A stretch of 64,000 nt of DNA from an uncultured Bacteroidia bacterium (GTDB taxonomy: Bacteria; Bacteroidota; Bacteroidia; Bacteroidales; F082). This document shows positions 1 through 64,000 of this stretch, in pieces. Position 1 is the first letter of the stretch. The number at the start of each line of letters is the position of its first letter. The stretch lies in contig CADCIH010000002.1 in assembly GCA_902801465.1 (NCBI GenBank), positions 62,001 through 126,000 of the forward strand, in the 5' to 3' direction. The notes beneath the pieces are model-generated. The model saw nothing but the letters and a program-made list of their open reading frames with translations. It was not told the DNA's origin and ran no database searches. The translations under genes and the position numbers were made by a program.

Positions 1-170
1 AAATCCACATCCTTGGGATCGATCATGGTGTTGCGGTTGGCCGCGTCGGTTTCCAGTCCCTTGCCTTGGAACATACCACAGTCAAGCAGGATGTTCTTGC
101 CCTTGTCGGTGGTGATAAGGTGCTTGCTTCCAGTGACTTCCTGGGCGGCGCCGATAAACTTTATTTTCAT
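1..170 (-). CDS. MBL-fold / beta-CASP metallohydrolase, N-terminal fragment
   Basis: Only the first 56 codons lie in the window; the gene runs off the left edge. The translation begins MKIKFIGAAQEVTGS and continues through LLDCGMFQG, the usual opening of beta-CASP metallo-beta-lactamase proteins (RNA-processing exonuclease or mRNA 3'-end-processing type hydrolases). The zinc-binding HxHxDH motif would lie beyond the edge, so activity cannot be judged. The ATG overlaps the TGA of the upstream C25 protease gene by four bases (ATGA), which implies translational coupling even though the two products act in different compartments. Family assignment is from the N-terminal motif only. Confidence 0.75.
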   Translation of the reverse strand, partial: MKIKFIGAAQEVTGSKHLITTDKGKNILLDCGMFQGKGLETDAANRNTMIDPKDVD

Positions 171-3100
171 CTTAAAACATTTATTTTTTTCACGATAGTG
201 CCTTGGCCGGTCGTCACGTTGACCATAAACATCCCGTTGCCGAAAGCACTGAGATCGAGGGTGTATTCGTCTTGGTTGATTTCGCGGGTCATCAACACCT
301 GTCCCATCGTGTTGACGACGGTCACGCGTTGCATGCCTTCTGCCTTGATGTTGACGATGCCGTGGGTCGGATTGGGATATACGCTGACTTGTGAGGTCGT
401 CTCACCGATGGAGGTCACCTCGCAGATCACGGGCTCGGAGTTGATTTCGCAATCGGTGTATCTATAGGAGGCGCTGACCATGTATTGGTAGGAACCTATC
501 GAGGCAGTGGTGTCAGCGAAACTGTATTCGTACACATAGTCTTCGCTCTCCACTTCGCCGATGAGTTCGAAGCTGTCGCCTTGGCTTCTGAAGACCTTGA
601 ATTGGTTGATGGCGTAATCCACGGCGACGTTCTTTGTCCATGTGATACGTGCGAAGTAGTCACCATCGTTCCAGACATATTCCGCGGCCACGTTTTCAGG
701 GGCGATGCAGAAATAGACGCAGGCGGAGCTGCTGTGTTGGCTGGTGTGGCCTTGATACTCGGCACTTACCTCATAGCACACTTGCCATATTCCCTGGTAG
801 TTGTCGGTAAAGGTCAATTCAGTGATGCCTGAGGCGATGAGTTGTTCGTCTCTGTACACGTTGTACGAGTCTGCGTGAGGGGCCTGGTTCCATGTGAGGG
901 CCACTTCATCGTCGCCGACAAGCGTTGCGTCGATCTCGGTGGGTGGCACCACTACGGTGACGGTGACGCTGGCTGAGGCGTTTTGACCGTTGTTGGTGAC
1001 AGTGCAGGTATAGGTGGTGGTGGCGACTGGTGATGCCGTGGTGGTTTGTGCTGTCGGGTTGTTGACAGCATTGGCGGGTGTCCAGCTATAGGTGTAGTTT
1101 CCAGTGCCGCCGGTGGCGTTGGCCGACAGGGTGATGCTGCTGCCTCCACCCGGGACGGGGTTGGGTACGTAGATGGTCTCCGAGGCGGTCACCGTAACGC
1201 TCAAAGGAGCGATGATGGTGGCAGTGGCTCCTGACGACAAAGGTGACTCCAGGCCGTTCAGGATGGTAGACACTTGGTAGGTGTATGTGCCGGGGAGAAG
1301 GCCGTTGTCGGTATAGCTGGTAGCGGTGATGTTCTGGGCAAGCAATCTGCCGTTACGATACACTTTGTAGGAGTCGGCGGGGTTGACTGCACTCCAGGTG
1401 ACAGTCACATTCTGGCTGTTGACGCTGGCGGCGACGTTGGTGGGCGGATCGGGGTAGGTGACGCCACCTGTGACGATCTGGACGGTGGAGACATAAGTCT
1501 TCTTATTGTATCCAAATACGGTAAGTGTGGCTTCTCCAGCGGTGCCGGGAGCGCTGAATGTGATGTCGGCCGTGCCATTGTTGATGACTGCCGAACCCAT
1601 GATCTCGCCGTTGTAGGTCAAAGTAGCGAGGGCACCGTCGCCGTTGGAAGCACTGACCGGGAGACTGGTAGAGGTGGCATCCATGACGGTATTGTGGCTT
1701 ACATTCATATCGGCCGGTGTCGTGTTACGGAGTGTCAGGGTCGGGTCACCAAAGAGGATCCATGTGTTGTAGGTGCCTTTCACGGCATTCTGGTTGGCTC
1801 CCTGGTCCAACACCTTCATGTTGCCGTTGATGGAGACACCGCCCATGGTGTGCTTGATGTTGTTGGCCTGCAACTCCACCAAGATGTCAACCATCTCGTC
1901 CTGACCGTATTGTGGAGGAGTCCAAGGCTGTGAGATATAGGAGAACATGCCGCCAATGGCGCCAGTGGGATTGCCGTTGCTGTTGTTGGTGGCACGCATC
2001 CAAGCTTCGGCAAAGCAACTGCCGTTTCGGTCGTACTTTCCGTTGAGGCAGGCTACTGAGATAATATAAGGCAGCTTGTAGTCGTTGGTCAATGCGTTGA
2101 CATGCGAGTTGCTGTAGCTGAACACCCCCCAGCCGGTCTCGTTTCCGTGGTTGCAGTAGTTGATGATGCTCACACCGTTATTGATGTGTTGGCTCACTGC
2201 GTTTGCGTTGGCTGCGGTAGTGCCGGTGACGTTTTGGTAGTCACGGTAGACATCGGTATAGTTGTAATTCAATAAATCAGTCCTGATGTTGTCGACGTGC
2301 TGATAATCGGTCTCTCCGTAGTGGCCGCCTTGGCTGTTGGTTGAGACGCCTTGTCCCACTGAGAGCCATGTGTCATTCTCGTTGAGGTCGCGTTCATAGT
2401 TCAGCACCTTGTTCACGTGAAGGGTGACTTGGGCTTCGTTTTCGCAGCAGAAACGGCCGACGATGACCTCGTTGTAATAGTCGTTGCCAGCCAACTGTCC
2501 GTATTGCATGTCACCGTAGCCTGAGTAGCCTGTAGAACCAGAGCCGGCTGAGATATAGACACCGGGAATCTGGGCGACGTCGCCGACCAGAAGGATGTCG
2601 GTCAAATTGGGATTGGCGGCATAATAGGTCTGAATATATGACTTGATTGACGTGGCATTGTTGCCGGTGGTGCTGGTACCAACCATGGTTGTGGGCCTTC
2701 CGATTTGTTTCTTCCAGGTCACAAAAGGTTCCATGGCGCTCATGAAAGCGTCGTGGCAGATGATGAGCAGTTCGCCGTTTTCTTCGATGGGGGAGTATTT
2801 GGCCATCGATTCGGTGTAGTTGATATAACGATGTGCGTACTGGGCTTCGAACTCCGGATCCATGACGAATGTCCTGTTGCGGTTGCTGATGACGTTACGA
2901 TGATCCTTTCCAATCTTGGTCATGCTCACCACCATGTGGTTATAAACGCGGAGCACCTTGGTGATGGGGTTGTAGGAGTAAGGATACACCACCACGTTCT
3001 GTCCTCTCACATCGCGATGGATGTAAGGCTCGTCAAGATGGGCTAGTTCCGTTGGGAAGAAAGCGTTGCGTTGATAGGCCTCGCCATAGGTGTAAGGAAC

Positions 3101-3454
3101 ATCCTCGGGGTTGATGCTGCGGGGGAAGTCGCCTTTCGAAGGTGCGATCTCCATGCCTTCATAGTCGGTGTATTCCGATGAGACGACATGGACTTGCATC
3201 AGGGCATCGTCGCCGACGATGGTGGGGATGACCAGCATCGGGAGATCGGGTTCGCCCGCCTCGGCGCGGTTCATGGCCTTGTCGGCTGTGATGACGAAAG
3301 CCTCACCTTGCGGCGTGGTCACCGACATGGCATGGAAGTCAGGCGCCTGTATGTCGATAGTGATATTGTTCTCGTTGGCATTTACAAGCTTATATTGTTG
3401 GCCAATCGATAGGAATGGTAGGAGCAGCAGAAGTGCCAGTAGCTTAGTTTTCAT
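167..3454 (-). CDS. Secreted gingipain R-like C25 cysteine protease with T9SS sorting domain
   Basis: 1,095 aa. I start at the ATG giving MKTKLLALLLLLPFLSIG, a clean signal peptide; an in-frame ATG 17 codons upstream would bury it and lies upstream of the promoter. Residues about 20-225 resemble the C25 propeptide. The catalytic domain has INYCNHG (His436) and SVACLNG (Cys469), followed by CFAEAWMRATNN and a PPQYGQDEM segment as in Porphyromonas Arg-gingipains. Then follow an Ig-like segment, a fibronectin type III-like domain (~680-760), a PKD-like domain (~770-855), two more FN3-like domains, and a C-terminal T9SS type A sorting domain opening with VSVYPNPTHG. The protein is expected to cross the outer membrane through T9SS and act at the cell surface or outside. 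Arg specificity is inferred from similarity only. It has its own promoter just after the terminator of the next C25 gene. Confidence 0.92.
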   Translation of the reverse strand: MKTKLLALLLLLPFLSIGQQYKLVNANENNITIDIQAPDFHAMSVTTPQGEAFVITADKAMNRAEAGEPDLPMLVIPTIVGDDALMQVHVVSSEYTDYEGMEIAPSKGDFPRSINPEDVPYTYGEAYQRNAFFPTELAHLDEPYIHRDVRGQNVVVYPYSYNPITKVLRVYNHMVVSMTKIGKDHRNVISNRNRTFVMDPEFEAQYAHRYINYTESMAKYSPIEENGELLIICHDAFMSAMEPFVTWKKQIGRPTTMVGTSTTGNNATSIKSYIQTYYAANPNLTDILLVGDVAQIPGVYISAGSGSTGYSGYGDMQYGQLAGNDYYNEVIVGRFCCENEAQVTLHVNKVLNYERDLNENDTWLSVGQGVSTNSQGGHYGETDYQHVDNIRTDLLNYNYTDVYRDYQNVTGTTAANANAVSQHINNGVSIINYCNHGNETGWGVFSYSNSHVNALTNDYKLPYIISVACLNGKYDRNGSCFAEAWMRATNNSNGNPTGAIGGMFSYISQPWTPPQYGQDEMVDILVELQANNIKHTMGGVSINGNMKVLDQGANQNAVKGTYNTWILFGDPTLTLRNTTPADMNVSHNTVMDATSTSLPVSASNGDGALATLTYNGEIMGSAVINNGTADITFSAPGTAGEATLTVFGYNKKTYVSTVQIVTGGVTYPDPPTNVAASVNSQNVTVTWSAVNPADSYKVYRNGRLLAQNITATSYTDNGLLPGTYTYQVSTILNGLESPLSSGATATIIAPLSVTVTASETIYVPNPVPGGGSSITLSANATGGTGNYTYSWTPANAVNNPTAQTTTASPVATTTYTCTVTNNGQNASASVTVTVVVPPTEIDATLVGDDEVALTWNQAPHADSYNVYRDEQLIASGITELTFTDNYQGIWQVCYEVSAEYQGHTSQHSSSACVYFCIAPENVAAEYVWNDGDYFARITWTKNVAVDYAINQFKVFRSQGDSFELIGEVESEDYVYEYSFADTTASIGSYQYMVSASYRYTDCEINSEPVICEVTSIGETTSQVSVYPNPTHGIVNIKAEGMQRVTVVNTMGQVLMTREINQDEYTLDLSAFGNGMFMVNVTTGQGTIVKKINVLR

Positions 3455-3477
3455 AATATTGAAATTTGAAATTTCCG

Positions 3478-3485
3478 CAAAGATA
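3478..3485 (-). promoter_or_regulatory. Bacteroidetes-type promoter -7 box for the first C25 gene
   Basis: On the minus strand this reads TATCTTTG, matching TAnnTTTG. A TTG at 3505-3507, 19 bases upstream, can serve as the -33 element and lies in the apex of the preceding terminator hairpin. The ATG is 23 bases downstream. Confidence 0.7.
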
Positions 3486-3486
3486 A

Positions 3487-3522
3487 TAAAAAAATGTAGG
3501 GACACAAGGTTGTGTCCCTACA
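3487..3522 (-). terminator. Rho-independent terminator after the second C25 gene
   Basis: A perfect 13-bp inverted repeat (TGTAGGGACACAA at 3495-3507 and its complement at 3510-3522, two-base loop) is followed on the minus strand by a run of at least seven T (3488-3494). It lies 25 bases past the stop of the gene ending at 3548. Confidence 0.88.
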
Positions 3523-3547
3523 TTATTTTAATAGGTGTGACGGATTG

Positions 3548-6500
3548 TTATTCCACCACGATCTTTTGGACGCTTACCTGGCTGCCTGAGGTGAGGCGCA
3601 GGAAGTAAACACCCTTGGCCATGTCGCCGACATGGAGTTGTTGTGAGCCTTGGGCGGTGCCTTTGGCCACTTCTTGACCCATGCCGTTGAGCAAGCTGTA
3701 CTCGAAGCTGTTGTTGCCAGCGGCGATGTTCAACATGCCCTTGGTCGGGTTGGGATAGACGCTGAACTTGGCTTCTTGAGCCTCTTCGGCGCCATCGTAC
3801 ATCACCTGAACCATCACTGACTCGGGCTTGGAGATCTGGTCGCCGACCTGGGCGAACACCGAATACTTGTACACGCCTTCTTCGACGTACTCGGTATAGG
3901 TGGGCTCAGTGACGGTGGCGACGACCTCGTTGTCGCGTTTGATGATGAACGACTCGGCATCGGGGGCGGGTGTCCAATCCAGAGTCACGTGCATTCCGTT
4001 CAAGGTGGCGTTCAGGTCAGCGATAGGATTGATGAAGCTTATGATGCTGACAGGCGGGAACTGGATGTCATCGATCCAGGCGCAGTCGCTGCCACTGTTC
4101 ACGGAATAGTCTTTCGAGTATTTCCATCTGAAGGTGTGAACGCCAGCAGTGACAGGTTGGGTGAACTCGGTCCAGTTGACATTGCCTGACCAGTTGCCTT
4201 TTTCCTGATTGTCCATGTAGAATATCAGCTTGTCATAGTTGGCTTCGGATGAGACCTTGTACCAGAAGGTAAGGTTGCCTTCGGCCAGGACTGCAACGGT
4301 GAGTTCGCAATAGCCTTCAGAGCTGCCGGCGCCGGCATTGCTGGACTTGGCGCAGTAGCCATCGCGGCCTTCGTTGGTGATGGTCCAAGGATACTGGGCG
4401 CTGAGGGTCCAGTCGGAGCCGAACGATCCAGTCTCGAAGTCGTCCATGATGGCACCGTATGACAAGATGTACTCGCCAGTGACAAGTTGGAGACCGCTGG
4501 CGATTTCATAAGCCACTTCAAAGGTGGTGCCGGGTTCGACGCTCTCGTCGATGGTGTAAGGCATCTCAATGGTGAGGCTTTCCTGAGCTTCGATGGTGTC
4601 TTCGAAAGTGACTTCGGGCTCGGCGAACACGAGGCTCGTGGAACTGCTATAGACGTTGAAGCTGCCGCCATAGAACGGGGCGGAACCGTTGTTGATGAAG
4701 TGGAACTGGAGCAGGTCGCCGCCATCTTCGACGAAGTCGAAAGCTACCACAGGAGCATGAAGGACGACGTTCACTTTGCCTTCCCATGTGTTGGTGCCGT
4801 CGCTGACGGTGAGGAGGAACTGGGCAGTGGTGCCATCAGGAACATCCTCGGCCACGCTGAACTGGAAGCCTTCGAAAGACAGGACTTCGTCGGGGTTGAT
4901 CTCGGCGATAGTGGCCTGGTCCACCAGAATCTCAACGTATGGGCATTCGGTGGTGATGGTTCCTGTAAGGTTGTTGGCGATCTCGACACCGACGTTCTTC
5001 ACGTCGATGTTCATGTCGACGGTCTCGCCATAGTTGGCTTGTTCGGCGCTGAGTTCATAGTGGTCGACGGTGATATAGGCGCCTTCGGCGGGAACCACCT
5101 CGATATCGGTGATGGAGGTCACCTTGTTGTAACCTATCACAACGAGTTGGGCCATACCCACATTGTTGAGAGCGGGGAAGGTGAGGGTGCCTTGGCCGTT
5201 TTCAATGCGGGTTGAGGCAAGCACCTCGTCGTTCATCGACAGTGTGGCGATGGCGTAGTCGGCATCGGCTGTCACGACGAGTTCGTTCGCGCCGATCAGG
5301 AGAACACCCGGGTTGACGCTGACATTCATATCGGTTGGGTTGGTGGTGCGGACCATCAAGCTCGGGTCACCAAACAATACCCAAGTGTCGTGGCATTTGG
5401 TGTCGCCACCCAAGTCGATGACATGCATGTTGCCGTTCAAAGAAGCACCTGCCAAGGTGTGGTTGAACTGGTCGGCATTATGCCATTCAGTCAAGATGTT
5501 GATCATCTCGTCTTGGCCGTACATCGGGGGGATCCAAGGCTGTGACTCCCATGAGAACATGCCGCCGATAGCACCGGTGGGAACACCTGTCGTGTTGTTG
5601 GTGGCACGCATCCAAGCCTCGGCGAAGCATTCGGAACCGTAGTTGAACTCGCCGTTGTTGCAAGCGACTGACCAGACCACAGGCCACATGTAGTCGTTTG
5701 TCAAGGCGTTGACGTCGCTGGTGCTGTAGTTGGCAACACCCCAGCTGGTCGGTGAACCGTGGTTGCAGTAGTTGATGATGCTGACACCTTGGTTGGTGGT
5801 ACCGCTGATGGTGGAGACGCTGGCGTCGCCGCCGCTGCCACCATGGTGCTCGGTGACTACAGAATAGGTGTAGTGAAGGAGGGTGTCGCGGATCAGGTCG
5901 ATGTGCTGATAGTCGTCTTCTCCAAAGTGGCCGTTACCGGCGCCGTAGTAGCCGATACCCATGCCCTTGTCGGCATAGGTGACGCTGGCTTCCATGTCGC
6001 GCTCGTAATAAAGCACCTTGTTGACTTGTGAGTTCACATGGTTGTCGGTCTGGACGGAGAAACGGCCAATGAACACCTCCGGATAGTGGTCGGTTCCTTC
6101 CACCTGGCCGAACCAGTTGTCGGAACGCTCACCGCTCAAGGCGTGAGGAGTGATGTGTTCATAGTCGCCAACGAACAACACGTAAACGAGGTTGTGGCTG
6201 GGGTCGTTGTAGAGATTGGTGATGTAGCTCTTGATGGTGTTGTCGTTGTTGCCGCCAACTTCGCTCACGCTCACCATGGTGGTGGGACGGCCTGATTGGT
6301 TCTTCCATTCCACCAGAGGTTGCATGCCTTCCATGAACTGGTCGGCGCAGATGATGAGCATCTCGCCATTGTCCTCGACGACGGGATATCTGTTGCAGGA
6401 CTCCTTGAAGTTGATGAAACGACGCTCGTAAGAGGCCTTGAACTCAGGAGAGGTCTTCACGGTGTTGTCCTTGCGTGAGGCCTTCTGGTTTTCACCGTTG

Positions 6501-7060
6501 TCGCTGACCTTGGTCATGGCGATGGTCATGTGGGTGTAGACGCGGAGGGTCTTGGTCACAGGGTTGTAGGCGAAGGGACGGACCACGATGTTCTGGCCGC
6601 GGTAGTCTCTCAGGATATAGGGAGCTTCAAGGGTGGCTTGTGCAGCCGGCCAGAAAGCGTCCTGCTGATACATCTCGCCATAGGTATAAGGCACGTCGTC
6701 AGGGTTGATCTGGCGGCTGAGGTTGCCTTTTGAAGGGGCGATCTCGATGTTCTCGTAATCGGTAAATTTGGCGTCGATGACGTTGACGGTCATTTCAGCG
6801 CGGTCGCCGATGATGGCGGGAATGGGGAAGAACGGGAGTTCGGGGGAACCGGCTTCCAGGTTAGCGCCCATTTCGGGGGCGGTCACGATGTACTGGTCGC
6901 CTTGAGGGGTGTTCACCTTGATGGTGTTGTACCCGTTGAGTTGGAAGTCAACCACGATGCTTTCCTCGGAGCTGGAGATCAGCTTGGCTTGAGGGGCTTT
7001 CTGGGCAAATCCGCTTCCAACCAACAAAAGGGCGAGAAGGAGAAATAAGGTTTTTTTCAT
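3548..7060 (-). CDS. Secreted gingipain R-like C25 cysteine protease with adhesin-type module and T9SS tail
   Basis: 1,170 aa with signal peptide MKKTLFLLLALLLVGSGFAQ. The propeptide and catalytic domain are collinear with the neighbouring 167-3454 protein: PDDVPYTYGE, YCNHGSPTSWG (His434), SVACNNGEF (Cys467) and PPMYGQDEM. C-terminal to the protease are an Ig-like domain starting ITVDHYELSAEQANYGETV, a jelly-roll/cleaved-adhesin-like segment (DDFETGSFGSDW through CAWIDDIQFP), a fibronectin-like domain and a T9SS type A sorting domain (KFSVYPNPTKG ... VQKIVVE). The whole C-terminal half is close to that of the Lys-gingipain-like protein upstream (7123-10722), whereas the catalytic half is close to the protein downstream. 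No promoter box is visible directly upstream, so it is probably read from the upstream gene through a weak hairpin. Confidence 0.93.
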   Translation of the reverse strand: MKKTLFLLLALLLVGSGFAQKAPQAKLISSSEESIVVDFQLNGYNTIKVNTPQGDQYIVTAPEMGANLEAGSPELPFFPIPAIIGDRAEMTVNVIDAKFTDYENIEIAPSKGNLSRQINPDDVPYTYGEMYQQDAFWPAAQATLEAPYILRDYRGQNIVVRPFAYNPVTKTLRVYTHMTIAMTKVSDNGENQKASRKDNTVKTSPEFKASYERRFINFKESCNRYPVVEDNGEMLIICADQFMEGMQPLVEWKNQSGRPTTMVSVSEVGGNNDNTIKSYITNLYNDPSHNLVYVLFVGDYEHITPHALSGERSDNWFGQVEGTDHYPEVFIGRFSVQTDNHVNSQVNKVLYYERDMEASVTYADKGMGIGYYGAGNGHFGEDDYQHIDLIRDTLLHYTYSVVTEHHGGSGGDASVSTISGTTNQGVSIINYCNHGSPTSWGVANYSTSDVNALTNDYMWPVVWSVACNNGEFNYGSECFAEAWMRATNNTTGVPTGAIGGMFSWESQPWIPPMYGQDEMINILTEWHNADQFNHTLAGASLNGNMHVIDLGGDTKCHDTWVLFGDPSLMVRTTNPTDMNVSVNPGVLLIGANELVVTADADYAIATLSMNDEVLASTRIENGQGTLTFPALNNVGMAQLVVIGYNKVTSITDIEVVPAEGAYITVDHYELSAEQANYGETVDMNIDVKNVGVEIANNLTGTITTECPYVEILVDQATIAEINPDEVLSFEGFQFSVAEDVPDGTTAQFLLTVSDGTNTWEGKVNVVLHAPVVAFDFVEDGGDLLQFHFINNGSAPFYGGSFNVYSSSTSLVFAEPEVTFEDTIEAQESLTIEMPYTIDESVEPGTTFEVAYEIASGLQLVTGEYILSYGAIMDDFETGSFGSDWTLSAQYPWTITNEGRDGYCAKSSNAGAGSSEGYCELTVAVLAEGNLTFWYKVSSEANYDKLIFYMDNQEKGNWSGNVNWTEFTQPVTAGVHTFRWKYSKDYSVNSGSDCAWIDDIQFPPVSIISFINPIADLNATLNGMHVTLDWTPAPDAESFIIKRDNEVVATVTEPTYTEYVEEGVYKYSVFAQVGDQISKPESVMVQVMYDGAEEAQEAKFSVYPNPTKGMLNIAAGNNSFEYSLLNGMGQEVAKGTAQGSQQLHVGDMAKGVYFLRLTSGSQVSVQKIVVE

Positions 7061-7088
7061 TGTTTTTTAAAAGGTTTATTAATTTAAA

Positions 7089-7111
7089 GAGGAGGCGAGG
7101 ACCGCCTCCTC
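7089..7111 (-). terminator. GC-rich hairpin between two C25 genes, weak terminator or attenuator
   Basis: A perfect 9-bp stem (GAGGAGGCG and its complement, 5-base loop) sits between the stop at 7123 and the start at 7060. On the minus strand it is followed only by TTTAAATT, a poor U tract, so partial read-through into the downstream protease gene is likely. Confidence 0.55.
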
Positions 7112-7122
7112 CTGTTTGATAA

Positions 7123-10100
7123 TTATTCGACAACGATCTTTTCGATGCTAGTCTGAGTGCCAGCGGTGAGGCGCAGGAAGTAAACACCCTTGGCCATGTT
7201 GCTGACGTTGATCTGCTGGATGCCTTGAGCGGTGCCCTTGACAATCTCTTGACCCATGCCGTTGATGAGGCTGTACTCGAAGTTGCTGTCGCCAGCCACG
7301 ATGTTCAGCATGTTCTTGGCGGGGTTAGGATAGACGCTGATGATGGTCTCGTTAGCTTCGCCAGTGGCGTCGTATTCCACCATGACGATCACTGAAACGG
7401 GCTGTGACATGGCGCTTTCCTTCTGGGCAAATACTGAGTACTTGTGAACGCCTTCGTCAACATACTCGGTGTAAGCGGTCTCGGTGACGGTGGCTACTTC
7501 TTCACCGTTGCGGGTGATGAGGTAGTCGTCGGCTTCGGTGGTGCCAGTCCAGGTGAGGTTCACGTGCATGCCGGTGAGGGTGGCTTCGAGGTCGGCGACG
7601 GGGCTGAGGAAGCTGATCACGTCAACAGGCGGGAACTTGATGTCATCGATCCAAGCGCAGTCGCTGCCGCTGTTCACTGAGTAGTCCTTGGTGTAGCTCC
7701 ACTTGAAGGTGTGGTTGCCAGGAGTGACATATTGGCTGAACTCGGTCCAAGCGACTTCGCCTGACCAGGTGCCCAGCTCTTGGTTGTCCATGAAGAAATG
7801 GAGTTTGTCATAATTGTTTTCTGAAGAGACCTTGTACCAGAAGGTGAGGTTGCCGGCAGCAAGCACGTCAACAGTCAAGACGCAGTAGGAGTCGGTGTTG
7901 GTCATACCGGCACCGGCTGACTTGGCGCAGTAGCCGCTACGGCCTTCTGCAACGATGGTCCAAGGATACTGAGGGCTGAAGGTCCAGCCTTCACCGAATT
8001 GGCCGCTCTCGAAGTCCTCGATGATGGCGCCGTAGGAGACGACGAAGGTGCCTTGGGCAATCTGGAGGCCGCTGATGAACTCATAGGCAACCTCGAAGGT
8101 GGTGCCAACCGGGACGCTCTCGTCGATGGTGTAGGCGGCGTTGATGGCGTAGCTCTCACCAGGTTCAACGGTGTCGTCGAAGTTAAAGGTGCTCTCGGCA
8201 AATGTGAGGGCGTTTGAGCTGCTGTAGAGGTTCAGGGTGCCGCCATAGAAAGGAGCGGTTCCGTCATTGGTGAAGTTGAATTCGAGGGATGAATTGTTGT
8301 CAAGGAGGTTGCTGAGAGTCACCACGGGAGCATGCAAGGTGATGTTGAACTTGCTTTGCCAGGTGTCGGTGCCGTCAGTGATATCGAGGAAGAACTGAGC
8401 CTTGGTCTTGTCGGGGACGTTCTCGGCCACGGCGAACTGGAAGCCTTCGATGGTGATGATCTCATCGGGGTTCAGGCTGGTAGTAGTGCTTTCACCGGCC
8501 AGGATTTCGACGAAGTCATTGTCGGTGGTCAGGGTCATGGTGAGGGCGTTTGAAGCGTCAGCACCGACGTTCTTCAGGTCGATGCTCATGTCGATGGTCT
8601 CGCCGTAGTTGGCTTGTTCAGCGCTCATGGCGTAGGTGTCGACAGTGATGTAGGCGCCAGTCATGGCAGCGGCGGGGACAGTGGCGATATAAGGCTCATG
8701 TTGAGGATGGGTCACCACGATCTTCACGTCACCACTATTGGTGATGGGTTCGATGGCAATGTCGGTGGTACCACTCTCGTCAATCATGCCAGCGCCATAG
8801 AGGACGCCGTCCTTGGAGATGCCGACATAGGAGCCGGGAGCTGCGCTCACAGTGTAGAAGTCCATGCCGATGGGCAGGGTGGGCAGGTGGGAGACATCGT
8901 TTGCGGTGGGTTGCACACGGAAGGGCAGGATGGAGCCGTCGCCCAGGGTGTGGTAGGCTTGCCAGTCGTAGAGGTTGCTGATGTGGATCTCGTAACCCAG
9001 TTCTTCAGCGGCGTTGCTGGCCAGGTTGCCGATGAACATCATGGAAGTGACGCAATTGTAAGCATCGTCGGTCCACATGGCATCGTAGAAGCCCATGGTG
9101 GTCTCCTCGTAGGAGGGCATGGTGCCGTCGGCGCGGTTGGTAGCACCAACGCCAAAGTAGTAGTCATTCTTCCAGTAGGTGGAAGGGCAGGAGCCGATGT
9201 AGGCGTATGCGCCCTTGTTTTCGGCACGGACCATGGCCTCACCGAAGCAGGTAGAGCTGTAGCCCCAGTCGGCGGCTTGGCAGCAGTTACCCATGGCGAG
9301 GAAGTACTTGTGCTCATTGGTCAGGGTGTTGACATCGCTGACGTTGAAGGTCGGGCCAGCCCAGCTGGTCTGGCTGCCGTGGGCGGTGTAGTTGGCGAAA
9401 CCGACGCCGCTGCTCAGGTAGCTGTAGCAGTTGGTGTAGGTGCCGTGGCTGAACTCATTGACCTCGGTATAACCGTGGTCAGTGTTGTAATAGTAGTTGG
9501 TGGCGTACCAGATGGTAGGACGTCCGACTTGGACACCCCAGCCGCTGCTGTCTTCACCGGCGATGAGCAATACTTTGCTCAGATAGCTCGGGTCGGGCAT
9601 GGTGTATTGCTCGTACTCGAGGGCCTTGTTCAGCATGGCAAGCATCTGGGACTCGTTCTCAGCGGGGAAACGGCTGTGGTACATGTCGCTGAACATGTCG
9701 CCGTCAACGCTCGAATATAGAAGGTCGGTGACGCAGTTGGTGGCGCTGCCGGTGCCTGACTCTGGAACCATGTTGCGGTCGCCCATGATCATCAGGAAGG
9801 TGGGAGCGTCCTCAGCATATTTCTGCTGGATGAAGGACTTGATAGCGGCGGCGTTGGTGCCAATCTGGTCAGTGTAGTTCACATCAACATAGAAACCTTT
9901 TTCGGTCTTCCAATTGACCCATTCTTGAATGGTCGATTCGAAAGCGCGGTTGGTGATGACCAGCATCTTGACAGGGTTCTGCCAGAGGTCCGGATGGTCA
10001 GCATAGACGTCGCGGAGTTGTCTTTCGTTGAACATTGATTTGTAAACACCAGCCCAATAAGGGTTGAAAGTGCGGGCAAACTCTTCGTAAGCGGCGGTTT

Positions 10101-10722
10101 TGTCATATTGGCCGAAGCTCACTTCCACCTCGATGTCGTTGAAAACACGGATGAGGTTGTTGACAGCGTCGTATTGAACGGGGTTGATGGTCAGGGCGCC
10201 AATCTGGATGCCACGCATGGTGCCTTGAATGTTGAACATCGCAATGGGACGCTCCACAAAACCGGCGGTGGTGTATGCCTTGGCGTTATAGTCAAAAGGT
10301 ACGTCCTCAGGGTTCTGGTCCTTGAGAAGAGGAGTCTGCTGAGGATAGAGGTTGTGAATGCCATAGTCGGCAAGGTTGTAAATTGTGGTGCTGTAATTCT
10401 TCACCTCGACACTGACATTGCTGACGCCAAAAGGCACTGCAATCAGTTTGTTGGCGGCAGGAACGGTAGGATCACCGATGTTGCCTGCGGGATACGTGCC
10501 GTCCATCGTGATGTTGGAAAACACGCCTCTCTCGGTGGCGACTTCAGTGGCATCGATACCACTGAATGAGAAGGTGGCTGTGAAGCCTTCGTCAGAAGTG
10601 TTGAGGCACTGCTGTGCGCTCCTGGCACCGTTCAGGTCGATGCGGGCCTGGCCCATCACCTGGGTGCTGAACAACATTCCAATCAGGAGGAATGCCGAGA
10701 AAAGTAAGCTCGTTCTTTTCAT
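7123..10722 (-). CDS. Secreted Lys-gingipain (Kgp)-like C25 cysteine protease with T9SS tail
   Basis: 1,199 aa with signal peptide ending near VMGQ. The catalytic region differs from the two downstream C25 proteins and follows the Kgp pattern: ANYTAHGS (His448), AMGNCCQAAD (Cys480/481; by Kgp analogy the second is the nucleophile), then AYAYIGSCPSTYW, AYHTLGDGS and GSYVGISKDGVLYG, which also occur in Kgp. After the protease come an Ig-like domain (AYITVDTYAMSAEQANYGET), the jelly-roll adhesin-like module, an FN3-like domain and a T9SS type A sorting domain (ISVYPNPAKN ... EKIVVE). Lys-X preference is inferred from similarity. It leads a likely two-gene unit with the next C25 gene and has a TATTTTTG promoter box about 75 bases upstream. 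Confidence 0.93.
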   Translation of the reverse strand: MKRTSLLFSAFLLIGMLFSTQVMGQARIDLNGARSAQQCLNTSDEGFTATFSFSGIDATEVATERGVFSNITMDGTYPAGNIGDPTVPAANKLIAVPFGVSNVSVEVKNYSTTIYNLADYGIHNLYPQQTPLLKDQNPEDVPFDYNAKAYTTAGFVERPIAMFNIQGTMRGIQIGALTINPVQYDAVNNLIRVFNDIEVEVSFGQYDKTAAYEEFARTFNPYWAGVYKSMFNERQLRDVYADHPDLWQNPVKMLVITNRAFESTIQEWVNWKTEKGFYVDVNYTDQIGTNAAAIKSFIQQKYAEDAPTFLMIMGDRNMVPESGTGSATNCVTDLLYSSVDGDMFSDMYHSRFPAENESQMLAMLNKALEYEQYTMPDPSYLSKVLLIAGEDSSGWGVQVGRPTIWYATNYYYNTDHGYTEVNEFSHGTYTNCYSYLSSGVGFANYTAHGSQTSWAGPTFNVSDVNTLTNEHKYFLAMGNCCQAADWGYSSTCFGEAMVRAENKGAYAYIGSCPSTYWKNDYYFGVGATNRADGTMPSYEETTMGFYDAMWTDDAYNCVTSMMFIGNLASNAAEELGYEIHISNLYDWQAYHTLGDGSILPFRVQPTANDVSHLPTLPIGMDFYTVSAAPGSYVGISKDGVLYGAGMIDESGTTDIAIEPITNSGDVKIVVTHPQHEPYIATVPAAAMTGAYITVDTYAMSAEQANYGETIDMSIDLKNVGADASNALTMTLTTDNDFVEILAGESTTTSLNPDEIITIEGFQFAVAENVPDKTKAQFFLDITDGTDTWQSKFNITLHAPVVTLSNLLDNNSSLEFNFTNDGTAPFYGGTLNLYSSSNALTFAESTFNFDDTVEPGESYAINAAYTIDESVPVGTTFEVAYEFISGLQIAQGTFVVSYGAIIEDFESGQFGEGWTFSPQYPWTIVAEGRSGYCAKSAGAGMTNTDSYCVLTVDVLAAGNLTFWYKVSSENNYDKLHFFMDNQELGTWSGEVAWTEFSQYVTPGNHTFKWSYTKDYSVNSGSDCAWIDDIKFPPVDVISFLSPVADLEATLTGMHVNLTWTGTTEADDYLITRNGEEVATVTETAYTEYVDEGVHKYSVFAQKESAMSQPVSVIVMVEYDATGEANETIISVYPNPAKNMLNIVAGDSNFEYSLINGMGQEIVKGTAQGIQQINVSNMAKGVYFLRLTAGTQTSIEKIVVE

Positions 10723-10797
10723 CTGTTTTTGTTTTGAATTTTTGTTATTTGTTTGATTATCAATTAATTAAATAATTTTTGCTTTTAAAAACGGCTT

Positions 10798-10805
10798 CAA
10801 AAATA
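10798..10805 (-). promoter_or_regulatory. Promoter -7 box for the Kgp-like gene
   Basis: Minus-strand TATTTTTG, matching TAnnTTTG, 75 bases before the ATG. The leader between them is AT-rich with no clear structure. Confidence 0.6.
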
Positions 10806-10874
10806 CAAAAAAATCCCTATCCTGCGTTATTTTTTATTATTATTTAATAATTTTTAACTTTTTTAACTTTCCGT

Positions 10875-12470
10875 TTATCTCAGCGCATTCTTGTACGCCC
10901 TGTCGCTCCCCACGACCTCCATCGCCTTCTTGATGGTTGGATCTTCGGTCAAGGTGACTTCGTAATACTGTTGCATCTCCCATACGTTTCTGGCAATAAG
11001 GGCCTTGATTTGAAGTTTGATGTACTTCTCGGAGCGTTGATACTCCTCGTCGTTCCAAGTCACTTTTTCCTTTTCTGCCACGGCTTTCACCTCCTCCATC
11101 ATTGCGTCGGTGATTTGAAAGTCTTTGTTGAAGTGGCTGAATTCGGGGTATTGTTTCTTGAGGTTCTCGCGGTTGGCCATGGCGTAATCGACGGTGTATT
11201 TGTTGAACACGCCTTTGCGCACCAGGTTGGTGTAGAGCTTGCTGTTGAAGCTGGTGTCGATGGGCATGAAGATGTCGGGCATGATGCCGCCTCCGCCGTA
11301 CACCACACGTCCGTTGTCGGTCTTGTATTTGAGCGAGTCGGGGAAATGGATGCTGTCGGCGTGGAAATACTCGCCGTGTTCCAGGCGTTTGGTCATCTCT
11401 TTGTAGTACTCTTCAGTGCCCTCTTCGTATGGCCGCTGGATGCATCGTCCGGTAGGGGTGTGGTAGCGTGCGGTGGTCAGACGGATCACGGCGCCGTCGG
11501 GAAGGTTGAAGGGACGTTGCACCAGTCCCTTGCCAAACGAGCGGCGACCGATGATCACGCCACGGTCGTGGTCCTGGACGGCACCTGAGAGGATCTCGCT
11601 GGCCGAGGCGGAGCCTTCGTCGATGAGCACCACCAGCTTGCCTTCGGTGTAATCGCCGGCATCGGTGCTCTTCCATTCCTGGCGTGGCGAGTGCAGGCCT
11701 TCGGTGTACACGATGAGCTGGTTGGCTTTCAGGAACTGGTCCACCAACTCGATGGCAGTGTTCAGATAGCCGCCTGTGTTGCTTCTGAGGTCAAGGATGA
11801 GGGATTTCATGCCGCGCTTCTTCAAGTCGGCCAAGGCGTTCTTGAATTCTTTGGTGGACTCTTGCGCAAAACGGTCGAGTTTGATGTAGCCCACGTTCTT
11901 CTCCATCATGAAAAAGGCGTTGATGCTGTTCAACGGGATCTTGTCGCGGATGATCTCGAAGTCCATCAGCTCTGGGTCGTTGCCGCGTTTCACGGTGACA
12001 GTCACCTTGGTGCCTTTCTTGCCGCGCAGGTGTTTTTGAACCCATTCGTTGTCGATCTTCTTCCCGACGGCGTCTTCACCGTCGATCTTCACGAACTTGT
12101 CGCCGGCCATGATGCCCACCCGTTCCGAAGGTCCCCCGGCTGTGGGTCCGATGACGGTGATGGTGTCGCGGACCAACTGGAAGGTCACGCCGATGCCCTC
12201 GAAACTGCCCACCAATTGCTCATTGGCCTTCTCCACGTCCTTCTTCGAGATGTAAGCCGAATGCGGGTCGAGTTCCTTCAAGGCCGCGATGATGGCATCC
12301 TCAGTCACCTTGTCGAGATTGACAGTGTCAGTGTAAAAATTCTCAATCAGATAAAGTGTCGTCCCCAACTTTTGGGCATTCATCTGAGTCTTATTCTGTC
12401 CATTAATATTATTTGGTACACAATAAAAAAATAATATTAATATTACTAAAAACGGCTTAAACAATCTCAT
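10875..12470 (-). CDS. S41 carboxy-terminal processing protease (CtpA/Prc family)
   Basis: 531 aa with an N-terminal signal or anchor (about residues 1-24). A PDZ domain spans about 85-170 (GSFEGIGVTF, AGDKFVKIDGE). The S41 catalytic domain holds GSASASEI with Ser289, and SFGKGLVQ with Lys314 and Gln318; the 25-residue Ser-Lys spacing equals that in E. coli Prc (S430/K455). The family cleaves proteins from the C-terminus in the periplasm. Its start lies directly next to a heptanucleotide repeat array, and no TAnnTTTG box is visible upstream, so it is probably transcribed with the sua5/glycosyltransferase genes. Confidence 0.93.
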   Translation of the reverse strand: MRLFKPFLVILILFFYCVPNNINGQNKTQMNAQKLGTTLYLIENFYTDTVNLDKVTEDAIIAALKELDPHSAYISKKDVEKANEQLVGSFEGIGVTFQLVRDTITVIGPTAGGPSERVGIMAGDKFVKIDGEDAVGKKIDNEWVQKHLRGKKGTKVTVTVKRGNDPELMDFEIIRDKIPLNSINAFFMMEKNVGYIKLDRFAQESTKEFKNALADLKKRGMKSLILDLRSNTGGYLNTAIELVDQFLKANQLIVYTEGLHSPRQEWKSTDAGDYTEGKLVVLIDEGSASASEILSGAVQDHDRGVIIGRRSFGKGLVQRPFNLPDGAVIRLTTARYHTPTGRCIQRPYEEGTEEYYKEMTKRLEHGEYFHADSIHFPDSLKYKTDNGRVVYGGGGIMPDIFMPIDTSFNSKLYTNLVRKGVFNKYTVDYAMANRENLKKQYPEFSHFNKDFQITDAMMEEVKAVAEKEKVTWNDEEYQRSEKYIKLQIKALIARNVWEMQQYYEVTLTEDPTIKKAMEVVGSDRAYKNALR

Positions 12471-12483
12471 ATTATTATTAAAC

Positions 12484-12539
12484 TTTTATCTTTTAACTCT
12501 TATCTTTTATCTTTTATCTTTTATCTTTTATCTTTTATC
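12484..12539. repeat. Heptanucleotide tandem repeat (TTTTATC)x8
   Basis: Eight 7-bp units, six of them identical TTTTATC and the others with one or two changes. It fills most of the 77-bp gap between the S41 protease and the Sua5-like gene. It is one of four period-7 families in the window. Confidence 0.95.
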
Positions 12540-12547
12540 TATCTTCC

Positions 12548-13117
12548 CTAGCTTCTCACTATCTCAAACGTATTGTCCTCAAACAGCCTGATGATGGTCG
12601 AACTCTTCGGGCGTTCCATGATGTCATGGTAGAGCTGAACGGTGTAGTCGACGCTCTGTTTCATCTCCTCGGTGATGTCGTTGTAAGTCAAGGGGGATGG
12701 TTGGCCTGAGAGGTTGGCGGAGGTGGAGGTGATGGGTTTGCCGAGGCGACGGATGACTTCTTTGCAGAAGTCGTGGTTCACCACGCGGATGCACACGCTC
12801 TTGTCGGCCGAGACGTTCCTTGCCAGGTTCTTGCCTTCGGCGTAGATGATGCTCAGGGGTTTTTTGGCGGCTTTGATGAGGTCGCATGCGATGGCGGGGA
12901 CGTTCACGACATAGTCTTGGAGCCGTTCCACCGAGTCGACGAGCACGATGAGGCTCTTATTTTTGGGTCGTTGCTTGGCGATATACACCTTTTCGCAAGC
13001 CCTGCTGCTGGTGGCGTCGCAGCCCACTCCCCAGATGGTGTCGGTGGGGTAGAGGATGGTCTTCCCAGCTTTCAGGAAGGCCACGGTACGTTCAACTTCT
13101 TCTTCAAAGGTAGTCAT
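12548..13117 (-). CDS. L-threonylcarbamoyladenylate synthase (Sua5/YciO/YrdC family)
   Basis: 189 aa. YrdC-type fold with the typical opening (GKTILYPTDTIWGVGCDA), the KRPKNK-like AKQRPKNKSLIVLV segment and TSTSANLSGQPSP near residue 130. It makes threonylcarbamoyl-AMP from threonine, bicarbonate and ATP, the first step of t6A37 tRNA modification. It lacks the extra C-terminal domain of full-length Sua5, as in TsaC-type proteins. The ATG overlaps the stop of the glycosyltransferase gene upstream by ATGA. Confidence 0.92.
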   Translation of the reverse strand: MTTFEEEVERTVAFLKAGKTILYPTDTIWGVGCDATSSRACEKVYIAKQRPKNKSLIVLVDSVERLQDYVVNVPAIACDLIKAAKKPLSIIYAEGKNLARNVSADKSVCIRVVNHDFCKEVIRRLGKPITSTSANLSGQPSPLTYNDITEEMKQSVDYTVQLYHDIMERPKSSTIIRLFEDNTFEIVRS

Positions 13118-14235
13118 GGTATGATGCTTTTATAGATTCTGATTAGGTTTTCGGCGATGGTTTCGTCGGAGAAACGTTGTGTGTAGCTGAGCCCTTTGAC
13201 CATCATCGTCGCACGCCTCTGTTCATCGGAGAGCACTTCGTTGATGCGGGTGGCCAGCTCTTCCTCGTCGTTGGGGTTCACGTAGATGCTGTCGGGCCCG
13301 CCGCTTTCTTCCAGGCAGCTGCCGGTGGCGGCAATCACTGGGATGCCGCTTGTCAGGGCTTCCACCACTGGGATGCCGAAGCCCTCGTAGGTCGAGGGAA
13401 ACACAAACAACATGGCACATTGGTAAAGGGTGGGCAGTTCGGCGCTGGGGAAGTCGGGCAACAGCTTCACTTGATTTTGGAGCCCGTTCTCCGCGATATG
13501 TTTTTGCAATTCTTTCAGATAGTCAGTCGTCCTTCCGGCGATCACCAATGGCATGTCGATCTTACCTGCCTTCAGCGCCTTCATGATGAGCATCTGGTTC
13601 TTGCGTGGCTCGAAGGCGCCCACGTTGAGCATGAACCGCTCAGGCAGGCCGTATTTTTCCCTGAGGCTCTTTTTCTGTGTCTCGTTGGCAAGTTTCTTGA
13701 ACCCTGGGCTGCAGCCTTGATAGACCACCTCGATCTTCAACTCGGGGGTGTCGGTCAGCTCCAGCAGGTCTTGCTTGGTGTGTTCGCTCACGGCGATGAC
13801 CTTATCGGCCACCTTACAGCTGCGCAGGTATTTCTTTCGGTACAGTCTCCTGTCGATCTCGGGGAAGAGCTCGGGCTTTTTGATGAAGAGCAGGTCGTGC
13901 ATGGTGACCACGGTGTGTATCTTGTGTCTCTCGATGTCGTAAGGCAACTCGTGGCTGAGGCCGTGATACACGTCGAGCCCTAGGCTCTCGGCTTTGGAGG
14001 CGATTCTGTAGGTCCTCCAAAAGTCCTGGCCCAGCTTTCCGAGGGGGAGGCTGGGGAGATGCAGATGGACGTTGGAGGCGAGGAGGGTCCTGTCGCGCTG
14101 CTCAGCGATGGGGGTGAACAGGTGGTATTCGTTTTCCGGAGCCAATGTGGTCAGGATACGGATGGCCTCACGGCTATAGGTGCCTAAGCCACGTTGGTTG
14201 GTGAAATACCGTTTTGCGTCGAATCCTATCTTCAT
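13114..14235 (-). CDS. Glycosyltransferase family 4 (GT-B)
   Basis: 373 aa. I start at MKIGFDAKRYFTNQRGLGTY because the frame upstream has no protein-like sequence and this ATG makes an ATGA overlap with the GT2 gene before it. GT4 features are the glycine-rich start, VGAFEPRKNQ (donor-domain loop), and the E-x7-E motif in STYEGFGIPVVEAL followed by SGIPVIAATGSCLEE. It transfers a nucleotide-activated sugar, probably to lipopolysaccharide or another surface glycan; the exact acceptor is unknown. It is flanked by GT2 and sua5 genes in an overlapping cluster. Confidence 0.9.
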   Translation of the reverse strand: MKIGFDAKRYFTNQRGLGTYSREAIRILTTLAPENEYHLFTPIAEQRDRTLLASNVHLHLPSLPLGKLGQDFWRTYRIASKAESLGLDVYHGLSHELPYDIERHKIHTVVTMHDLLFIKKPELFPEIDRRLYRKKYLRSCKVADKVIAVSEHTKQDLLELTDTPELKIEVVYQGCSPGFKKLANETQKKSLREKYGLPERFMLNVGAFEPRKNQMLIMKALKAGKIDMPLVIAGRTTDYLKELQKHIAENGLQNQVKLLPDFPSAELPTLYQCAMLFVFPSTYEGFGIPVVEALTSGIPVIAATGSCLEESGGPDSIYVNPNDEEELATRINEVLSDEQRRATMMVKGLSYTQRFSDETIAENLIRIYKSIIP

Positions 14236-15083
14236 TTTCCGGTGATGACGGTTTTGATGGTTTTGACTTTTCCCAGGAAACGTCCCCAAGGGGTGGTGTC
14301 GACCTCGGGTAGCTTGGGGTTGAACGTTTCTCCGATGCGGAGGTAGCCTTGCATGAACTGTTTGGCAGAGATGCCCCATTTCAGCAGGAAGGTACGACGG
14401 CCAGGGTTCTTCTTCACGCGGCCTGTCGATTTGCATCCGAAGTGATACACCAGGCTGCTGCCCACACCCCTGAAGTGTCTCACGCCGCATTCCCACAACT
14501 TGCGTGAGAGGTCGGGGTCGGAGTACATGCCGGGACTGAACTCGATGCTCATGCCGCCCACCTTGTCCCAAAGGGCCAAGGGCAGCAGCACCGGAGGCCA
14601 GGTGCTGCCCGACCAGTCCTCGCGGACCAGGTCGGGGGCGGCCTTCAGGAGTTCTTCCTCCTTGAAACTTTCCAGACTGTCGCCATAATCGGCAATCACG
14701 CAGCAGGGGTTGTCGCCCCGTGGCTCGATCATGGTGGCTGAGAGCATGAACTCATCTGTGTTGGCCTGCTCGATGGCTTCGCTCAAGCGGATGTCCCAGC
14801 CAGGCAGGAAAACCATGTCGTCGTTGGCATAGACGACATATCGGTTCTTGATCAGTGAGCGGCAGGCGTTCAGTCCGTAGCAGATGCCAATGTTTTCCTT
14901 GGAGGCGACGTATTGGATGTCGGGTTGTTGTGAGACCCAATCCAAGGTGCCGTCGGCCCCCTCGTTGACCATGACGACCAGCTGGTGCTCAGCGTCGGAG
15001 TGCTTGCGCAGACTCTCGATACACAACTTGAGGTAGGGCAGGTTGTTCCAGGTGGGGATTAATATGGAGAAACGCTGGGTCAT
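14232..15083 (-). CDS. Glycosyltransferase family 2 (GT-A)
   Basis: 283 aa from MTQRFSILIPTWNNLPYLKLC; a second possible ATG nine bases upstream (15092) would add MSV. The chosen start gives the same ATGA overlap with the upstream FKBP gene that is used by the next two genes. GT-A fold: ILIPTWN near the N-terminus, KENIGICYGLNAC and the metal-binding YANDDMVF. Its substrate cannot be told from sequence; with the adjacent GT4 gene it probably acts in cell-surface glycan synthesis. Confidence 0.88.
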   Translation of the reverse strand: MTQRFSILIPTWNNLPYLKLCIESLRKHSDAEHQLVVMVNEGADGTLDWVSQQPDIQYVASKENIGICYGLNACRSLIKNRYVVYANDDMVFLPGWDIRLSEAIEQANTDEFMLSATMIEPRGDNPCCVIADYGDSLESFKEEELLKAAPDLVREDWSGSTWPPVLLPLALWDKVGGMSIEFSPGMYSDPDLSRKLWECGVRHFRGVGSSLVYHFGCKSTGRVKKNPGRRTFLLKWGISAKQFMQGYLRIGETFNPKLPEVDTTPWGRFLGKVKTIKTVITGK

Positions 15084-15589
15084 GACTGACATCCACTGCA
15101 GCTCTCGCAGCTTCCGCCGCAGCTGTCGCTGAAGTCGTCGTCGGTGGTCTCACGGACATCGAGGATCTCGCCGCTGAAGCAGAGGTGGACACCGGCAAGG
15201 TCGTGGTTGAAGTCCATCTTGACATGCTGGTCGCCGATCTCGCGGACCACTGCGGCCATCGGACCTTGTTGGGTCTGCATGACCAACTGGGCGCCGACTT
15301 TCACCATCTCGTGCAACACGCCGTTCTGCATGAAGATCTCCTTGTCGAGGTCCAATATATTGCGTTCGTCACGCACGCCATAACCTTCCTCGGGAGTCAG
15401 GTAGAAGCAGTAATGGTCGCCAGGCTCCTTGCCCAATAGGTTCTGTTCGAACTTGGGAAGCACCTGCTGCATGCCACAGATGAAGGTAAAGGGCTGTTCT
15501 TTGGTAGCCTCTTGGATGATACGTCCGTTTTCGTCTTTCTCGCGTAGGACGTAAGTCATCGTCACTACAGTCTGATCTTGAATCTTCAT
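15080..15589 (-). CDS. FKBP-type peptidyl-prolyl isomerase, SlyD-like
   Basis: 169 aa. Starts VVTMTYVLREKDENGRIIQEA and has FICGMQQVLPKFEQNLLGKEPGD and LTPEEGYG, the core of SlyD-type FKBP with the IF chaperone insert (about residues 75-125). The tail contains a short cysteine cluster (DSCGGSCESCSGCQS, five Cys in 15 residues), comparable to the metal-binding tail of SlyD though without the histidine run. It is expected to be a cytoplasmic prolyl isomerase/chaperone with possible nickel or zinc binding (inferred). Its stop overlaps the next gene's ATG. Confidence 0.92.
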   Translation of the reverse strand: MKIQDQTVVTMTYVLREKDENGRIIQEATKEQPFTFICGMQQVLPKFEQNLLGKEPGDHYCFYLTPEEGYGVRDERNILDLDKEIFMQNGVLHEMVKVGAQLVMQTQQGPMAAVVREIGDQHVKMDFNHDLAGVHLCFSGEILDVRETTDDDFSDSCGGSCESCSGCQS

Positions 15590-15624
15590 AACTTTATTTT
15601 TAATATTTGTATTAGTTTAATAGT

Positions 15625-15673
15625 TTTCCGTTCTCCGTTTTCCGTTTTCCGTTCTCCGTTCTCCGTTTTCCGT
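15625..15673. repeat. Heptanucleotide tandem repeat (TTTCCGT/TCTCCGT)x7
   Basis: Seven 7-bp units alternating TTTCCGT and TCTCCGT, in the gap between the FKBP start and the VWA gene stop. The same unit recurs inside valS and in the leader at 29811. Confidence 0.95.
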
Positions 15674-15676
15674 TTT

Positions 15677-17641
15677 TCAATCCGTTCCAAACATTTTTCG
15701 CAACAACCAATCAATGGCGGCGAGGGCGATTGCCACAATCAGGAGCCATCTGGTGTGAATCAGGTCGTCGAAGCGGGTCTCGTGATGTTCCACTGAGGTG
15801 ATGCGAGGGTCGTTTCGAAGGCCTTCGAGCAGTTGTGGCAGTTGATCCACCGTGTAGCAACTGCCGTGGGTAGTCGTTGAGAGGTTGCGGAGCATCGCCA
15901 TGTCGGCGGTCAGTTGTTGAGCTTCTATGCCGAGGGCCACTACCGTGAATGAGCCCGAAGCGGAAAGCGTGCGTCCATTCATGTCGATCTGTGCCCGGTA
16001 GGTATAGACGCCTTCGGGCAACGCGCCAGCATTGAGCTCATAGTCATGTTCCCTCTTGGCGAACACATATTCGTAGGTCTCCCCGGTCTTTTTGTTGACA
16101 ATCTGTATATTGATATCGGGCTCGGTGATCAGCTCATTGCTCGGGTTGCGTACCTCGGCGCTGAGCACCACCCTTTCGTTGGTGAAGTATTCCTCTTTGG
16201 CGAAGACCGACAGGCCGTCGTCGGCGTTCAGCATCAGGTATTTCAAGGTCTTGGAGAAGAGCTCGTCAAACACAGCGCTGTTCTTCTCCTGATAGTAGTT
16301 GTAGAGCCTCCAGCGCCACACGTTAGTGCCGAACAGGAAGGCCATCTTGCGGTCGCCTTTGACGAAGGTCATCAGGGGTTGGCCCGACTTCACGCCAAGC
16401 ACCTCTTGCAGCAGAAGGTCATCGTGACCCAGCAGCGGCTCGATCTCCAGATACGGCATGGCCAGGGGAGGGAACTTGCCCACCTTCTCACGCAGCTGGT
16501 CGCCCAGCGTGAAAGTGCCGAAAGCGGTGTTGACGACGGCTTTCACGTCGAGCAGCGTCCCGGCCGACATACGATGGAGGCGGATGGCTTGCTGGAGCTT
16601 GCCCAGCGCCTCTATCTCGGTGGCGTCGCCCACGACCACCAGCATGGGGATCTTCTTGTTGTGCTCCAGTTGGTTGAACAAGGCGTCCATGTCGGTCCGT
16701 CTCGAAGGTGCCTGATGCAATAGCAGCAGCTGGTAGCCTGCCAGGTCGGGTATCTCGTCGTGCCCGAACACGAAGTCCATGACGCAGTCGTCGTTCAAAA
16801 CGCTTTTCAAGGCCCCCAGGTCGGGATGCGGCGCATCGGCGATGCAGAGCACCTTGAACTGTTGATCCTGCACTTCCACGAAGATACGCTTCACGTTGTT
16901 GATCCGTTGCGTCTCTTCCGGGAGGCCGCCGACCTCTATGTCGATTTGGCGCACGCCCTTGGTGTCGGCTTCAAGCATGAAATCGACTTCTTTGGAGTAG
17001 CGGTTGGTGTTGATACTAAGATCTTGACGCGCCACAACGCGACCATCGACGGATATGCTGAGCGCTGCTTTCTGTCCTGCGCAGTCCACCGCCCCTACGG
17101 TCACCCGAAGGGGGAAGGAAGCACCCAGCGACACCTTTTTGTTATAATGCAGGTCTTTCACCGCCAGGTCGGGGTGTGTCAAGGTATCGCCCAGTACCAC
17201 GGTGTGGATGGGGAACGCCATCTTCCCGACCAACAGCATCGGGTCGAGACCACGGTTGTATATGCCGTCGGTGAACAGCAGCACTGCACCAACATTCCTT
17301 TTATAATAACGACGTTCCACCGAGCGCATCATCGACGAGAGGTCGGTGAGCTGGTCGGCAAAGTCGAGCGTGTCGAACTCGCGCACCTCCTGACCGAAGA
17401 GGTATTCGTGTACCTGAAAGTCTTCCGACAAGGCCTCACGGAATCCGTTCAGCTTGGTTTGATAGTCTTTCTTGAAAAAGCTTGAGTCGCCCCCCAGCAC
17501 TATCGAGGCCGAGTTGTCGTGCGCCAACACCACCACGGACTGTTCCACCACGCTGGAACGGTGGCGGACGTAGGGGTTGATGAGGAGCAACACCAGGATG
17601 CCCAGCACCAGCACGCGCAACACGATATGAACAGCTTTCAT
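15677..17641 (-). CDS. VWA-domain membrane protein, BatA-like, function unknown
   Basis: 654 aa. An N-terminal transmembrane segment (residues ~5-25) is followed by a von Willebrand A-like domain with a MIDAS-type DNSAS motif near residue 42 and LLFTDGIYNRG around 145. The middle part contains Ig-like segments and a glutamine-amidotransferase-like stretch (LLLLHQAPSRRTD). A second hydrophobic segment lies at the C-terminus (LLIVAIALAAIDWLLRKMFG). This arrangement resembles large Bacteroidetes VWA/DUF4159-type proteins often found near aerotolerance operons; no MoxR or Bat partner is visible here. Probably bound to the inner membrane with a periplasmic domain. No specific function is proposed. 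Confidence 0.75.
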   Translation of the reverse strand: MKAVHIVLRVLVLGILVLLLINPYVRHRSSVVEQSVVVLAHDNSASIVLGGDSSFFKKDYQTKLNGFREALSEDFQVHEYLFGQEVREFDTLDFADQLTDLSSMMRSVERRYYKRNVGAVLLFTDGIYNRGLDPMLLVGKMAFPIHTVVLGDTLTHPDLAVKDLHYNKKVSLGASFPLRVTVGAVDCAGQKAALSISVDGRVVARQDLSINTNRYSKEVDFMLEADTKGVRQIDIEVGGLPEETQRINNVKRIFVEVQDQQFKVLCIADAPHPDLGALKSVLNDDCVMDFVFGHDEIPDLAGYQLLLLHQAPSRRTDMDALFNQLEHNKKIPMLVVVGDATEIEALGKLQQAIRLHRMSAGTLLDVKAVVNTAFGTFTLGDQLREKVGKFPPLAMPYLEIEPLLGHDDLLLQEVLGVKSGQPLMTFVKGDRKMAFLFGTNVWRWRLYNYYQEKNSAVFDELFSKTLKYLMLNADDGLSVFAKEEYFTNERVVLSAEVRNPSNELITEPDINIQIVNKKTGETYEYVFAKREHDYELNAGALPEGVYTYRAQIDMNGRTLSASGSFTVVALGIEAQQLTADMAMLRNLSTTTHGSCYTVDQLPQLLEGLRNDPRITSVEHHETRFDDLIHTRWLLIVAIALAAIDWLLRKMFGTD

Positions 17642-17675
17642 CGGCTTGAGGGGTTATTATCTAAAAATAAAGATG

Positions 17676-17683
17676 CAAAAATA
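17676..17683 (-). promoter_or_regulatory. Promoter -7 box for the VWA gene
   Basis: Minus-strand TATTTTTG, 35 bases before the ATG at 17641. It is one half of a divergent pair with the box at 17696. Confidence 0.65.
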
Positions 17684-17695
17684 AGAATTTTTCAG

Positions 17696-17703
17696 TAAAT
17701 TTG
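17696..17703 (+). promoter_or_regulatory. Promoter -7 box for the GT2 gene at 17724
   Basis: TAAATTTG matches TAnnTTTG; the ATG is 20 bases downstream. The minus-strand box is only 12 bases away, so the two -33 regions must overlap. Confidence 0.65.
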
Positions 17704-17723
17704 CACCTATAAATTTGGAAGGA

Positions 17724-18458
17724 ATGAACAAGATCACCGCCGTCGTCATCACCCTCAACGAAGAGCGCAACATCGGGCGTTGCCTGGAGAGCGTTTTGCC
17801 CGTAGTGGACGAGGTGGTGGTGGTTGATTCCTTCTCGACCGATGCCACTGCCGACATCTGCACTCGGCACGGTGTTCGTTTCGCCACCCACGAATGGGAA
17901 GGCTATGTGGCCACAAAAAACTACGCCAATGAGTTGGCTTCGAACGATTGGATACTCTCCCTCGATGCCGACGAGGCCCTCTCACCGGAGCTGGCGAAAT
18001 CCATCCTGGCCTTGAAAAACCAAGACATGGAGGGTAAGGTGTTCTCGATGAACCGCTTGATGAACTATTGCGGCCGATGGATCCGTCACGGTGGCTGGTA
18101 TCCCGACGTCAAAGTCAGGCTGTTCGACCGTCGTCAGGTGCGTTGGACCGGGCAGAAGGTTCACGAGACCTTGGATGTTCCCGATGGCACTCCTGTCTTG
18201 AAGCTTGAGGGCGACCTGTGGCATTATTCGTTTTATACGCCCGAGGAGCATCGTCGTCAGATGGAGAAGTTCGCCGCCCTCTCTGCCGAGGAGATGAAAG
18301 AACGTGGTCAGCGTCCCAGCTTGTTCTCAGCCTGGGTCCACACCGGATGGAAGTTCCTTCGCGACTACCTTTTCAAAGGTGGTTTCCTGGACGGAGCTTT
18401 GGGCTGGACCATCGCATGCAACAACGCATACGGTGTGTGGTGTAAATACAAAAAATAG
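17724..18458 (+). CDS. Glycosyltransferase family 2, WaaE/KdtX-like
   Basis: 244 aa from MNKITAVVITLNEERNIGRC. An in-frame TTG three codons earlier is possible, but the ATG preceded by GGAAGGA is preferred. It has the GT-A nucleotide loop (VVDSFSTDATADI), the DxD-like LSLDADEALS and the YCGRWIRHGGWYPD and KVHETLD segments shared by lipopolysaccharide core glycosyltransferases of the WaaE/KdtX group. It probably adds a sugar to inner-core LPS in the cytoplasm at the membrane face (family inference). It is a single gene between a divergent promoter and a convergent valS. Confidence 0.9.
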   Translation: MNKITAVVITLNEERNIGRCLESVLPVVDEVVVVDSFSTDATADICTRHGVRFATHEWEGYVATKNYANELASNDWILSLDADEALSPELAKSILALKNQDMEGKVFSMNRLMNYCGRWIRHGGWYPDVKVRLFDRRQVRWTGQKVHETLDVPDGTPVLKLEGDLWHYSFYTPEEHRRQMEKFAALSAEEMKERGQRPSLFSAWVHTGWKFLRDYLFKGGFLDGALGWTIACNNAYGVWCKYKK

Positions 18459-18467
18459 AATTGAGTT

Positions 18468-21173
<2,706 letters not shown>

Positions 21174-21192
21174 AATCGTAAATAATAAGCGG

Positions 21193-21200
21193 CAAAAATA
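21193..21200 (-). promoter_or_regulatory. Promoter -7 box for valS
   Basis: Minus-strand TATTTTTG, 20 bases before the ATG at 21173; divergent from the box at 21223. Confidence 0.65.
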
Positions 21201-21222
21201 CGTTTTTTTTGTGCTAAATTTC

Positions 21223-21230
21223 TATTTTTG
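21223..21230 (+). promoter_or_regulatory. Promoter -7 box for the HAD gene
   Basis: TATTTTTG, 19 bases before the ATG at 21249. A TTG inside this box is an apparent alternative start codon and should be ignored. Confidence 0.65.
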
Positions 21231-21248
21231 CGCCAAAATATCATCTTG

Positions 21249-21884
21249 ATGATTAAAAATATCATTTTTGACTACGGCGGGGTGCTCCTCGATTGGAACC
21301 CGCATTACCTTTACGATTCTTATTTCGGCGATGTTGAGAAAGCCGAGTGGTTTCTCACGAACATCTGTACCTACGAGTGGAATGCCCAGCACGACAATGG
21401 GAAGCCTGTTGCCGAGGGTACGGCCGAATTGATTGCCGAACATCCCGAGTGGGAGAAGGAGATCCGGATGTATTACGATGATTTCATGAAGATGATGGGC
21501 GGACAGATTCCCGGCATGGAGGAATTTGTCAAAAGTTTGAAGGACAAGGGCTATCGTGTATTCGGACTTTCCAACTGGTCGGAGGAGACTTTCGCCTTGG
21601 TGCGTCATGTCTATCCCGTGTTGGATCTGATGGAGGACATGGTGATTTCGGGAATTGAACGGGTGATGAAACCCGACCATCGTATTTTTAGGTTGGCTTT
21701 GGAGCGTTTTGGCATCAAGGCCGAGGAGACCATTTTCCTCGATGATAATCCTGCCAATGTCCAAGCCGCTTGTGAAATAGGTATTAAAGGAATTTTATTT
21801 AATAAAAATATTGTAAAAAATGAAAAAAGTATTCTTCATCATGATGGCAGCCTTGTTCTTCCTGAGTGGCTGCAACAAAACTAA
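21249..21884 (+). CDS. HAD-superfamily phosphatase, YihX-like
   Basis: 211 aa starting MIKNIIFDYGGVLLDW. HAD motif I is FDYGGVL (Asp nucleophile, with Gly rather than Asp two residues on, as in the YihX subgroup), motif II is LSNWS, and motifs III/IV are KPDHRIF and IFLDDNPANV. The helical cap lies between motifs I and II. It probably dephosphorylates a sugar phosphate or similar small metabolite in the cytoplasm. The last 22 codons overlap the signal-peptide coding region of the next gene by 65 bases in another frame. Homologues usually end near GIKGILF, so the tail is probably an extension caused by loss of the original stop. Confidence 0.88.
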   Translation: MIKNIIFDYGGVLLDWNPHYLYDSYFGDVEKAEWFLTNICTYEWNAQHDNGKPVAEGTAELIAEHPEWEKEIRMYYDDFMKMMGGQIPGMEEFVKSLKDKGYRVFGLSNWSEETFALVRHVYPVLDLMEDMVISGIERVMKPDHRIFRLALERFGIKAEETIFLDDNPANVQAACEIGIKGILFNKNIVKNEKSILHHDGSLVLPEWLQQN

Positions 21885-22911
21885 GCAATTCACAGTTACC
21901 CTGAATCTTGACAACGCTGACCAAAAGACCGTCTATCTCTGCAAGGATGTTGATGGCAAGGATGTGTGCATCGACACCGCTGTCTTCGTAGGACAACAAG
22001 CAGTGCTGAAAGCCGATTTTGCTGATCCTCAGACCTGTTACGTTGTCAAATTCGACCCATCTGAAAAATGCGGAGTATTCCCGTTCTTCACCGAAAACCA
22101 AAACACCACCATCACCGGCGACAAGGATGCCATCGAGCAATGGGTGGTGAAAGGCTGCGCCACGATGGACGATTACAACGCCTATCGTCAGGAGATGCTG
22201 CCCATGGAAGAGTCGATGATGGTCATGTTTAATGAGTCGCAGGAGGCTTACATTTCGGGTGACACCGTGAAGGCTGCCGATATTTTTGCGCAAGTCAATG
22301 CCGCCATGGATGATTACCAAAACTATCGTTTCGACTACCTAAAAAATCACGCTGACAGCTACCTGACCCATTTTCTGGTTCTTCAGGGTGTGGACGAATT
22401 TGGCTATGAAAAAGTGAAGGAACTGGCCGAGAGTTTCACCACCGAGTCGGTTTACAGCAAGCGGATCAAGGACTATCTAGACAAGTATGCAAGACTGGAG
22501 GTCGGAGCTCCGTTCATCGACTTCACCTTGAAGACTGCCGAGGGTGAGGAGGTCAATCTGGAGACGGTCATCAACAGCAACCGTGTGGTGTTGGTTGATT
22601 TCTGGGCTTCGTGGTGCGGACCCTGCCGTGGCGAGAACCCCTTCGTGAAAGCCGCCTACGAGAAATACCACGCCGACGGTTTTGAGATCATTGGCGTGAG
22701 TGTCGACCAGGACGAGGAGGCATGGCAGAAGGCCGTGGCCGACGATGGCATGACATGGATTCAGGTGCGTGATGTTGACAACGCTGCCTCCAAAGACTAC
22801 ATGATCCAATACATTCCTTCCAATTTCCTTTACGACGGCAATGGTGTGATGATTGCCAAGGGTCTCCGTGGCGAGGCGCTCGAGGCAAAGTTGGCTGAGG
22901 TGTTGCAATAA
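21820..22911 (+). CDS. TlpA-like thioredoxin-fold lipoprotein with DUF4369-type N-terminus
   Basis: 363 aa. Lipoprotein signal MKKVFFIMMAALFFLSGCNK with lipidated Cys17. Residues ~22-125 form a beta-rich DUF4369-like domain, followed by a helical linker. The thioredoxin-like domain (~225-363) has WASWCGPC with redox cysteines 266 and 269, and the cis-Pro in YIPSNFL. Bacteroidetes proteins of this architecture are periplasmic or outer-membrane-anchored thiol-disulfide reductases. It overlaps the HAD gene by 65 bases and is followed nine bases later by a peroxiredoxin gene, which suggests a redox unit. Confidence 0.92.
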   Translation: MKKVFFIMMAALFFLSGCNKTKQFTVTLNLDNADQKTVYLCKDVDGKDVCIDTAVFVGQQAVLKADFADPQTCYVVKFDPSEKCGVFPFFTENQNTTITGDKDAIEQWVVKGCATMDDYNAYRQEMLPMEESMMVMFNESQEAYISGDTVKAADIFAQVNAAMDDYQNYRFDYLKNHADSYLTHFLVLQGVDEFGYEKVKELAESFTTESVYSKRIKDYLDKYARLEVGAPFIDFTLKTAEGEEVNLETVINSNRVVLVDFWASWCGPCRGENPFVKAAYEKYHADGFEIIGVSVDQDEEAWQKAVADDGMTWIQVRDVDNAASKDYMIQYIPSNFLYDGNGVMIAKGLRGEALEAKLAEVLQ

Positions 22912-22920
22912 AAGAATGCC

Positions 22921-23364
22921 ATGTTAGACAAAGGAACCAAAGCCCCTTATTTTGAGGGCAACGACGAGAACGGGAATCTCGTGAAGTTAACTGATTTCGC
23001 TGGAAAGAAGTTGGTGCTTTATTTCTATCCCAAGGACAGCACTCCGGGTTGCACCGCTGAGGCGTGCGATTTGCGTGACAATTACGAGCGTTTCCTTTCG
23101 TTGGGTTACAACGTGTTAGGCGTCAGCCGTGACAGTGCGGCTTCGCATCAGCGTTTCATCGCCAAGTACAGTCTGCCGTTTCATTTGATTGCCGATACTG
23201 ACCTCACCATCTTGAAAGCCTACGAAGCATGGGGTGAGAAGAAGATGTATGGCAAGGTCACCGAAGGCACTCTGCGTACCACCTACGTCATTGACGAAGA
23301 CGGGGTGATTATCGATGCCATAGGGAAGGTCGACACCAAGAATCACACGGCGCAGATTTTATAA
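22921..23364 (+). CDS. bcp: Thioredoxin-dependent peroxiredoxin, Bcp/PrxQ type
   Basis: 147 aa. KDSTPGCTAEACDLRD contains the peroxidatic Cys44 and, five residues later, resolving Cys49, the atypical 2-Cys PrxQ pattern. It reduces hydrogen peroxide and organic peroxides in the cytoplasm using thioredoxin. It begins nine bases after the TlpA-like gene and is probably co-transcribed. It is followed by an array of palindromic repeats rather than a simple terminator. Confidence 0.94.
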   Translation: MLDKGTKAPYFEGNDENGNLVKLTDFAGKKLVLYFYPKDSTPGCTAEACDLRDNYERFLSLGYNVLGVSRDSAASHQRFIAKYSLPFHLIADTDLTILKAYEAWGEKKMYGKVTEGTLRTTYVIDEDGVIIDAIGKVDTKNHTAQIL

Positions 23365-23374
23365 AAACAGATTT

Positions 23375-23520
23375 GTCGGAGCGGCACCCCCATCGGGGTG
23401 CCACATCGGTAAGCGAGAGATGATTCCCTATCGTCTCCGCACCCCATCGGGGTGCCACATCGGTAAATGAGAAAAGCCATCCCGTCGTCTCCGCACCCCA
23501 TCGGGGTGCTCCGTCGGTAG
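23375..23520. repeat. Three tandem ~54-bp units with a GCACCCC-GGGGTGC hairpin core
   Basis: Hairpin cores lie at 23384-23401, 23439-23455 and 23493-23509; the last two are exactly 54 bases apart. Each core is a perfect 7-bp stem with a 3-4 base loop, followed by CCACATCGGTAA or a close variant. A related single hairpin lies at 31581-31597. The units resemble REP-type palindromic repeats. Reading frames through them are not considered genes. Confidence 0.9.
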
Positions 23521-23548
23521 GAACGGGTAAAAATTTTTTATAAAAATG

Positions 23549-23578
23549 TTGCGAAGAAAGAAATTTGTTGTATCTTTG
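23549..23578 (+). promoter_or_regulatory. Promoter for the candidate small RNA (TTG-N19-TATCTTTG)
   Basis: TATCTTTG at 23571-23578 with TTG exactly 19 bases upstream (23549-23551), the spacing expected for the Bacteroidetes housekeeping sigma factor. No start codon with a plausible ORF follows. Confidence 0.7.
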
Positions 23579-23582
23579 CATT

Positions 23583-23704
23583 CAGTTGGTCGCGGACAAC
23601 GGAATGAAAAACAAATGGATTATCAAGACGTGAGGGACGGACCTGCTGGTACGACACCCCCCGCGATAACAAGTTAAAGCCTTCCTTTATTGGGAGGCTT
23701 TTTT
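23583..23704 (+). ncRNA. Candidate ~120-nt small RNA
   Basis: Bounded by a good promoter and an intrinsic terminator with no protein-like ORF between. GTTGGTCGCGG (23585-23595) can pair with CCGCGATAAC (23661-23670) through five G-C pairs plus an A-U, a G-U and three more pairs around one bulged G, enclosing the conserved-looking middle. I did not recognise a known family. Too short for typical 6S or tmRNA, and it lacks the SRP GGAA/AGCAG apical motif. It could belong to one of the Bacteroidetes-specific Rfam RNAs; a covariance-model search would decide. The RNA call rests on promoter, terminator and fold only. Confidence 0.55.
23676..23704 (+). terminator. Intrinsic terminator of the candidate small RNA
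   Basis: AGCCTTCC pairs with GGGAGGCT (one U-G pair, 6-base loop) followed by six T. It overlaps the 3' end of the minus-strand gene ending at 23687, so it may stop transcription from both sides. Confidence 0.8.
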
Positions 23705-24103
23705 GATGGGCCTCTTGTAAAGGGACACAAACGCAAGACTTTTGTTTCGACCAATTCGGATTTCCTCAACATATACGTATTGGTTCCCAATGGTTTTGCG
23801 ATAGAGAATGGTTTTCAACCCATGTTTCTTAGTCCTGTGGTTTGATATCTCAATCGAATCGCGATGTTTGATGATGTAGGGTATTAACAAATAGTCTTCG
23901 ATTGATAACGGGGAACGGTCGGCGCTTTCTTTGCCATGTCGCGATTCAGAATGCCTAGTGCCTGATGTTTCTATAACATGTTTGTAACCCGTTAGGTCTA
24001 TTCCTAGTTCTTTTGCTTTAGTTAATAGTTCTTCGTCTATTTCATTGTCGATAATGGCGAAATGGTAGTCGCAGTCTTGATGGATGAGTTCTACTAATTC
24101 CAT
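23687..24103 (-). CDS. BECR-fold (PBECR-like) putative nuclease or toxin domain protein
   Basis: 138 aa, AT-rich, no signal peptide. The segment YKHVIETSGTRHSESRHGKE followed by SIEDYLLIPYIIKHRDSIE and VYVEEIRIGRNKSLAFVSLYKR matches the layout of phage Barnase-EndoU-ColicinE5/D-RelE-like (PBECR) nuclease domains found at the ends of MuF-type phage proteins. Here the domain stands alone. Conserved His residues (HxxxRHG) are plausible catalytic positions. It lies head-to-head with a second protein of the same broad superfamily at 24234. No antitoxin or immunity gene is obvious. Family call is by pattern recognition, so moderate. Confidence 0.6.
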   Translation of the reverse strand: MELVELIHQDCDYHFAIIDNEIDEELLTKAKELGIDLTGYKHVIETSGTRHSESRHGKESADRSPLSIEDYLLIPYIIKHRDSIEISNHRTKKHGLKTILYRKTIGNQYVYVEEIRIGRNKSLAFVSLYKRPIKKASQ

Positions 24104-24157
24104 GGTAAATAGGGCTTGCTCGGAAGATAATAACTTGACTTTATTTTAGTAATGTTG

Positions 24158-24165
24158 TATATTTG
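24158..24165 (+). promoter_or_regulatory. Promoter -7 box for the MuF-C-like gene
   Basis: TATATTTG matches TAnnTTTG, 68 bases before the ATG at 24234. A TTGAC lies about 20 bases upstream of the box. Confidence 0.55.
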
Positions 24166-24233
24166 CATACAAAAACGAAAATCATCTATAATTAAAATGA
24201 TAAAAATATTAATATTGAAACGCAAAATCCGAT

Positions 24234-24797
24234 ATGGCTACAAAAGACAGAAACTTCATTGAAGTGGTTATTACAATAAACAATGAAGGCAAGGAAGTTG
24301 CCAGCAAACTTTATCGTCAACAGTATTTCTTTGTTGCTCAAACACCGGTTTTTATGAAAAACTATGGGCTTAGAGGTGAGTCGTTTACGATTTCTTATGG
24401 TGCTATTTCGAGGCATTTCGGAAAAGATCCTGACCATAATCTGTCCAAAGAAATATGGGAACAACTGCCAACTGCCATAACAAATCCATTCGCAATTACT
24501 GAATATTACAGAGAGATTGAGCATGAACATCTACAAGGGTACAGAATATATACCTCTATTCAACTTGGAGAAGGATATGTTGTAGTTGGAGTTGACGTGA
24601 AGGTGGCAGGTCGGAATCTGTTGGTTAACTCAATAACAACGGTATTTGGAAAAACAGGTCGGATAACCGAGTTTGAGGTCGAAATCTACCGAAATGAAAA
24701 AATTAATCCCCAACAAGCGGCACTTCTTAAGAGGCCCAATTCCTCTCAATATCCGTCCATTGGGGATTCCAATTGCAAAGATAAAGAGAATTCTTGA
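24234..24797 (+). CDS. MuF C-terminal-like (BECR superfamily) protein, putative nuclease
   Basis: 187 aa, AT-rich, no signal peptide. The core reads QTPVFMKNYGLRGESFTISYGAISRHFG, then HNLSKEIWEQLPTAITNPFAI, then a beta-rich end (GYVVVGVDVKV, LLVNSITTVFGK). This is the pattern of phage MuF C-terminal domains, in which a partner strand precedes an 'LP..l..P..I' motif. In phage polymorphic toxins this is an effector or nuclease-like barrel; here it is free-standing, without a portal or MuF head domain. Its function as toxin, antitoxin or housekeeping protein is unknown. It is divergent from the PBECR-like gene at 24103, with 130 bases between. Confidence 0.6.
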   Translation: MATKDRNFIEVVITINNEGKEVASKLYRQQYFFVAQTPVFMKNYGLRGESFTISYGAISRHFGKDPDHNLSKEIWEQLPTAITNPFAITEYYREIEHEHLQGYRIYTSIQLGEGYVVVGVDVKVAGRNLLVNSITTVFGKTGRITEFEVEIYRNEKINPQQAALLKRPNSSQYPSIGDSNCKDKENS

Positions 24798-24842
24798 AAA
24801 ATCAAGTAAATAATACAAAAAATGAAGGCAAATCTGAAAATT

Positions 24843-24919
24843 TGTAAAATATCGCGTTCTAAGTTTGCGATTTTTGTAAAATAACGCAATTTGAAAACGG
24901 TTTTTATGTAAAATATCGC
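24843..24919. repeat. Three 13-bp direct repeats at an exact 32-bp period
   Basis: TGTAAAATATCGC at 24843-24855, TGTAAAATAACGC at 24875-24887 and TGTAAAATATCGC at 24907-24919. Both intervals are 32 bases, about three helical turns, so the sites face the same side of the DNA. They lie in the 289-bp gap before the ParE-type module. Confidence 0.9.
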
Positions 24920-24963
24920 ATTTTGCTAGCGAATCCCGTCAATCCTAACCGATGCTTCCAAAC

Positions 24964-24982
24964 TTTCAACAAATTGTTGAAA
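24964..24982. promoter_or_regulatory. Perfect 19-bp palindrome upstream of the ParE-type module
   Basis: TTTCAACAA and its exact complement separated by one base. It ends 52 bases upstream of the TAATTTTG promoter box, so it is a plausible activator or repressor site, or a small hairpin. Confidence 0.7.
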
Positions 24983-25033
24983 ATCAGTCTAATAAATCTT
25001 TATTGACCCCTTGACAGGTATATAAAAACGTTG

Positions 25034-25041
25034 TAATTTTG
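25034..25041 (+). promoter_or_regulatory. Promoter -7 box for the toxin-antitoxin pair
   Basis: TAATTTTG matches TAnnTTTG, with a TTGAC about 20 bases upstream; the antitoxin ATG is 45 bases downstream. Confidence 0.6.
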
Positions 25042-25086
25042 CAGCGAGATACAAAGTGAACTATGTTTTGTTAAATCTTTTAGGAT

Positions 25087-25323
25087 ATGGAAAATATAGT
25101 TACTTTTGCCAATGAAAACCAGTTGAAGGAACTGGGAGGAGAGATGACCATGACTAACGAATCAGAGATTAATTTTCCTGGTTCCTATTCTGAGGAGCAG
25201 GTGAAACTTCTTCTGACGGAACGGTTGCAAAGCGTTGCCGGAGGTACTGCCGTATTTGTTCAGCATGAAGAAGTGAAAAACCACATAAAGTCCTTGCTTC
25301 ATGAGGGTCATCAGATGGCTTGA
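25087..25323 (+). CDS. Putative antitoxin of a ParE/RelE module
   Basis: 78 aa, no recognised family. It is assigned as antitoxin because it overlaps the ParE/RelE-type gene by 23 bases, lies upstream of it and has the right size. The C-terminal half is charged and helical (EEVKNHIKSLLHEGHQMA), as expected for a toxin-wrapping segment. An internal ATG at 25144 is preceded by GGGAGGAGAG, an unusually strong Shine-Dalgarno for this phylum, so a shorter 59-aa product is possible. Confidence 0.65.
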   Translation: MENIVTFANENQLKELGGEMTMTNESEINFPGSYSEEQVKLLLTERLQSVAGGTAVFVQHEEVKNHIKSLLHEGHQMA

Positions 25324-25633
25324 TTCTGCTGAACTGGATTTGACTAATATCATAAGATACATCGAGGTAACTTTCGGAACTTCTACCGCTTCGCAGGTAT
25401 TTGATGATATCATGCTTCGTGTTGAGGCCCTTTGTCAATTTCCTTATTTGGGCACATTCTATCCTTTGGTCCAATATAAAGGATTGAAGGTTTATACCCT
25501 CCATGAACGACATACGAGAGTTTTCTATTCCATAACAGACAGCGAGATTATTATAGTATTGGTTTGGAATAACCTGAAAGACGATAGTGCAATAGTAGAA
25601 TTACTGTCTTTTGCAAGTCAAAATCCTCTTTGA
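25301..25633 (+). CDS. RelE/ParE-type toxin
   Basis: 110 aa. MRVIRWLDSAELDLTNIIRYIEVTFG followed by QVFDDIMLRVEALCQFPYLG, then a beta sheet (KVYTLHERHTRVFYSITDSEIIIVLVWNN). This is the ParE/RelE fold with an N-terminal helical hairpin and a central sheet ending in a short helix. Such toxins inhibit gyrase (ParE) or cleave mRNA on the ribosome (RelE); the sequence does not settle which. It is translated from within the end of the antitoxin gene. Confidence 0.85.
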   Translation: MRVIRWLDSAELDLTNIIRYIEVTFGTSTASQVFDDIMLRVEALCQFPYLGTFYPLVQYKGLKVYTLHERHTRVFYSITDSEIIIVLVWNNLKDDSAIVELLSFASQNPL

Positions 25634-25676
25634 AAACACCAAAGAAAAAATCGCTTTGAATAAAAAGAAAAATTGT

Positions 25677-25684
25677 ATTTTTGC
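25677..25684 (+). promoter_or_regulatory. Promoter -7 box for the first Fic gene
   Basis: TATTTTTG, 70 bases before the ATG at 25755. A TTTG lies 17 bases upstream of the box. Confidence 0.6.
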
Positions 25685-25694
25685 ACCGAAAAGG

Positions 25695-25709
25695 TGGTAA
25701 GTTACCACT
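25695..25709. promoter_or_regulatory. Perfect 15-bp palindrome, likely operator of the Fic gene
   Basis: GTGGTAAGTTACCAC has 7-bp arms and one central base. It begins 11 bases after the -7 box, in the position of an operator overlapping the transcription start. The Fic protein carries a C-terminal winged-helix domain that could bind it (inference). Confidence 0.65.
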
Positions 25710-25754
25710 ATTTTGATGGTGTTTTTGGATTTTTAGACTTAATTCGATTGAAAT

Positions 25755-26831
25755 ATGCCAAAAGAAAAACTGAACAGCCTATTTGAACACTGGATGTCGC
25801 TTCAGCCTCTTACCGAAACACAACAGAGTAGCTTTAGCCGACGTTTCACTATTGAGTACAACTACAACAGCAATCACATTGAAGGTAACACGCTAACATA
25901 CGGGCAAACTGAATTGCTGTTGATGTTTGGCGCCGTAAGCGGTGAAGGACATCTTCAGGATTTCACGGAGATGAAGGCTAGTCAGGTGGGCCTGGAAATG
26001 ATGAGTCAGGAAGTGAAGGAGACCAGCATGCCATTGACGCAACACTTTATCAGAACACTCCATAGAACATTACTCCGAGAGGACTACACCGTCTATAGTA
26101 ACCTTCCAGGTGGACAACAAACCAGTTATGTGATTCACGCAGGGCAATATAAGACGCGGCCAAATAGTGTGATTACTCGCTATGGCGATCGATTCGAATA
26201 TGCATCTCCAGAGGAAACCCCGGCGTTGATGACAGACCTCGTCAATTGGTATAACGATGCCGAGCAGTCTGGCAAATACTCAGTGGTGGAACTTGCTGCG
26301 CTGTTTCATTATCGCTATATCCGTATCCATCCGTTTGAGGACGGCAATGGCAGAATTGCCCGATTGATGGTCAACTATATTCTGGCACGTCATGGATGGC
26401 CAATGATTGTGGTGAGAAGCAGAAAAAAACAAGAATATCTGGAGGCGCTGCATAAAACCGATTTGGTGGTTGGCCCAGTGCCTTCTGAAGGAGCTCATGC
26501 AAGCCTTACCAAGATTAGGAATTTTGTAAAGTATTTTACAAAGCTGGTGGAAGACGAATTGGCCTATGATATTGCTTTCATCGAAAACAAAGACGAAAAG
26601 GTTTGGTGGTATGATGGAGAGAAAATAGCCTTTCGATCTCCTAATTCATCACGAATACTTGGCATCCTTAGAGACAATCCCTACATTACCTTTGCGAAAC
26701 TTTCTGAAGAAATTGGCATCAATGTGTCTGCTATCCAAAAACTTATCGACGGTATGGAAGAGAAAGGATATATCCAACGTCGTGACACTGACAAATCGTG
26801 GCTTGTCCTGGCCACTTCTGTCATCAAATAG
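25755..26831 (+). CDS. Fic-domain AMPylator-type protein with N-terminal inhibitory motif and winged helix
   Basis: 358 aa. The Fic motif IHPFEDGNGRIARL is intact (His192, Asp196, Asn198, Arg200). A class II inhibitory motif of the [S/T]xxxE[G/N] type occurs as SNHIEGN (Ser39-Glu43), so activity is probably auto-inhibited. The C-terminal ~65 residues (RILGILRDNPYITFAKLSEEIGINVSAIQKLIDGMEEKG) form a winged helix-turn-helix. Family members transfer AMP from ATP to Ser, Thr or Tyr of target proteins; the target is unknown. It has its own promoter with a palindromic operator candidate. Base composition is lower in GC than in the flanking core genes. Confidence 0.93.
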   Translation: MPKEKLNSLFEHWMSLQPLTETQQSSFSRRFTIEYNYNSNHIEGNTLTYGQTELLLMFGAVSGEGHLQDFTEMKASQVGLEMMSQEVKETSMPLTQHFIRTLHRTLLREDYTVYSNLPGGQQTSYVIHAGQYKTRPNSVITRYGDRFEYASPEETPALMTDLVNWYNDAEQSGKYSVVELAALFHYRYIRIHPFEDGNGRIARLMVNYILARHGWPMIVVRSRKKQEYLEALHKTDLVVGPVPSEGAHASLTKIRNFVKYFTKLVEDELAYDIAFIENKDEKVWWYDGEKIAFRSPNSSRILGILRDNPYITFAKLSEEIGINVSAIQKLIDGMEEKGYIQRRDTDKSWLVLATSVIK

Positions 26832-26850
26832 AAATCAACCAACATTCCCC

Positions 26851-28539
26851 ATGAAAAACCTCATCCTCTCCCTCATCGCCCTCCTGCTGGGCGCAAACGC
26901 CTTCGGACAACATGCCCTCACATATCAAAGCTACGCCAAAGACGTGGAAGACGGCGACACGACCCTCGTCAGCGTGGTCGAACAAAAAGGCTGCCTCAAA
27001 ATCACCAACCTCGGCAACGAAGTCAAAAACCCCATCCCGGGCTACGTCGAAAGTGTCACCTACGTCAGCTATGCGGAAGACTCGGTGTTCACCGTGCTGC
27101 AATACCCCGAGGAGAACTTCTATAGCGCCTACGCCTTCACCGATAACGACGTCAACTTCAGCGAAGAAGGCAAGGAGACGGTGCTGGGCTACCCCTGCAC
27201 AAAATACAAAACGAGCATCAACTCGAACACCATCGAGGTGTGGATGACCGACAAGCCGGGTTTCGAAGCTACCCCCATGCCGGGATTGGGCCGACTCAAC
27301 GGGGTGATGGTGCGCTGCATGAGAAATGGCATCTATGTCACCGACCTCAAAACAATGAAAAAAGCCAAGGGTTTGCCAAAAACGCTGATTCCCAGTGATA
27401 AAGGCGAACGAAAATCTTCTCGCGAGCTGAGCCAGCTGCGGAAGGACAAACTGGTGATGCGCCTCCCGGTGTTCAAAGGACAACAGATTCATTTCGCGGA
27501 TTACGATCCCGTGGTAGGGGAGATCCCATTCGATACCACCCTCCATTTCAGCCATGGGACGATCATCCTCAAAAGGATGCAGCTGCCGCAACTGCCGGAA
27601 CATTACCAGCTCTTCGCTGAGCTTCACCAACGTTCCAACGGCGATGCCTACGACCGCGCCGCCTCCGTGTTCGTCATCCCTATGGACAAATCCCTCAGTT
27701 TTCTCGACGGACTGACGCAAGGGGTAGAGGCTCTGCCAGTGTTCAAAGGCCGCGACGGCAAGGAATACCAAGGCATCAAAGCGGAGACGGATTACCTGCC
27801 ACCCGTCGAACTGGTGCGCTTCTTCACCTCGTTCGGTGCGGGACATTTCAATGACAAAGTGCAGATCGACGGCCTCTACTGGACCGAAGAAAACTACTAT
27901 AAACAAGAGGTGAGCGAGCTGCGTGATCGACTGCAAGGCGATGTGCTCATCGGGGCTTTCATCGGCAACTACGACAAGGGCGGCCATATCGTCTCCTTGG
28001 ATCTGGTGGCATACCCGGGCGAATATGAATGGGATGAGACGCCCTGTCGCCAACACTCGGTGCCGCTGTTCAACACCTGCAACGTGATGGAGATGTCGGG
28101 ACAGAACTACGGTCGGCTCTTTGCCACCGACAGCCTCGAAGTGACATTTGAAATCCCCGAAGGCGCTGCCGATGTCCGTCTCCGTTACATCAGCACGGGC
28201 CACGGCGGCTGGGGTGGTGGCGATGAGTTCAACCCCAAGGAGAATGTCCTCTTCATCGACGGCGCGAAGACCTTTACCCATACGCCATGGCGATGCGACT
28301 GTGCCACCTTCCGCGACCAAAATCCCGTGTCGGGCAACTTCTGGAACGGGGTCTCCTCGTCGGACTACTCGCGCTCGGGCTGGTGCCCAGGGACGGCGAC
28401 CAACCCGGTTTATTTCGACCTTGGCTTCTTGAAGCCTGGCAAGCATACCCTCCGCATCGCCATCCCGCAAGGCAAAGACGAGGGTGGGAGCTTCAGCCAC
28501 TGGATGGTTTCTGGGACGTTGCTTTATTTTATTCCGTAG
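26851..28539 (+). CDS. Secreted PNGase F-like peptide-N-glycosidase with GLPGLI-like N-terminal region
   Basis: 562 aa from MKNLILSLIALLLGANAFGQ, a signal peptide. Residues ~25-200 look like a GLPGLI/DUF4412-type domain (ETVLGYPCTKYKT, TIEVWMTD, PMPGLGRLNGVMV). The remainder follows PNGase F: an N-terminal N-glycanase jelly-roll (~215-375) and a C-terminal one (~390-560) with GHGGWGGGDEF, WRCDCATFRD and DYSRSGWCPG, the last matching the DRAGWCPG block of the Elizabethkingia enzyme. PNGase F removes whole N-glycans by cleaving the glycan-asparagine amide bond. It has no T9SS tail, so it is probably periplasmic or released by another route. Whether every catalytic acid is kept needs an alignment. 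Confidence 0.82.
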   Translation: MKNLILSLIALLLGANAFGQHALTYQSYAKDVEDGDTTLVSVVEQKGCLKITNLGNEVKNPIPGYVESVTYVSYAEDSVFTVLQYPEENFYSAYAFTDNDVNFSEEGKETVLGYPCTKYKTSINSNTIEVWMTDKPGFEATPMPGLGRLNGVMVRCMRNGIYVTDLKTMKKAKGLPKTLIPSDKGERKSSRELSQLRKDKLVMRLPVFKGQQIHFADYDPVVGEIPFDTTLHFSHGTIILKRMQLPQLPEHYQLFAELHQRSNGDAYDRAASVFVIPMDKSLSFLDGLTQGVEALPVFKGRDGKEYQGIKAETDYLPPVELVRFFTSFGAGHFNDKVQIDGLYWTEENYYKQEVSELRDRLQGDVLIGAFIGNYDKGGHIVSLDLVAYPGEYEWDETPCRQHSVPLFNTCNVMEMSGQNYGRLFATDSLEVTFEIPEGAADVRLRYISTGHGGWGGGDEFNPKENVLFIDGAKTFTHTPWRCDCATFRDQNPVSGNFWNGVSSSDYSRSGWCPGTATNPVYFDLGFLKPGKHTLRIAIPQGKDEGGSFSHWMVSGTLLYFIP

Positions 28540-28565
28540 AAGTGGTTTTGAATAATTTTTTTTAC

Positions 28566-28573
28566 TATCTTTG
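28566..28573 (+). promoter_or_regulatory. Promoter -7 box for the second Fic gene
   Basis: TATCTTTG, 20 bases before the ATG at 28594. Confidence 0.6.
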
Positions 28574-28593
28574 CAGAGAAAAAGAATAATTTT

Positions 28594-29781
28594 ATGTCTC
28601 AAAACCAAGGGTATTTGGATTTCGATGAATACATCCGTCAGGGGGAGCCTTCGAAACGCGAGGCGGCCTACGCCTGGAGTACGGCCATCGGTCTTCAAGC
28701 GGTGGACGGACTTAAGACCTCGGAGTATCTGAATGAGTTGGCCCGCCGGAATATCGAGGGAGAGATCACCATCGAAGAGGTGGGCAAGCTGCTCGATAGT
28801 TACTACGAGAGCAAGACGGTCCGAGAACCTGACGATGACGACAAGGAGGAGGCGGACAAAGCTTCGAAGAACATCAAGAAGATATTGTCGGTAAAGACTT
28901 TTGATTTCTCGACTAATGGCTACATTTCCATTCATCGTAGGATTTTTGATGGTGTTTTGCTTCGTGCAGGGAAACTCCGTAACTATGATATTACAAAGAA
29001 GGAATGGGTATTAAGAGGAGACACCGTCAGCTATTTGAATTGGGAAGATCTGCGCCGTGCACTTGACTACGACATACAACAGGAAAAGTCTTTTGATCTT
29101 GCCCAACTTTCGATGGAGGAGTTCGTCAAACATATCTGTCAATTTGTTTCAGGTATTTGGCAGATTCATGCTTTCGGTGAAGGTAACACTCGGACAACGG
29201 CGGTCTTTACGATCCAATATCTGCGTTCCTTGGGGTTTGAGGTGGACAACGATCTTTTTGCCAAACACTCTTGGTATTTCCGAAATGCATTGGTTAGGGC
29301 AAATTATACCAACTATCAAAAGAAGATTACAGCAGACACTTCATTCCTGGAAAGGTTTTTCCGTAATTTGTTGATGGGAGAAAACAATGAGTTGAAAAAC
29401 CGATATATGGTGATCAATCCTCCTAAAGAATGGGGACTTGAGACGATTGGACAGGACAAGCAGAGGTCAACACCCCGACAAGCACCCGACAAGTACCCGA
29501 CAAGTACCCGACAAGTACCCGACAAGTTAAAAACAAAGAATCCTGATATTGAAAGACTTGTGAGGGTTATTGGAGGGCAACAGCTGTCGGTAAAGGAGAT
29601 GTTGATTTCATTGGGGCTTAAAGATCGAGAGAATTTCCTTGATGTCTATCTTTCGCCTGCCATTTCCGAAGGCTATGTCCGACTCCTCTACCCTGAAAAG
29701 CCACATCATCCTCGGCAAAAATATTTGCTGACGGTAAAAGGATCCCTGCTCTTCAACGAATTAATAAATTTGGAAAATTAA
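28594..29781 (+). CDS. Fic-family protein with fused antitoxin-like N-terminus; probable phase-variable gene
   Basis: 395 aa. The Fic motif is IHAFGEGNTRT (His192, Glu196, Asn198, Arg200), the HxFxEGNxR variant. Residues ~20-70 (REAAYAWSTAIGLQ ... LARRNIEGEITIEEVGKLL) resemble the VbhA-type antitoxin helix with a possible inhibitory glutamate in NIEGE, fused to the Fic domain. A linker (~290-312) is translated from five 11-bp tandem repeats. A winged-helix-like domain follows (~325-390). Gain or loss of one repeat shifts the frame and removes the C-terminal domain but leaves the Fic domain. The target protein is unknown. Confidence 0.88.
   Translation: MSQNQGYLDFDEYIRQGEPSKREAAYAWSTAIGLQAVDGLKTSEYLNELARRNIEGEITIEEVGKLLDSYYESKTVREPDDDDKEEADKASKNIKKILSVKTFDFSTNGYISIHRRIFDGVLLRAGKLRNYDITKKEWVLRGDTVSYLNWEDLRRALDYDIQQEKSFDLAQLSMEEFVKHICQFVSGIWQIHAFGEGNTRTTAVFTIQYLRSLGFEVDNDLFAKHSWYFRNALVRANYTNYQKKITADTSFLERFFRNLLMGENNELKNRYMVINPPKEWGLETIGQDKQRSTPRQAPDKYPTSTRQVPDKLKTKNPDIERLVRVIGGQQLSVKEMLISLGLKDRENFLDVYLSPAISEGYVRLLYPEKPHHPRQKYLLTVKGSLLFNELINLEN
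29474..29528. repeat. 11-bp tandem repeat (CCCGACAAGTA)x5 inside the Fic gene
   Basis: Five adjacent units at 29474, 29485, 29496, 29507 and 29518, with single changes in the first and last. Eleven is not divisible by three, so any change in copy number shifts the frame. Confidence 0.96.
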
Positions 29782-29792
29782 GGAAACCTCCT

Positions 29793-29800
29793 TATTTTTG
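29793..29800 (+). promoter_or_regulatory. Promoter -7 box for the first POT transporter
   Basis: TATTTTTG, 85 bases before the ATG. The leader carries a short heptanucleotide repeat. Confidence 0.6.
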
Positions 29801-29810
29801 CGCCCTATAA

Positions 29811-29831
29811 ACGGAAAACGGAGAACGGAAA
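29811..29831. repeat. Heptanucleotide repeat (ACGGAAA/ACGGAGA)x3
   Basis: Three 7-bp units within the transcribed leader of the POT transporter gene; the same family as in valS and at 15625. Confidence 0.9.
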
Positions 29832-29885
29832 GTTAATTTGAAACGACAAATTACAAATAACAAATATTATTAAAATCAAAGTATT

Positions 29886-31568
29886 ATGATGGATTTTTTG
29901 AAAGAAAACTTGATGATCGTACTGTTGTGCGTGATTCTGGCCATTGTGATCCCCTTCTTGATTTATTACCTTCGCACCGCGAAGCGTTACCATCCGAAAG
30001 GTTTGATCGCAGCGGCACTCAGCAACATGGGTGAGCGTTTCGGCTACTACATCATGAACGCCATCTTGCTGTTGTTCCTCGTCTCAAAATTTGGTTTGCC
30101 AGATGGTGTTGCTGGTATTATTTACTCGGTGTTTTACTTCGGCATCTATGTGCTTGCCTTGGTAGGTGGTATCATTGCCGACCGTACGCAGAACTACCAT
30201 GGCACCATTCAGTGGGGCTTGATTATCATGGCTGTCGGTTATGTGGCTCTGGCCATCCCGCTCTTCAGCCGTGATGCTCAAGGCATTATTGCCGACGGCA
30301 CCGGTGCATGGTGGGGCATCCTCATCTTCACCTGCGTGGCACTGCTTATGATCGCCTTCGGTAACGGTTTGTTCAAAGGCAACTTGCAGGCGCTGGTCGG
30401 TCAGTTGTACGACAACTTCGAGGCTGAAGCTGCCAAGAAAGGTCCCGAGGCCCTGGCCGAAGCCAAGGATCGTCGAGACAGCGGTTTCCAGATTTTCTAT
30501 GTGTTCATCAATATTGGTGGTGTGATCGCCCCCTTCGTGGCTCCGTTGCTGCGTGTTTGGTGGTTGAAGATCCATAACTTCCTTTATAACGCGGATATGC
30601 CGGCTCTCTGCCATCAGTACTTGAAAGACGGTCAGGTGACCACCAAGTTCACCGAGACCATGAGCAGCTCCGTGATTGATGCCAGCGCTGCCACCGACTT
30701 GACGCAGTTCTGCTCTGATTATATCGGTGTCTACAACCAAGGCATCCACTTCGCCTTCATCGCTTCGATGATCGCCATGATGATTTCCTTGATTGTGTTC
30801 ATCTCCCAAAAGAAGAAATTCCCGCAACCTGGTAAGAAACTGGCCGCCGAAGTGGCTGGCTATACGCCTGAAGAGAAGGCTGCCATGGCTAAGGAAATCA
30901 AGCAACGTATGGCTGCCTTGTTCGCCGTGTTGGGCATCGCTGTGTTCTTCTGGCTCTCGTTCCACCAAAATGGACAGTCGCTGATGCTGTTTGCCCGCGA
31001 CTTCGTCAACTCCGAGTGGCTCGCTCCTGAGATTACACAAGCATTGAACCCCTTGTTCGTAATCATCTTGACTCCTATCGTCATGGGCATCTTTGCTGCC
31101 TTGGTCAGAAAGGGCAAAGGCGTTTCCACGCCACGTAAGATTGCCTTGGGTATGTTCATTGCCGGCATCGCCTACCTCTTCTTGATGTCGCTTTCGCTGC
31201 TCAACGGTTATCCGTCAGGCAATGAGTTCCGCGCCATGGATAGTGCCACGATGGCTTCCGCAGGGTTGCACAAACAAGGCTATTGGGTGATGTTCGTCGT
31301 GTACTTCTTCCTGACGGTGGCTGAGCTGTTCATCTCACCGCTGGGTCTGTCGTTCGTGTCGAAAGTCGCCCCACGTCACCTGCAGGGTCTCTGCCAGGGT
31401 CTCTGGCTCGCTGCCACCGCCATCGGCAACCTGTTTATCTTCGTGGGTCCCCTCATGTACAACGCATGGCCGATCTGGGTTTGCTGGACTGTGTTCTTAA
31501 GCGTCTGCATCGTCTCCATGTCGATCATGCTGGGTATGGTGAAATGGCTTGAACGTGTCACTGCCTAA
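29886..31568 (+). CDS. Proton-dependent oligopeptide transporter (POT/PTR2 family), copy 1
   Basis: 560 aa with a dozen or more hydrophobic segments. It has the POT signatures SNMGERFGYY in the first helix region (the ExxER-like motif reduced to GERFGYY) and GNGLFKGNLQALVGQLYD. A long loop with extra sequence lies between about residues 175 and 275. The family imports di- and tripeptides with protons across the inner membrane. ATG at 29889 is an equally possible start. It is followed 55 bases later by a second POT gene, with a GCACCCC hairpin in the gap. Confidence 0.93.
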   Translation: MMDFLKENLMIVLLCVILAIVIPFLIYYLRTAKRYHPKGLIAAALSNMGERFGYYIMNAILLLFLVSKFGLPDGVAGIIYSVFYFGIYVLALVGGIIADRTQNYHGTIQWGLIIMAVGYVALAIPLFSRDAQGIIADGTGAWWGILIFTCVALLMIAFGNGLFKGNLQALVGQLYDNFEAEAAKKGPEALAEAKDRRDSGFQIFYVFINIGGVIAPFVAPLLRVWWLKIHNFLYNADMPALCHQYLKDGQVTTKFTETMSSSVIDASAATDLTQFCSDYIGVYNQGIHFAFIASMIAMMISLIVFISQKKKFPQPGKKLAAEVAGYTPEEKAAMAKEIKQRMAALFAVLGIAVFFWLSFHQNGQSLMLFARDFVNSEWLAPEITQALNPLFVIILTPIVMGIFAALVRKGKGVSTPRKIALGMFIAGIAYLFLMSLSLLNGYPSGNEFRAMDSATMASAGLHKQGYWVMFVVYFFLTVAELFISPLGLSFVSKVAPRHLQGLCQGLWLAATAIGNLFIFVGPLMYNAWPIWVCWTVFLSVCIVSMSIMLGMVKWLERVTA

Positions 31569-31580
31569 TCTACCAACAGA

Positions 31581-31597
31581 GCACCCCTATGGGGTGC
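31581..31597. repeat. Single GCACCCC-GGGGTGC palindrome between the POT genes
   Basis: Seven-bp perfect stem with TAT loop, the same core as the three tandem copies at 23.4 kb. It has no T tract and is not a terminator by itself. Confidence 0.85.
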
Positions 31598-31623
31598 GGT
31601 GACAAATACTTAACCTTTATACT

Positions 31624-33306
31624 ATGTTTAAGGGACATCCTAAAGGCCTCTATGCGCTCGCCCTCGCCAACACGGGCGAGCGCTTTGGCTATTATACCAT
31701 GTTGGCCATCTTTGTGCTTTTCCTGCAAGCCAAGTTCGGCTACAACGAAGCACAAGCGGGCCATATCTACGGCATCTTCCTCGGATGCGTCTATTTCATG
31801 CCTCTCATCGGTGGTATGCTGGCCGACCGTTTCGGCTATGGCAAGATGGTCCGCATAGGCATCGTTGTGATGTTCCTCGGCTACCTGCTGTTGGCCGTAC
31901 CCATGGCCACCGCGACGGCAAAAATCACCATGTTCTCGGCTTTGGCGTTGATCGCCATCGGAACGGGTCTCTTTAAGGGTAACCTCCAGGTGATGGTGGG
32001 CAACCTCTACGACGAGGCCAAATACAGTGCCTTCCGCGACAACGGCTTCAGCCTGTTTTACATGGCCATTAATATCGGCTCGATGTTCGCTCCCATGGCG
32101 GCTACCAAAGTCACCGACCTCTTCCTCGGAAAAGCGGGTTATACCTACGTGCCGCAGATTCCCTCACTGGCACACCAGTACCTCGATGGCACCATCAGTG
32201 CCGATGCCCTCTCAAGCTTCGAGGCCCTGGCGGTCCAACAAGGGGGCAATGTCAATGACTTGGCTGGTTTCGCCAACAGCTATATCGACGCCCTTTCAGG
32301 TGCCTATAACTACGGCTTCGGCGTGGCATGCATCTCGTTGATTCTCTCCATGGCCATCTATCTGTGCTGCCGCAAGTGGTTCAAACACGCTGACGTGAAC
32401 GCCAAGCAGGCCAAGAAGATGGAAAGCACTACCGTGAACGTGCAGGAACTCTCCAAGGAGCAGACCCGCGAACGTATCACCGCCCTGGCCCTGGTCTTTG
32501 TGGTGGTCATCTTCTTCTGGATGTCGTTCCAGCAGGCGGGTCTCTGCCTGACCTACTTCGCCCGCGACTATACGCAAAGCACGGCAAGTGGTCTCACTCG
32601 TTTCGGCTTCAATATCTGGGCGTTGGCCTTGGTCGCCGTGTCGATTTACACGATGTTCGGTGCCGCCCAAGCCACCAAACCCATGAACCGTGGCATCCTT
32701 TGTGGTGTTACGACATTCCTATGGGTCATGGCAGCGATGCTTTATAAGACTATGCCTGATACGATCAACATCCTGCCGCAGCAGTTCCAGCAGTTCAACC
32801 CCTTCTTTGTAGTGGCCCTGACGCCCGTCTCGATGGCGGTGTTTGGTGCCTTGGCGAGGAAAGGGAAGGAGCCGTCCTCACCGCGTAAGATTGGCATGGG
32901 TATGATCGTGGCCGCTCTCGGCTTCCTCATCTTGGTCGTCTGCTCCTTCCCCTTGGCCAGCCCGGCAGAACTGAAGGCGCAAGGTGGCGTGAGTAGCACA
33001 TTGGTCTCGCCCAACTGGCTCATCAGCACCTATCTCGTGCTGACTTTTGCAGAGCTGTTGCTGAGTCCCATTGGCATCTCCTTCGTCACCAAGGTGGCCC
33101 CGCCCAAGTACAAGGGCATGATGATGGGTCTCTGGTTCTGCGTGACCGCCATCGGCAACTACCTCACCTCGGTCATCGCCCGTATTTGGGGCACCGGCAT
33201 GCCGCTCTGGATGGTCTGGGGCGTCCTCGTGGTGCTCTGCCTGCTCTCCGCAGTGTTTATCTTCTCCATCATGAAACGACTGGAGAAGGCAACCTCCGGG
33301 TGCTGA
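31624..33306 (+). CDS. Proton-dependent oligopeptide transporter (POT/PTR2 family), copy 2
   Basis: 560 aa, about 14 hydrophobic segments. MFKGHPKGLYALALANTGERFGYYTM and GTGLFKGNLQVMVGNLYD are the same two POT motifs as in the upstream copy, but the proteins have clearly diverged in the central loops. It imports short peptides. The two genes form a likely operon closed by a strong terminator. Together with the secreted proteases they suggest peptide-based nutrition (inference). Confidence 0.93.
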   Translation: MFKGHPKGLYALALANTGERFGYYTMLAIFVLFLQAKFGYNEAQAGHIYGIFLGCVYFMPLIGGMLADRFGYGKMVRIGIVVMFLGYLLLAVPMATATAKITMFSALALIAIGTGLFKGNLQVMVGNLYDEAKYSAFRDNGFSLFYMAINIGSMFAPMAATKVTDLFLGKAGYTYVPQIPSLAHQYLDGTISADALSSFEALAVQQGGNVNDLAGFANSYIDALSGAYNYGFGVACISLILSMAIYLCCRKWFKHADVNAKQAKKMESTTVNVQELSKEQTRERITALALVFVVVIFFWMSFQQAGLCLTYFARDYTQSTASGLTRFGFNIWALALVAVSIYTMFGAAQATKPMNRGILCGVTTFLWVMAAMLYKTMPDTINILPQQFQQFNPFFVVALTPVSMAVFGALARKGKEPSSPRKIGMGMIVAALGFLILVVCSFPLASPAELKAQGGVSSTLVSPNWLISTYLVLTFAELLLSPIGISFVTKVAPPKYKGMMMGLWFCVTAIGNYLTSVIARIWGTGMPLWMVWGVLVVLCLLSAVFIFSIMKRLEKATSGC

Positions 33307-33330
33307 ATCCAAAACACTTAAACCTTGAAT

Positions 33331-33376
33331 CCCACTAGTCCCTGGCTTTTTGTCAAACTAGTGGGTTTGGTTTTTT
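33331..33376 (+). terminator. Rho-independent terminator after the POT pair
   Basis: CCCACTAG (33331-33338) pairs with CTAGTGGG (33358-33365), 19-base loop, followed by TTTGG and a six-T run. Confidence 0.85.
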
Positions 33377-33411
33377 ATAGGGGGTTGCTAATGCGTTTAT
33401 TGGTTCGTTTT

Positions 33412-34332
33412 TTAAAGCCTGATTTTGTTGATAATTTCTTCTGCTGTGATTTCTTTTATTAATGTGAATCCAAACCATTTCTTCCCTAAATCCTTGATAG
33501 AGGCTCCAATAAGATAAACTTCATTGTCAATAATCAAAAAACGGTCATGTGCTTTATGGAAACGTATTATCTCAATCATGGGATATTGAGAGTTGTGACG
33601 TTGAAGGTCAATTTGAAGCTGTTGGTTGAGATTCGCTGTATAGATTGTTGCTGAAACGTTTTCATTGCGTTTGTCCAATATGGAGAGAACAGTCTCATCT
33701 ACATAATTGTCAATTAAGACGATTGTTCTCTGTGCATTACGGATTAAACCACAAACAAATTGATAGGCGTCAAATATTTGACCGTCGAAGAATATTCCTT
33801 GTTGTGGCTGTGCATTGGCATCCAATCGATTGAACACTTCATCAATGCGTTTGTCGGTTTCAACCTGATGATATTCTATAGTAGAGAGTCGTTGGATGAT
33901 TTGTGTGTTATTGACTAAAAAGCGACGCATGGCAATGAAAGTCCTCATAATACGAATGTTCACTTCAATGGCTGTTTGGGATTTCAATACGCTACTTAAC
34001 ATGGCTATTCCACTTTCTGTAAAAGCGTATGGTAGGAATTTCAGGTTTTGACCTCTTTTCCCGTTCAAGATCACAAATTGTGATTTTGAACATTCCTCTT
34101 TTGTTAACTGAAACATAAAGTCACTTGGGAAACGACGGGTGTTTCGCTTTACCGCTTGATTGATAATTCTGGTCTCCACTCCATAGAGCATTGCCAAGTC
34201 CTTATCTAGCATTACTTGAACACCTCTTATGCAATAAATCAATGATTCTATATCGAACGTGTTTATATTATTATTGGAATTGGTAATTGACAAGTCTTCA
34301 TCTTCAGTAGTATTAATATTATCTTTATTCAT
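33412..34332 (-). CDS. ORF6N-domain protein with C-terminal PLD-like segment
   Basis: 306 aa starting MNKDNINTTEDEDLS; the ORF extends 13 codons further but that ATG lies upstream of the promoter box. Residues ~35-125 are an ORF6N DNA-binding domain (YCIRGVQVMLDKDLAMLYGVETRIINQAV and RRFPSDFMFQLT). A coiled region follows, then a phospholipase D-like part at ~205-300 with FHKAHDRFLIIDNEVYLIG, a degenerate HKD-type motif. Such proteins are common in mobile or phage-derived parts of Bacteroidetes genomes; some may act as regulators or nucleases. Role here unknown. It is AT-rich and diverges from the structured RNA. Confidence 0.85.
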   Translation of the reverse strand: MNKDNINTTEDEDLSITNSNNNINTFDIESLIYCIRGVQVMLDKDLAMLYGVETRIINQAVKRNTRRFPSDFMFQLTKEECSKSQFVILNGKRGQNLKFLPYAFTESGIAMLSSVLKSQTAIEVNIRIMRTFIAMRRFLVNNTQIIQRLSTIEYHQVETDKRIDEVFNRLDANAQPQQGIFFDGQIFDAYQFVCGLIRNAQRTIVLIDNYVDETVLSILDKRNENVSATIYTANLNQQLQIDLQRHNSQYPMIEIIRFHKAHDRFLIIDNEVYLIGASIKDLGKKWFGFTLIKEITAEEIINKIRL

Positions 34333-34356
34333 GATTTTAATAATTTTACATCTCTG

Positions 34357-34364
34357 CAAAAATA
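34357..34364 (-). promoter_or_regulatory. Promoter -7 box for the ORF6N gene
   Basis: Minus-strand TATTTTTG, 25 bases before the ATG at 34332. Confidence 0.6.
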
Positions 34365-34395
34365 ATATCATTTACAGCTTTTGTCAATGTTTTTT

Positions 34396-34426
34396 TTTGT
34401 GTTTTCTAAGAAAAAGTGTATCTTTG
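34396..34426 (+). promoter_or_regulatory. Full-consensus promoter TTTG-N19-TATCTTTG of the structured leader RNA
   Basis: TTTG at 34396-34399, exactly 19 bases, then TATCTTTG at 34419-34426. This is a perfect match to the Bacteroides -33/-7 consensus and the best promoter in the window. The next start codon is 311 bases downstream. Confidence 0.85.
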
Positions 34427-34429
34427 CCA

Positions 34430-34737
34430 TTAATTGTCCGGGGAGAAATCCGGACAGTTGAAGGCAATTTGTGCTTGTATCTTGTTGTACGAATTCTGGA
34501 AAAACAAGTAGATGAGATATAGATCACAAGTGAGCCAGCCTAAATTGTATTCAATCAGTTTAACTGTTGATGCTATAGGCTAGGCAAACAGTGTACTATT
34601 TTTATCTACGAGGTTTTCCAGAGCCTGTACAACGGAAATAGCTGCAAAGAGTTTCCTAGCCTTCTTTTGTATTGTGCCAACTCGGGGAAACTATAGGCGG
34701 AAACGTTGTGCCCGACACGGATTAGGGGAATGATATT
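34430..34737 (+). ncRNA. Long structured leader or independent RNA upstream of the PD-(D/E)XK-like gene
   Basis: About 305 nt without a plausible ORF. Hairpin A: 34432-34441 with 34450-34459, 10 bp. A ~205-nt rod follows: 34460-34465/34659-34664 (6 bp), 34484-34490/34627-34633 (7 bp, GTTGTAC), 34496-34503/34614-34621 (8 bp, CTGGAAAA), 34508-34513/34604-34609 (6 bp), ATAG/CTAT and CAC/GTG, 34534-34542/34576-34585 (9 bp, one bulge), capped by 34552-34558/34564-34569. Hairpin B: TCGGG 34682-34686 with CCCGA 34711-34715. The ribosome site AGGGGA lies at the 3' end. I recognise no family. It may be a cis-regulator, a processed ncRNA (6S-like rod is one alternative) or part of an RNA-protein system with the gene that follows. 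Confidence 0.6.
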
Positions 34738-35370
34738 ATGAGTGATATTTCAAAAAGCGCTATTTTCAAAGATAGTATTGAGGAAATAATCAGAGACACT
34801 TTTAGAGCTGTTCAAGATGCCTATGATTACCAAACGGAGAATGCTCCAAAACTTAACAATCCGAATAGACAAAAACTAAGCCGCATCATCTTTCCCGGAA
34901 AAAGGAACGAATCGATACGTATTAGTGAACAGGAACTCAGATTTGTGTTTGTTGAGCAATTGAACAAGAAAATCGAAAAGGGTTGGGATGTGTTCTACGC
35001 AGTTGAAACCCCAACAAAAGATAGTTACAGTGGGTTCAGCAAAGGACGAGACCCAAGACAAGATGAAAATGGACGTTCGGGAGAATTCGATCTAGTTATT
35101 TTCAATAATCACATGAATCGAATAGCTCTTATTGAGTTTAAAGCCAACAATGCTTCATCCCATGACCATAAGAAGGATTTCGTCAAATTGAACAATCCGA
35201 AAGAAGGGGGAAAAGAAGTTCTAAGATATCTCATTGAAATAGTCAACGCATTCGATAATAGAACGCTCTCACGTCTTCATTCTAAAATCACAGGCAATGA
35301 ATCCGTGTTCAGATGCTGGTCATTGAAAGATGGAAGAGAGATTACGCAGGATATAATAAAGACCAAATAA
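34738..35370 (+). CDS. PD-(D/E)XK nuclease-like protein, function unknown
   Basis: 210 aa, soluble, AT-rich. A stretch GEFDLVIFNNHMNRIALIEFKAN gives the D...ExK spacing of PD-(D/E)XK phosphodiesterases (Asp in FDLVIF, Glu and Lys in IEFKA). An upstream helix with RISEQELRFVFVEQLNKK fits the helix that precedes the core strands in this fold. No DNA-binding, helicase or methyltransferase partner is present, so it is not a standard restriction enzyme. It follows the structured RNA directly, with a good ribosome site (AGGGGA, eight bases before the ATG). Association with that RNA is the main clue to function, but is not proof. Confidence 0.6.
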   Translation: MSDISKSAIFKDSIEEIIRDTFRAVQDAYDYQTENAPKLNNPNRQKLSRIIFPGKRNESIRISEQELRFVFVEQLNKKIEKGWDVFYAVETPTKDSYSGFSKGRDPRQDENGRSGEFDLVIFNNHMNRIALIEFKANNASSHDHKKDFVKLNNPKEGGKEVLRYLIEIVNAFDNRTLSRLHSKITGNESVFRCWSLKDGREITQDIIKTK

Positions 35371-35394
35371 AACAATCTCAAACAACACCGAATA

Positions 35395-36399
35395 ATGATG
35401 AAACGAATTTTTAAGGCAATTTCTGCCATAATACTTACGACAGCGACTATAATCGCAGTGGGATGTAAGCCTGAAGACCACCCCAACAACGGAGGAAACA
35501 ATGGTAATAATAACAGTGATGTAGCCGTAACCACATACACTCCTCAAAACATTACTTGTACAACGGCTGATTGTGGTGGCGATGTGATTGTTACACAGGG
35601 CCTTTCCCTAAATGAAATAGGAGTGTGTTGGAGCAATGAAGCGGAACCAACGGTAGAAGATTTTCACCTTTCGACGACGGATTGGCATACCCCGTTTGTC
35701 TGTACCTTGAGTGGACTGCGACCAGGTACTATTTATTATGTTCGCGCCTATGCGTTGCGAGGGTTAGAGTATTATTATGGTGAAGAAAAGAACTTTACCA
35801 CAGATAACAATCCGGGTCATGATTTTGTTGATCTGGGACTTCCAAGCGGTACTTTATGGGCGACATGTAACGTGGGTGCCGTTATGCCTGAAGAAATTGG
35901 CTACTACTTTGCATGGGGAGAAACGGAACCCAAGGATTCATATAGTTGGAGTAATTACAAGTATTGTTATCAAATAGAAAATGCACTTACTAAATATTGT
36001 TACAATGCCCAATTTGGCCTTAACTACTTTACAGATAATCTTATGATCTTAGAGCCTGAAGATGATGCGGCCACTGTTAACTGGGGCAATGATTGGCGTA
36101 CTCCATCTCAAGCCGATGTTGATGAATTGTGGCAGAATACAACCAGCACAATTATTATTCAAAATGAAATGATAGGAATACTATTGACTGCTACCAATGG
36201 CAATTCCATATTTTTCCCATTTTCAGGTTATATGGTTGATGAAGGAGTCGTGCAATATTTCAACATCGGCCTATATTGGACAAACACACTTTCTGACAAT
36301 TCGCCCAAAAATGCAGAAAGATATGGTTTTGGGATGGGTAATGGTCCTTTTGTTAGCAAACGCTCTTATGGACACGTTGTTCGGCCAGTTCGAAAATAG
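35395..36399 (+). CDS. FISUMP-domain lipoprotein with fibronectin-like domain
   Basis: 334 aa. Lipoprotein signal ending TIIAVGC; the mature protein begins CKPEDH followed by an Asn/Gly-rich linker. The acidic residues just after the Cys resemble the Bacteroidetes lipoprotein export signal, so it may be surface exposed. Residues ~45-140 form a fibronectin III-like domain (LRPGTIYYVRAYA). Residues ~145-334 match the Fibrobacter succinogenes major paralogous (FISUMP) domain: FVDLGLPSGTLWATCNVGA, YYFAWGETEPKDSYSWSNYK, WRTPSQADVDEL and a C-terminal VRPVR. Such lipoproteins have no assigned activity. A second ATG one codon on is possible. Confidence 0.88.
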   Translation: MMKRIFKAISAIILTTATIIAVGCKPEDHPNNGGNNGNNNSDVAVTTYTPQNITCTTADCGGDVIVTQGLSLNEIGVCWSNEAEPTVEDFHLSTTDWHTPFVCTLSGLRPGTIYYVRAYALRGLEYYYGEEKNFTTDNNPGHDFVDLGLPSGTLWATCNVGAVMPEEIGYYFAWGETEPKDSYSWSNYKYCYQIENALTKYCYNAQFGLNYFTDNLMILEPEDDAATVNWGNDWRTPSQADVDELWQNTTSTIIIQNEMIGILLTATNGNSIFFPFSGYMVDEGVVQYFNIGLYWTNTLSDNSPKNAERYGFGMGNGPFVSKRSYGHVVRPVRK

Positions 36400-36453
36400 C
36401 TTTATTAAAAGAGTAAATTGTTGTATAAAGTAAATGGGGCAAAACCCTTGATT

Positions 36454-36479
36454 AAGCCGGCAGCGATGTCGGCTTTTTT
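36454..36479 (+). terminator. Rho-independent terminator after the FISUMP gene
   Basis: AAGCCGGC pairs with GTCGGCTT (one G-U, 6-base loop), followed by a T run interrupted only at its end. Confidence 0.85.
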
Positions 36480-36561
36480 CTTGTTTTTCTTAAAAAAGGT
36501 TTTGTTGATACTGTTTTTTGTTAAAAAACTTACTTTATAAGGTAAATTTTTAAAAATGTTA

Positions 36562-36569
36562 TATCTTTG
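36562..36569 (+). promoter_or_regulatory. Promoter -7 box for the XRE gene; probable leaderless start
   Basis: TATCTTTG ends only seven bases before the ATG at 36577, so transcription should begin at or next to the start codon. Confidence 0.65.
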
Positions 36570-36576
36570 CAGCATC

Positions 36577-36849
36577 ATGAAACAAGACACAAAAGGAAGG
36601 GAATTGCTTCGTCAGATTGTTGACGAGACTCCTCAGGGCTTAAAAACGCAATTGCGATACTCGGATACTATTGCGGTAAAACTGGATGGGATGTTAAAGA
36701 AGCGGGGAATGTCGCAACGGGACCTTGCCAGAAGCACGAAAAAGACTGAAGCCGAAGTATCACGATGGCTTGGGGGAACACATAACTTCACACTACGTAC
36801 CCTCGCCAAAATATCAATCGTACTAGGCGAAGACTTGATTCAAATATGA
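36577..36849 (+). CDS. XRE-family helix-turn-helix regulator (HigA-like), solitary
   Basis: 90 aa. [50 protein letters not shown] is a complete XRE helix-turn-helix. An ATG seven codons upstream lies before the promoter box and cannot be used, so I start at [10 protein letters not shown]. Size and domain fit antitoxins of the HigA type, but no HigB/RelE-like gene is adjacent, so it may be an orphan antitoxin or a small repressor. It is AT-rich and ends the second low-GC block. Confidence 0.85.
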
Positions 36850-36899
36850 CGGACAGGAGTGCTTCTTTGCTAAAATTACGTTGATTGAGAACATTTTAC

Positions 36900-36907
36900 T
36901 AATTTTG
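36900..36907 (+). promoter_or_regulatory. Promoter -7 box for the queuosine operon
   Basis: TAATTTTG, 18 bases before the queF ATG at 36926. No preQ1 riboswitch-like pseudoknot could be seen in the short leader. Confidence 0.65.
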
Positions 36908-36925
36908 CAGCCAAATCACAAACCC

Positions 36926-37396
36926 ATGTCACGTAACGAACAAGAACTTCAAGGTGTCACGCTGTTAGGGAACCAAAACACCCACTACAGCTATGACTAT
37001 ACCCCCGAGGTACTGGAGACCTTCGAGAACAAACACCCGGAGAACGATTATCTGGTGACCCTCGACTGCCCAGAGTTTACCTCACTGTGCCCCAAGACGG
37101 GTCAGCCTGACTTCGGACACATTATTATTAATTACATCCCACGCACCTTGATGGTGGAGAGCAAGAGCCTCAAACTCTACCTCTTCAGTTTCCGCAACCA
37201 TGGCGACTTCCACGAGGACTGCGTGAACATCATCATGAAGGACCTCGTCAAGCTGATGGATCCCAAGTATTTGGAGGTCATCGGCTTGTTCAATCCCCGT
37301 GGCGGCATCTCCATCAAGCCCTTCGCCAACTACGGCGACGCCGACCATCAGGATCTGGTCAAACAACGTCTCTTAGCTTGTTTCCATAATGAATAA
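36926..37396 (+). CDS. queF: NADPH-dependent 7-cyano-7-deazaguanine reductase
   Basis: 156 aa, unimodular Que[15 protein letters not shown] carries the nucleophile Cys55 and Asp62, the same numbering as in Bacillus subtilis QueF. The NADPH-binding [20 protein letters not shown] motif follows. It reduces preQ0 to preQ1 in queuosine synthesis. The start [10 protein letters not shown] is chosen because the upstream in-frame ATG precedes the promoter. It is first in queF-queC-queD-queE. Confidence 0.96.
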
Positions 37397-37417
37397 CTTT
37401 TCACTTTCCACTCTCCA
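37397..37417. repeat. Heptanucleotide repeat (CTTTCCA type)x3 before queC
   Basis: Units CTTTTCA, CTTTCCA and CTCTCCA, then a partial one. It begins directly after the queF stop and runs up to the queC ATG, so it occupies the ribosome-binding region. Confidence 0.85.
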
Positions 37418-37422
37418 CTCCC

Positions 37423-38097
37423 ATGAAAGACTCCGTCATCATCATCTCCGGCGGCATGGACTCGACCACCATGCTTTACGAGTTCAAGGATGAAATCGCC
37501 TTGGCCATCACCTTCGACTATGGGTCCACCCAGAATGGACGTGAGCGGGTGTGCGCCATCACCCACTGCCAGCGTTTGGGCATCAAACATATTGTGGTGC
37601 CGCTGGAGTTCATGCACCGCTATTTCAAGAGTGCCCTGCTGATGACGGCTGACGATATTCCGGAAGGCAACTACGACGACGAAAACATGAAATCCACGGT
37701 GGTTCCTTTCCGCAATGGCATCATGCTGGCCATCGCTGCTGGCATTGCGGAGAGCAACGGACTGAAACGGGTGATGATCGCCAACCACTCGGGCGACCAC
37801 TCCATCTATCCCGACTGCCGTCCGAGCTTTGTCAATGCCATGTCGGAAGCGATGTCGAATGGAACGTATGACCATATAACTGTATATGCACCTTATACCA
37901 ATCTCAGCAAGAAGGAAATCGCCGAACATGGCAAGGCCTTGGGCATTGATTACAGCGAGACATACTCCTGTTATAAAGGTGGCGAAAAACACTGCGGCAA
38001 ATGCGGCACCTGCCGCGAACGCATCCAGGCCCTCCACGACGCCGGCATCATCGACAACACAGAATATGAATGCGGAATTTTCATTCCGCATTCCTAA
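37423..38097 (+). CDS. queC: 7-cyano-7-deazaguanine synthase
   Basis: 224 aa. ATP-pyrophosphatase P-loop SGGMDS at residues 9-14; zinc-binding cysteines in CYKGGEKHCGKCGTC near residue 185. It converts 7-carboxy-7-deazaguanine and ammonia to preQ0 with ATP. The last residues (IFIPHS) and the stop are written by the next heptanucleotide repeat, so the natural C-terminus may have been altered. Confidence 0.96.
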   Translation: MKDSVIIISGGMDSTTMLYEFKDEIALAITFDYGSTQNGRERVCAITHCQRLGIKHIVVPLEFMHRYFKSALLMTADDIPEGNYDDENMKSTVVPFRNGIMLAIAAGIAESNGLKRVMIANHSGDHSIYPDCRPSFVNAMSEAMSNGTYDHITVYAPYTNLSKKEIAEHGKALGIDYSETYSCYKGGEKHCGKCGTCRERIQALHDAGIIDNTEYECGIFIPHS

Positions 38098-38113
38098 TTC
38101 CTAATTCCGCATT
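38083..38113. repeat. Heptanucleotide repeat (ATTCCGC/ATTCCTA)x4 across the queC stop
   Basis: ATTCCGC, ATTCCTA, ATTCCTA, ATTCCGC and a partial unit. The queC stop TAA is inside it and queD starts six bases after its end. Confidence 0.93.
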
Positions 38114-38118
38114 AAAAA

Positions 38119-38472
38119 ATGTATTACGTAAGAAAAACCTTAGAAATATCTGCTTGCCATCAGCTTTATCTCGATTATGAGAGCAAATGCGAGAACCTGC
38201 ATGGCCACAATTGGAAGATCAACGTGTATTGCCGTGCTGAGCAACTCGACAGCAATGGCATGGTGTGCGACTTCACCTTGATCAAAAAGATGATCCATGG
38301 TAAGATCGATCATACCAACATCAACGAAGTGCTCGATTTCAACCCAACCGCCGAAAATCTGGCCAAGTGGATCGTCGACACGGTGCCGAACTGCTACCGC
38401 GCCGACGTTTGGGAGTCACGCGATAACAAGGCCTCCTATATCAAGGACGATGCGCCACAAAACTTCGATTGA
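38119..38472 (+). CDS. queD: 6-carboxy-5,6,7,8-tetrahydropterin synthase
   Basis: 117 aa. Zinc ligands His14, His28 and His30 (ACHQLY, LHGHNW) and catalytic Cys24 (ESKCEN). It turns 7,8-dihydroneopterin triphosphate into CPH4, an early queuosine-pathway step. Its stop overlaps the queE start by one base (TGATG). Confidence 0.95.
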   Translation: MYYVRKTLEISACHQLYLDYESKCENLHGHNWKINVYCRAEQLDSNGMVCDFTLIKKMIHGKIDHTNINEVLDFNPTAENLAKWIVDTVPNCYRADVWESRDNKASYIKDDAPQNFD

Positions 38473-39062
38473 TGTTTAAAATCAACGAAATATTCCACTC
38501 CCTTCAAGGCGAAGGCTTCCACACTGGAACGCCAGCGGTCTTCGTGCGCTTCAGCGGATGCAACCTCCATTGTGCCTTTTGCGACACCCAGCATCAAACT
38601 GGTACCTTGATGTCAACCCAAGCCATCATTGATGAGGTCAACAAATACCCCAATGCCCCGTTGATTGTCCTGACCGGCGGCGAACCGTCTTTGTTTATCG
38701 ACGAGGCCTTTGTTGAAGAGCTGAAGCGTCAAACGGGTAAGCACATCGCCATCGAGACCAACGGCACCCGACCTTTGCCCACCAATCTTGATTGGGTGAC
38801 CTTCTCACCCAAAACGGGATTCGATGGGGGAGATGCCGAGCCTTGTGTTCTTAAACAATGTAACGAGTTGAAGGTGGTGTATCTGGGCCAAGACCTAAGA
38901 CAATATGAAGGTGTCAAAGCCAGCCATCGGTTCCTTCAGCCGTGCTTCTCAGAAGATGATGCTCAATGCCAGATCAATATGAAAGCCTGTGTGGAAGCTG
39001 TGTTGAATAATCCCGGATGGCGCCTCTCTCTTCAAACCCACCGCATCCTCAACATCCGTTAA
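38472..39062 (+). CDS. queE: 7-carboxy-7-deazaguanine synthase (radical SAM)
   Basis: 196 aa. Radical SAM cluster motif GCNLHCAFCDT (CxxxCxxC), preceded by the family-typical FHSLQGEGFHTGTPAVFVR, with LTGGEPSLF for SAM binding. It rearranges CPH4 to 7-carboxy-7-deazaguanine. An in-frame TTG one codon earlier is ignored in favour of the ATG overlapping queD's stop. A period-9 repeat covers its stop codon. Confidence 0.95.
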   Translation: MFKINEIFHSLQGEGFHTGTPAVFVRFSGCNLHCAFCDTQHQTGTLMSTQAIIDEVNKYPNAPLIVLTGGEPSLFIDEAFVEELKRQTGKHIAIETNGTRPLPTNLDWVTFSPKTGFDGGDAEPCVLKQCNELKVVYLGQDLRQYEGVKASHRFLQPCFSEDDAQCQINMKACVEAVLNNPGWRLSLQTHRILNIR

Positions 39063-39079
39063 ATCCGTGTAATCCCTGG
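39053..39079. repeat. Nine-bp repeat (CATCCGTTA/AATCCGTGT type)x3 across the queE stop
   Basis: Three degenerate units of period nine (core ATCC, the first two with ATCCGT). The queE TAA stop lies in the first copy. Confidence 0.7.
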
Positions 39080-39083
39080 TTTA

Positions 39084-39806
39084 TTACCTTTTTGCCTCGC
39101 AATAAACCAAAAACACCGCCGGTTTCTTGTTCAAGTCGCCCTTGAACTTCTTCCATTCCGCCACATCTTGACTGATGATCAATTCATCCTCGCAGGTGAG
39201 GTTGCATGCCACGCACACGCGGGTGGAAGGGTGGAGGTTTTTGCATAGATCGGCAATCATGGCGTTGTTACGAAAAGGGGTCTCGATGAAGAGTTCGGTC
39301 TCATCGTTGGTCATGGACCTACGTTCCAGGTTTTTGATGGCGTTCTGCCGTTCGGGACTCTTGATGGGCAGGTAGCCATGGAAGGCAAAGGCCTGTCCGT
39401 TGAAGCCCGAGGCCATCAAAGCCAAGATCATGGCGTTGGGACCGACGAGCGGGACCACCTGGATGCCTGCGGAATGGGCCAGGTCGACAACCAAGGCGCC
39501 GGGATCGGCCACGCAGGGGGTGCCGGCTTCCGACATCAGCCCCATGTCCTCGCCTTGCAGACAGGGACCGAGATGTTCCATCAAATCGAGGTTGTGGGCG
39601 TTGTGCTTGTCGAGCTCGATGAATTCGATGTCGTCGATGGGGCAGTCCATCCCGATGCGGCTCAGCACACGACGCGAGGTGCGGGTGTTCTCCACCACGA
39701 AATGCCTCAGACGTTTCACAATGGCGAGGCTGCCTGCGGGAATCACCTGCTCAGGCTTGGTCGCACCCAAAAGGTTGGGCACCAGATAAAGCTTTCCGAA
39801 AACCAT
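39084..39806 (-). CDS. SAM-dependent methyltransferase, RsmI-like
   Basis: 240 aa, tetrapyrrole-methylase fold. MGLMSEAGTPCVADPGALVV and PLVGPNAMILALMASGF match the SAM-binding motifs of RsmI, which 2'-O-methylates C1402 of 16S rRNA; FIETPFRNNAMI is also typical. It is the short Bacteroidetes form of the family. The ATG follows the dnaA stop directly (TAAATG), so the two genes are probably one transcript. Confidence 0.9.
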   Translation of the reverse strand: MVFGKLYLVPNLLGATKPEQVIPAGSLAIVKRLRHFVVENTRTSRRVLSRIGMDCPIDDIEFIELDKHNAHNLDLMEHLGPCLQGEDMGLMSEAGTPCVADPGALVVDLAHSAGIQVVPLVGPNAMILALMASGFNGQAFAFHGYLPIKSPERQNAIKNLERRSMTNDETELFIETPFRNNAMIADLCKNLHPSTRVCVACNLTCEDELIISQDVAEWKKFKGDLNKKPAVFLVYCEAKR

Positions 39807-41228
39807 TTATATGAGGATTTTCTTTTCAATTTCGGCCACCATTGACTTGAACTGCTTGTCGGTATCGATGCGGTCCGATACGGTCTTGCAGGCATGGTGC
39901 ACGGTGGCGTGGTCCTTGCCGCCGCAATACTGCCCGATGACGGCGAGACTCACACCGGAATATTTCTTCGCGAAGTACATCACGATCTGACGGGCCTGGA
40001 CCACCTCGTGCTTGCGGGTGTTCTGCGAGAGGGTCTCGATGGGAATCGAGAAGAAGTCGCAAACCACGTTCATGATATACTCGACCGACACCTCCTTCAC
40101 GGAGTTGCGGATGAAACGCTCGATGATCTGTTGGGCCAGCTCCAAGGTGATGGCCTTCTTGTTGAGCGACGACTGCGCCACCAATGAGATGAGCACGCCT
40201 TCCAACTCACGGATGTTGGTGCGCACGCTGGTGGCGATATAATTAATGATCTCGTCGGGCAACTCGATGCCGTTGTTGTAGAGTTTGTTCTTCAGGATGG
40301 CGCAACGCGTGTTGGCGTCGGGCATCTGAAGGTCGGCGGTGAGACCCCACTTGAACCTCGAGAGCAACCTCGGCTCCATGTCCTGCAAATCCACCGGTAA
40401 CTTGTCGCTGGTCATCACCAGCTGCTTGCCGTTCTGATGCAGGTAGTTGAAGATATGGAAGAAGGTCTCCTGTGTCTTCGTCTTCTTGGCCAAGAACTGG
40501 ATGTCGTCGATGAGCAACACGTCGATCATCTGGTAGAAATGTACGAAGTCGTTCAGGTTTTGGTTCTTCGAGGCATTCACGAACTGGTTCACAAACTGCT
40601 CGGTCTGCACATACAATACGGTCTTCTCGGGGAACTTGTGCTTTACGTGAAGTCCGATGGCATGACAGAGGTGAGTCTTTCCCAAACCGGTCTGGCTATA
40701 TATTAATAAGGGATTGAAGGCGGTCTTGCCAGGGTTCTCGGCGATGGCCAATCCTGCCGAACGGGCCAGACGGTTGCAGTCGCCTTCCACGAAGTTGTCA
40801 AACGAATAGTTCTCGTTGAGCTGCGAGTCAATCTCCATCTTCTTCAAGCCAGGGAAGATGAAAGGGTTGACTGGATTCTGGGTGAGACTCTCAGGTGCGG
40901 GACGTCCCAAGGCACCGTTCTTCACAGCATCACGGTTGGTGCCCGGAACCACCATGCGGTAGGTCTGGTCGCTGCTGTCCATCACAATGCTGTACTCCAA
41001 CTTACCCTCCGTGCCCAACACGCGCTTGATGGTCTTCTTCAACAGACTGAGGTAATGCTCCTCCAACCACTCGTAAAAAAACTGACTCGGGACCTGGATG
41101 GTCAAGACGTTGTTCGAAAAACCAATGGGAACGATAGGCATAAACCACGTCGCGTATGCCTGCTCCGACGTGTTGTCCTTGATGATTTCAAGGCATTTGC
41201 GCCATATCTCATTGTGGTTTTTCATCAT
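39807..41228 (-). CDS. dnaA: Chromosomal replication initiator protein DnaA
   Basis: 473 aa from MMKNHNEIWRKCLEIIKD. Domain I (~1-80), linker, AAA+ domain III with Walker A GLGKTHLCHAIG and Walker B LLIDDIQFL, and domain IV with the DNA-binding GQYCGGKDHATVHHAC. It binds DnaA boxes and opens oriC. No cluster of TTATCCACA-type boxes was seen in the AT-rich 41229-41384 upstream region, so an origin is not claimed here. Longer in-frame starts lack family similarity. Confidence 0.97.
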   Translation of the reverse strand: MMKNHNEIWRKCLEIIKDNTSEQAYATWFMPIVPIGFSNNVLTIQVPSQFFYEWLEEHYLSLLKKTIKRVLGTEGKLEYSIVMDSSDQTYRMVVPGTNRDAVKNGALGRPAPESLTQNPVNPFIFPGLKKMEIDSQLNENYSFDNFVEGDCNRLARSAGLAIAENPGKTAFNPLLIYSQTGLGKTHLCHAIGLHVKHKFPEKTVLYVQTEQFVNQFVNASKNQNLNDFVHFYQMIDVLLIDDIQFLAKKTKTQETFFHIFNYLHQNGKQLVMTSDKLPVDLQDMEPRLLSRFKWGLTADLQMPDANTRCAILKNKLYNNGIELPDEIINYIATSVRTNIRELEGVLISLVAQSSLNKKAITLELAQQIIERFIRNSVKEVSVEYIMNVVCDFFSIPIETLSQNTRKHEVVQARQIVMYFAKKYSGVSLAVIGQYCGGKDHATVHHACKTVSDRIDTDKQFKSMVAEIEKKILI

Positions 41229-41384
41229 GATTTCTCGACCTTTTTTCACTCGAATTTGGAACTGCAAATATCTAATGAAAAAAGTTAATAAAAAATTTTT
41301 TTTGCTATTGACTTTATACTTTTTTCACCGTAAATTACGAGCAAAAAGTGTTGTAAAAAATATAGCAAATTTTAAATCATTGAT

Positions 41385-41999
41385 TTACAATGTTTTAAGA
41401 TATTTTATTGTAACACCAAAAATATTCTTGAATTTGGCAACGATTTGGTCTGCATTGTTTTTCCTTGTTGAAAACTCTAAGTAACAGTCGATTTCAAAAC
41501 GGGGGTTGCGCTGCTCCAGTCCTTCCTCTTTCATCACTCGCATCACGTCGTTCATCAAGGGATAGGCGAACTCGAGACTGTACACCTCGTCGACGGTCTT
41601 CTCGATGACAACGGCGTTGTCCAAGGCATCCCTCGCCGCCGTCTTGTAGGCGTTGATAAGACCGCTCACCCCGAGCTTGATGCCCCCGAAGTAACGCACC
41701 ACGATGACACACACATTGGTGACGTCCTTCGAGAGAATCTGGTTGAGGATGGGCTTCCCAGCCGTGCCCGAAGGCTCGCCGTCGTCGGATGAACGGAAAC
41801 AACTCTTGTCGGGACCGATCATGTAGGCGTAACAATGATGCCTTGCGTCGTAATACTTCTTCTTTACCTCCGCCAAGGCCTGCTTCACCTCCTCCTCGCT
41901 GGTCACAGTGAAGGCCGTGGCGATGAACTTGCTGCCCTTCTCCTTGTAAAGGCCTTCCCCAGGCACCGAAAGCATCTTATAGGTGTCGTCGAACATCAT
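41385..41999 (-). CDS. YigZ/IMPACT family protein
   Basis: 204 aa from MMFDDTYKMLSVPGEG. YKEKGSKFIATAFTVTSEEEV, DARHHCYAYMIG and FRSSDDGEPSGTAGKPIL followed by VVRYFGGIKLG are the hallmarks of the UPF0029/IMPACT fold. Eukaryotic IMPACT modulates Gcn2; bacterial YigZ has no firm function. The start overlaps the stop of the upstream transporter gene by ATGA. Confidence 0.93.
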   Translation of the reverse strand: MMFDDTYKMLSVPGEGLYKEKGSKFIATAFTVTSEEEVKQALAEVKKKYYDARHHCYAYMIGPDKSCFRSSDDGEPSGTAGKPILNQILSKDVTNVCVIVVRYFGGIKLGVSGLINAYKTAARDALDNAVVIEKTVDEVYSLEFAYPLMNDVMRVMKEEGLEQRNPRFEIDCYLEFSTRKNNADQIVAKFKNIFGVTIKYLKTL

Positions 42000-42865
42000 A
42001 GCTTCACCGTTATTAATATGACCGCAATGATGGCGATTACCAGCCCGAGGTAATTCTTCCAGGTGAGCTTCTCCTTGAACAGAAGCCAGCCAGCAAGGGC
42101 CGAGAAACAAACCACTCCGATGTTATACACAGGGAACATCACCACGTTGTCGAACACCCGCATGGCCTGATAGATGCAACAGGTGGAGAAAAAGTTGACC
42201 GTACCCAGGGCCAAACCTCCAAGGGCGCTCTTCCACTGCCATTTGCTCTTCTTTGCTATCAAGTCGTAAGCCACCAATGCCACCCCAAACAGGAAGGAGA
42301 TGAAATAGATGAAGGCGATCATGGGAATCGTGTCGCCAGAGGTGTTCCTCTGCTCGGTCATCTTCATCAGGACGTCGCCGATGCCGGTGCTCAAAAAGAT
42401 GAAAACGGGTAGCAGAAGAAGGTATGTCGTCTTTGGGGCCTTTTCAGATCCCTTTTCTTTTCCACCAACGACCAAAAACAAGGCTACCAAAGCGAGAATG
42501 ATGCCGATGCCGGCCGTAACCCCCAAGGCTTCCTTCAGGAAGATGATGCCGAACAGGGTGGGGATGACCACGGAGAGTTTGCTCGACAGCGAGGTGATGG
42601 TGACCCCGGAACGTTGGCTGGATTCAACAATGAGCACATAGGTGAGGATAAACCAAAAGCCCAAAATCAGGGTCAGTCCAAACCACGGCTGTGTGGTGGG
42701 CGCTACCCACGTGCCTTTTGATACGCTCATGAGAATTCCGATGATGGCCGAGGTGGCGTAGTTCCAGGTCAAAGCCTGGTGATTGTCGAGGTTGAACCGA
42801 CCGAATATGCGCATGACCACGAAGACGGCGGTCGATAACAGGATGGCTAGAATCAAGTAAATCAT
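41996..42865 (-). CDS. EamA/DMT-family transporter
   Basis: 289 aa, about ten predicted transmembrane helices in two EamA-like halves (repeat boundary near residue 140). The C-terminal end (VVMFPVYNIGVVCFSALAGWLLFKEKLTWKN) is typical of drug/metabolite transporters. Substrate unknown. It starts at MIYLILAILL; a TAATTTTG promoter box ends only six bases before the ATG, implying a leaderless mRNA. Confidence 0.88.
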   Translation of the reverse strand: MIYLILAILLSTAVFVVMRIFGRFNLDNHQALTWNYATSAIIGILMSVSKGTWVAPTTQPWFGLTLILGFWFILTYVLIVESSQRSGVTITSLSSKLSVVIPTLFGIIFLKEALGVTAGIGIILALVALFLVVGGKEKGSEKAPKTTYLLLLPVFIFLSTGIGDVLMKMTEQRNTSGDTIPMIAFIYFISFLFGVALVAYDLIAKKSKWQWKSALGGLALGTVNFFSTCCIYQAMRVFDNVVMFPVYNIGVVCFSALAGWLLFKEKLTWKNYLGLVIAIIAVILITVKL

Positions 42866-42871
42866 AATCTG

Positions 42872-42879
42872 CAAAATTA
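42872..42879 (-). promoter_or_regulatory. Promoter -7 box for the EamA gene; leaderless
   Basis: Minus-strand TAATTTTG, six bases before the ATG at 42865; only 13 bases separate it from the divergent prmC box. Confidence 0.65.
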
Positions 42880-42892
42880 GGAAAGTTTTGAT

Positions 42893-42900
42893 TATCTTTG
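42893..42900 (+). promoter_or_regulatory. Promoter -7 box for prmC; leaderless
   Basis: TATCTTTG, four bases before the ATG at 42905, so the transcript should start at or inside the first codon. Confidence 0.65.
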
Positions 42901-42904
42901 CAAC

Positions 42905-43777
42905 ATGATAGGTTTTAATCTTAATAAGGTAAAAAGGCAATTCACCAAAAAGCTGGCGGAGCACTATCCCCAACGTGAGGCGGAACAACTGATGCGCATC
43001 CTGCTAGAGGACTTCATGGGCGTTGATGCGAAATGCATGCTGATGGAGCCGGATCTCCGTATCAACGAGGTCCAATACTCCATCTTGGATGATGCCGTGA
43101 AACAACTTCTGAAAGGCGTCCCCGTTCAATACGTCACCCGCAAGGCTTGGTTCGACGGACTGCTCTTCTATGTGGACAAGTCGGTGCTGATCCCACGTCC
43201 CGAGACCGAGGAGCTGGTCCAAAAGGTGGCAGCGACCTTGCCGAACGACAAGCCACTGCGTATCTGGGACATCGGAACGGGTTCGGGATGTATCGCCATC
43301 GCCCTGGCCAAACGCTTCCCCAAAGCGGAAGTCACGGCCTTCGACGTCTCCGAGAAAGCCCTTGCCGCTGCCAAGATGAATGTGATAATAAACGAGGTGC
43401 AGGTAGAACTCGTTTGCGACGATGTGCTGCATCCCCAATCGGACCGCTGGAGCCAACCGGTCGATATCGTGGTGAGCAATCCGCCCTACATCCGCGAGAG
43501 TGAGAAAGCTTCCATGGAACACAACGTCCTCGACTACGAGCCGCACCAGGCGCTCTTCGTCCCCGATGAGGACCCGCTGCTGTTTTACCGACAGATTCTA
43601 ACCCTCGTCAAGCCCCAGTTGACACCCGGAGGCTCCGTGTGGTTCGAAATCAATGAGGCTATGGGGGAGGAGATGGTCAAACTTGTTCAGGAAAAGGATC
43701 TCGAGGCAAGGCTTTATGGAGATTTTGCTGGGAAGACGAGATTCTGCCAGGCATCAATAAAAAAGCCCCGCGTCTGA
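42905..43777 (+). CDS. prmC: Peptide chain release factor N5-glutamine methyltransferase
   Basis: 290 aa. An N-terminal helical domain (~1-85) with YVTRKAWF and VLIPRPETEELV, SAM motif WDIGTGSGCIAIALAK and catalytic NPPY in VVSNPPYIRESEK. It methylates the GGQ glutamine of release factors RF1/RF2. The ATG is almost at the transcription start. The terminator hairpin begins inside its last codons. Confidence 0.95.
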   Translation: MIGFNLNKVKRQFTKKLAEHYPQREAEQLMRILLEDFMGVDAKCMLMEPDLRINEVQYSILDDAVKQLLKGVPVQYVTRKAWFDGLLFYVDKSVLIPRPETEELVQKVAATLPNDKPLRIWDIGTGSGCIAIALAKRFPKAEVTAFDVSEKALAAAKMNVIINEVQVELVCDDVLHPQSDRWSQPVDIVVSNPPYIRESEKASMEHNVLDYEPHQALFVPDEDPLLFYRQILTLVKPQLTPGGSVWFEINEAMGEEMVKLVQEKDLEARLYGDFAGKTRFCQASIKKPRV

Positions 43778-43790
43778 GCGAGGCTTTTTT
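43759..43790. terminator. Bidirectional terminator between prmC and the S8 protease gene
   Basis: AAAAAAGCC ... GGCTTTTTT with a GC-rich centre. A T run follows the stem on both strands, which suits the convergent genes ending at 43777 and 43792. Confidence 0.85.
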
Positions 43791-43791
43791 G

Positions 43792-46323
43792 TTATCGGGA
43801 AACCTTTCTGGTTACAATCCCTTGGTCTGTCAACAACCTGACCACATAAACCCCTTCGGGGAAACGCTCCAGAATGGCCTTTGAATCATCTTTGTCAATA
43901 CTGGCATCGTAAACCACCTGTCCCAAAGTATTGATGATGGTGATCCTCTTGATTCCACTGATCTCGGTGTTTTCGTCAACGGCCATCACCGTCTTGTCGA
44001 GGCAGTCAGACCATGCAATGGTCAATCCTTCGTCGTTGCTGATACCATATTTATATTGTCCTATTGGCAACGCATCCCAACCGTTGTCGACATATTGGGC
44101 GTTGGCCACCTTCTCGGCGATGAGCTCGCAATTGCTTCCATCGCAGTTGGCGCGATACACACTGAAGGGGTTGCCAACGGTGATGTCGTCAATATAGAAA
44201 GCATTGTCATATTCGCCCTCGGCCAGCTGGTTGACGTATTTCCATTGCAGTTGGTGGCTGCCTGGATTCAGCACGAAAGAATACCGTGTCCACGGCACCT
44301 CGTCCTTGATGGTCTCACCCTGTTGCACGTTGTCGATGAGGAAACCGCCTCCGTTGAGTGGGAAGCAGCTGATGTGTGCCATGTAGCTGATGACGCAGGT
44401 GACAGGGACGTTGACGCCCAGGCTAAGGCTGCTTGTGGAGAACATGCTCGTGTTGGTGGACTTGGCGCAATACACCCCCTCGCCGGGGTTGTCGGTGGTG
44501 ATCACCCAAGGGCTGGATGCGTCGTTGAACCACATGTTCTGGTAAAAGTCGCCCGACTCGAAGCCATCGACGATGCTGTTGGGCATGTTCCAGGAGAGAC
44601 TCACCCTCTGGTTGTTGATGACCTCCGCCTCAATGTCCACCGTTTTCTCGATGACGAGGTAGTTGGAAGGCAAGGAGATGAGACCCTCGTTGAAAACGGC
44701 CGTGACATAATAGGTGTAGGTGCCGCCATAGTTCAAATGGTCGGTATATTGTGTTGAAGTGAGGTTGTTGGCGATGCGCAGACCGTCGCGATAGACCTCG
44801 TATGACACTGCAGTAGCGGAAGCCTCCCAGCTCAGATCGACGTATTCGCCGTCGAAGTCGGCGGTGAGTTGGGTGGGTCCATGGTAAAACAGGGCGTTGA
44901 CAGCCGCCAAGGCGTCGATGCGTCCCGATCCCGTGGTGTTGTTCTTCTTGTAATTGCCGATCTTCACTGCTGTGAGTTCGATGATGGAGTCGAGTTGGGC
45001 GGGGGTCAACGTGGGATCAGCCTCCAGAAGAAGAGCCATCACGCCGGCGGTGCAAGGTGTCGCCATCGAGGTGCCGTCGTAAGCCACGTAGTTGGTGGTA
45101 TTGGGAAAACCGAGAGAGGTGATGTTGGAGCCTGGCGCCGAGATGTCGGGACGGATCAAGCCGGGCATGTCGGGGTTGCCGACTTCGTAAGGATAGTCGT
45201 TATAATCGCCAATCATGTCGCCCTCTGCCCAAGTTACAGGTCCCACAGAAGAGAACCCACTGTGCTTGTCGTTGGAATCAGTGGCGCCAACACTCACCAC
45301 AGCGGTGTGGCCTCCGTGAAGGGTTTGGTCGGGATGGAACCAAGGCGGGGGACAGTTGCCGGGTGACTCAATGTTGTAAGGCTTCGGGACGGAGTATTGT
45401 AAGTCACCGTCGTTGCCTGCCGCGACCGCGGCCACCACACCGGCGTCGAGCACGGTCTCGTATAACTGACGGTGCAGGGCATAGCCGCCGATGCCTTGGT
45501 CGCCGAAAGAACAGCTTAAGATGTCGGCACCATGGGCCAAGGCGAACTCGATACCTTCAATGATTTGCGCATCGTCGCCAAAACCGGTCTCGTCCAATAT
45601 CTTCACTGCCATGATCTTGGCACCGGGAGCGATACCCGTCTGGATGCCGGCATTGCCCTGTCCGGCCACGATGCCGGCGCAGTGGGTGCCGTGGCAGTAG
45701 TCGTCCATGGGGTCGTCGTCGTGATTCATGACATCGTAGCCGTGGTGCGGAAACTCAGGACCGCCGTCCCACATGCTGTTGGCGATGTCGACATGCTCAT
45801 AGTTCACACCTGAGTCGAGGACGGCCACGACGACGCCGTTGCCGGTATAGCCTGTGGAGCCGTTGTAACTCCATACGGCAGGCGCGTTCACCTTGTCAAC
45901 ATGCCAGGCGTTGTCTTTCGACTCCAAAGGATACGATTTCTCGTTCTCTGGAATCATCCTTCTTCTCTCGTCACGATACACCAAAGCCACATCGCGGCGG
46001 GCCTCCAAGAGGGCGATGGCCTCGTCGGTGGCCATGCAGCTGAAGCCGTTGACGGCCCAGAAAGGATGGATGTCCTGAACGTCCCCGCCAAGGTGGCGGG
46101 TAAAGTCAAGCACTTCTGCCTGTGATGCCTCGCAGAAAGCTCGGTGGTCGTTGATAACAAAATCGCGTCGCTGGGCCTTGTCCATGAACTGCGTCTTGCG
46201 GCCCAATTCGACGTTGTCGTACTGTTGTCCCATCATTACAATCACATGACGGTACTCTCTGTTCTGCCCATGGATGAAACTGAAGCAGAACACTAAAACC
46301 AAAATCAAAATAGTTTTTTTCAT
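43792..46323 (-). CDS. Secreted subtilisin-like S8 protease with T9SS sorting domain
   Basis: 843 aa, signal peptide MKKTILILVLVFCFSFIHGQ. A propeptide spans ~20-120. Catalytic triad: Asp170 (VAVLDSGVNY), His211 (CHGTHCAG), Ser419 (DGTSMATPC), with oxyanion Asn304 (AAGND). After the protease come a fibronectin-like domain, a jelly-roll/MAM-like module (DGFESGDFYQN through FYIDDITVG) and a C-terminal T9SS type A domain (ITIINTLGQVVYDAS ... RKVSR). The adhesin-like module is the same type as in the C25 proteases. The in-frame extension upstream of this ATG runs antisense through rnpB and is rejected. Confidence 0.93.
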   Translation of the reverse strand: MKKTILILVLVFCFSFIHGQNREYRHVIVMMGQQYDNVELGRKTQFMDKAQRRDFVINDHRAFCEASQAEVLDFTRHLGGDVQDIHPFWAVNGFSCMATDEAIALLEARRDVALVYRDERRRMIPENEKSYPLESKDNAWHVDKVNAPAVWSYNGSTGYTGNGVVVAVLDSGVNYEHVDIANSMWDGGPEFPHHGYDVMNHDDDPMDDYCHGTHCAGIVAGQGNAGIQTGIAPGAKIMAVKILDETGFGDDAQIIEGIEFALAHGADILSCSFGDQGIGGYALHRQLYETVLDAGVVAAVAAGNDGDLQYSVPKPYNIESPGNCPPPWFHPDQTLHGGHTAVVSVGATDSNDKHSGFSSVGPVTWAEGDMIGDYNDYPYEVGNPDMPGLIRPDISAPGSNITSLGFPNTTNYVAYDGTSMATPCTAGVMALLLEADPTLTPAQLDSIIELTAVKIGNYKKNNTTGSGRIDALAAVNALFYHGPTQLTADFDGEYVDLSWEASATAVSYEVYRDGLRIANNLTSTQYTDHLNYGGTYTYYVTAVFNEGLISLPSNYLVIEKTVDIEAEVINNQRVSLSWNMPNSIVDGFESGDFYQNMWFNDASSPWVITTDNPGEGVYCAKSTNTSMFSTSSLSLGVNVPVTCVISYMAHISCFPLNGGGFLIDNVQQGETIKDEVPWTRYSFVLNPGSHQLQWKYVNQLAEGEYDNAFYIDDITVGNPFSVYRANCDGSNCELIAEKVANAQYVDNGWDALPIGQYKYGISNDEGLTIAWSDCLDKTVMAVDENTEISGIKRITIINTLGQVVYDASIDKDDSKAILERFPEGVYVVRLLTDQGIVTRKVSR

Positions 46324-46362
46324 AAAAAAGTCATAAAGTGTCGCAAAATTACAAAATTCAGC

Positions 46363-46386
46363 ATTTCTAATTCCGCATTCCGCAAT
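46363..46386. repeat. Heptanucleotide repeat (ATTCCGC type)x3 next to the rnpB promoter
   Basis: ATTTCTA, ATTCCGC, ATTCCGC and a partial unit, the same family as at the queC stop. It ends seven bases before the rnpB -7 box, in the place of the -33 region. Confidence 0.88.
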
Positions 46387-46392
46387 ATTTTG

Positions 46393-46400
46393 TACCTTTG
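46393..46400 (+). promoter_or_regulatory. Promoter -7 box for rnpB
   Basis: TACCTTTG, four bases before the first nucleotide of the RNase P RNA P1 helix. Confidence 0.75.
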
Positions 46401-46404
46401 CGGC

Positions 46405-46775
46405 GGCGATGAGAGAAGACTGTCGCGGGTCGGGAAAGCCGGCGCGAGGAAAGTCGGGACAGCACAGAGCACCGTACTTCCTAACGGGAAGGTGTCCGCA
46501 AGGGCAACAGCAAGTGCCGCAGAAAATATACCGCCCCACAAGGGTAAGGGTGAAAACGCGAGGCAAGAGCTCACGCGACGGGTGGTGACACTCCGCCGAG
46601 GTAAACCTTACGGGCTGCAAGTCCAAGTATAGAGGCAAGGGCCGCTTCGGCGGCCGAACGGGCTGCTCGTCCGTCGCCTCAGGGTAGGGCGCTTGAGCCT
46701 GTGGGTGACCGCAGGTCTAGAGAAATGACAGTCGCCCCGAAAGGGGAACAGAATCCCGCTTACCACTCTCATCGC
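46405..46775 (+). ncRNA. rnpB: RNase P RNA, bacterial class A
   Basis: 371 nt. The ends GGCGATGAGAG (46405-46415) and CTCTCATCGCC (46765-46775) form a perfect 11-bp P1. Conserved pieces are GAGGAAAGTC near the 5' end (with GGGACAGCACAGAG instead of the usual CGGGCUC variant), AGGGTGAAAACG, and ACAGAATCCCGCTTAC near the 3' end. It is the catalytic RNA that trims tRNA 5' ends. P1 followed by TTTTAT may also serve as terminator. Confidence 0.96.
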
Positions 46776-46822
46776 CTTTTATAATAAAAAGCGCGTATGC
46801 ACGTTATACTTTTTAAGTTATT

Positions 46823-49800
46823 ATGCTTACCATGAGAATACGTCTTTTTCTACTCACCGTGACGCTATCGTGCCTAAGCTCCATGCTCATGGCCCAAAAA
46901 ACAGTCTCACAATACGACCCCGAAGCCCTCTACAGCCAAGGCTTGATCCTCTACCAAAATGGCGAATATGGCGCTGCCATCGAGTCGTTCGGCCAATACC
47001 TCACTGCCATCGGTGACGCCAAACTCCAAAAATCGGTCGATGCCCAATACTATATCGCCGTCAGTGCCCTCTATGCAGGTCGTGGCGACGCCGAAGCCAA
47101 AATAAAAGCCTTTGTAGCCGACAACCCGGGCAGCACCTGGGCCAACCACGCCAACTTCCTCTATGCCAACGTGCTTCTCAACAAAAGGAAATACCTCGAG
47201 GCACTCGCACTGTATGAACAGGTGCCTACGGCATCCCTCACCCAGGTGGAGACACAACAGCTGCAGTTCAACATGGGCTATGCCTATTTCCAACTGGAGG
47301 ATTACGACAAAGCCCAGCCTTTGCTGCAAGGCCTCGCCCTCAACGAAGGCAAATACCAACAGGATGCGAGGTACTACTACGCTCACATCCAATATCTCAA
47401 AGACAATTATCAAGAGGCAGCACTCCATTTCAGTCAAGTGAAAGACCACCCCCTCTACGGTAAGGCGGCACAGTCCAGCCTCTTGCAGATCAACTACCAA
47501 CAAGGCGATTACGATGCCGTGGTGCGCGATGGCTCCGACGTGGTGCGTAACGCCGACAAAAAATACCAAGGGGAACTGTCACTGCTCGTCGCCGATGCCT
47601 ATTACCAACTGAAAAACTATGAGAAAGCGGGCGCCTATTATACCTTCTGCATCAAAAACCATGTCCGCTCCATGACCCGTGAGGCATATTACCAGATGGG
47701 CGTGTGCCGAATGAAGAAGAACGACCTGAGCGGCGCCATCACCGACCTGCAGAAGGCAGCTTCCGACAAGGACTCCATAGGACAATACGCCTCGTACTAC
47801 CTGGCTTCATGCTATGCCGACACCGACCAGCCAAAATATGCCCGAAACGCTTTTTATACTGCCTATTCAGCCGGTTTCGACCGGGCCATCAGCGAGGACG
47901 CCCTGTTCAACTACGCCCGCCTGAGCCTCATCCCAGGTGCCGACCCCTTCAACGAAGCCGTCTCCCATCTGGATGCCTTCGTGGCCAACAACCCGCAGTC
48001 GACCCGCCGCTCCGAAGCCGAGGAACTGGCCGTGTATCTGCTGCTTAATGCACAACATAACGACGAAGCTCTGACCCGCCTCGAGAAGATGCGCCAAAAA
48101 AGCGATGAACTCAACACGGCGTACGACGAACTGCTCTACGCCACAGGCATCGACCACTACCAAAACCGCGAATACGACAAGGCACAAGCCTGCTTCTCCA
48201 AGATACTGAAAGGCAAACAGTCGTCAGCCCGCAAGTCGGAAGCTACCTACTGGCTCGCCGAGTCGGCATACGCCGCCAACGACTTCAGTACCGCCGAACG
48301 CTACTTCAAACAAGTGAAAAACAGCCTTTCGGCAAACAATGAACTAGCCATCATGGCAGAATACGGACTGGGCTATATCAACTACCAGAAACCCAACTAC
48401 GAGGAGGCAGTGAGATGCTTCCGTAACTTCATCCAACGATGCGACGACCGTAAGGCCGACCTCAAGAGCGACGCCTACATCCGCCTCGGCGACTGCTTCT
48501 TTGTGGATCGGAGCTACGACCAAGCCATCAACTATTACGACCTGGCCACTCGCATCAGCCGCCGCAATGCCGACTACGCCCTCTTCCAACAAGGCCTGTG
48601 CTATGGCGCCAAAGGCAAGTCGAACCAAAAGATCGACATGATGGAGACCCTGGTGAGGACCTATCCCTCCACCAACTATTACGACCGTGCCCTGTTCGAG
48701 ATCGGCAATACCCACCTCGTGTATGGCGACAAACGAGCTGCTATCGCCGCCTTCAACCGTCTCGTCAAAGAACGCCCGCGTTCGTCCTACACCCGCCAGG
48801 CACTCATGAAAGTGGGCATGATCTATTACAACAACAACCAATACGACCTGGCACTCACCAACCTCAAGACCCTTATCCAGAACTATCCCAACACCGATGA
48901 ATCCCGTGAGGCAATGTCAATTGTTCGCAATATTTATATGGAACAAAACAACCTGAACGACTATTTCAGCTATGTGGAGTCGTCGGGCTCGGGACAGGTG
49001 AAGGTGACCCAACAGGACTCGCTGGCATTCGCCAACGCCGAAAACTTCTTCCTCGACGGTCGTTACCAAGACGCCGAGAAGGCCTTGAAATACTACTTCG
49101 AGCAGTTCCCTAACGGCGGCTATACCTTGAAAGCCCGCCATTATGCCGCCGAATGTGCAGAGAAAGTAGGCACGGAAGAGGAGGTGAAGACACATCTGAC
49201 GTATATCGTCAACCAACCCGACAACGATTACACCGACGATGCCTTGCTCAAGTTGGCCCGCATCGAATACGATCATGGCAATTACGACAAGGCAAGCCAA
49301 TACTACGGACGCCTGGCCAACATCACTGAGAAGCCGCTCCGTCGTCTGGAAGCCCTCGAAGGCAGCATGAAGAGCTATTTCTTCCTGAACAACTACGACA
49401 AGGCCATCGAGATGGGGGAGACCCTGAGCCACTCGAACGACCTGACCGCCGAACAGACCAACCAGGTGAATCATATCGTGGGTAAGTCGCACTTCATGAA
49501 AGGCAACTACAGCACAGCGCTTCAGTGGCTCGACCGTAGCGCCCAAGCCGATGTGTCGGTCTATGGCGCCGAGAGTGCATATTATGCCGCCTGCGCCGCC
49601 TTCAAGCTCAACAACCTCGACGATGCCGAGAGCCGCGTGTTCAACATCTCCGACCGTTTCGGCTCGCACGAATACTGGGTTGCCAAGTCGTTCATCCTGC
49701 TGGCCGACGTGTATGTGGCCAAAGACAATGTATTCCAAGCCCGGGAGACCCTCCGTAGTGTCATCGATAATTGCTCTATCGCCGAACTCAGAAACGAAGC

Positions 49801-49831
49801 CCAAACCCATCTCAATCAAATCAAAGAATGA
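46823..49831 (+). CDS. Tetratricopeptide repeat protein, exported
   Basis: 1,002 aa with an N-terminal signal (RLFLLTVTLSCLSSMLMAQ). An alternative ATG three codons on (46832) is equally good. Nearly the whole protein is TPR-like helical repeats (for example YSQGLILYQNGEYGAAIESFGQYL, YDKAQPLLQGLAL, YDRALFEIGNTHLVYGDKRAAIAAFNRLV). It resembles large Bacteroidetes TPR proteins located near an outer-membrane barrel gene and may be a periplasmic scaffold or assembly factor (inference). The stop overlaps the next ATG (ATGA), which ties it to the barrel protein. Confidence 0.9.
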   Translation: MLTMRIRLFLLTVTLSCLSSMLMAQKTVSQYDPEALYSQGLILYQNGEYGAAIESFGQYLTAIGDAKLQKSVDAQYYIAVSALYAGRGDAEAKIKAFVADNPGSTWANHANFLYANVLLNKRKYLEALALYEQVPTASLTQVETQQLQFNMGYAYFQLEDYDKAQPLLQGLALNEGKYQQDARYYYAHIQYLKDNYQEAALHFSQVKDHPLYGKAAQSSLLQINYQQGDYDAVVRDGSDVVRNADKKYQGELSLLVADAYYQLKNYEKAGAYYTFCIKNHVRSMTREAYYQMGVCRMKKNDLSGAITDLQKAASDKDSIGQYASYYLASCYADTDQPKYARNAFYTAYSAGFDRAISEDALFNYARLSLIPGADPFNEAVSHLDAFVANNPQSTRRSEAEELAVYLLLNAQHNDEALTRLEKMRQKSDELNTAYDELLYATGIDHYQNREYDKAQACFSKILKGKQSSARKSEATYWLAESAYAANDFSTAERYFKQVKNSLSANNELAIMAEYGLGYINYQKPNYEEAVRCFRNFIQRCDDRKADLKSDAYIRLGDCFFVDRSYDQAINYYDLATRISRRNADYALFQQGLCYGAKGKSNQKIDMMETLVRTYPSTNYYDRALFEIGNTHLVYGDKRAAIAAFNRLVKERPRSSYTRQALMKVGMIYYNNNQYDLALTNLKTLIQNYPNTDESREAMSIVRNIYMEQNNLNDYFSYVESSGSGQVKVTQQDSLAFANAENFFLDGRYQDAEKALKYYFEQFPNGGYTLKARHYAAECAEKVGTEEEVKTHLTYIVNQPDNDYTDDALLKLARIEYDHGNYDKASQYYGRLANITEKPLRRLEALEGSMKSYFFLNNYDKAIEMGETLSHSNDLTAEQTNQVNHIVGKSHFMKGNYSTALQWLDRSAQADVSVYGAESAYYAACAAFKLNNLDDAESRVFNISDRFGSHEYWVAKSFILLADVYVAKDNVFQARETLRSVIDNCSIAELRNEAQTHLNQIKE

Positions 49832-51489
49832 TGAATACCAGATATATATTCCTAGCCGCAGCGCTGTTCTTTTGCGTCAGCGCGTTTGCCCAACACAACG
49901 AGGAAGTCACCATCGAGGGCACCTATCGCCCCAAGGTCAACAAGGTGGATAAGATTCTGATGCAGGCCGAGACCCCGCAACAGCATTTCGAGATGCCCGG
50001 CACAGAGATCAGGGTACTCGACATCGAACATCGTTTTCCCCTCCAACTTGAGAAACTGAGCGCTGTGAATTACAATGGTAAGAACGGACAGAACCCTGTG
50101 CCCGTCAAGAACTTCCTGATGGCCGGCTTCGGAACGCGCATCTCCCCGGTGTTTCTCTATAAGCACAACTCCAACCTGACCAAAAATGTGGGTCTGGGAG
50201 TGGGCATCAAGCATTATTCCTCATGGCTCGACATGGAGGAATATGCACCTTCGAGCTTCATGAACAACGCCTTCGATATCGGACTCACCAGCAGCAAGTA
50301 CAAGAACGTCCAGATGGGCGGCAAGGTATATTACAAGAACGACATGGTTCATTACCGTGAGGGTAACAAACAGGTCTATAACACCATCGGCGGACATTTC
50401 GGATTGACTCCCACTTCGACGCGTACGGGCGAGGTGAGCCACCAACTTGGTGTGGATTATCATTACACTTTCGACAACACTTATGCAAGAGAGCATTTTG
50501 TAAAAGCGGATTATGGTCTTGGCTATACCCAAAGTTGGTGGGGCGACAAGAGCCATCCCCAGAAAATCGGTGTGGATGTCGGAGGTCAATACGAATTTTT
50601 TAGGGATAATCTTTATCTGTTGAAAGTCAATCCTTATTTTGAAATGGGTGATGAGTTCTACAAACTCCATTTGGGCGTTCGCCTGGATGGCGTGAACCGT
50701 GTTCAGAATGGGGATCAATTCCTGGCAGTGCGCCCCGATGTCAGCGGGAGCCTGTATGTGCTGAACAAGAAGTTGGAATTCTACGCCGGCTTGAATGGGG
50801 GTAGAAAGTTGACGACTTATAGCGACCTCATCACCGAGAATCCCTTTGTGGGGAACGAATGCTCTATGTTGGCGCAAAACGTCAAGCTCGGCTTCGATGG
50901 CGGTGTGCGGACCAATATCGCTGAAGTGGTCGACCTGCATTTGGGCGTGCGTTATCGCCATACCGACAACGACCCGTTCTTTGTGCACGATAGGAGCGTC
51001 CCTGAATGGCAAGGGTTTCCCAATAAGTATGATGTGGTTTATGATGAAACCCAGTTGGTGAGCGTGCTGGCTGATATGCGCGTGAAACTGCGTAACGGTT
51101 TCACGGCGGATATGGGCTTCGCCTACAACAATTACAAGATGACTGTCTCGGAATATCCCTGGCATCGTCCCAAGATGGAAGGCAAGCTGAAACTGACCTA
51201 CGATGTCAACGAAAAACTGGCGTTCAACACCACTTTCCTCTATATGGGTGAACGCTACAACAAGGTTTGGAACAATGGCCCCTATTGGATGACCAAATAT
51301 CCGCCCCAGTATGATGTGGTAAAACTGAAGGATGTCTACGATCTCAGCCTGGGTGCCGACTACCGTTTCAACGACCAGCTTTCGGTGTTCGCCAAGCTCG
51401 ACAATTTGCTCAACCAGAAGTACCAACTTTACTATGGTTATCCGGTGGGTGGAATCCAGTTTTTCGCAGGCTTGAAGATGACTTTCTGA
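49828..51489 (+). CDS. Outer-membrane beta-barrel protein, TonB-receptor-like without a clear plug
   Basis: 553 aa; signal peptide MMNTRYIFLAAALFFCVSAFAQ. After a short N-terminal region (EEVTIEGTYRPKVNKVDK) the protein is a run of alternating amphipathic strands with aromatic girdles, ending LYYGYPVGGIQFFAGLKMTF, with the terminal Phe needed for Bam insertion. TonB-dependent receptors are usually longer and have a plug; none is recognisable here. Transport role and substrate are unknown. It is translationally coupled to the large TPR protein. Confidence 0.85.
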   Translation: MMNTRYIFLAAALFFCVSAFAQHNEEVTIEGTYRPKVNKVDKILMQAETPQQHFEMPGTEIRVLDIEHRFPLQLEKLSAVNYNGKNGQNPVPVKNFLMAGFGTRISPVFLYKHNSNLTKNVGLGVGIKHYSSWLDMEEYAPSSFMNNAFDIGLTSSKYKNVQMGGKVYYKNDMVHYREGNKQVYNTIGGHFGLTPTSTRTGEVSHQLGVDYHYTFDNTYAREHFVKADYGLGYTQSWWGDKSHPQKIGVDVGGQYEFFRDNLYLLKVNPYFEMGDEFYKLHLGVRLDGVNRVQNGDQFLAVRPDVSGSLYVLNKKLEFYAGLNGGRKLTTYSDLITENPFVGNECSMLAQNVKLGFDGGVRTNIAEVVDLHLGVRYRHTDNDPFFVHDRSVPEWQGFPNKYDVVYDETQLVSVLADMRVKLRNGFTADMGFAYNNYKMTVSEYPWHRPKMEGKLKLTYDVNEKLAFNTTFLYMGERYNKVWNNGPYWMTKYPPQYDVVKLKDVYDLSLGADYRFNDQLSVFAKLDNLLNQKYQLYYGYPVGGIQFFAGLKMTF

Positions 51490-51560
51490 CCAGCGGAAAA
51501 ACACGAAAAAAAACCAAAAAAATCTTCAAAAAAAGCGCTTGGTTTTTCAGATTTTTTTCG

Positions 51561-51568
51561 TACTTTTG
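51561..51568 (+). promoter_or_regulatory. Promoter -7 box for gyrB
   Basis: TACTTTTG, 33 bases before the ATG at 51602. Confidence 0.6.
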
Positions 51569-51583
51569 TCTTTTAATGTTTAA

Positions 51584-53578
<1,995 letters not shown>

Positions 53579-53598
53579 CCCTATAAAACAATTAAGAT

Positions 53599-56500
53599 AT
53601 GAAAACTTCAAAATTGTCTCGCATCGTGATGCTCGCCATGGGCATCTTGCTGCTCGGAGGTCTTAACTCCTGCAACAAAGGGGGAGGCGGCCAACCAGGC
53701 AACCTTACCAAAGAAGAACAAAAAGAACGCGCCCAGGTGTTCAGCGTCTATGACGTGGAACCTACCTTTACTGAGGACAACACCCAGTACGACGTCAAAG
53801 TGTTCTTTACCCAACCCGTCGACGACGAGGAAGCCGTGAAAATCTTCCCCTCCGCCTTCGTGGAAAAGTACAACGTGACCACTACCTATCTCGGCGACCG
53901 TAAGTTCAACTTCCAATTGAACAACATCGAAAGGAAAGACAAAGACACCAAGATCGAACTCGAACTCAACGGCAAACCGCTGAACTCCAAGACCCAAATC
54001 AGCAAGACCCTCACAGTCCCCAGCCAAGGCGAGTTCAAACTCATGGATTATAAAGTCGACAAAGCCAATAGCATTGTCACCCTGTACTTCACCCAACCCC
54101 TGAAACAACGCAACATCGACGGATACATCTCCATCGAACCTAACATGGGCTATAGAACCGAACTGGTGGAAAACAAACTGGTGCTTTATTTCGACAAATC
54201 GAACGTGTATAGCTATGAACTCGAAAACGTCACCCTAACCATCGGCTCAGGCATCAAGGACAAGGCCGGCAACTCACTTAAACAAGAGGAAGAACTAAAC
54301 ATCGACCTTACCGACCTCAGCCCCAAAGTGCGCTGGACAGAAAAAGGAGTCATCGTACCCGAAGTGAGCGAGGCCACCATCTATTTTGACGCCATCTGCC
54401 TCAACTCAGTGGTGCTCCGTATCGTGAAGGTGTATGACGACAACATCCTCTCGTTCTATCAGAACAACGACCTCGACGAGACCTGGGGCATCCGCAACGC
54501 AGGCCGCCTCGAGAAAAAAGTAAGGATCGCCCTCGACAACCCAACACCCAACCAATGGCGCTCGTTCCCCATCAAGCTCTCCGACTATGTCGATGTGAAG
54601 TCAGGCGACATGTACCAACTCATCCTCGACTTCGGACCGGCCGACTACGCCTACGCCACCGAAGAGTCAAAACGACTCACCCTCGAGGACGACAGACTCG
54701 AAGCCCGCTACTGGGACGGACAGGCTGGCGACTTCAAACACCATGACTACGACGGCGACTGGGACGACCCGCTCTCGACATCCTACTATAACTGGGTGGA
54801 AGAAAAGAAAAACGTCATCATCACCGACCTCGCCCTCACCGCAAAGATGGGCAGCAGCGACGCCATCGACGTGTTCGTGTTCCAAATCTCCGACACCAAA
54901 CCGGTGTCAGGAGCTACCGTTGAAGCCTACAACTACCAGCGTCAGATGATCGCCTCAGGTCGCACCGATGGCAAGGGCCATGCACTGCTGAACTGCGAGA
55001 ACCGCCCCGCCTTCGTGATCGCCAAGAACAACAAGGGCGGACAGTCGGTCATCAAGACCAATGACGGCGAAGCCCTTTCCTACAGTAAATTCAATATCGG
55101 CGGCGAGTCAGTCGAAAAAGGTGTCTCCGCCTTCGCCTACTCCAACCGCGGCGTCTGGCGCCCAGGCGATGAACTGCAACTCAACCTGATGGTCTCCATG
55201 GCCGACGACAAACTGCCTAGCGACTACCCCGTGGTGATGGAGGTCTATGACGCTTACAACAGCCTCTATACCCGCTTGACAAACAACAGCCCCGTGGGCG
55301 GCATCTATACCTTCAACGTGCCTACCAGCCCCAATGACGAGACAGGCCTCTGGAGAGCCTCGTTCAAAGTGGGCAACAGTGTCATCAACAAGAATCTGCG
55401 CGTGGAGACCGTGAAACCCAACCGCCTCGAGATCAAACTGAACACTCCTGACGTGATCAGCCTGACCAATCCCAGCACCGTCCAACTGAACTCCAAATGG
55501 CTCAATGGACTTACCGCCTCAGGCCTGAAAGCTGAGATCGACGTCACCGTGCGCCAAGGTTCGACCTCGTTCGAGAAGTTCCCGACCTATACCTTCGGAA
55601 ACGAATCCGAAGAGTTCTATCCCGATGAACTCTCCCTCTTCAGCGGTCCACTCGACGGCCAAGGCAACGCCGCAGTGAGATTCGACCCACTTGCCGAACT
55701 CTATGCCGACCAAATGATCAACGCCACCTTCGTCACCAAAGTCTTTGAACAAGGCGGCGACTTCAGCGTGGCCTCATCGACAGCCAAACTCTCAGCATGC
55801 CCCCGCTACATCGGCGTGGAATTCCCCCAAACCGAATCAAAATACGGTAGCTACTACTTCACCAACCGTAACTGGAGTTTCCCCGTCGCCCTGGTGAAAG
55901 AGACAGGCGACCTCGACAAGAACAGCGCCTCACTCGACTACCAACTCTATAAGCTGGACCATTACTGGTGGTGGTCAAGCGAGGATTCATACACCCTTCA
56001 AAGGTATGTCAACGGCACCTATAAACGTCCTGAACAGAACGGCACCATCACCTGCCTCAACGGCAAGGCCGAAATCAACGTGAATGTCCCCGACGAGAAA
56101 TGGGGCATGTACCTCCTCGTCATCAACGACCCCCAAGGAGGCAACACCTTCGCAAAAGTGATCCGCTTCGACTGGGACTACGCCACCATCCATAGCACCG
56201 GCGAATCGGAAGGCCCCGTGCAACTGGCCATGAATACCACCAAAGATGCCTATAACGTGGGCGAAAACATCATCGTGACCTTCCCCTCCAACGAAAACGC
56301 CACGGCACTGGTCACCGTTGAAGCCAACGACCATATCATCCAGTCGATGGTGCTCGACAAACTCGGCACCGAAGGCAAAGTGGAAATCAAAGCCACCGAG
56401 GAGATGATCCCGAATGTCTATGTGTATGTGTCACTCCTCCAACCGCATAACACCGGTAATGACATGCCGCTCCGTATGTACGGCGTGGTTCCCGTGAAGA

Positions 56501-58803
56501 TCGAGAACCAAGAGATGCACCTCAAACCCGTGCTTAACGTGCCCGAGACCTCAAACACCAACAAGAAAATAAAGGTGTCGGTCAAAGAACAAAACGGCAA
56601 AGCCATGACTTATACCCTGGCCGTCGTCGATGAAGGTATCCTCGGACTGACCAACTACAATACCCCGGATCCGTACGACTACTTCAATGCCAAACAAGCT
56701 CTGAAGGTGCGTACTTGGGACAACTACGACTATGTCATAGACGCCTTCTCAGGCGAACTCGGTACCGTGTACGCTATCGGTGGTGACGGCTTCATCAACC
56801 AGGAGATCACCCTCGACAAACGCTTCAAGGCATTCGCCGTGACCTACGGTCCCTTCGAACTCCAAGCCAAAGGCGAGAACACCACCGAAATAGAAGTGCC
56901 TCAATGCTCAGGCGCACTCCGCTTCATGGTGGTGGCCAAAGGCCAAGGTAAGTCGTTCGGCGCCACAGAGAAACAGATGAAGGTCGTCGACCCGATCACC
57001 CTCTATCCCGCCGCACCGCGCGTCACCGCCCCCGGCGACGAGATGACTCTCAAAGTTCAAGTGCTCGCCCCCAACATGAAAGGCAAGAATCTCAATGTGG
57101 TGGTCAACAATAAGAACCTTACCGCCATCGGCGACATCCCGGGTTCAGTGAAGGTTGACGAGAACGGCGAAGCCATGGTCGTCATGAAAGTGAAAGTGCC
57201 CGAGACCCTCGGCAACGCCACCATGGATGTGACCGTCTCCGATGGAAGCTTCGAGGCACAGACCGTGACCGAGATCCCAATCCGTATGCCTTACGCCGAA
57301 AAACGTAAGACCTATACCGTCGAGATCGCTCCCAACGCCACCGAGACCCTCGATTTCGACCTCCAAGGCATCAATGGTACACAGGAAGGCAATATCACCG
57401 TAGCCTCCCTCATCCCCGTCGACTTCTACAGCCGACTCAACTACCTGAGCACCTATCCCTATGGCTGCCTCGAACAAGTGGTGTCATCTGTGTTCCCACA
57501 GTTATATTTCAATTACTTCATCCAACAAGATGAGGCATCGGAAGCCAAGACACGTGATGCCATCGAATCCGGCATCGCCAGCATGAAGTCGTACCAGAAG
57601 GCCGACTTCTCACTCACCAACTGGGTGGGAGGCAACTATACCGACCCGTGGACCGAGATCTATGCGTTGCATTTCCTCACCGAAGCCAAGAGCCAAGGCT
57701 TCGACGTGCCCGACTATCTCTACGACGGCATGCTGAAACACCAAGGCGACATCGCCAAGGCTTGGGCCAACAACCCCGACTACAAACCTGGTGAGACCAT
57801 CCAAGCCTACCGTCTGTTTGTGCTCGCTTTGGCCGGCGCTCCCGAGATGGGTGCCCTCAACCGCTTCAAAGACCTGAAGATGAACTACAGCCTGAGTGCA
57901 GTACTCACTGCCGCCACCTACGCCCAAGTGGGCAAGAAGAACATGGTGTCTCAGTTCTGGCCTGCCATTCAGGAGGGTGAGTACATGTCGGACTACTATA
58001 GCTCCTTCGGCTCAACCACCCGCGACTTGGCCTTCCTGACCTATTCCGAGATGCTCTGCAGCAAAGACGACGCCCTGATCCAAGGCCATGTCAACGACCT
58101 TTGTGAAATTCTCAATAGCGGACGTTGGCTCGACACCCAGTCAACCGCCTTCGCCCTGTTCACCCTCGGCAAGTACGCAGAGAAGGTCGGCACCTCCAAC
58201 GCCCCCATCGCCGCCACCGTCAAAATGAACGGCGACGAGCGTACCGTGAGCACCAACCGCGGTTCGGTCGGCTATGCCATCACCCCGAAGGTCGGTTCCA
58301 ACAAGGTTGAAATCACCAATAAAGCAGAAGAGAAGCTTACCGCCAAGGTCTATACCAAGGTGGCCAAGGCAGAATATGAGACCCAAGAGACGGGCAACTT
58401 CATCAAGATGAAGGTGAATTACTTCGATAAGAACGGCGCCCCGATCAATCCTGCCACACTGCCTATGGGCAAAGACTTCTCAGTGGCTATCACCGTAGAG
58501 AACCCGAGCGAATACCGTGTAACCGAACTCGCCCTGTCGTACTACCTCGCCTCAGGATGGGAGATCGTCAACGACCGTATGACCGGCCTCGACGCTGAAT
58601 TCGATGGTGCCAAGCATCTCGACATCCGCGACGACCGCGCCTATTTCTTCTTTGACCTCTCACCGAAAGATAAGAAGACATTCACCCTGAAGCTGAATGC
58701 CACCTATGAGGGTTCGTACATGCTTCCTGCAGTCCGCTGCGAGGATATGTACAACAACGACATCTACTACATGGTGCCGGCTCGTCCGGTCGTGGTGAAA
58801 TGA
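53599..58803 (+). CDS. Bacterial alpha-2-macroglobulin lipoprotein (YfhM-like)
   Basis: 1,734 aa. Lipoprotein signal MKTSKLSRIVMLAMGILLLGGLNSC with lipobox LNSC. Successive macroglobulin beta-domains include an MG2-like domain (~450-560, EKGVSAFAYSNRGVWRPGDE), a bait-like region, and the thioester motif GCLEQ with Cys1290 and Gln1293 followed by the alpha-helical TED domain. It is thought to trap proteases in the periplasm and protect the envelope. It overlaps the start of the PBP1C gene, the same pairing as yfhM-pbpC in E. coli. Confidence 0.94.
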   Translation: MKTSKLSRIVMLAMGILLLGGLNSCNKGGGGQPGNLTKEEQKERAQVFSVYDVEPTFTEDNTQYDVKVFFTQPVDDEEAVKIFPSAFVEKYNVTTTYLGDRKFNFQLNNIERKDKDTKIELELNGKPLNSKTQISKTLTVPSQGEFKLMDYKVDKANSIVTLYFTQPLKQRNIDGYISIEPNMGYRTELVENKLVLYFDKSNVYSYELENVTLTIGSGIKDKAGNSLKQEEELNIDLTDLSPKVRWTEKGVIVPEVSEATIYFDAICLNSVVLRIVKVYDDNILSFYQNNDLDETWGIRNAGRLEKKVRIALDNPTPNQWRSFPIKLSDYVDVKSGDMYQLILDFGPADYAYATEESKRLTLEDDRLEARYWDGQAGDFKHHDYDGDWDDPLSTSYYNWVEEKKNVIITDLALTAKMGSSDAIDVFVFQISDTKPVSGATVEAYNYQRQMIASGRTDGKGHALLNCENRPAFVIAKNNKGGQSVIKTNDGEALSYSKFNIGGESVEKGVSAFAYSNRGVWRPGDELQLNLMVSMADDKLPSDYPVVMEVYDAYNSLYTRLTNNSPVGGIYTFNVPTSPNDETGLWRASFKVGNSVINKNLRVETVKPNRLEIKLNTPDVISLTNPSTVQLNSKWLNGLTASGLKAEIDVTVRQGSTSFEKFPTYTFGNESEEFYPDELSLFSGPLDGQGNAAVRFDPLAELYADQMINATFVTKVFEQGGDFSVASSTAKLSACPRYIGVEFPQTESKYGSYYFTNRNWSFPVALVKETGDLDKNSASLDYQLYKLDHYWWWSSEDSYTLQRYVNGTYKRPEQNGTITCLNGKAEINVNVPDEKWGMYLLVINDPQGGNTFAKVIRFDWDYATIHSTGESEGPVQLAMNTTKDAYNVGENIIVTFPSNENATALVTVEANDHIIQSMVLDKLGTEGKVEIKATEEMIPNVYVYVSLLQPHNTGNDMPLRMYGVVPVKIENQEMHLKPVLNVPETSNTNKKIKVSVKEQNGKAMTYTLAVVDEGILGLTNYNTPDPYDYFNAKQALKVRTWDNYDYVIDAFSGELGTVYAIGGDGFINQEITLDKRFKAFAVTYGPFELQAKGENTTEIEVPQCSGALRFMVVAKGQGKSFGATEKQMKVVDPITLYPAAPRVTAPGDEMTLKVQVLAPNMKGKNLNVVVNNKNLTAIGDIPGSVKVDENGEAMVVMKVKVPETLGNATMDVTVSDGSFEAQTVTEIPIRMPYAEKRKTYTVEIAPNATETLDFDLQGINGTQEGNITVASLIPVDFYSRLNYLSTYPYGCLEQVVSSVFPQLYFNYFIQQDEASEAKTRDAIESGIASMKSYQKADFSLTNWVGGNYTDPWTEIYALHFLTEAKSQGFDVPDYLYDGMLKHQGDIAKAWANNPDYKPGETIQAYRLFVLALAGAPEMGALNRFKDLKMNYSLSAVLTAATYAQVGKKNMVSQFWPAIQEGEYMSDYYSSFGSTTRDLAFLTYSEMLCSKDDALIQGHVNDLCEILNSGRWLDTQSTAFALFTLGKYAEKVGTSNAPIAATVKMNGDERTVSTNRGSVGYAITPKVGSNKVEITNKAEEKLTAKVYTKVAKAEYETQETGNFIKMKVNYFDKNGAPINPATLPMGKDFSVAITVENPSEYRVTELALSYYLASGWEIVNDRMTGLDAEFDGAKHLDIRDDRAYFFFDLSPKDKKTFTLKLNATYEGSYMLPAVRCEDMYNNDIYYMVPARPVVVK

Positions 58804-61079
58804 CCAAACAGCAAAAATGGATGCTTGGAACAGGCCTGCTTATCGCAGGCCTGTTCCTTCTGTTTTTGTGTATTCCAATCCCCAAATTCGATGACCCTTA
58901 TTCCACTGTGCTGACCGCCAGCGACGGAGAACTGCTCGGAGCCCGCATCGCCGATGACGGACAATGGCGCTTCCCGGCAACCAACACCTATTCGGAGAAA
59001 TACGTTGCCTGCGTACTCGAGTATGAGGATCGACAGTTTTTCCGCCATAGAGGGTTCAACCCAGTCGCCTTTATCCAAGCCATCATCGAGAATGCCCGCG
59101 CCGGCCATGTGGTCAGGGGAGGTAGCACCATCTCCATGCAGGTGGTGAGACTCGCTCGGAAAAACAAACCAAGAACCTACAAGGAGAAATTCCTGGAAGT
59201 GGTGCTGGCCCTCCGGCTGGAACTGCATTACTCCAAGAAATCCATCCTCGACCTCTATGCCGCCCATGCACCTTTCGGCGGCAATGTGGTGGGCATCGAC
59301 GCCGCCGCTTGGCGGTATTTCCACACCACCCCCGACCGTCTGACCTGGAGCGAAGCAGCCACCCTGGCCGTATTGCCCAACGCTCCCTCGATGATCCACC
59401 CAGGCAAATCGCGCGAACGACTGCTCGACAAACGTGATGCCCTGCTGCTCAGGATGACCGCCTCGAAAGTGTATAGCCCAAGGAAATACCACCTGCCCCG
59501 CCTTAGCCATGACGACTATGAACTGTCACTCATGGAACGCCTGCCCGACAAGCCTTACGACATGCCGATGCTTGCCTATCACTATCTGATGGACATGGAA
59601 AAGAGACATAAGGGAGAGCAGATTCATTCCGATATCGACTATCAGCTGCAAAAGAACGTGATCCAAGTGATGGAACGTCATCACCAGAACAATGCCCTTA
59701 ACCAGATTGAGAATGCCGCCGTCTATGTGGTCGATTACCTCAACGACAGGGTCGTCGCCTACGTCGGCAACAACGCCAACGCCGCTGATGCCGCCATGGT
59801 GGATATGGTGAAGGCCCAACGCTCCACCGGAAGCATCATGAAGCCTTTCCTCTTCGCCGCCATGCTTGACGAAGGGACCCTGCTGCCTACCATGATGCTC
59901 CCCGATGTCCCTATGACCCTTTCGGGATTTACCCCGAAGAATTACTCGGGCCAGTATTGGGGAGCGGTTCCAGCCAACCAAGCCCTCCAGCATTCGCTGA
60001 ACGCACCTTTCGTCCATCTCCTCAAAGAATACGGACACCAGAGGTTTCATTCACTGTTGAAACGCCTTGACCTGTCGGGAATCGTGTTCGATGCCGACCA
60101 TTATGGGCTGTCACTTATCGTCGGCGGGGCGGAAGCTTCGCTCTTCGACCTTGTGAACGCCTATGCTCGAATGGCCAAGGAACTCAGCACTGGCGAAGAT
60201 CTCAGCCCTTTCAGCCCAGAAGCCATCGCCGTCACTTTTGACGTGATGCGGGGACTTACACGACCCTCAAGCCAAACGGGATGGAGCGGCTTCTCATCGG
60301 CGAAACAGGTGGCTTGGAAGACTGGTACCAGCTTCGGGTTCAAGGATGCTTGGACCATCGGAGTCACCGACCATTATGTTATCGGCGTGTGGGCAGGCAA
60401 CGCCGATGGGGAAGGACGTCCCGGACTGACAGGCGTTGGCGTGGCCGCCCCGATTATGTTCGACGTGGCCGCCTTGCTCAATGACGCCTATACCCATCCC
60501 GCCTCCACGCCTGAGTCGATCGAAGTGGAGGTCTGCGCGGTAACAGGCTATCCAAGCACCAGCCTCTGCAGCCATACCAAGATGGTGACCATGCCGGATG
60601 TGGAGATTCAAACAGGCCCATGTCCATACCATAAGAAGATCTTCCTCGACTCCACCAGACAGTATCAGGTGCTTCCCGACTGCTATCCTGTCGACCAACG
60701 GTGTTATGAGAATTACTTTGTGCTGCCCCCAGTGATGGAATGGTTCTATAAAAAACACTCACCCCTGTATCGCCCTCTGCCGACCCTCTATCCCAATTGC
60801 GCCAACTCACACCCCGACGAGCTGATGGCCTTTATCTACCCAAAATCCGATGCCAGGGTCACCATCCCGATCGGCATCAAGGGCGACCGACAACAGGTGG
60901 TCTTCGAAATTGCCCACAGAAACCCCTCGAAAAGAATCTATTGGACGCTGAACGACACCTTCCTCGGGATGACTAAATGGAACCACCAAATGCCCATCGA
61001 CGTGGAACGGGGCACCTATGTACTCCGCTGTGTTGACGAAGATGGAGTGGAACTGCGCAGAAAGATTGTTGTAAATTGA
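58800..61079 (+). CDS. pbpC: Penicillin-binding protein 1C
   Basis: 759 aa. One transmembrane segment (~8-27), a GT51 glycosyltransferase domain (EYEDRQFFRHRGFNP, GGSTISMQ), a transpeptidase domain with SIMK in RSTGSIMKPF, SLN in HSLNAPF and KTGTS, and a C-terminal BiPBP_C-like domain. It polymerises and may cross-link peptidoglycan; PBP1C proteins are often repair-associated. It starts four bases inside the alpha-2-macroglobulin stop region (ATGA), so the two are translationally coupled. Confidence 0.94.
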   Translation: MTKQQKWMLGTGLLIAGLFLLFLCIPIPKFDDPYSTVLTASDGELLGARIADDGQWRFPATNTYSEKYVACVLEYEDRQFFRHRGFNPVAFIQAIIENARAGHVVRGGSTISMQVVRLARKNKPRTYKEKFLEVVLALRLELHYSKKSILDLYAAHAPFGGNVVGIDAAAWRYFHTTPDRLTWSEAATLAVLPNAPSMIHPGKSRERLLDKRDALLLRMTASKVYSPRKYHLPRLSHDDYELSLMERLPDKPYDMPMLAYHYLMDMEKRHKGEQIHSDIDYQLQKNVIQVMERHHQNNALNQIENAAVYVVDYLNDRVVAYVGNNANAADAAMVDMVKAQRSTGSIMKPFLFAAMLDEGTLLPTMMLPDVPMTLSGFTPKNYSGQYWGAVPANQALQHSLNAPFVHLLKEYGHQRFHSLLKRLDLSGIVFDADHYGLSLIVGGAEASLFDLVNAYARMAKELSTGEDLSPFSPEAIAVTFDVMRGLTRPSSQTGWSGFSSAKQVAWKTGTSFGFKDAWTIGVTDHYVIGVWAGNADGEGRPGLTGVGVAAPIMFDVAALLNDAYTHPASTPESIEVEVCAVTGYPSTSLCSHTKMVTMPDVEIQTGPCPYHKKIFLDSTRQYQVLPDCYPVDQRCYENYFVLPPVMEWFYKKHSPLYRPLPTLYPNCANSHPDELMAFIYPKSDARVTIPIGIKGDRQQVVFEIAHRNPSKRIYWTLNDTFLGMTKWNHQMPIDVERGTYVLRCVDEDGVELRRKIVVN

Positions 61080-61089
61080 TTTTTTTTCA

Positions 61090-61097
61090 TATCTTTG
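61090..61097 (+). promoter_or_regulatory. Promoter -7 box for guaB
   Basis: TATCTTTG, 24 bases before the ATG at 61122. A TTG within it is an apparent but false start. Confidence 0.7.
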
Positions 61098-61121
61098 CAA
61101 GTTAATACCTATTTTAATATT

Positions 61122-62597
61122 ATGAAGACATTGGATAGTGATAAATTTGTGGGGGAAGGCCTGACTTACGACGATGTGCTGCTGGTCCCAGCCTATAGTG
61201 AAGTGCTGCCCCGCGAAACCGATTTGAGGACCAAGTTTACCCGTAACATCCAGCTGAATGTGCCTATCGTTTCGGCTGGCATGGACACTGTGACAGAGTC
61301 GCGTATGGCCATCGCCATCGCCCAGGAAGGCGGCATCGGCGTGTTGCATAAGAACATGACCATTGGCAAACAGGCCGCTGAGGTCCGTAAGGTGAAACGC
61401 GCCGAGAACGGCATGATCACCGACCCCATCACCATCCATGTCGACGCCACCGTACGCGACGCCCTCAACCTGATGAGCGAATACCATATCGGCGGCATCC
61501 CGGTCGTCGACAGCCATAACGTCCTCAAAGGCATCGTCACCAACCGTGACCTGCGCTTCGAACGTGAACTCGACAGACCCATCAGCGAGGTGATGACCAG
61601 TGAGAACCTCATCACGACGACAGAGGTGTCGTTTGAGAAAGCTGCCGACATCCTCCGTCAATACAAGATAGAGAAACTGCCCGTGGTGGATCAGAAAATG
61701 CATCTGCTCGGACTGATCACCTATAAGGACATCATCAAGGTGAAAGCTCGTCCCAATGCCTGCAAGGATGACCGTGGCCGACTCAGAGTAGCTGCCGCAG
61801 TGGGTATCGCCGCCAACACCATGGAACGTGCCGACGCACTTGTGGAAGCCGGCGTTGACGCCCTCGTCGTCGATACCGCACATGGCCATTCAAGAGGCGT
61901 GCTCGAGATGGTGAAAGCCCTCCGTGAACGCTATGCAAATATCGACATCGTCGGTGGTAACATCGCCACCGCCGACGCCGCCCGCGCCTTGGTCGAGGCT
62001 GGCGCCGACGCCGTGAAAGTGGGCATCGGTCCCGGCTCGATATGCACCACCCGCGTAGTGGCCGGCATCGGCGTACCTCAACTCACCGCCGTCATCAACG
62101 TGTCAAAAGCCCTCGAAGGTACCGGCATCCCCGTCATCGCCGACGGCGGCATCCGCTATACGGGCGACATCGTGAAAGCCCTCGCCGCAGGCGCCTCGTC
62201 CATCATGGCAGGCTCACTCTTCGCCGGCGTGGATGAGTCACCAGGCGACACCATCATCTTCGAAGGCCGTAAGTTCAAGACCTATCGCGGCATGGGCTCA
62301 CTCGAAGCCATGCAGGCAGGCTCAAAAGACCGCTACTTCCAAGATATGGAAGACGATGTCAAAAAACTCGTTCCCGAAGGCATCGCAGGACGCGTTCCCT
62401 ACAAAGGCACCCTCTCCGAAGTGGTCTATCAGATGGTCGGAGGCCTCCGCTCAGGCATGGGCTACACTGGCTCCCATACCATCGAAGAACTCAAAAAGGC
62501 CAAGTTTATCCGTATCACCAACTCGGGCATCCAGGAAAGCCATCCCCATGATGTCACCATCACACAGGAAGCCCCCAACTATAGCAAGAGATCCTAA
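61122..62597 (+). CDS. guaB: Inosine-5'-monophosphate dehydrogenase
   Basis: 491 aa from [20 protein letters not shown]. Barrel start [21 protein letters not shown], two CBS domains (~90-210), catalytic Cys loop [13 protein letters not shown] and flap RGMGSLEAM. It oxidises IMP to XMP with NAD, the committed step to GMP. Single gene with its own promoter. Confidence 0.97.
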
Positions 62598-62614
62598 TTT
62601 TAGAAACCACTATC

Positions 62615-64000
62615 ATGAGAAGATTCAGCTTTTTGAGACTGCTCGTCATCGCCGCAGTCGCTTTCTTAGGCCTCCAAGCCTCCGCTCAGTCGAAACTCGA
62701 CAAGAAAGTCCTGATGACCATCGGCGACCAAGACATCACTGTCAAGGAATTTACCGATGTCTATAACAAAAACAACCTCAAAGACGAAGTCGTCGAGAAA
62801 AAGTCAATCGATGAATACCTCGACCTTTTCATCAACTTCAGAATGAAGGTGATGGAAGCATACGAGATGCAACTCGACACCAACCCCAAGTTTAAGAAAG
62901 AACTGAACGGCTATCGTAAACAACTGGCCAAACCTTATTTTACAAACGATGAAATCAGCGAAGAACTGGTCGAGGAAGCCTATCAGCGCAAACTCAAAGA
63001 CATCCGCGCTTCCCATATCCTGATCACCTGCGACAAACACGCCCTTCCTTCCGATACCTTGAAAGCCTATAACAAAGCCTTGGATATCAGGAAGAAAGCG
63101 CTCAAGGGAAATGACTTCGGACAACTGGCTGTCACCTACTCGCAGGACCCCTCGGCTCGCGACATCAAAGCCACCGAGACCACCCCGGCACGCAAAGGCA
63201 ACCGCGGCGACCTCGGCTACTTCACCGTGTTCGATATGGTATATCCCTTCGAGACCGGAGCCTATAACACCCCCGAAGGCGAAATCTCCATGCCCGTCCG
63301 TAGCGACTTCGGATACCATATCATCAAGGTGACCAGCGTCTCCGATGCCTTGGGCACAATCAACGCCTCTCATATCTTCCTCCAACTCAGCCCCGACGCT
63401 ACGGAAGAAGAGACTCAAGCCATGAAAGCCAAAGCCGACAACATCTATAAGGAAGTCATGGATAGCGATGGCAAAAACTGGAACGAAGCTGTCATGAAAT
63501 ATTCCGACGACCGTGGCAACGCCAGCCGCTCCGGCACCTTGACCCCCTTCACCGTCAGCCGTATCGTTCCCGAATTCATCGAAGCGATCAAACAACTCCA
63601 GCCAGGCGAGATATCACATCCCATCCGCACCAGCTATGGGTACCACATCATCAAACTCAACAGCTTTACAGGCGTGAACACCTTCGAAAAAGAACGTTCC
63701 GCCATCGCCGAACGCGTCGAAAAAGACATGCGTTCCAAGAAGTCGGAGGCAGTGGTGCTCCAACAGATCAAGAAAGACTATAAATTCAAAAGCAACGACA
63801 AAAACCTTGAAGAGTTCATGGCTAGCATCGACAGCAGCCTGCTGAAAGGAACCTATGAACCAGCCGACAACATTGACCTCTCCAAGACCCTTTTCACCAT
63901 CGGGAAATCTTCATTCACCACAGGAAACTTCGCCAGCTACCTCAAAGCCCATCAAACGGCACAACGTTATCTCAGCCTCCAAACCTACGCCTATCAGCTG
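62615..64000 (+). CDS. Parvulin-type peptidyl-prolyl isomerase, SurA-like (3' truncated by window)
   Basis: 462 codons visible; no stop before the window end. Signal peptide MRRFSFLRLLVIAAVAFLGLQASAQ. An N-terminal SurA-like chaperone region (~28-125) is followed by two parvulin domains: ~128-245 (RASHILITCD, GDLGYFTVFDMVYPFE, SDFGYHIIKV) and ~250-350 (INASHIFLQL, SRSGTLTPFTVSRIVPEF, TSYGYHIIKL). It assists folding of outer-membrane proteins in the periplasm. It starts 17 bases after guaB ends and could share its transcript. Confidence 0.93.
   Translation, partial: MRRFSFLRLLVIAAVAFLGLQASAQSKLDKKVLMTIGDQDITVKEFTDVYNKNNLKDEVVEKKSIDEYLDLFINFRMKVMEAYEMQLDTNPKFKKELNGYRKQLAKPYFTNDEISEELVEEAYQRKLKDIRASHILITCDKHALPSDTLKAYNKALDIRKKALKGNDFGQLAVTYSQDPSARDIKATETTPARKGNRGDLGYFTVFDMVYPFETGAYNTPEGEISMPVRSDFGYHIIKVTSVSDALGTINASHIFLQLSPDATEEETQAMKAKADNIYKEVMDSDGKNWNEAVMKYSDDRGNASRSGTLTPFTVSRIVPEFIEAIKQLQPGEISHPIRTSYGYHIIKLNSFTGVNTFEKERSAIAERVEKDMRSKKSEAVVLQQIKKDYKFKSNDKNLEEFMASIDSSLLKGTYEPADNIDLSKTLFTIGKSSFTTGNFASYLKAHQTAQRYLSLQTYAYQL

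Follow-up and report, generated by a model that had tools for sequence, protein, structure and literature searches.

A structured 5' leader RNA of Bacteroidia with two competing folds, a candidate transcription attenuator

What role might be played by a long, strongly folded RNA that stands between a promoter and the small gene that follows it? The question arises at one locus of the window, by which we mean the whole 64,000-nt stretch of DNA analysed here, from an uncultured Bacteroidia bacterium. A preliminary description made from the letters of the window proposed that the RNA belongs to an RNA-linked nuclease module, holds a toxin in check or serves as an autoregulated leader, with a 6S-like rod as an alternative. 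Of these readings the regulated leader stands, while the nuclease module and the RNA-held toxin have to be given up; the occurrence of the RNA before many genes and the existence of a second fold go beyond anything described at the outset. Comparison of related sequences suggests that the window leader is probably a member of a large family of Bacteroidia 5' leader RNAs acting as transcription attenuators.

The RNA and the gene at the window locus

The promoter TTTG-N19-TATCTTTG, of the Bacteroidetes -33/-7 type, is present as the preliminary description had it (Table 1). Beyond it, the RNA is predicted to fold into a 5' hairpin (13 bp, standing on a base of 4 bp), then a long rod and finally a 3' hairpin, in broad agreement with the earlier description. 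The predicted energy of positions 34425-34740 is -112.9 kcal/mol, whereas 100 dinucleotide shuffles average -76.5 +/- 5.4 (z = -6.7) and none of them folds as low. Covariation among homologues, on which the preliminary description had made its reading depend, is found: 16 homologues carry compensatory double changes at 18 of the 62 predicted pairs. The Rfam search that it had proposed returned no credible riboswitch, 6S RNA or other family at the leader at E up to 10 (five weak matches far under their cut-offs, best E 1.9). With promoter, fold and ORF at the coordinates of Table 1, this z-score and no credible Rfam match, the observation of a structured RNA before the gene stands. RNase P is the sole gathering-level Rfam match in the whole window; this bacterial class A RNase P RNA (RF00010, 241.5 bits) lies at 46407-46778.

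Table 1. Features of the locus, in window coordinates.
Feature	Position	Strand	Remarks
Promoter TTTG-N19-TATCTTTG	34396..34426	+	TTTG 34396-34399, 19-nt spacer, TATCTTTG 34419-34426; read from sequence
Structured RNA	34428-34669	+	5' end of the 210-aa gene transcript
5' hairpin P1	34431..34460	+	97.3% of cells paired; 6/11 pairs changed on both sides (32 sequences)
Strand 1 (S1)	34461..34482	+	Partner S2 or S4; basis alignment A6
Core 5' half (P2, TCTGGAAA, outer P3)	34484..34514	+	Rod partner 34603-34633; in the other fold, loop of hairpin 1:2
Strand 2 (S2)	34515..34539	+	Partner S3 (rod) or S1; basis alignment A6
Variable tip hairpin	34540..34577	+	85.3% of cells paired; 2/6 pairs changed on both sides
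Strand 3 (S3)	34578..34602	+	Partner S2 (antiterminator-like) or S4 (terminator-like)
Core 3' half (outer P3', TTTTCCAGAGCC, P2')	34603..34633	+	Alignment A6
Strand 4 (S4), 3' end CCTAGCC	34634..34661	+	S3:S4 hairpin
U-rich tract TTCTTTTG, immediately 3' of S4	34662..34669	+	Terminator-like
3' hairpin element GCC...ATAGGC, between RNA and gene	34676..34698	+	Recognisable in 14/16 aligned copies
Tail GTTGTGCCCGACACGGATTAGGGG, just 5' of the start codon	34705..34728	+	Separate genus-level 5'-UTR element
210-aa PD-(D/E)XK-like protein, cargo gene 1	34738..35370	+	ORF
334-aa protein, cargo gene 2	35395..36399	+	Weak Lcl_C match, below cut-off
Terminator AAGCCGGCAGCGATGTCGGCTTTTTT, end of insert	36454..36479	+	

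The ORF and the D...ExK core attributed to its product are confirmed as well: the core reads D-x14-E-x-K, with D118, E133 and K135 invariant in six relatives. Five nuclease relatives were found, at 35-47% identity; Pfam VRR_NUC and HSDR_N_2 match the protein below cut-off only, a search of genome contigs with it gave no match, and its AlphaFold model has a pLDDT of 38, too low for use. The second cargo protein is presumably FISUMP-like. Two neighbours match PADLOC candidates, namely an ORF6N-domain protein directly adjoining the leader (33412-34371, minus strand; PDC-S05, E 1.8e-118) and a 97-aa HTH protein (36556-36849; PDC-M64C, E 2.4e-26).

Two short elements separate the rod from the gene. 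The 3' hairpin element is not recognisable in L032 and L045 of the 16 aligned copies. The tail was found at 34 sites in 19 of 40 genomes (reversed control 0), many of them with no rod, and at least two of the 34 look like chance matches within coding DNA. As a pattern, GTTGYGCCCGACACGGATTAGGG, it is a genus-specific 5'-UTR element that lies shortly upstream of start codons and often occurs with no rod. By eye, further long structured-looking leaders with little sequence likeness to the window RNA were seen in L049 (2746-3060), L051, L057, L069, L078 and L177, and the same tail ends all of these except L177.

The 6S RNA reading has in its favour a long rod of similar length; the leader RNA differs in being fused to a coding gene and in its four-strand switch. 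RF00013 had no match at the locus or in the window's genome, where the control found 6S RNA in 5 of 14 well-known genomes, so that the model may miss distant 6S RNAs. Given the absence of an RF00013 match and the fusion to a coding gene, we rejected a 6S identity.

Cargo genes, neighbours and insertion sites

A motif scan of an 84,980-species collection returned 41 stretches, 39 of which proved on reading to be the RNA; the other two, L082 and L095 (Hymenobacter and a Cytophagia MAG), were dropped as chance matches in coding DNA. The carriers are Bacteroidales or Bacteroidia MAGs, many with rumen or herbivore-gut labels, and include Candidatus Limimorpha equi and one MAG labelled Bacillota. 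Downstream sequence is available for 38 copies, near-duplicates among them, from the genus of the window or from Bacteroidales MAGs with names of the same kind. Their first ORFs form 25 BLAST clusters, about 24 of them unrelated (one gene is read in two frames). The nuclease follows six copies and a protein with the KPAKVLIIGHDPTL motif, which we take to be uracil-glycosylase-like, follows three; other first genes encode, by Pfam, SPFH, zinc-ribbon, M48 peptidase and BspA-type leucine-rich-repeat proteins, among others.

This variety bears directly on the proposed nuclease link. The five nuclease relatives have no such leader in the preceding 420 nt (read by eye), and leaderless homologues of the protein were the very finding that the preliminary description had held to speak against the link. 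On the strength of these relatives and of the roughly 24 unrelated first genes, a partner RNA of the nuclease was rejected. A type III toxin-antitoxin system, or any nuclease held by its own RNA, was likewise rejected, the RNA not being specific to one toxin gene. A defence island was also rejected: no PADLOC family is common to the cargos, and only one of the 38 has any PADLOC match. Outside the window's genus, the genes that follow members of the family include small XRE regulators and many whose start resembles a signal peptide. XRE regulators of one small type (..HIGHLIREELRRQGRTITWLA..) were seen behind many leaders (L293, L294, L295, L297, L298 and several of L222-L247), and in some of these a secreted-looking protein comes next after the regulator.

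Within the 55 nt upstream of the RNA, TAnnTTTG occurs in 31 of 38 copies, and in 1 of 38 when each stretch is shuffled once; the 38 intervals that separate the RNA from the first ORF, 3,712 nt in total, contain none. The ORF starts 52-253 nt 3' of the RNA, in 33 of 38 copies within 154 nt (52-154), and RNA and next gene are co-oriented in the 38 copies examined, though the genes differ. Because a promoter precedes the RNA in 31 of 38 copies and none separates it from the gene in any of the 38, the RNA is the 5' leader of the downstream gene in the main family; in other orders this is less clear. A promoter of its own and a co-oriented gene, along with strong covariation and the two competing folds described below, thus bear out the reading as a regulated leader.

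The same counts weigh on the view that the RNA is a free-standing small RNA acting in trans, which would end at the S4/U-tract terminator and leave the gene to leaky read-through. A strong hairpin followed by a U tract would suit such an RNA, as would several copies in other orders whose next good ORF lies at least 225 nt downstream, and Parabacteroides distasonis, where the next annotated gene is about 270 nt 3' of the RNA. In the main family, however, the absence of TAnnTTTG after the RNA, the proximity of the ORF and the constant co-orientation of the RNA with genes that differ make a free small RNA unlikely.

Copies of the leader are located at insertion hot spots. One genome has two copies, between POT1 and POT2 and between POT2 and queF; the window copy occupies the POT2-queF gap, and in several relatives POT2 and queF are immediate neighbours. 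This gap (31624-36881) is an insertion hot spot of the genus, its rod cassettes differing between genomes. Four copies with three different cargos stand upstream of the same DUF4160 gene, three of the four seen beside dapB. Such copies at hot spots with varying cargo, the several matches near contig ends in fragmented genomes, and compensatory changes, which alone are also compatible with a single-stranded DNA fold, might all reflect selection on DNA, either for a palindromic repeat of the MITE or REP type or for a recombination site of gene cassettes, with the RNA fold as a by-product. Such an origin of the fold is nevertheless highly improbable in view of the constant orientation to the next gene in 38 copies, the promoter just upstream of the RNA in 31 of them, and a U tract and gene spacing that suit an RNA.

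A recurrent terminator, AGCCGGCAGCRATGTCGGC, was found at 15 of the 41 pattern matches, a total that includes two chance matches in coding DNA. As a fixed 3' end of the cassette it was rejected, since it also follows ordinary genes, a transporter for example, with no upstream rod by a simple motif scan: the conserved 3' terminator is enriched at cassettes, not diagnostic of them. A terminator of nearly fixed sequence, GCCGGCAGCRATGTCGGC (cf. 36454-36479), recurs in the genus: of 40 genomes, 14 have it, at 20 sites in all, following core as well as accessory genes, and a few of these sites are not terminators. An origin from phages or plasmids was rejected: viral contigs gave no pattern match and BLAST no phage match, a plasmid search with one relative found none, and a plasmid collection yielded three records with relatives of the RNA, of which the Parabacteroides record also bears proS.

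Alternative pairings and the terminator-like end

Alignment A6 (32 sequences; L044 and L113, which have an insertion, the near-duplicate L118 and contig-end copies were left out) contains four segments that are complementary in all four neighbouring combinations. In fold A, pairings 2:3 and 1:4 together with the core form one long rod; in fold B, pairings 1:2 and 3:4 form two hairpins. The core and both side hairpins together would be expected to knot, and A and B are therefore read as alternatives. In A6, 92.6% of 1,994 cells are paired in fold A (124 double-change cells) and 94.0% of 2,424 in fold B, scored with the core written as a crossing helix (131 double-change cells), percentages that lean towards the structures and are partly built in, because pairs were selected from the same alignment by script at >=70% paired. 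On four of five measures none of 500 shuffles scores as high for either fold, and on the fifth six of 500 do; slid controls give 21-32 cells.

Each fold has one clean pair of its own, which is the covariation looked for in a mutually exclusive antiterminator. Private to fold B are columns 57-92, with U-A in 20 sequences, C-G in 12 and zero exceptions; private to fold A are columns 102-177, with C-G in 16, U-A in 12, one U-G and three unpaired. Covariation private to fold B in A6 amounts to 12 cells at one pair and about five scattered cells: most covariation sits in helices used by both folds or by fold A alone, and the part private to fold B is thin. Within the core, both sides have changed in seven of the eight P2 pairs and in all four outer P3 pairs of A6, and one core pair covaries in second-tier relatives (U-A 11, A-U 9).

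The arrangement is not confined to the genus. In two outside groups of 12 sequences each, aligned separately (12 of 20 relatives from other Bacteroidales and 12 of 19 from other orders), all four pairings recur and the chosen pairs average 93-98% paired, again after selection at >=70%. Double-change cells in the core number 59 in other Bacteroidales and 39 in other orders; helices 1:2 and 3:4 show no double change in the former group, and 7 and 8 double-change cells respectively in the latter.

In nearest-neighbour energies the rod prevails. Means over the 32 sequences are -91.3 kcal/mol for fold A and -75.0 for fold B, A being about 16 kcal/mol more stable, and the rod is the lowest-energy fold in every sequence. 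In all 11 sequences tried of the 32, fold B has a lower energy than the average shuffle that preserves A (z -1.2 to -3.5), while in five of the 11 at least one of 40 such shuffles matches the real RNA in fold B energy. The loops of hairpins 1:2 and 3:4 are themselves complementary.

Fold B ends in what resembles a Rho-independent terminator. The S3:S4 hairpin of the window spans 84 nt at -29.2 kcal/mol (z -3.7 against 30 mononucleotide shuffles), and mean energies of these hairpins are -27 to -30 kcal/mol; with mononucleotide shuffles as the reference, z averages about -4. When the 3' half is folded automatically, a hairpin ends at or near the U tract in 32/32 main-family, 21/21 second-tier, 19/20 other-Bacteroidales and 17/19 other-order sequences, a tally that covers 21 of 29 second-tier stretches and 20 of 21 forward other-Bacteroidales matches. 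At least five U in the 8 nt after the 3:4 hairpin are found in 31/32, 17/21 (window's genus), 18/20 and 15/19 of the same groups, a few of the script's picks of the hairpin end being wrong (L234, L237, L247 and L308 included). The window's own U tract is broken (TTCTTTTG), and elsewhere TTTTTTT is common; together with a terminator loop of about 34 nt, the broken tract may make termination weaker in the window's family.

The terminator-like end also helps to weigh the proposal that what the leader controls is translation or the lifetime of the mRNA rather than termination, with the rod and the 3' element or tail shielding the mRNA or gating the ribosome. That the rod is lowest in energy in all 32 sequences, and that a conserved 3' element and a separate tail lie directly upstream of the start codon, is what this proposal would lead one to expect. 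A pure translation switch would, however, have no need of the U-rich tract kept after S4 in most copies of all four groups, and in the window S4 ends 76 nt upstream of the start codon; we regard such a mode of action as rather improbable.

Distribution and a proposed mechanism

Of 60 related genomes, 17 have a match to the leader DNA alone, every one of them a member of the window's genus, and for some the match is confined to the short tail. Covariance model R1, built from A6, has matches in 72 of 99 genus genomes: 43 matches at 170 bits or more, and a second tier at about 50-66 bits. Because opposite strands of true rods reach 55.6 bits with R1 (G483:C33), and 37.2 bits with R2, the second tier (L217-L248) was not accepted on score alone; acceptance was by reading of the shared core, AAATCTGG(T/A)AAATTT ... 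(A/T)CCAGAGCC, which by eye goes along with the S3/S4-U plan. The extraction pattern missed L221, L226 and L248, and nine of 29 second-tier stretches, near-duplicates or outliers, were kept out of A7.

Model R2, built from 20 second-tier relatives found by R1 with no main-family rods, finds shorter relatives within the order (Bacteroidales by the contig names of the matches) in 96 of 295 genomes and 68 of 183 genera, often several to a genome and up to nine where nine were scored, and, in a draw across the phylum, in 25 of 296 genomes and 12 of 140 genera; these tallies are taken at E <=0.001, the best match reaching E <=1e-6 in 83 of the 96 and 23 of the 25, the rest being doubtful and the E-values rough. 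The phylum positives comprise 22 from other orders of Bacteroidia (the class as GTDB defines it), one from outside it, and two that are the window's genome and one of its order. In a reciprocal test, R2 run over the 64 kb finds the window RNA (42.4 bits, E 1.6e-7) and nothing else. Relatives outside the genus were inspected by reading (21 and 19), and named carriers among the plasmid-collection records are Parabacteroides distasonis (77 bits), Chryseobacterium shandongense (58) and Rhizosphaericola mali (60). The P. distasonis copy occupies 118,417-118,601 of NZ_OY725834.1; there (L318, 2400-2720) the leader is followed by an ORF of about 23 codons (start MKKYLPRF) and then a response-regulator gene. 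In the fragmented genomes G051, G209 and G105, with at least nine matches each, several matches sit close to contig ends, a few hundred bases away at most, suggesting that assembly breaks at repeated copies.

No Rfam family was assigned to the rod RNA in the 71 loci tested (12, 20, 20 and 19, some places counted twice), and a check of open-access PMC papers (PMC11109978 included) found no description of it. The rod RNA belongs to a large, apparently undescribed leader RNA family of gut and environmental bacteria. Its nearest listed neighbours are the DUF805 and DUF805b motifs (RF03081, RF02914), given in Rfam as cis-regulatory, which occur in the L266, L267 and L270 leaders downstream of the rod RNA; their models, of 68 and 35 positions, match after the rod and leave the rod itself uncovered. 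In L267 the DUF805b motif stands at the place corresponding to the 3' hairpin element. Lying between rod RNA and gene in these three leaders, the motif may form the 3' portion of a longer leader. PMC8040213 gives HMP2_4205 (132 bp) and HMP2_1032 (106 bp) as palindromic Bacteroidetes candidates predicted as terminators; these shorter elements could be pieces of the leader family. For Flavobacterium psychrophilum, 64 structured 5' regions are reported in PMC9723704.

On the best reading, the leader is probably an attenuator whose RNA family is new and whose kind of mechanism is already known. In attenuators of the trp type, a hairpin 1:2 and a terminator 3:4 with its U tract compete with an antiterminator 2:3. 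With trp-operon-type attenuators (TRAP/trp attenuation is the subject of PMC3913778), the leader RNA shares the four strands, the contest of terminator 3:4 with antiterminator 2:3 and a hairpin 1:2 that would come first; it differs in lacking a conserved leader peptide, in the extra 1:4 pairing that closes the rod and in serving many unrelated genes. Transcriptional riboswitches with strand exchange, such as the yxjA purine riboswitch (PMC9756952), likewise resolve competing strands co-transcriptionally before a terminator, whereas the leader RNA has no known aptamer, no Rfam match in the tested loci and no common pathway among its downstream genes.

As the RNA is transcribed, hairpin 1:2 would form first. 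If it persisted, S3 would be left free for S4, the polymerase would stop at the U tract and the gene would be off; if S2 were released and took S3, the rod would form in place of the terminator and the gene would be read. The complementary hairpin loops make a kissing contact, followed by migration into the rod, conceivable. Over strand 1, the only shared frame has codon-position changes of 8/10/3 in 30 sequences and scattered stops, and 21 of 32 sequences have no ATG in the first 75 nt; a leader peptide from TTGAAGGC was rejected, showing no third-position bias and scattered stops. In the absence of a conserved leader peptide over strand 1 the switch would be set by something else, for which a ligand, a protein, an RNA acting in trans and the speed of the polymerase come into question; the analysis identified no signal, ligand or partner protein for the leader RNA. 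In the window's genus, the family would serve accessory genes at insertion hot spots.

More tentatively, and with the odds somewhat against so broad a claim, the leader may represent a class-wide, multi-copy Bacteroidia family outside Rfam that works by trp-type four-strand attenuation with no leader peptide, its kissing hairpins branch-migrating into a 60-bp rod. A single global cue, whether polymerase speed, a metabolite or a shared protein, would then set a scattered regulon in which accessory, secreted and regulator genes are combined and which new cassettes would join through their own leader. If the attenuator reading is right, a good share of Bacteroidia genomes would have at least one unrecognised RNA switch before envelope, regulatory and horizontally acquired genes, and the family would rank among the more widespread cis-regulatory RNAs of the phylum. 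It would also hint that accessory genes with nothing else in common answer to a shared signal, and would be testable by standard methods in a cultured commensal, Parabacteroides distasonis. Mobile gene cassettes could in this way carry their own regulation along.
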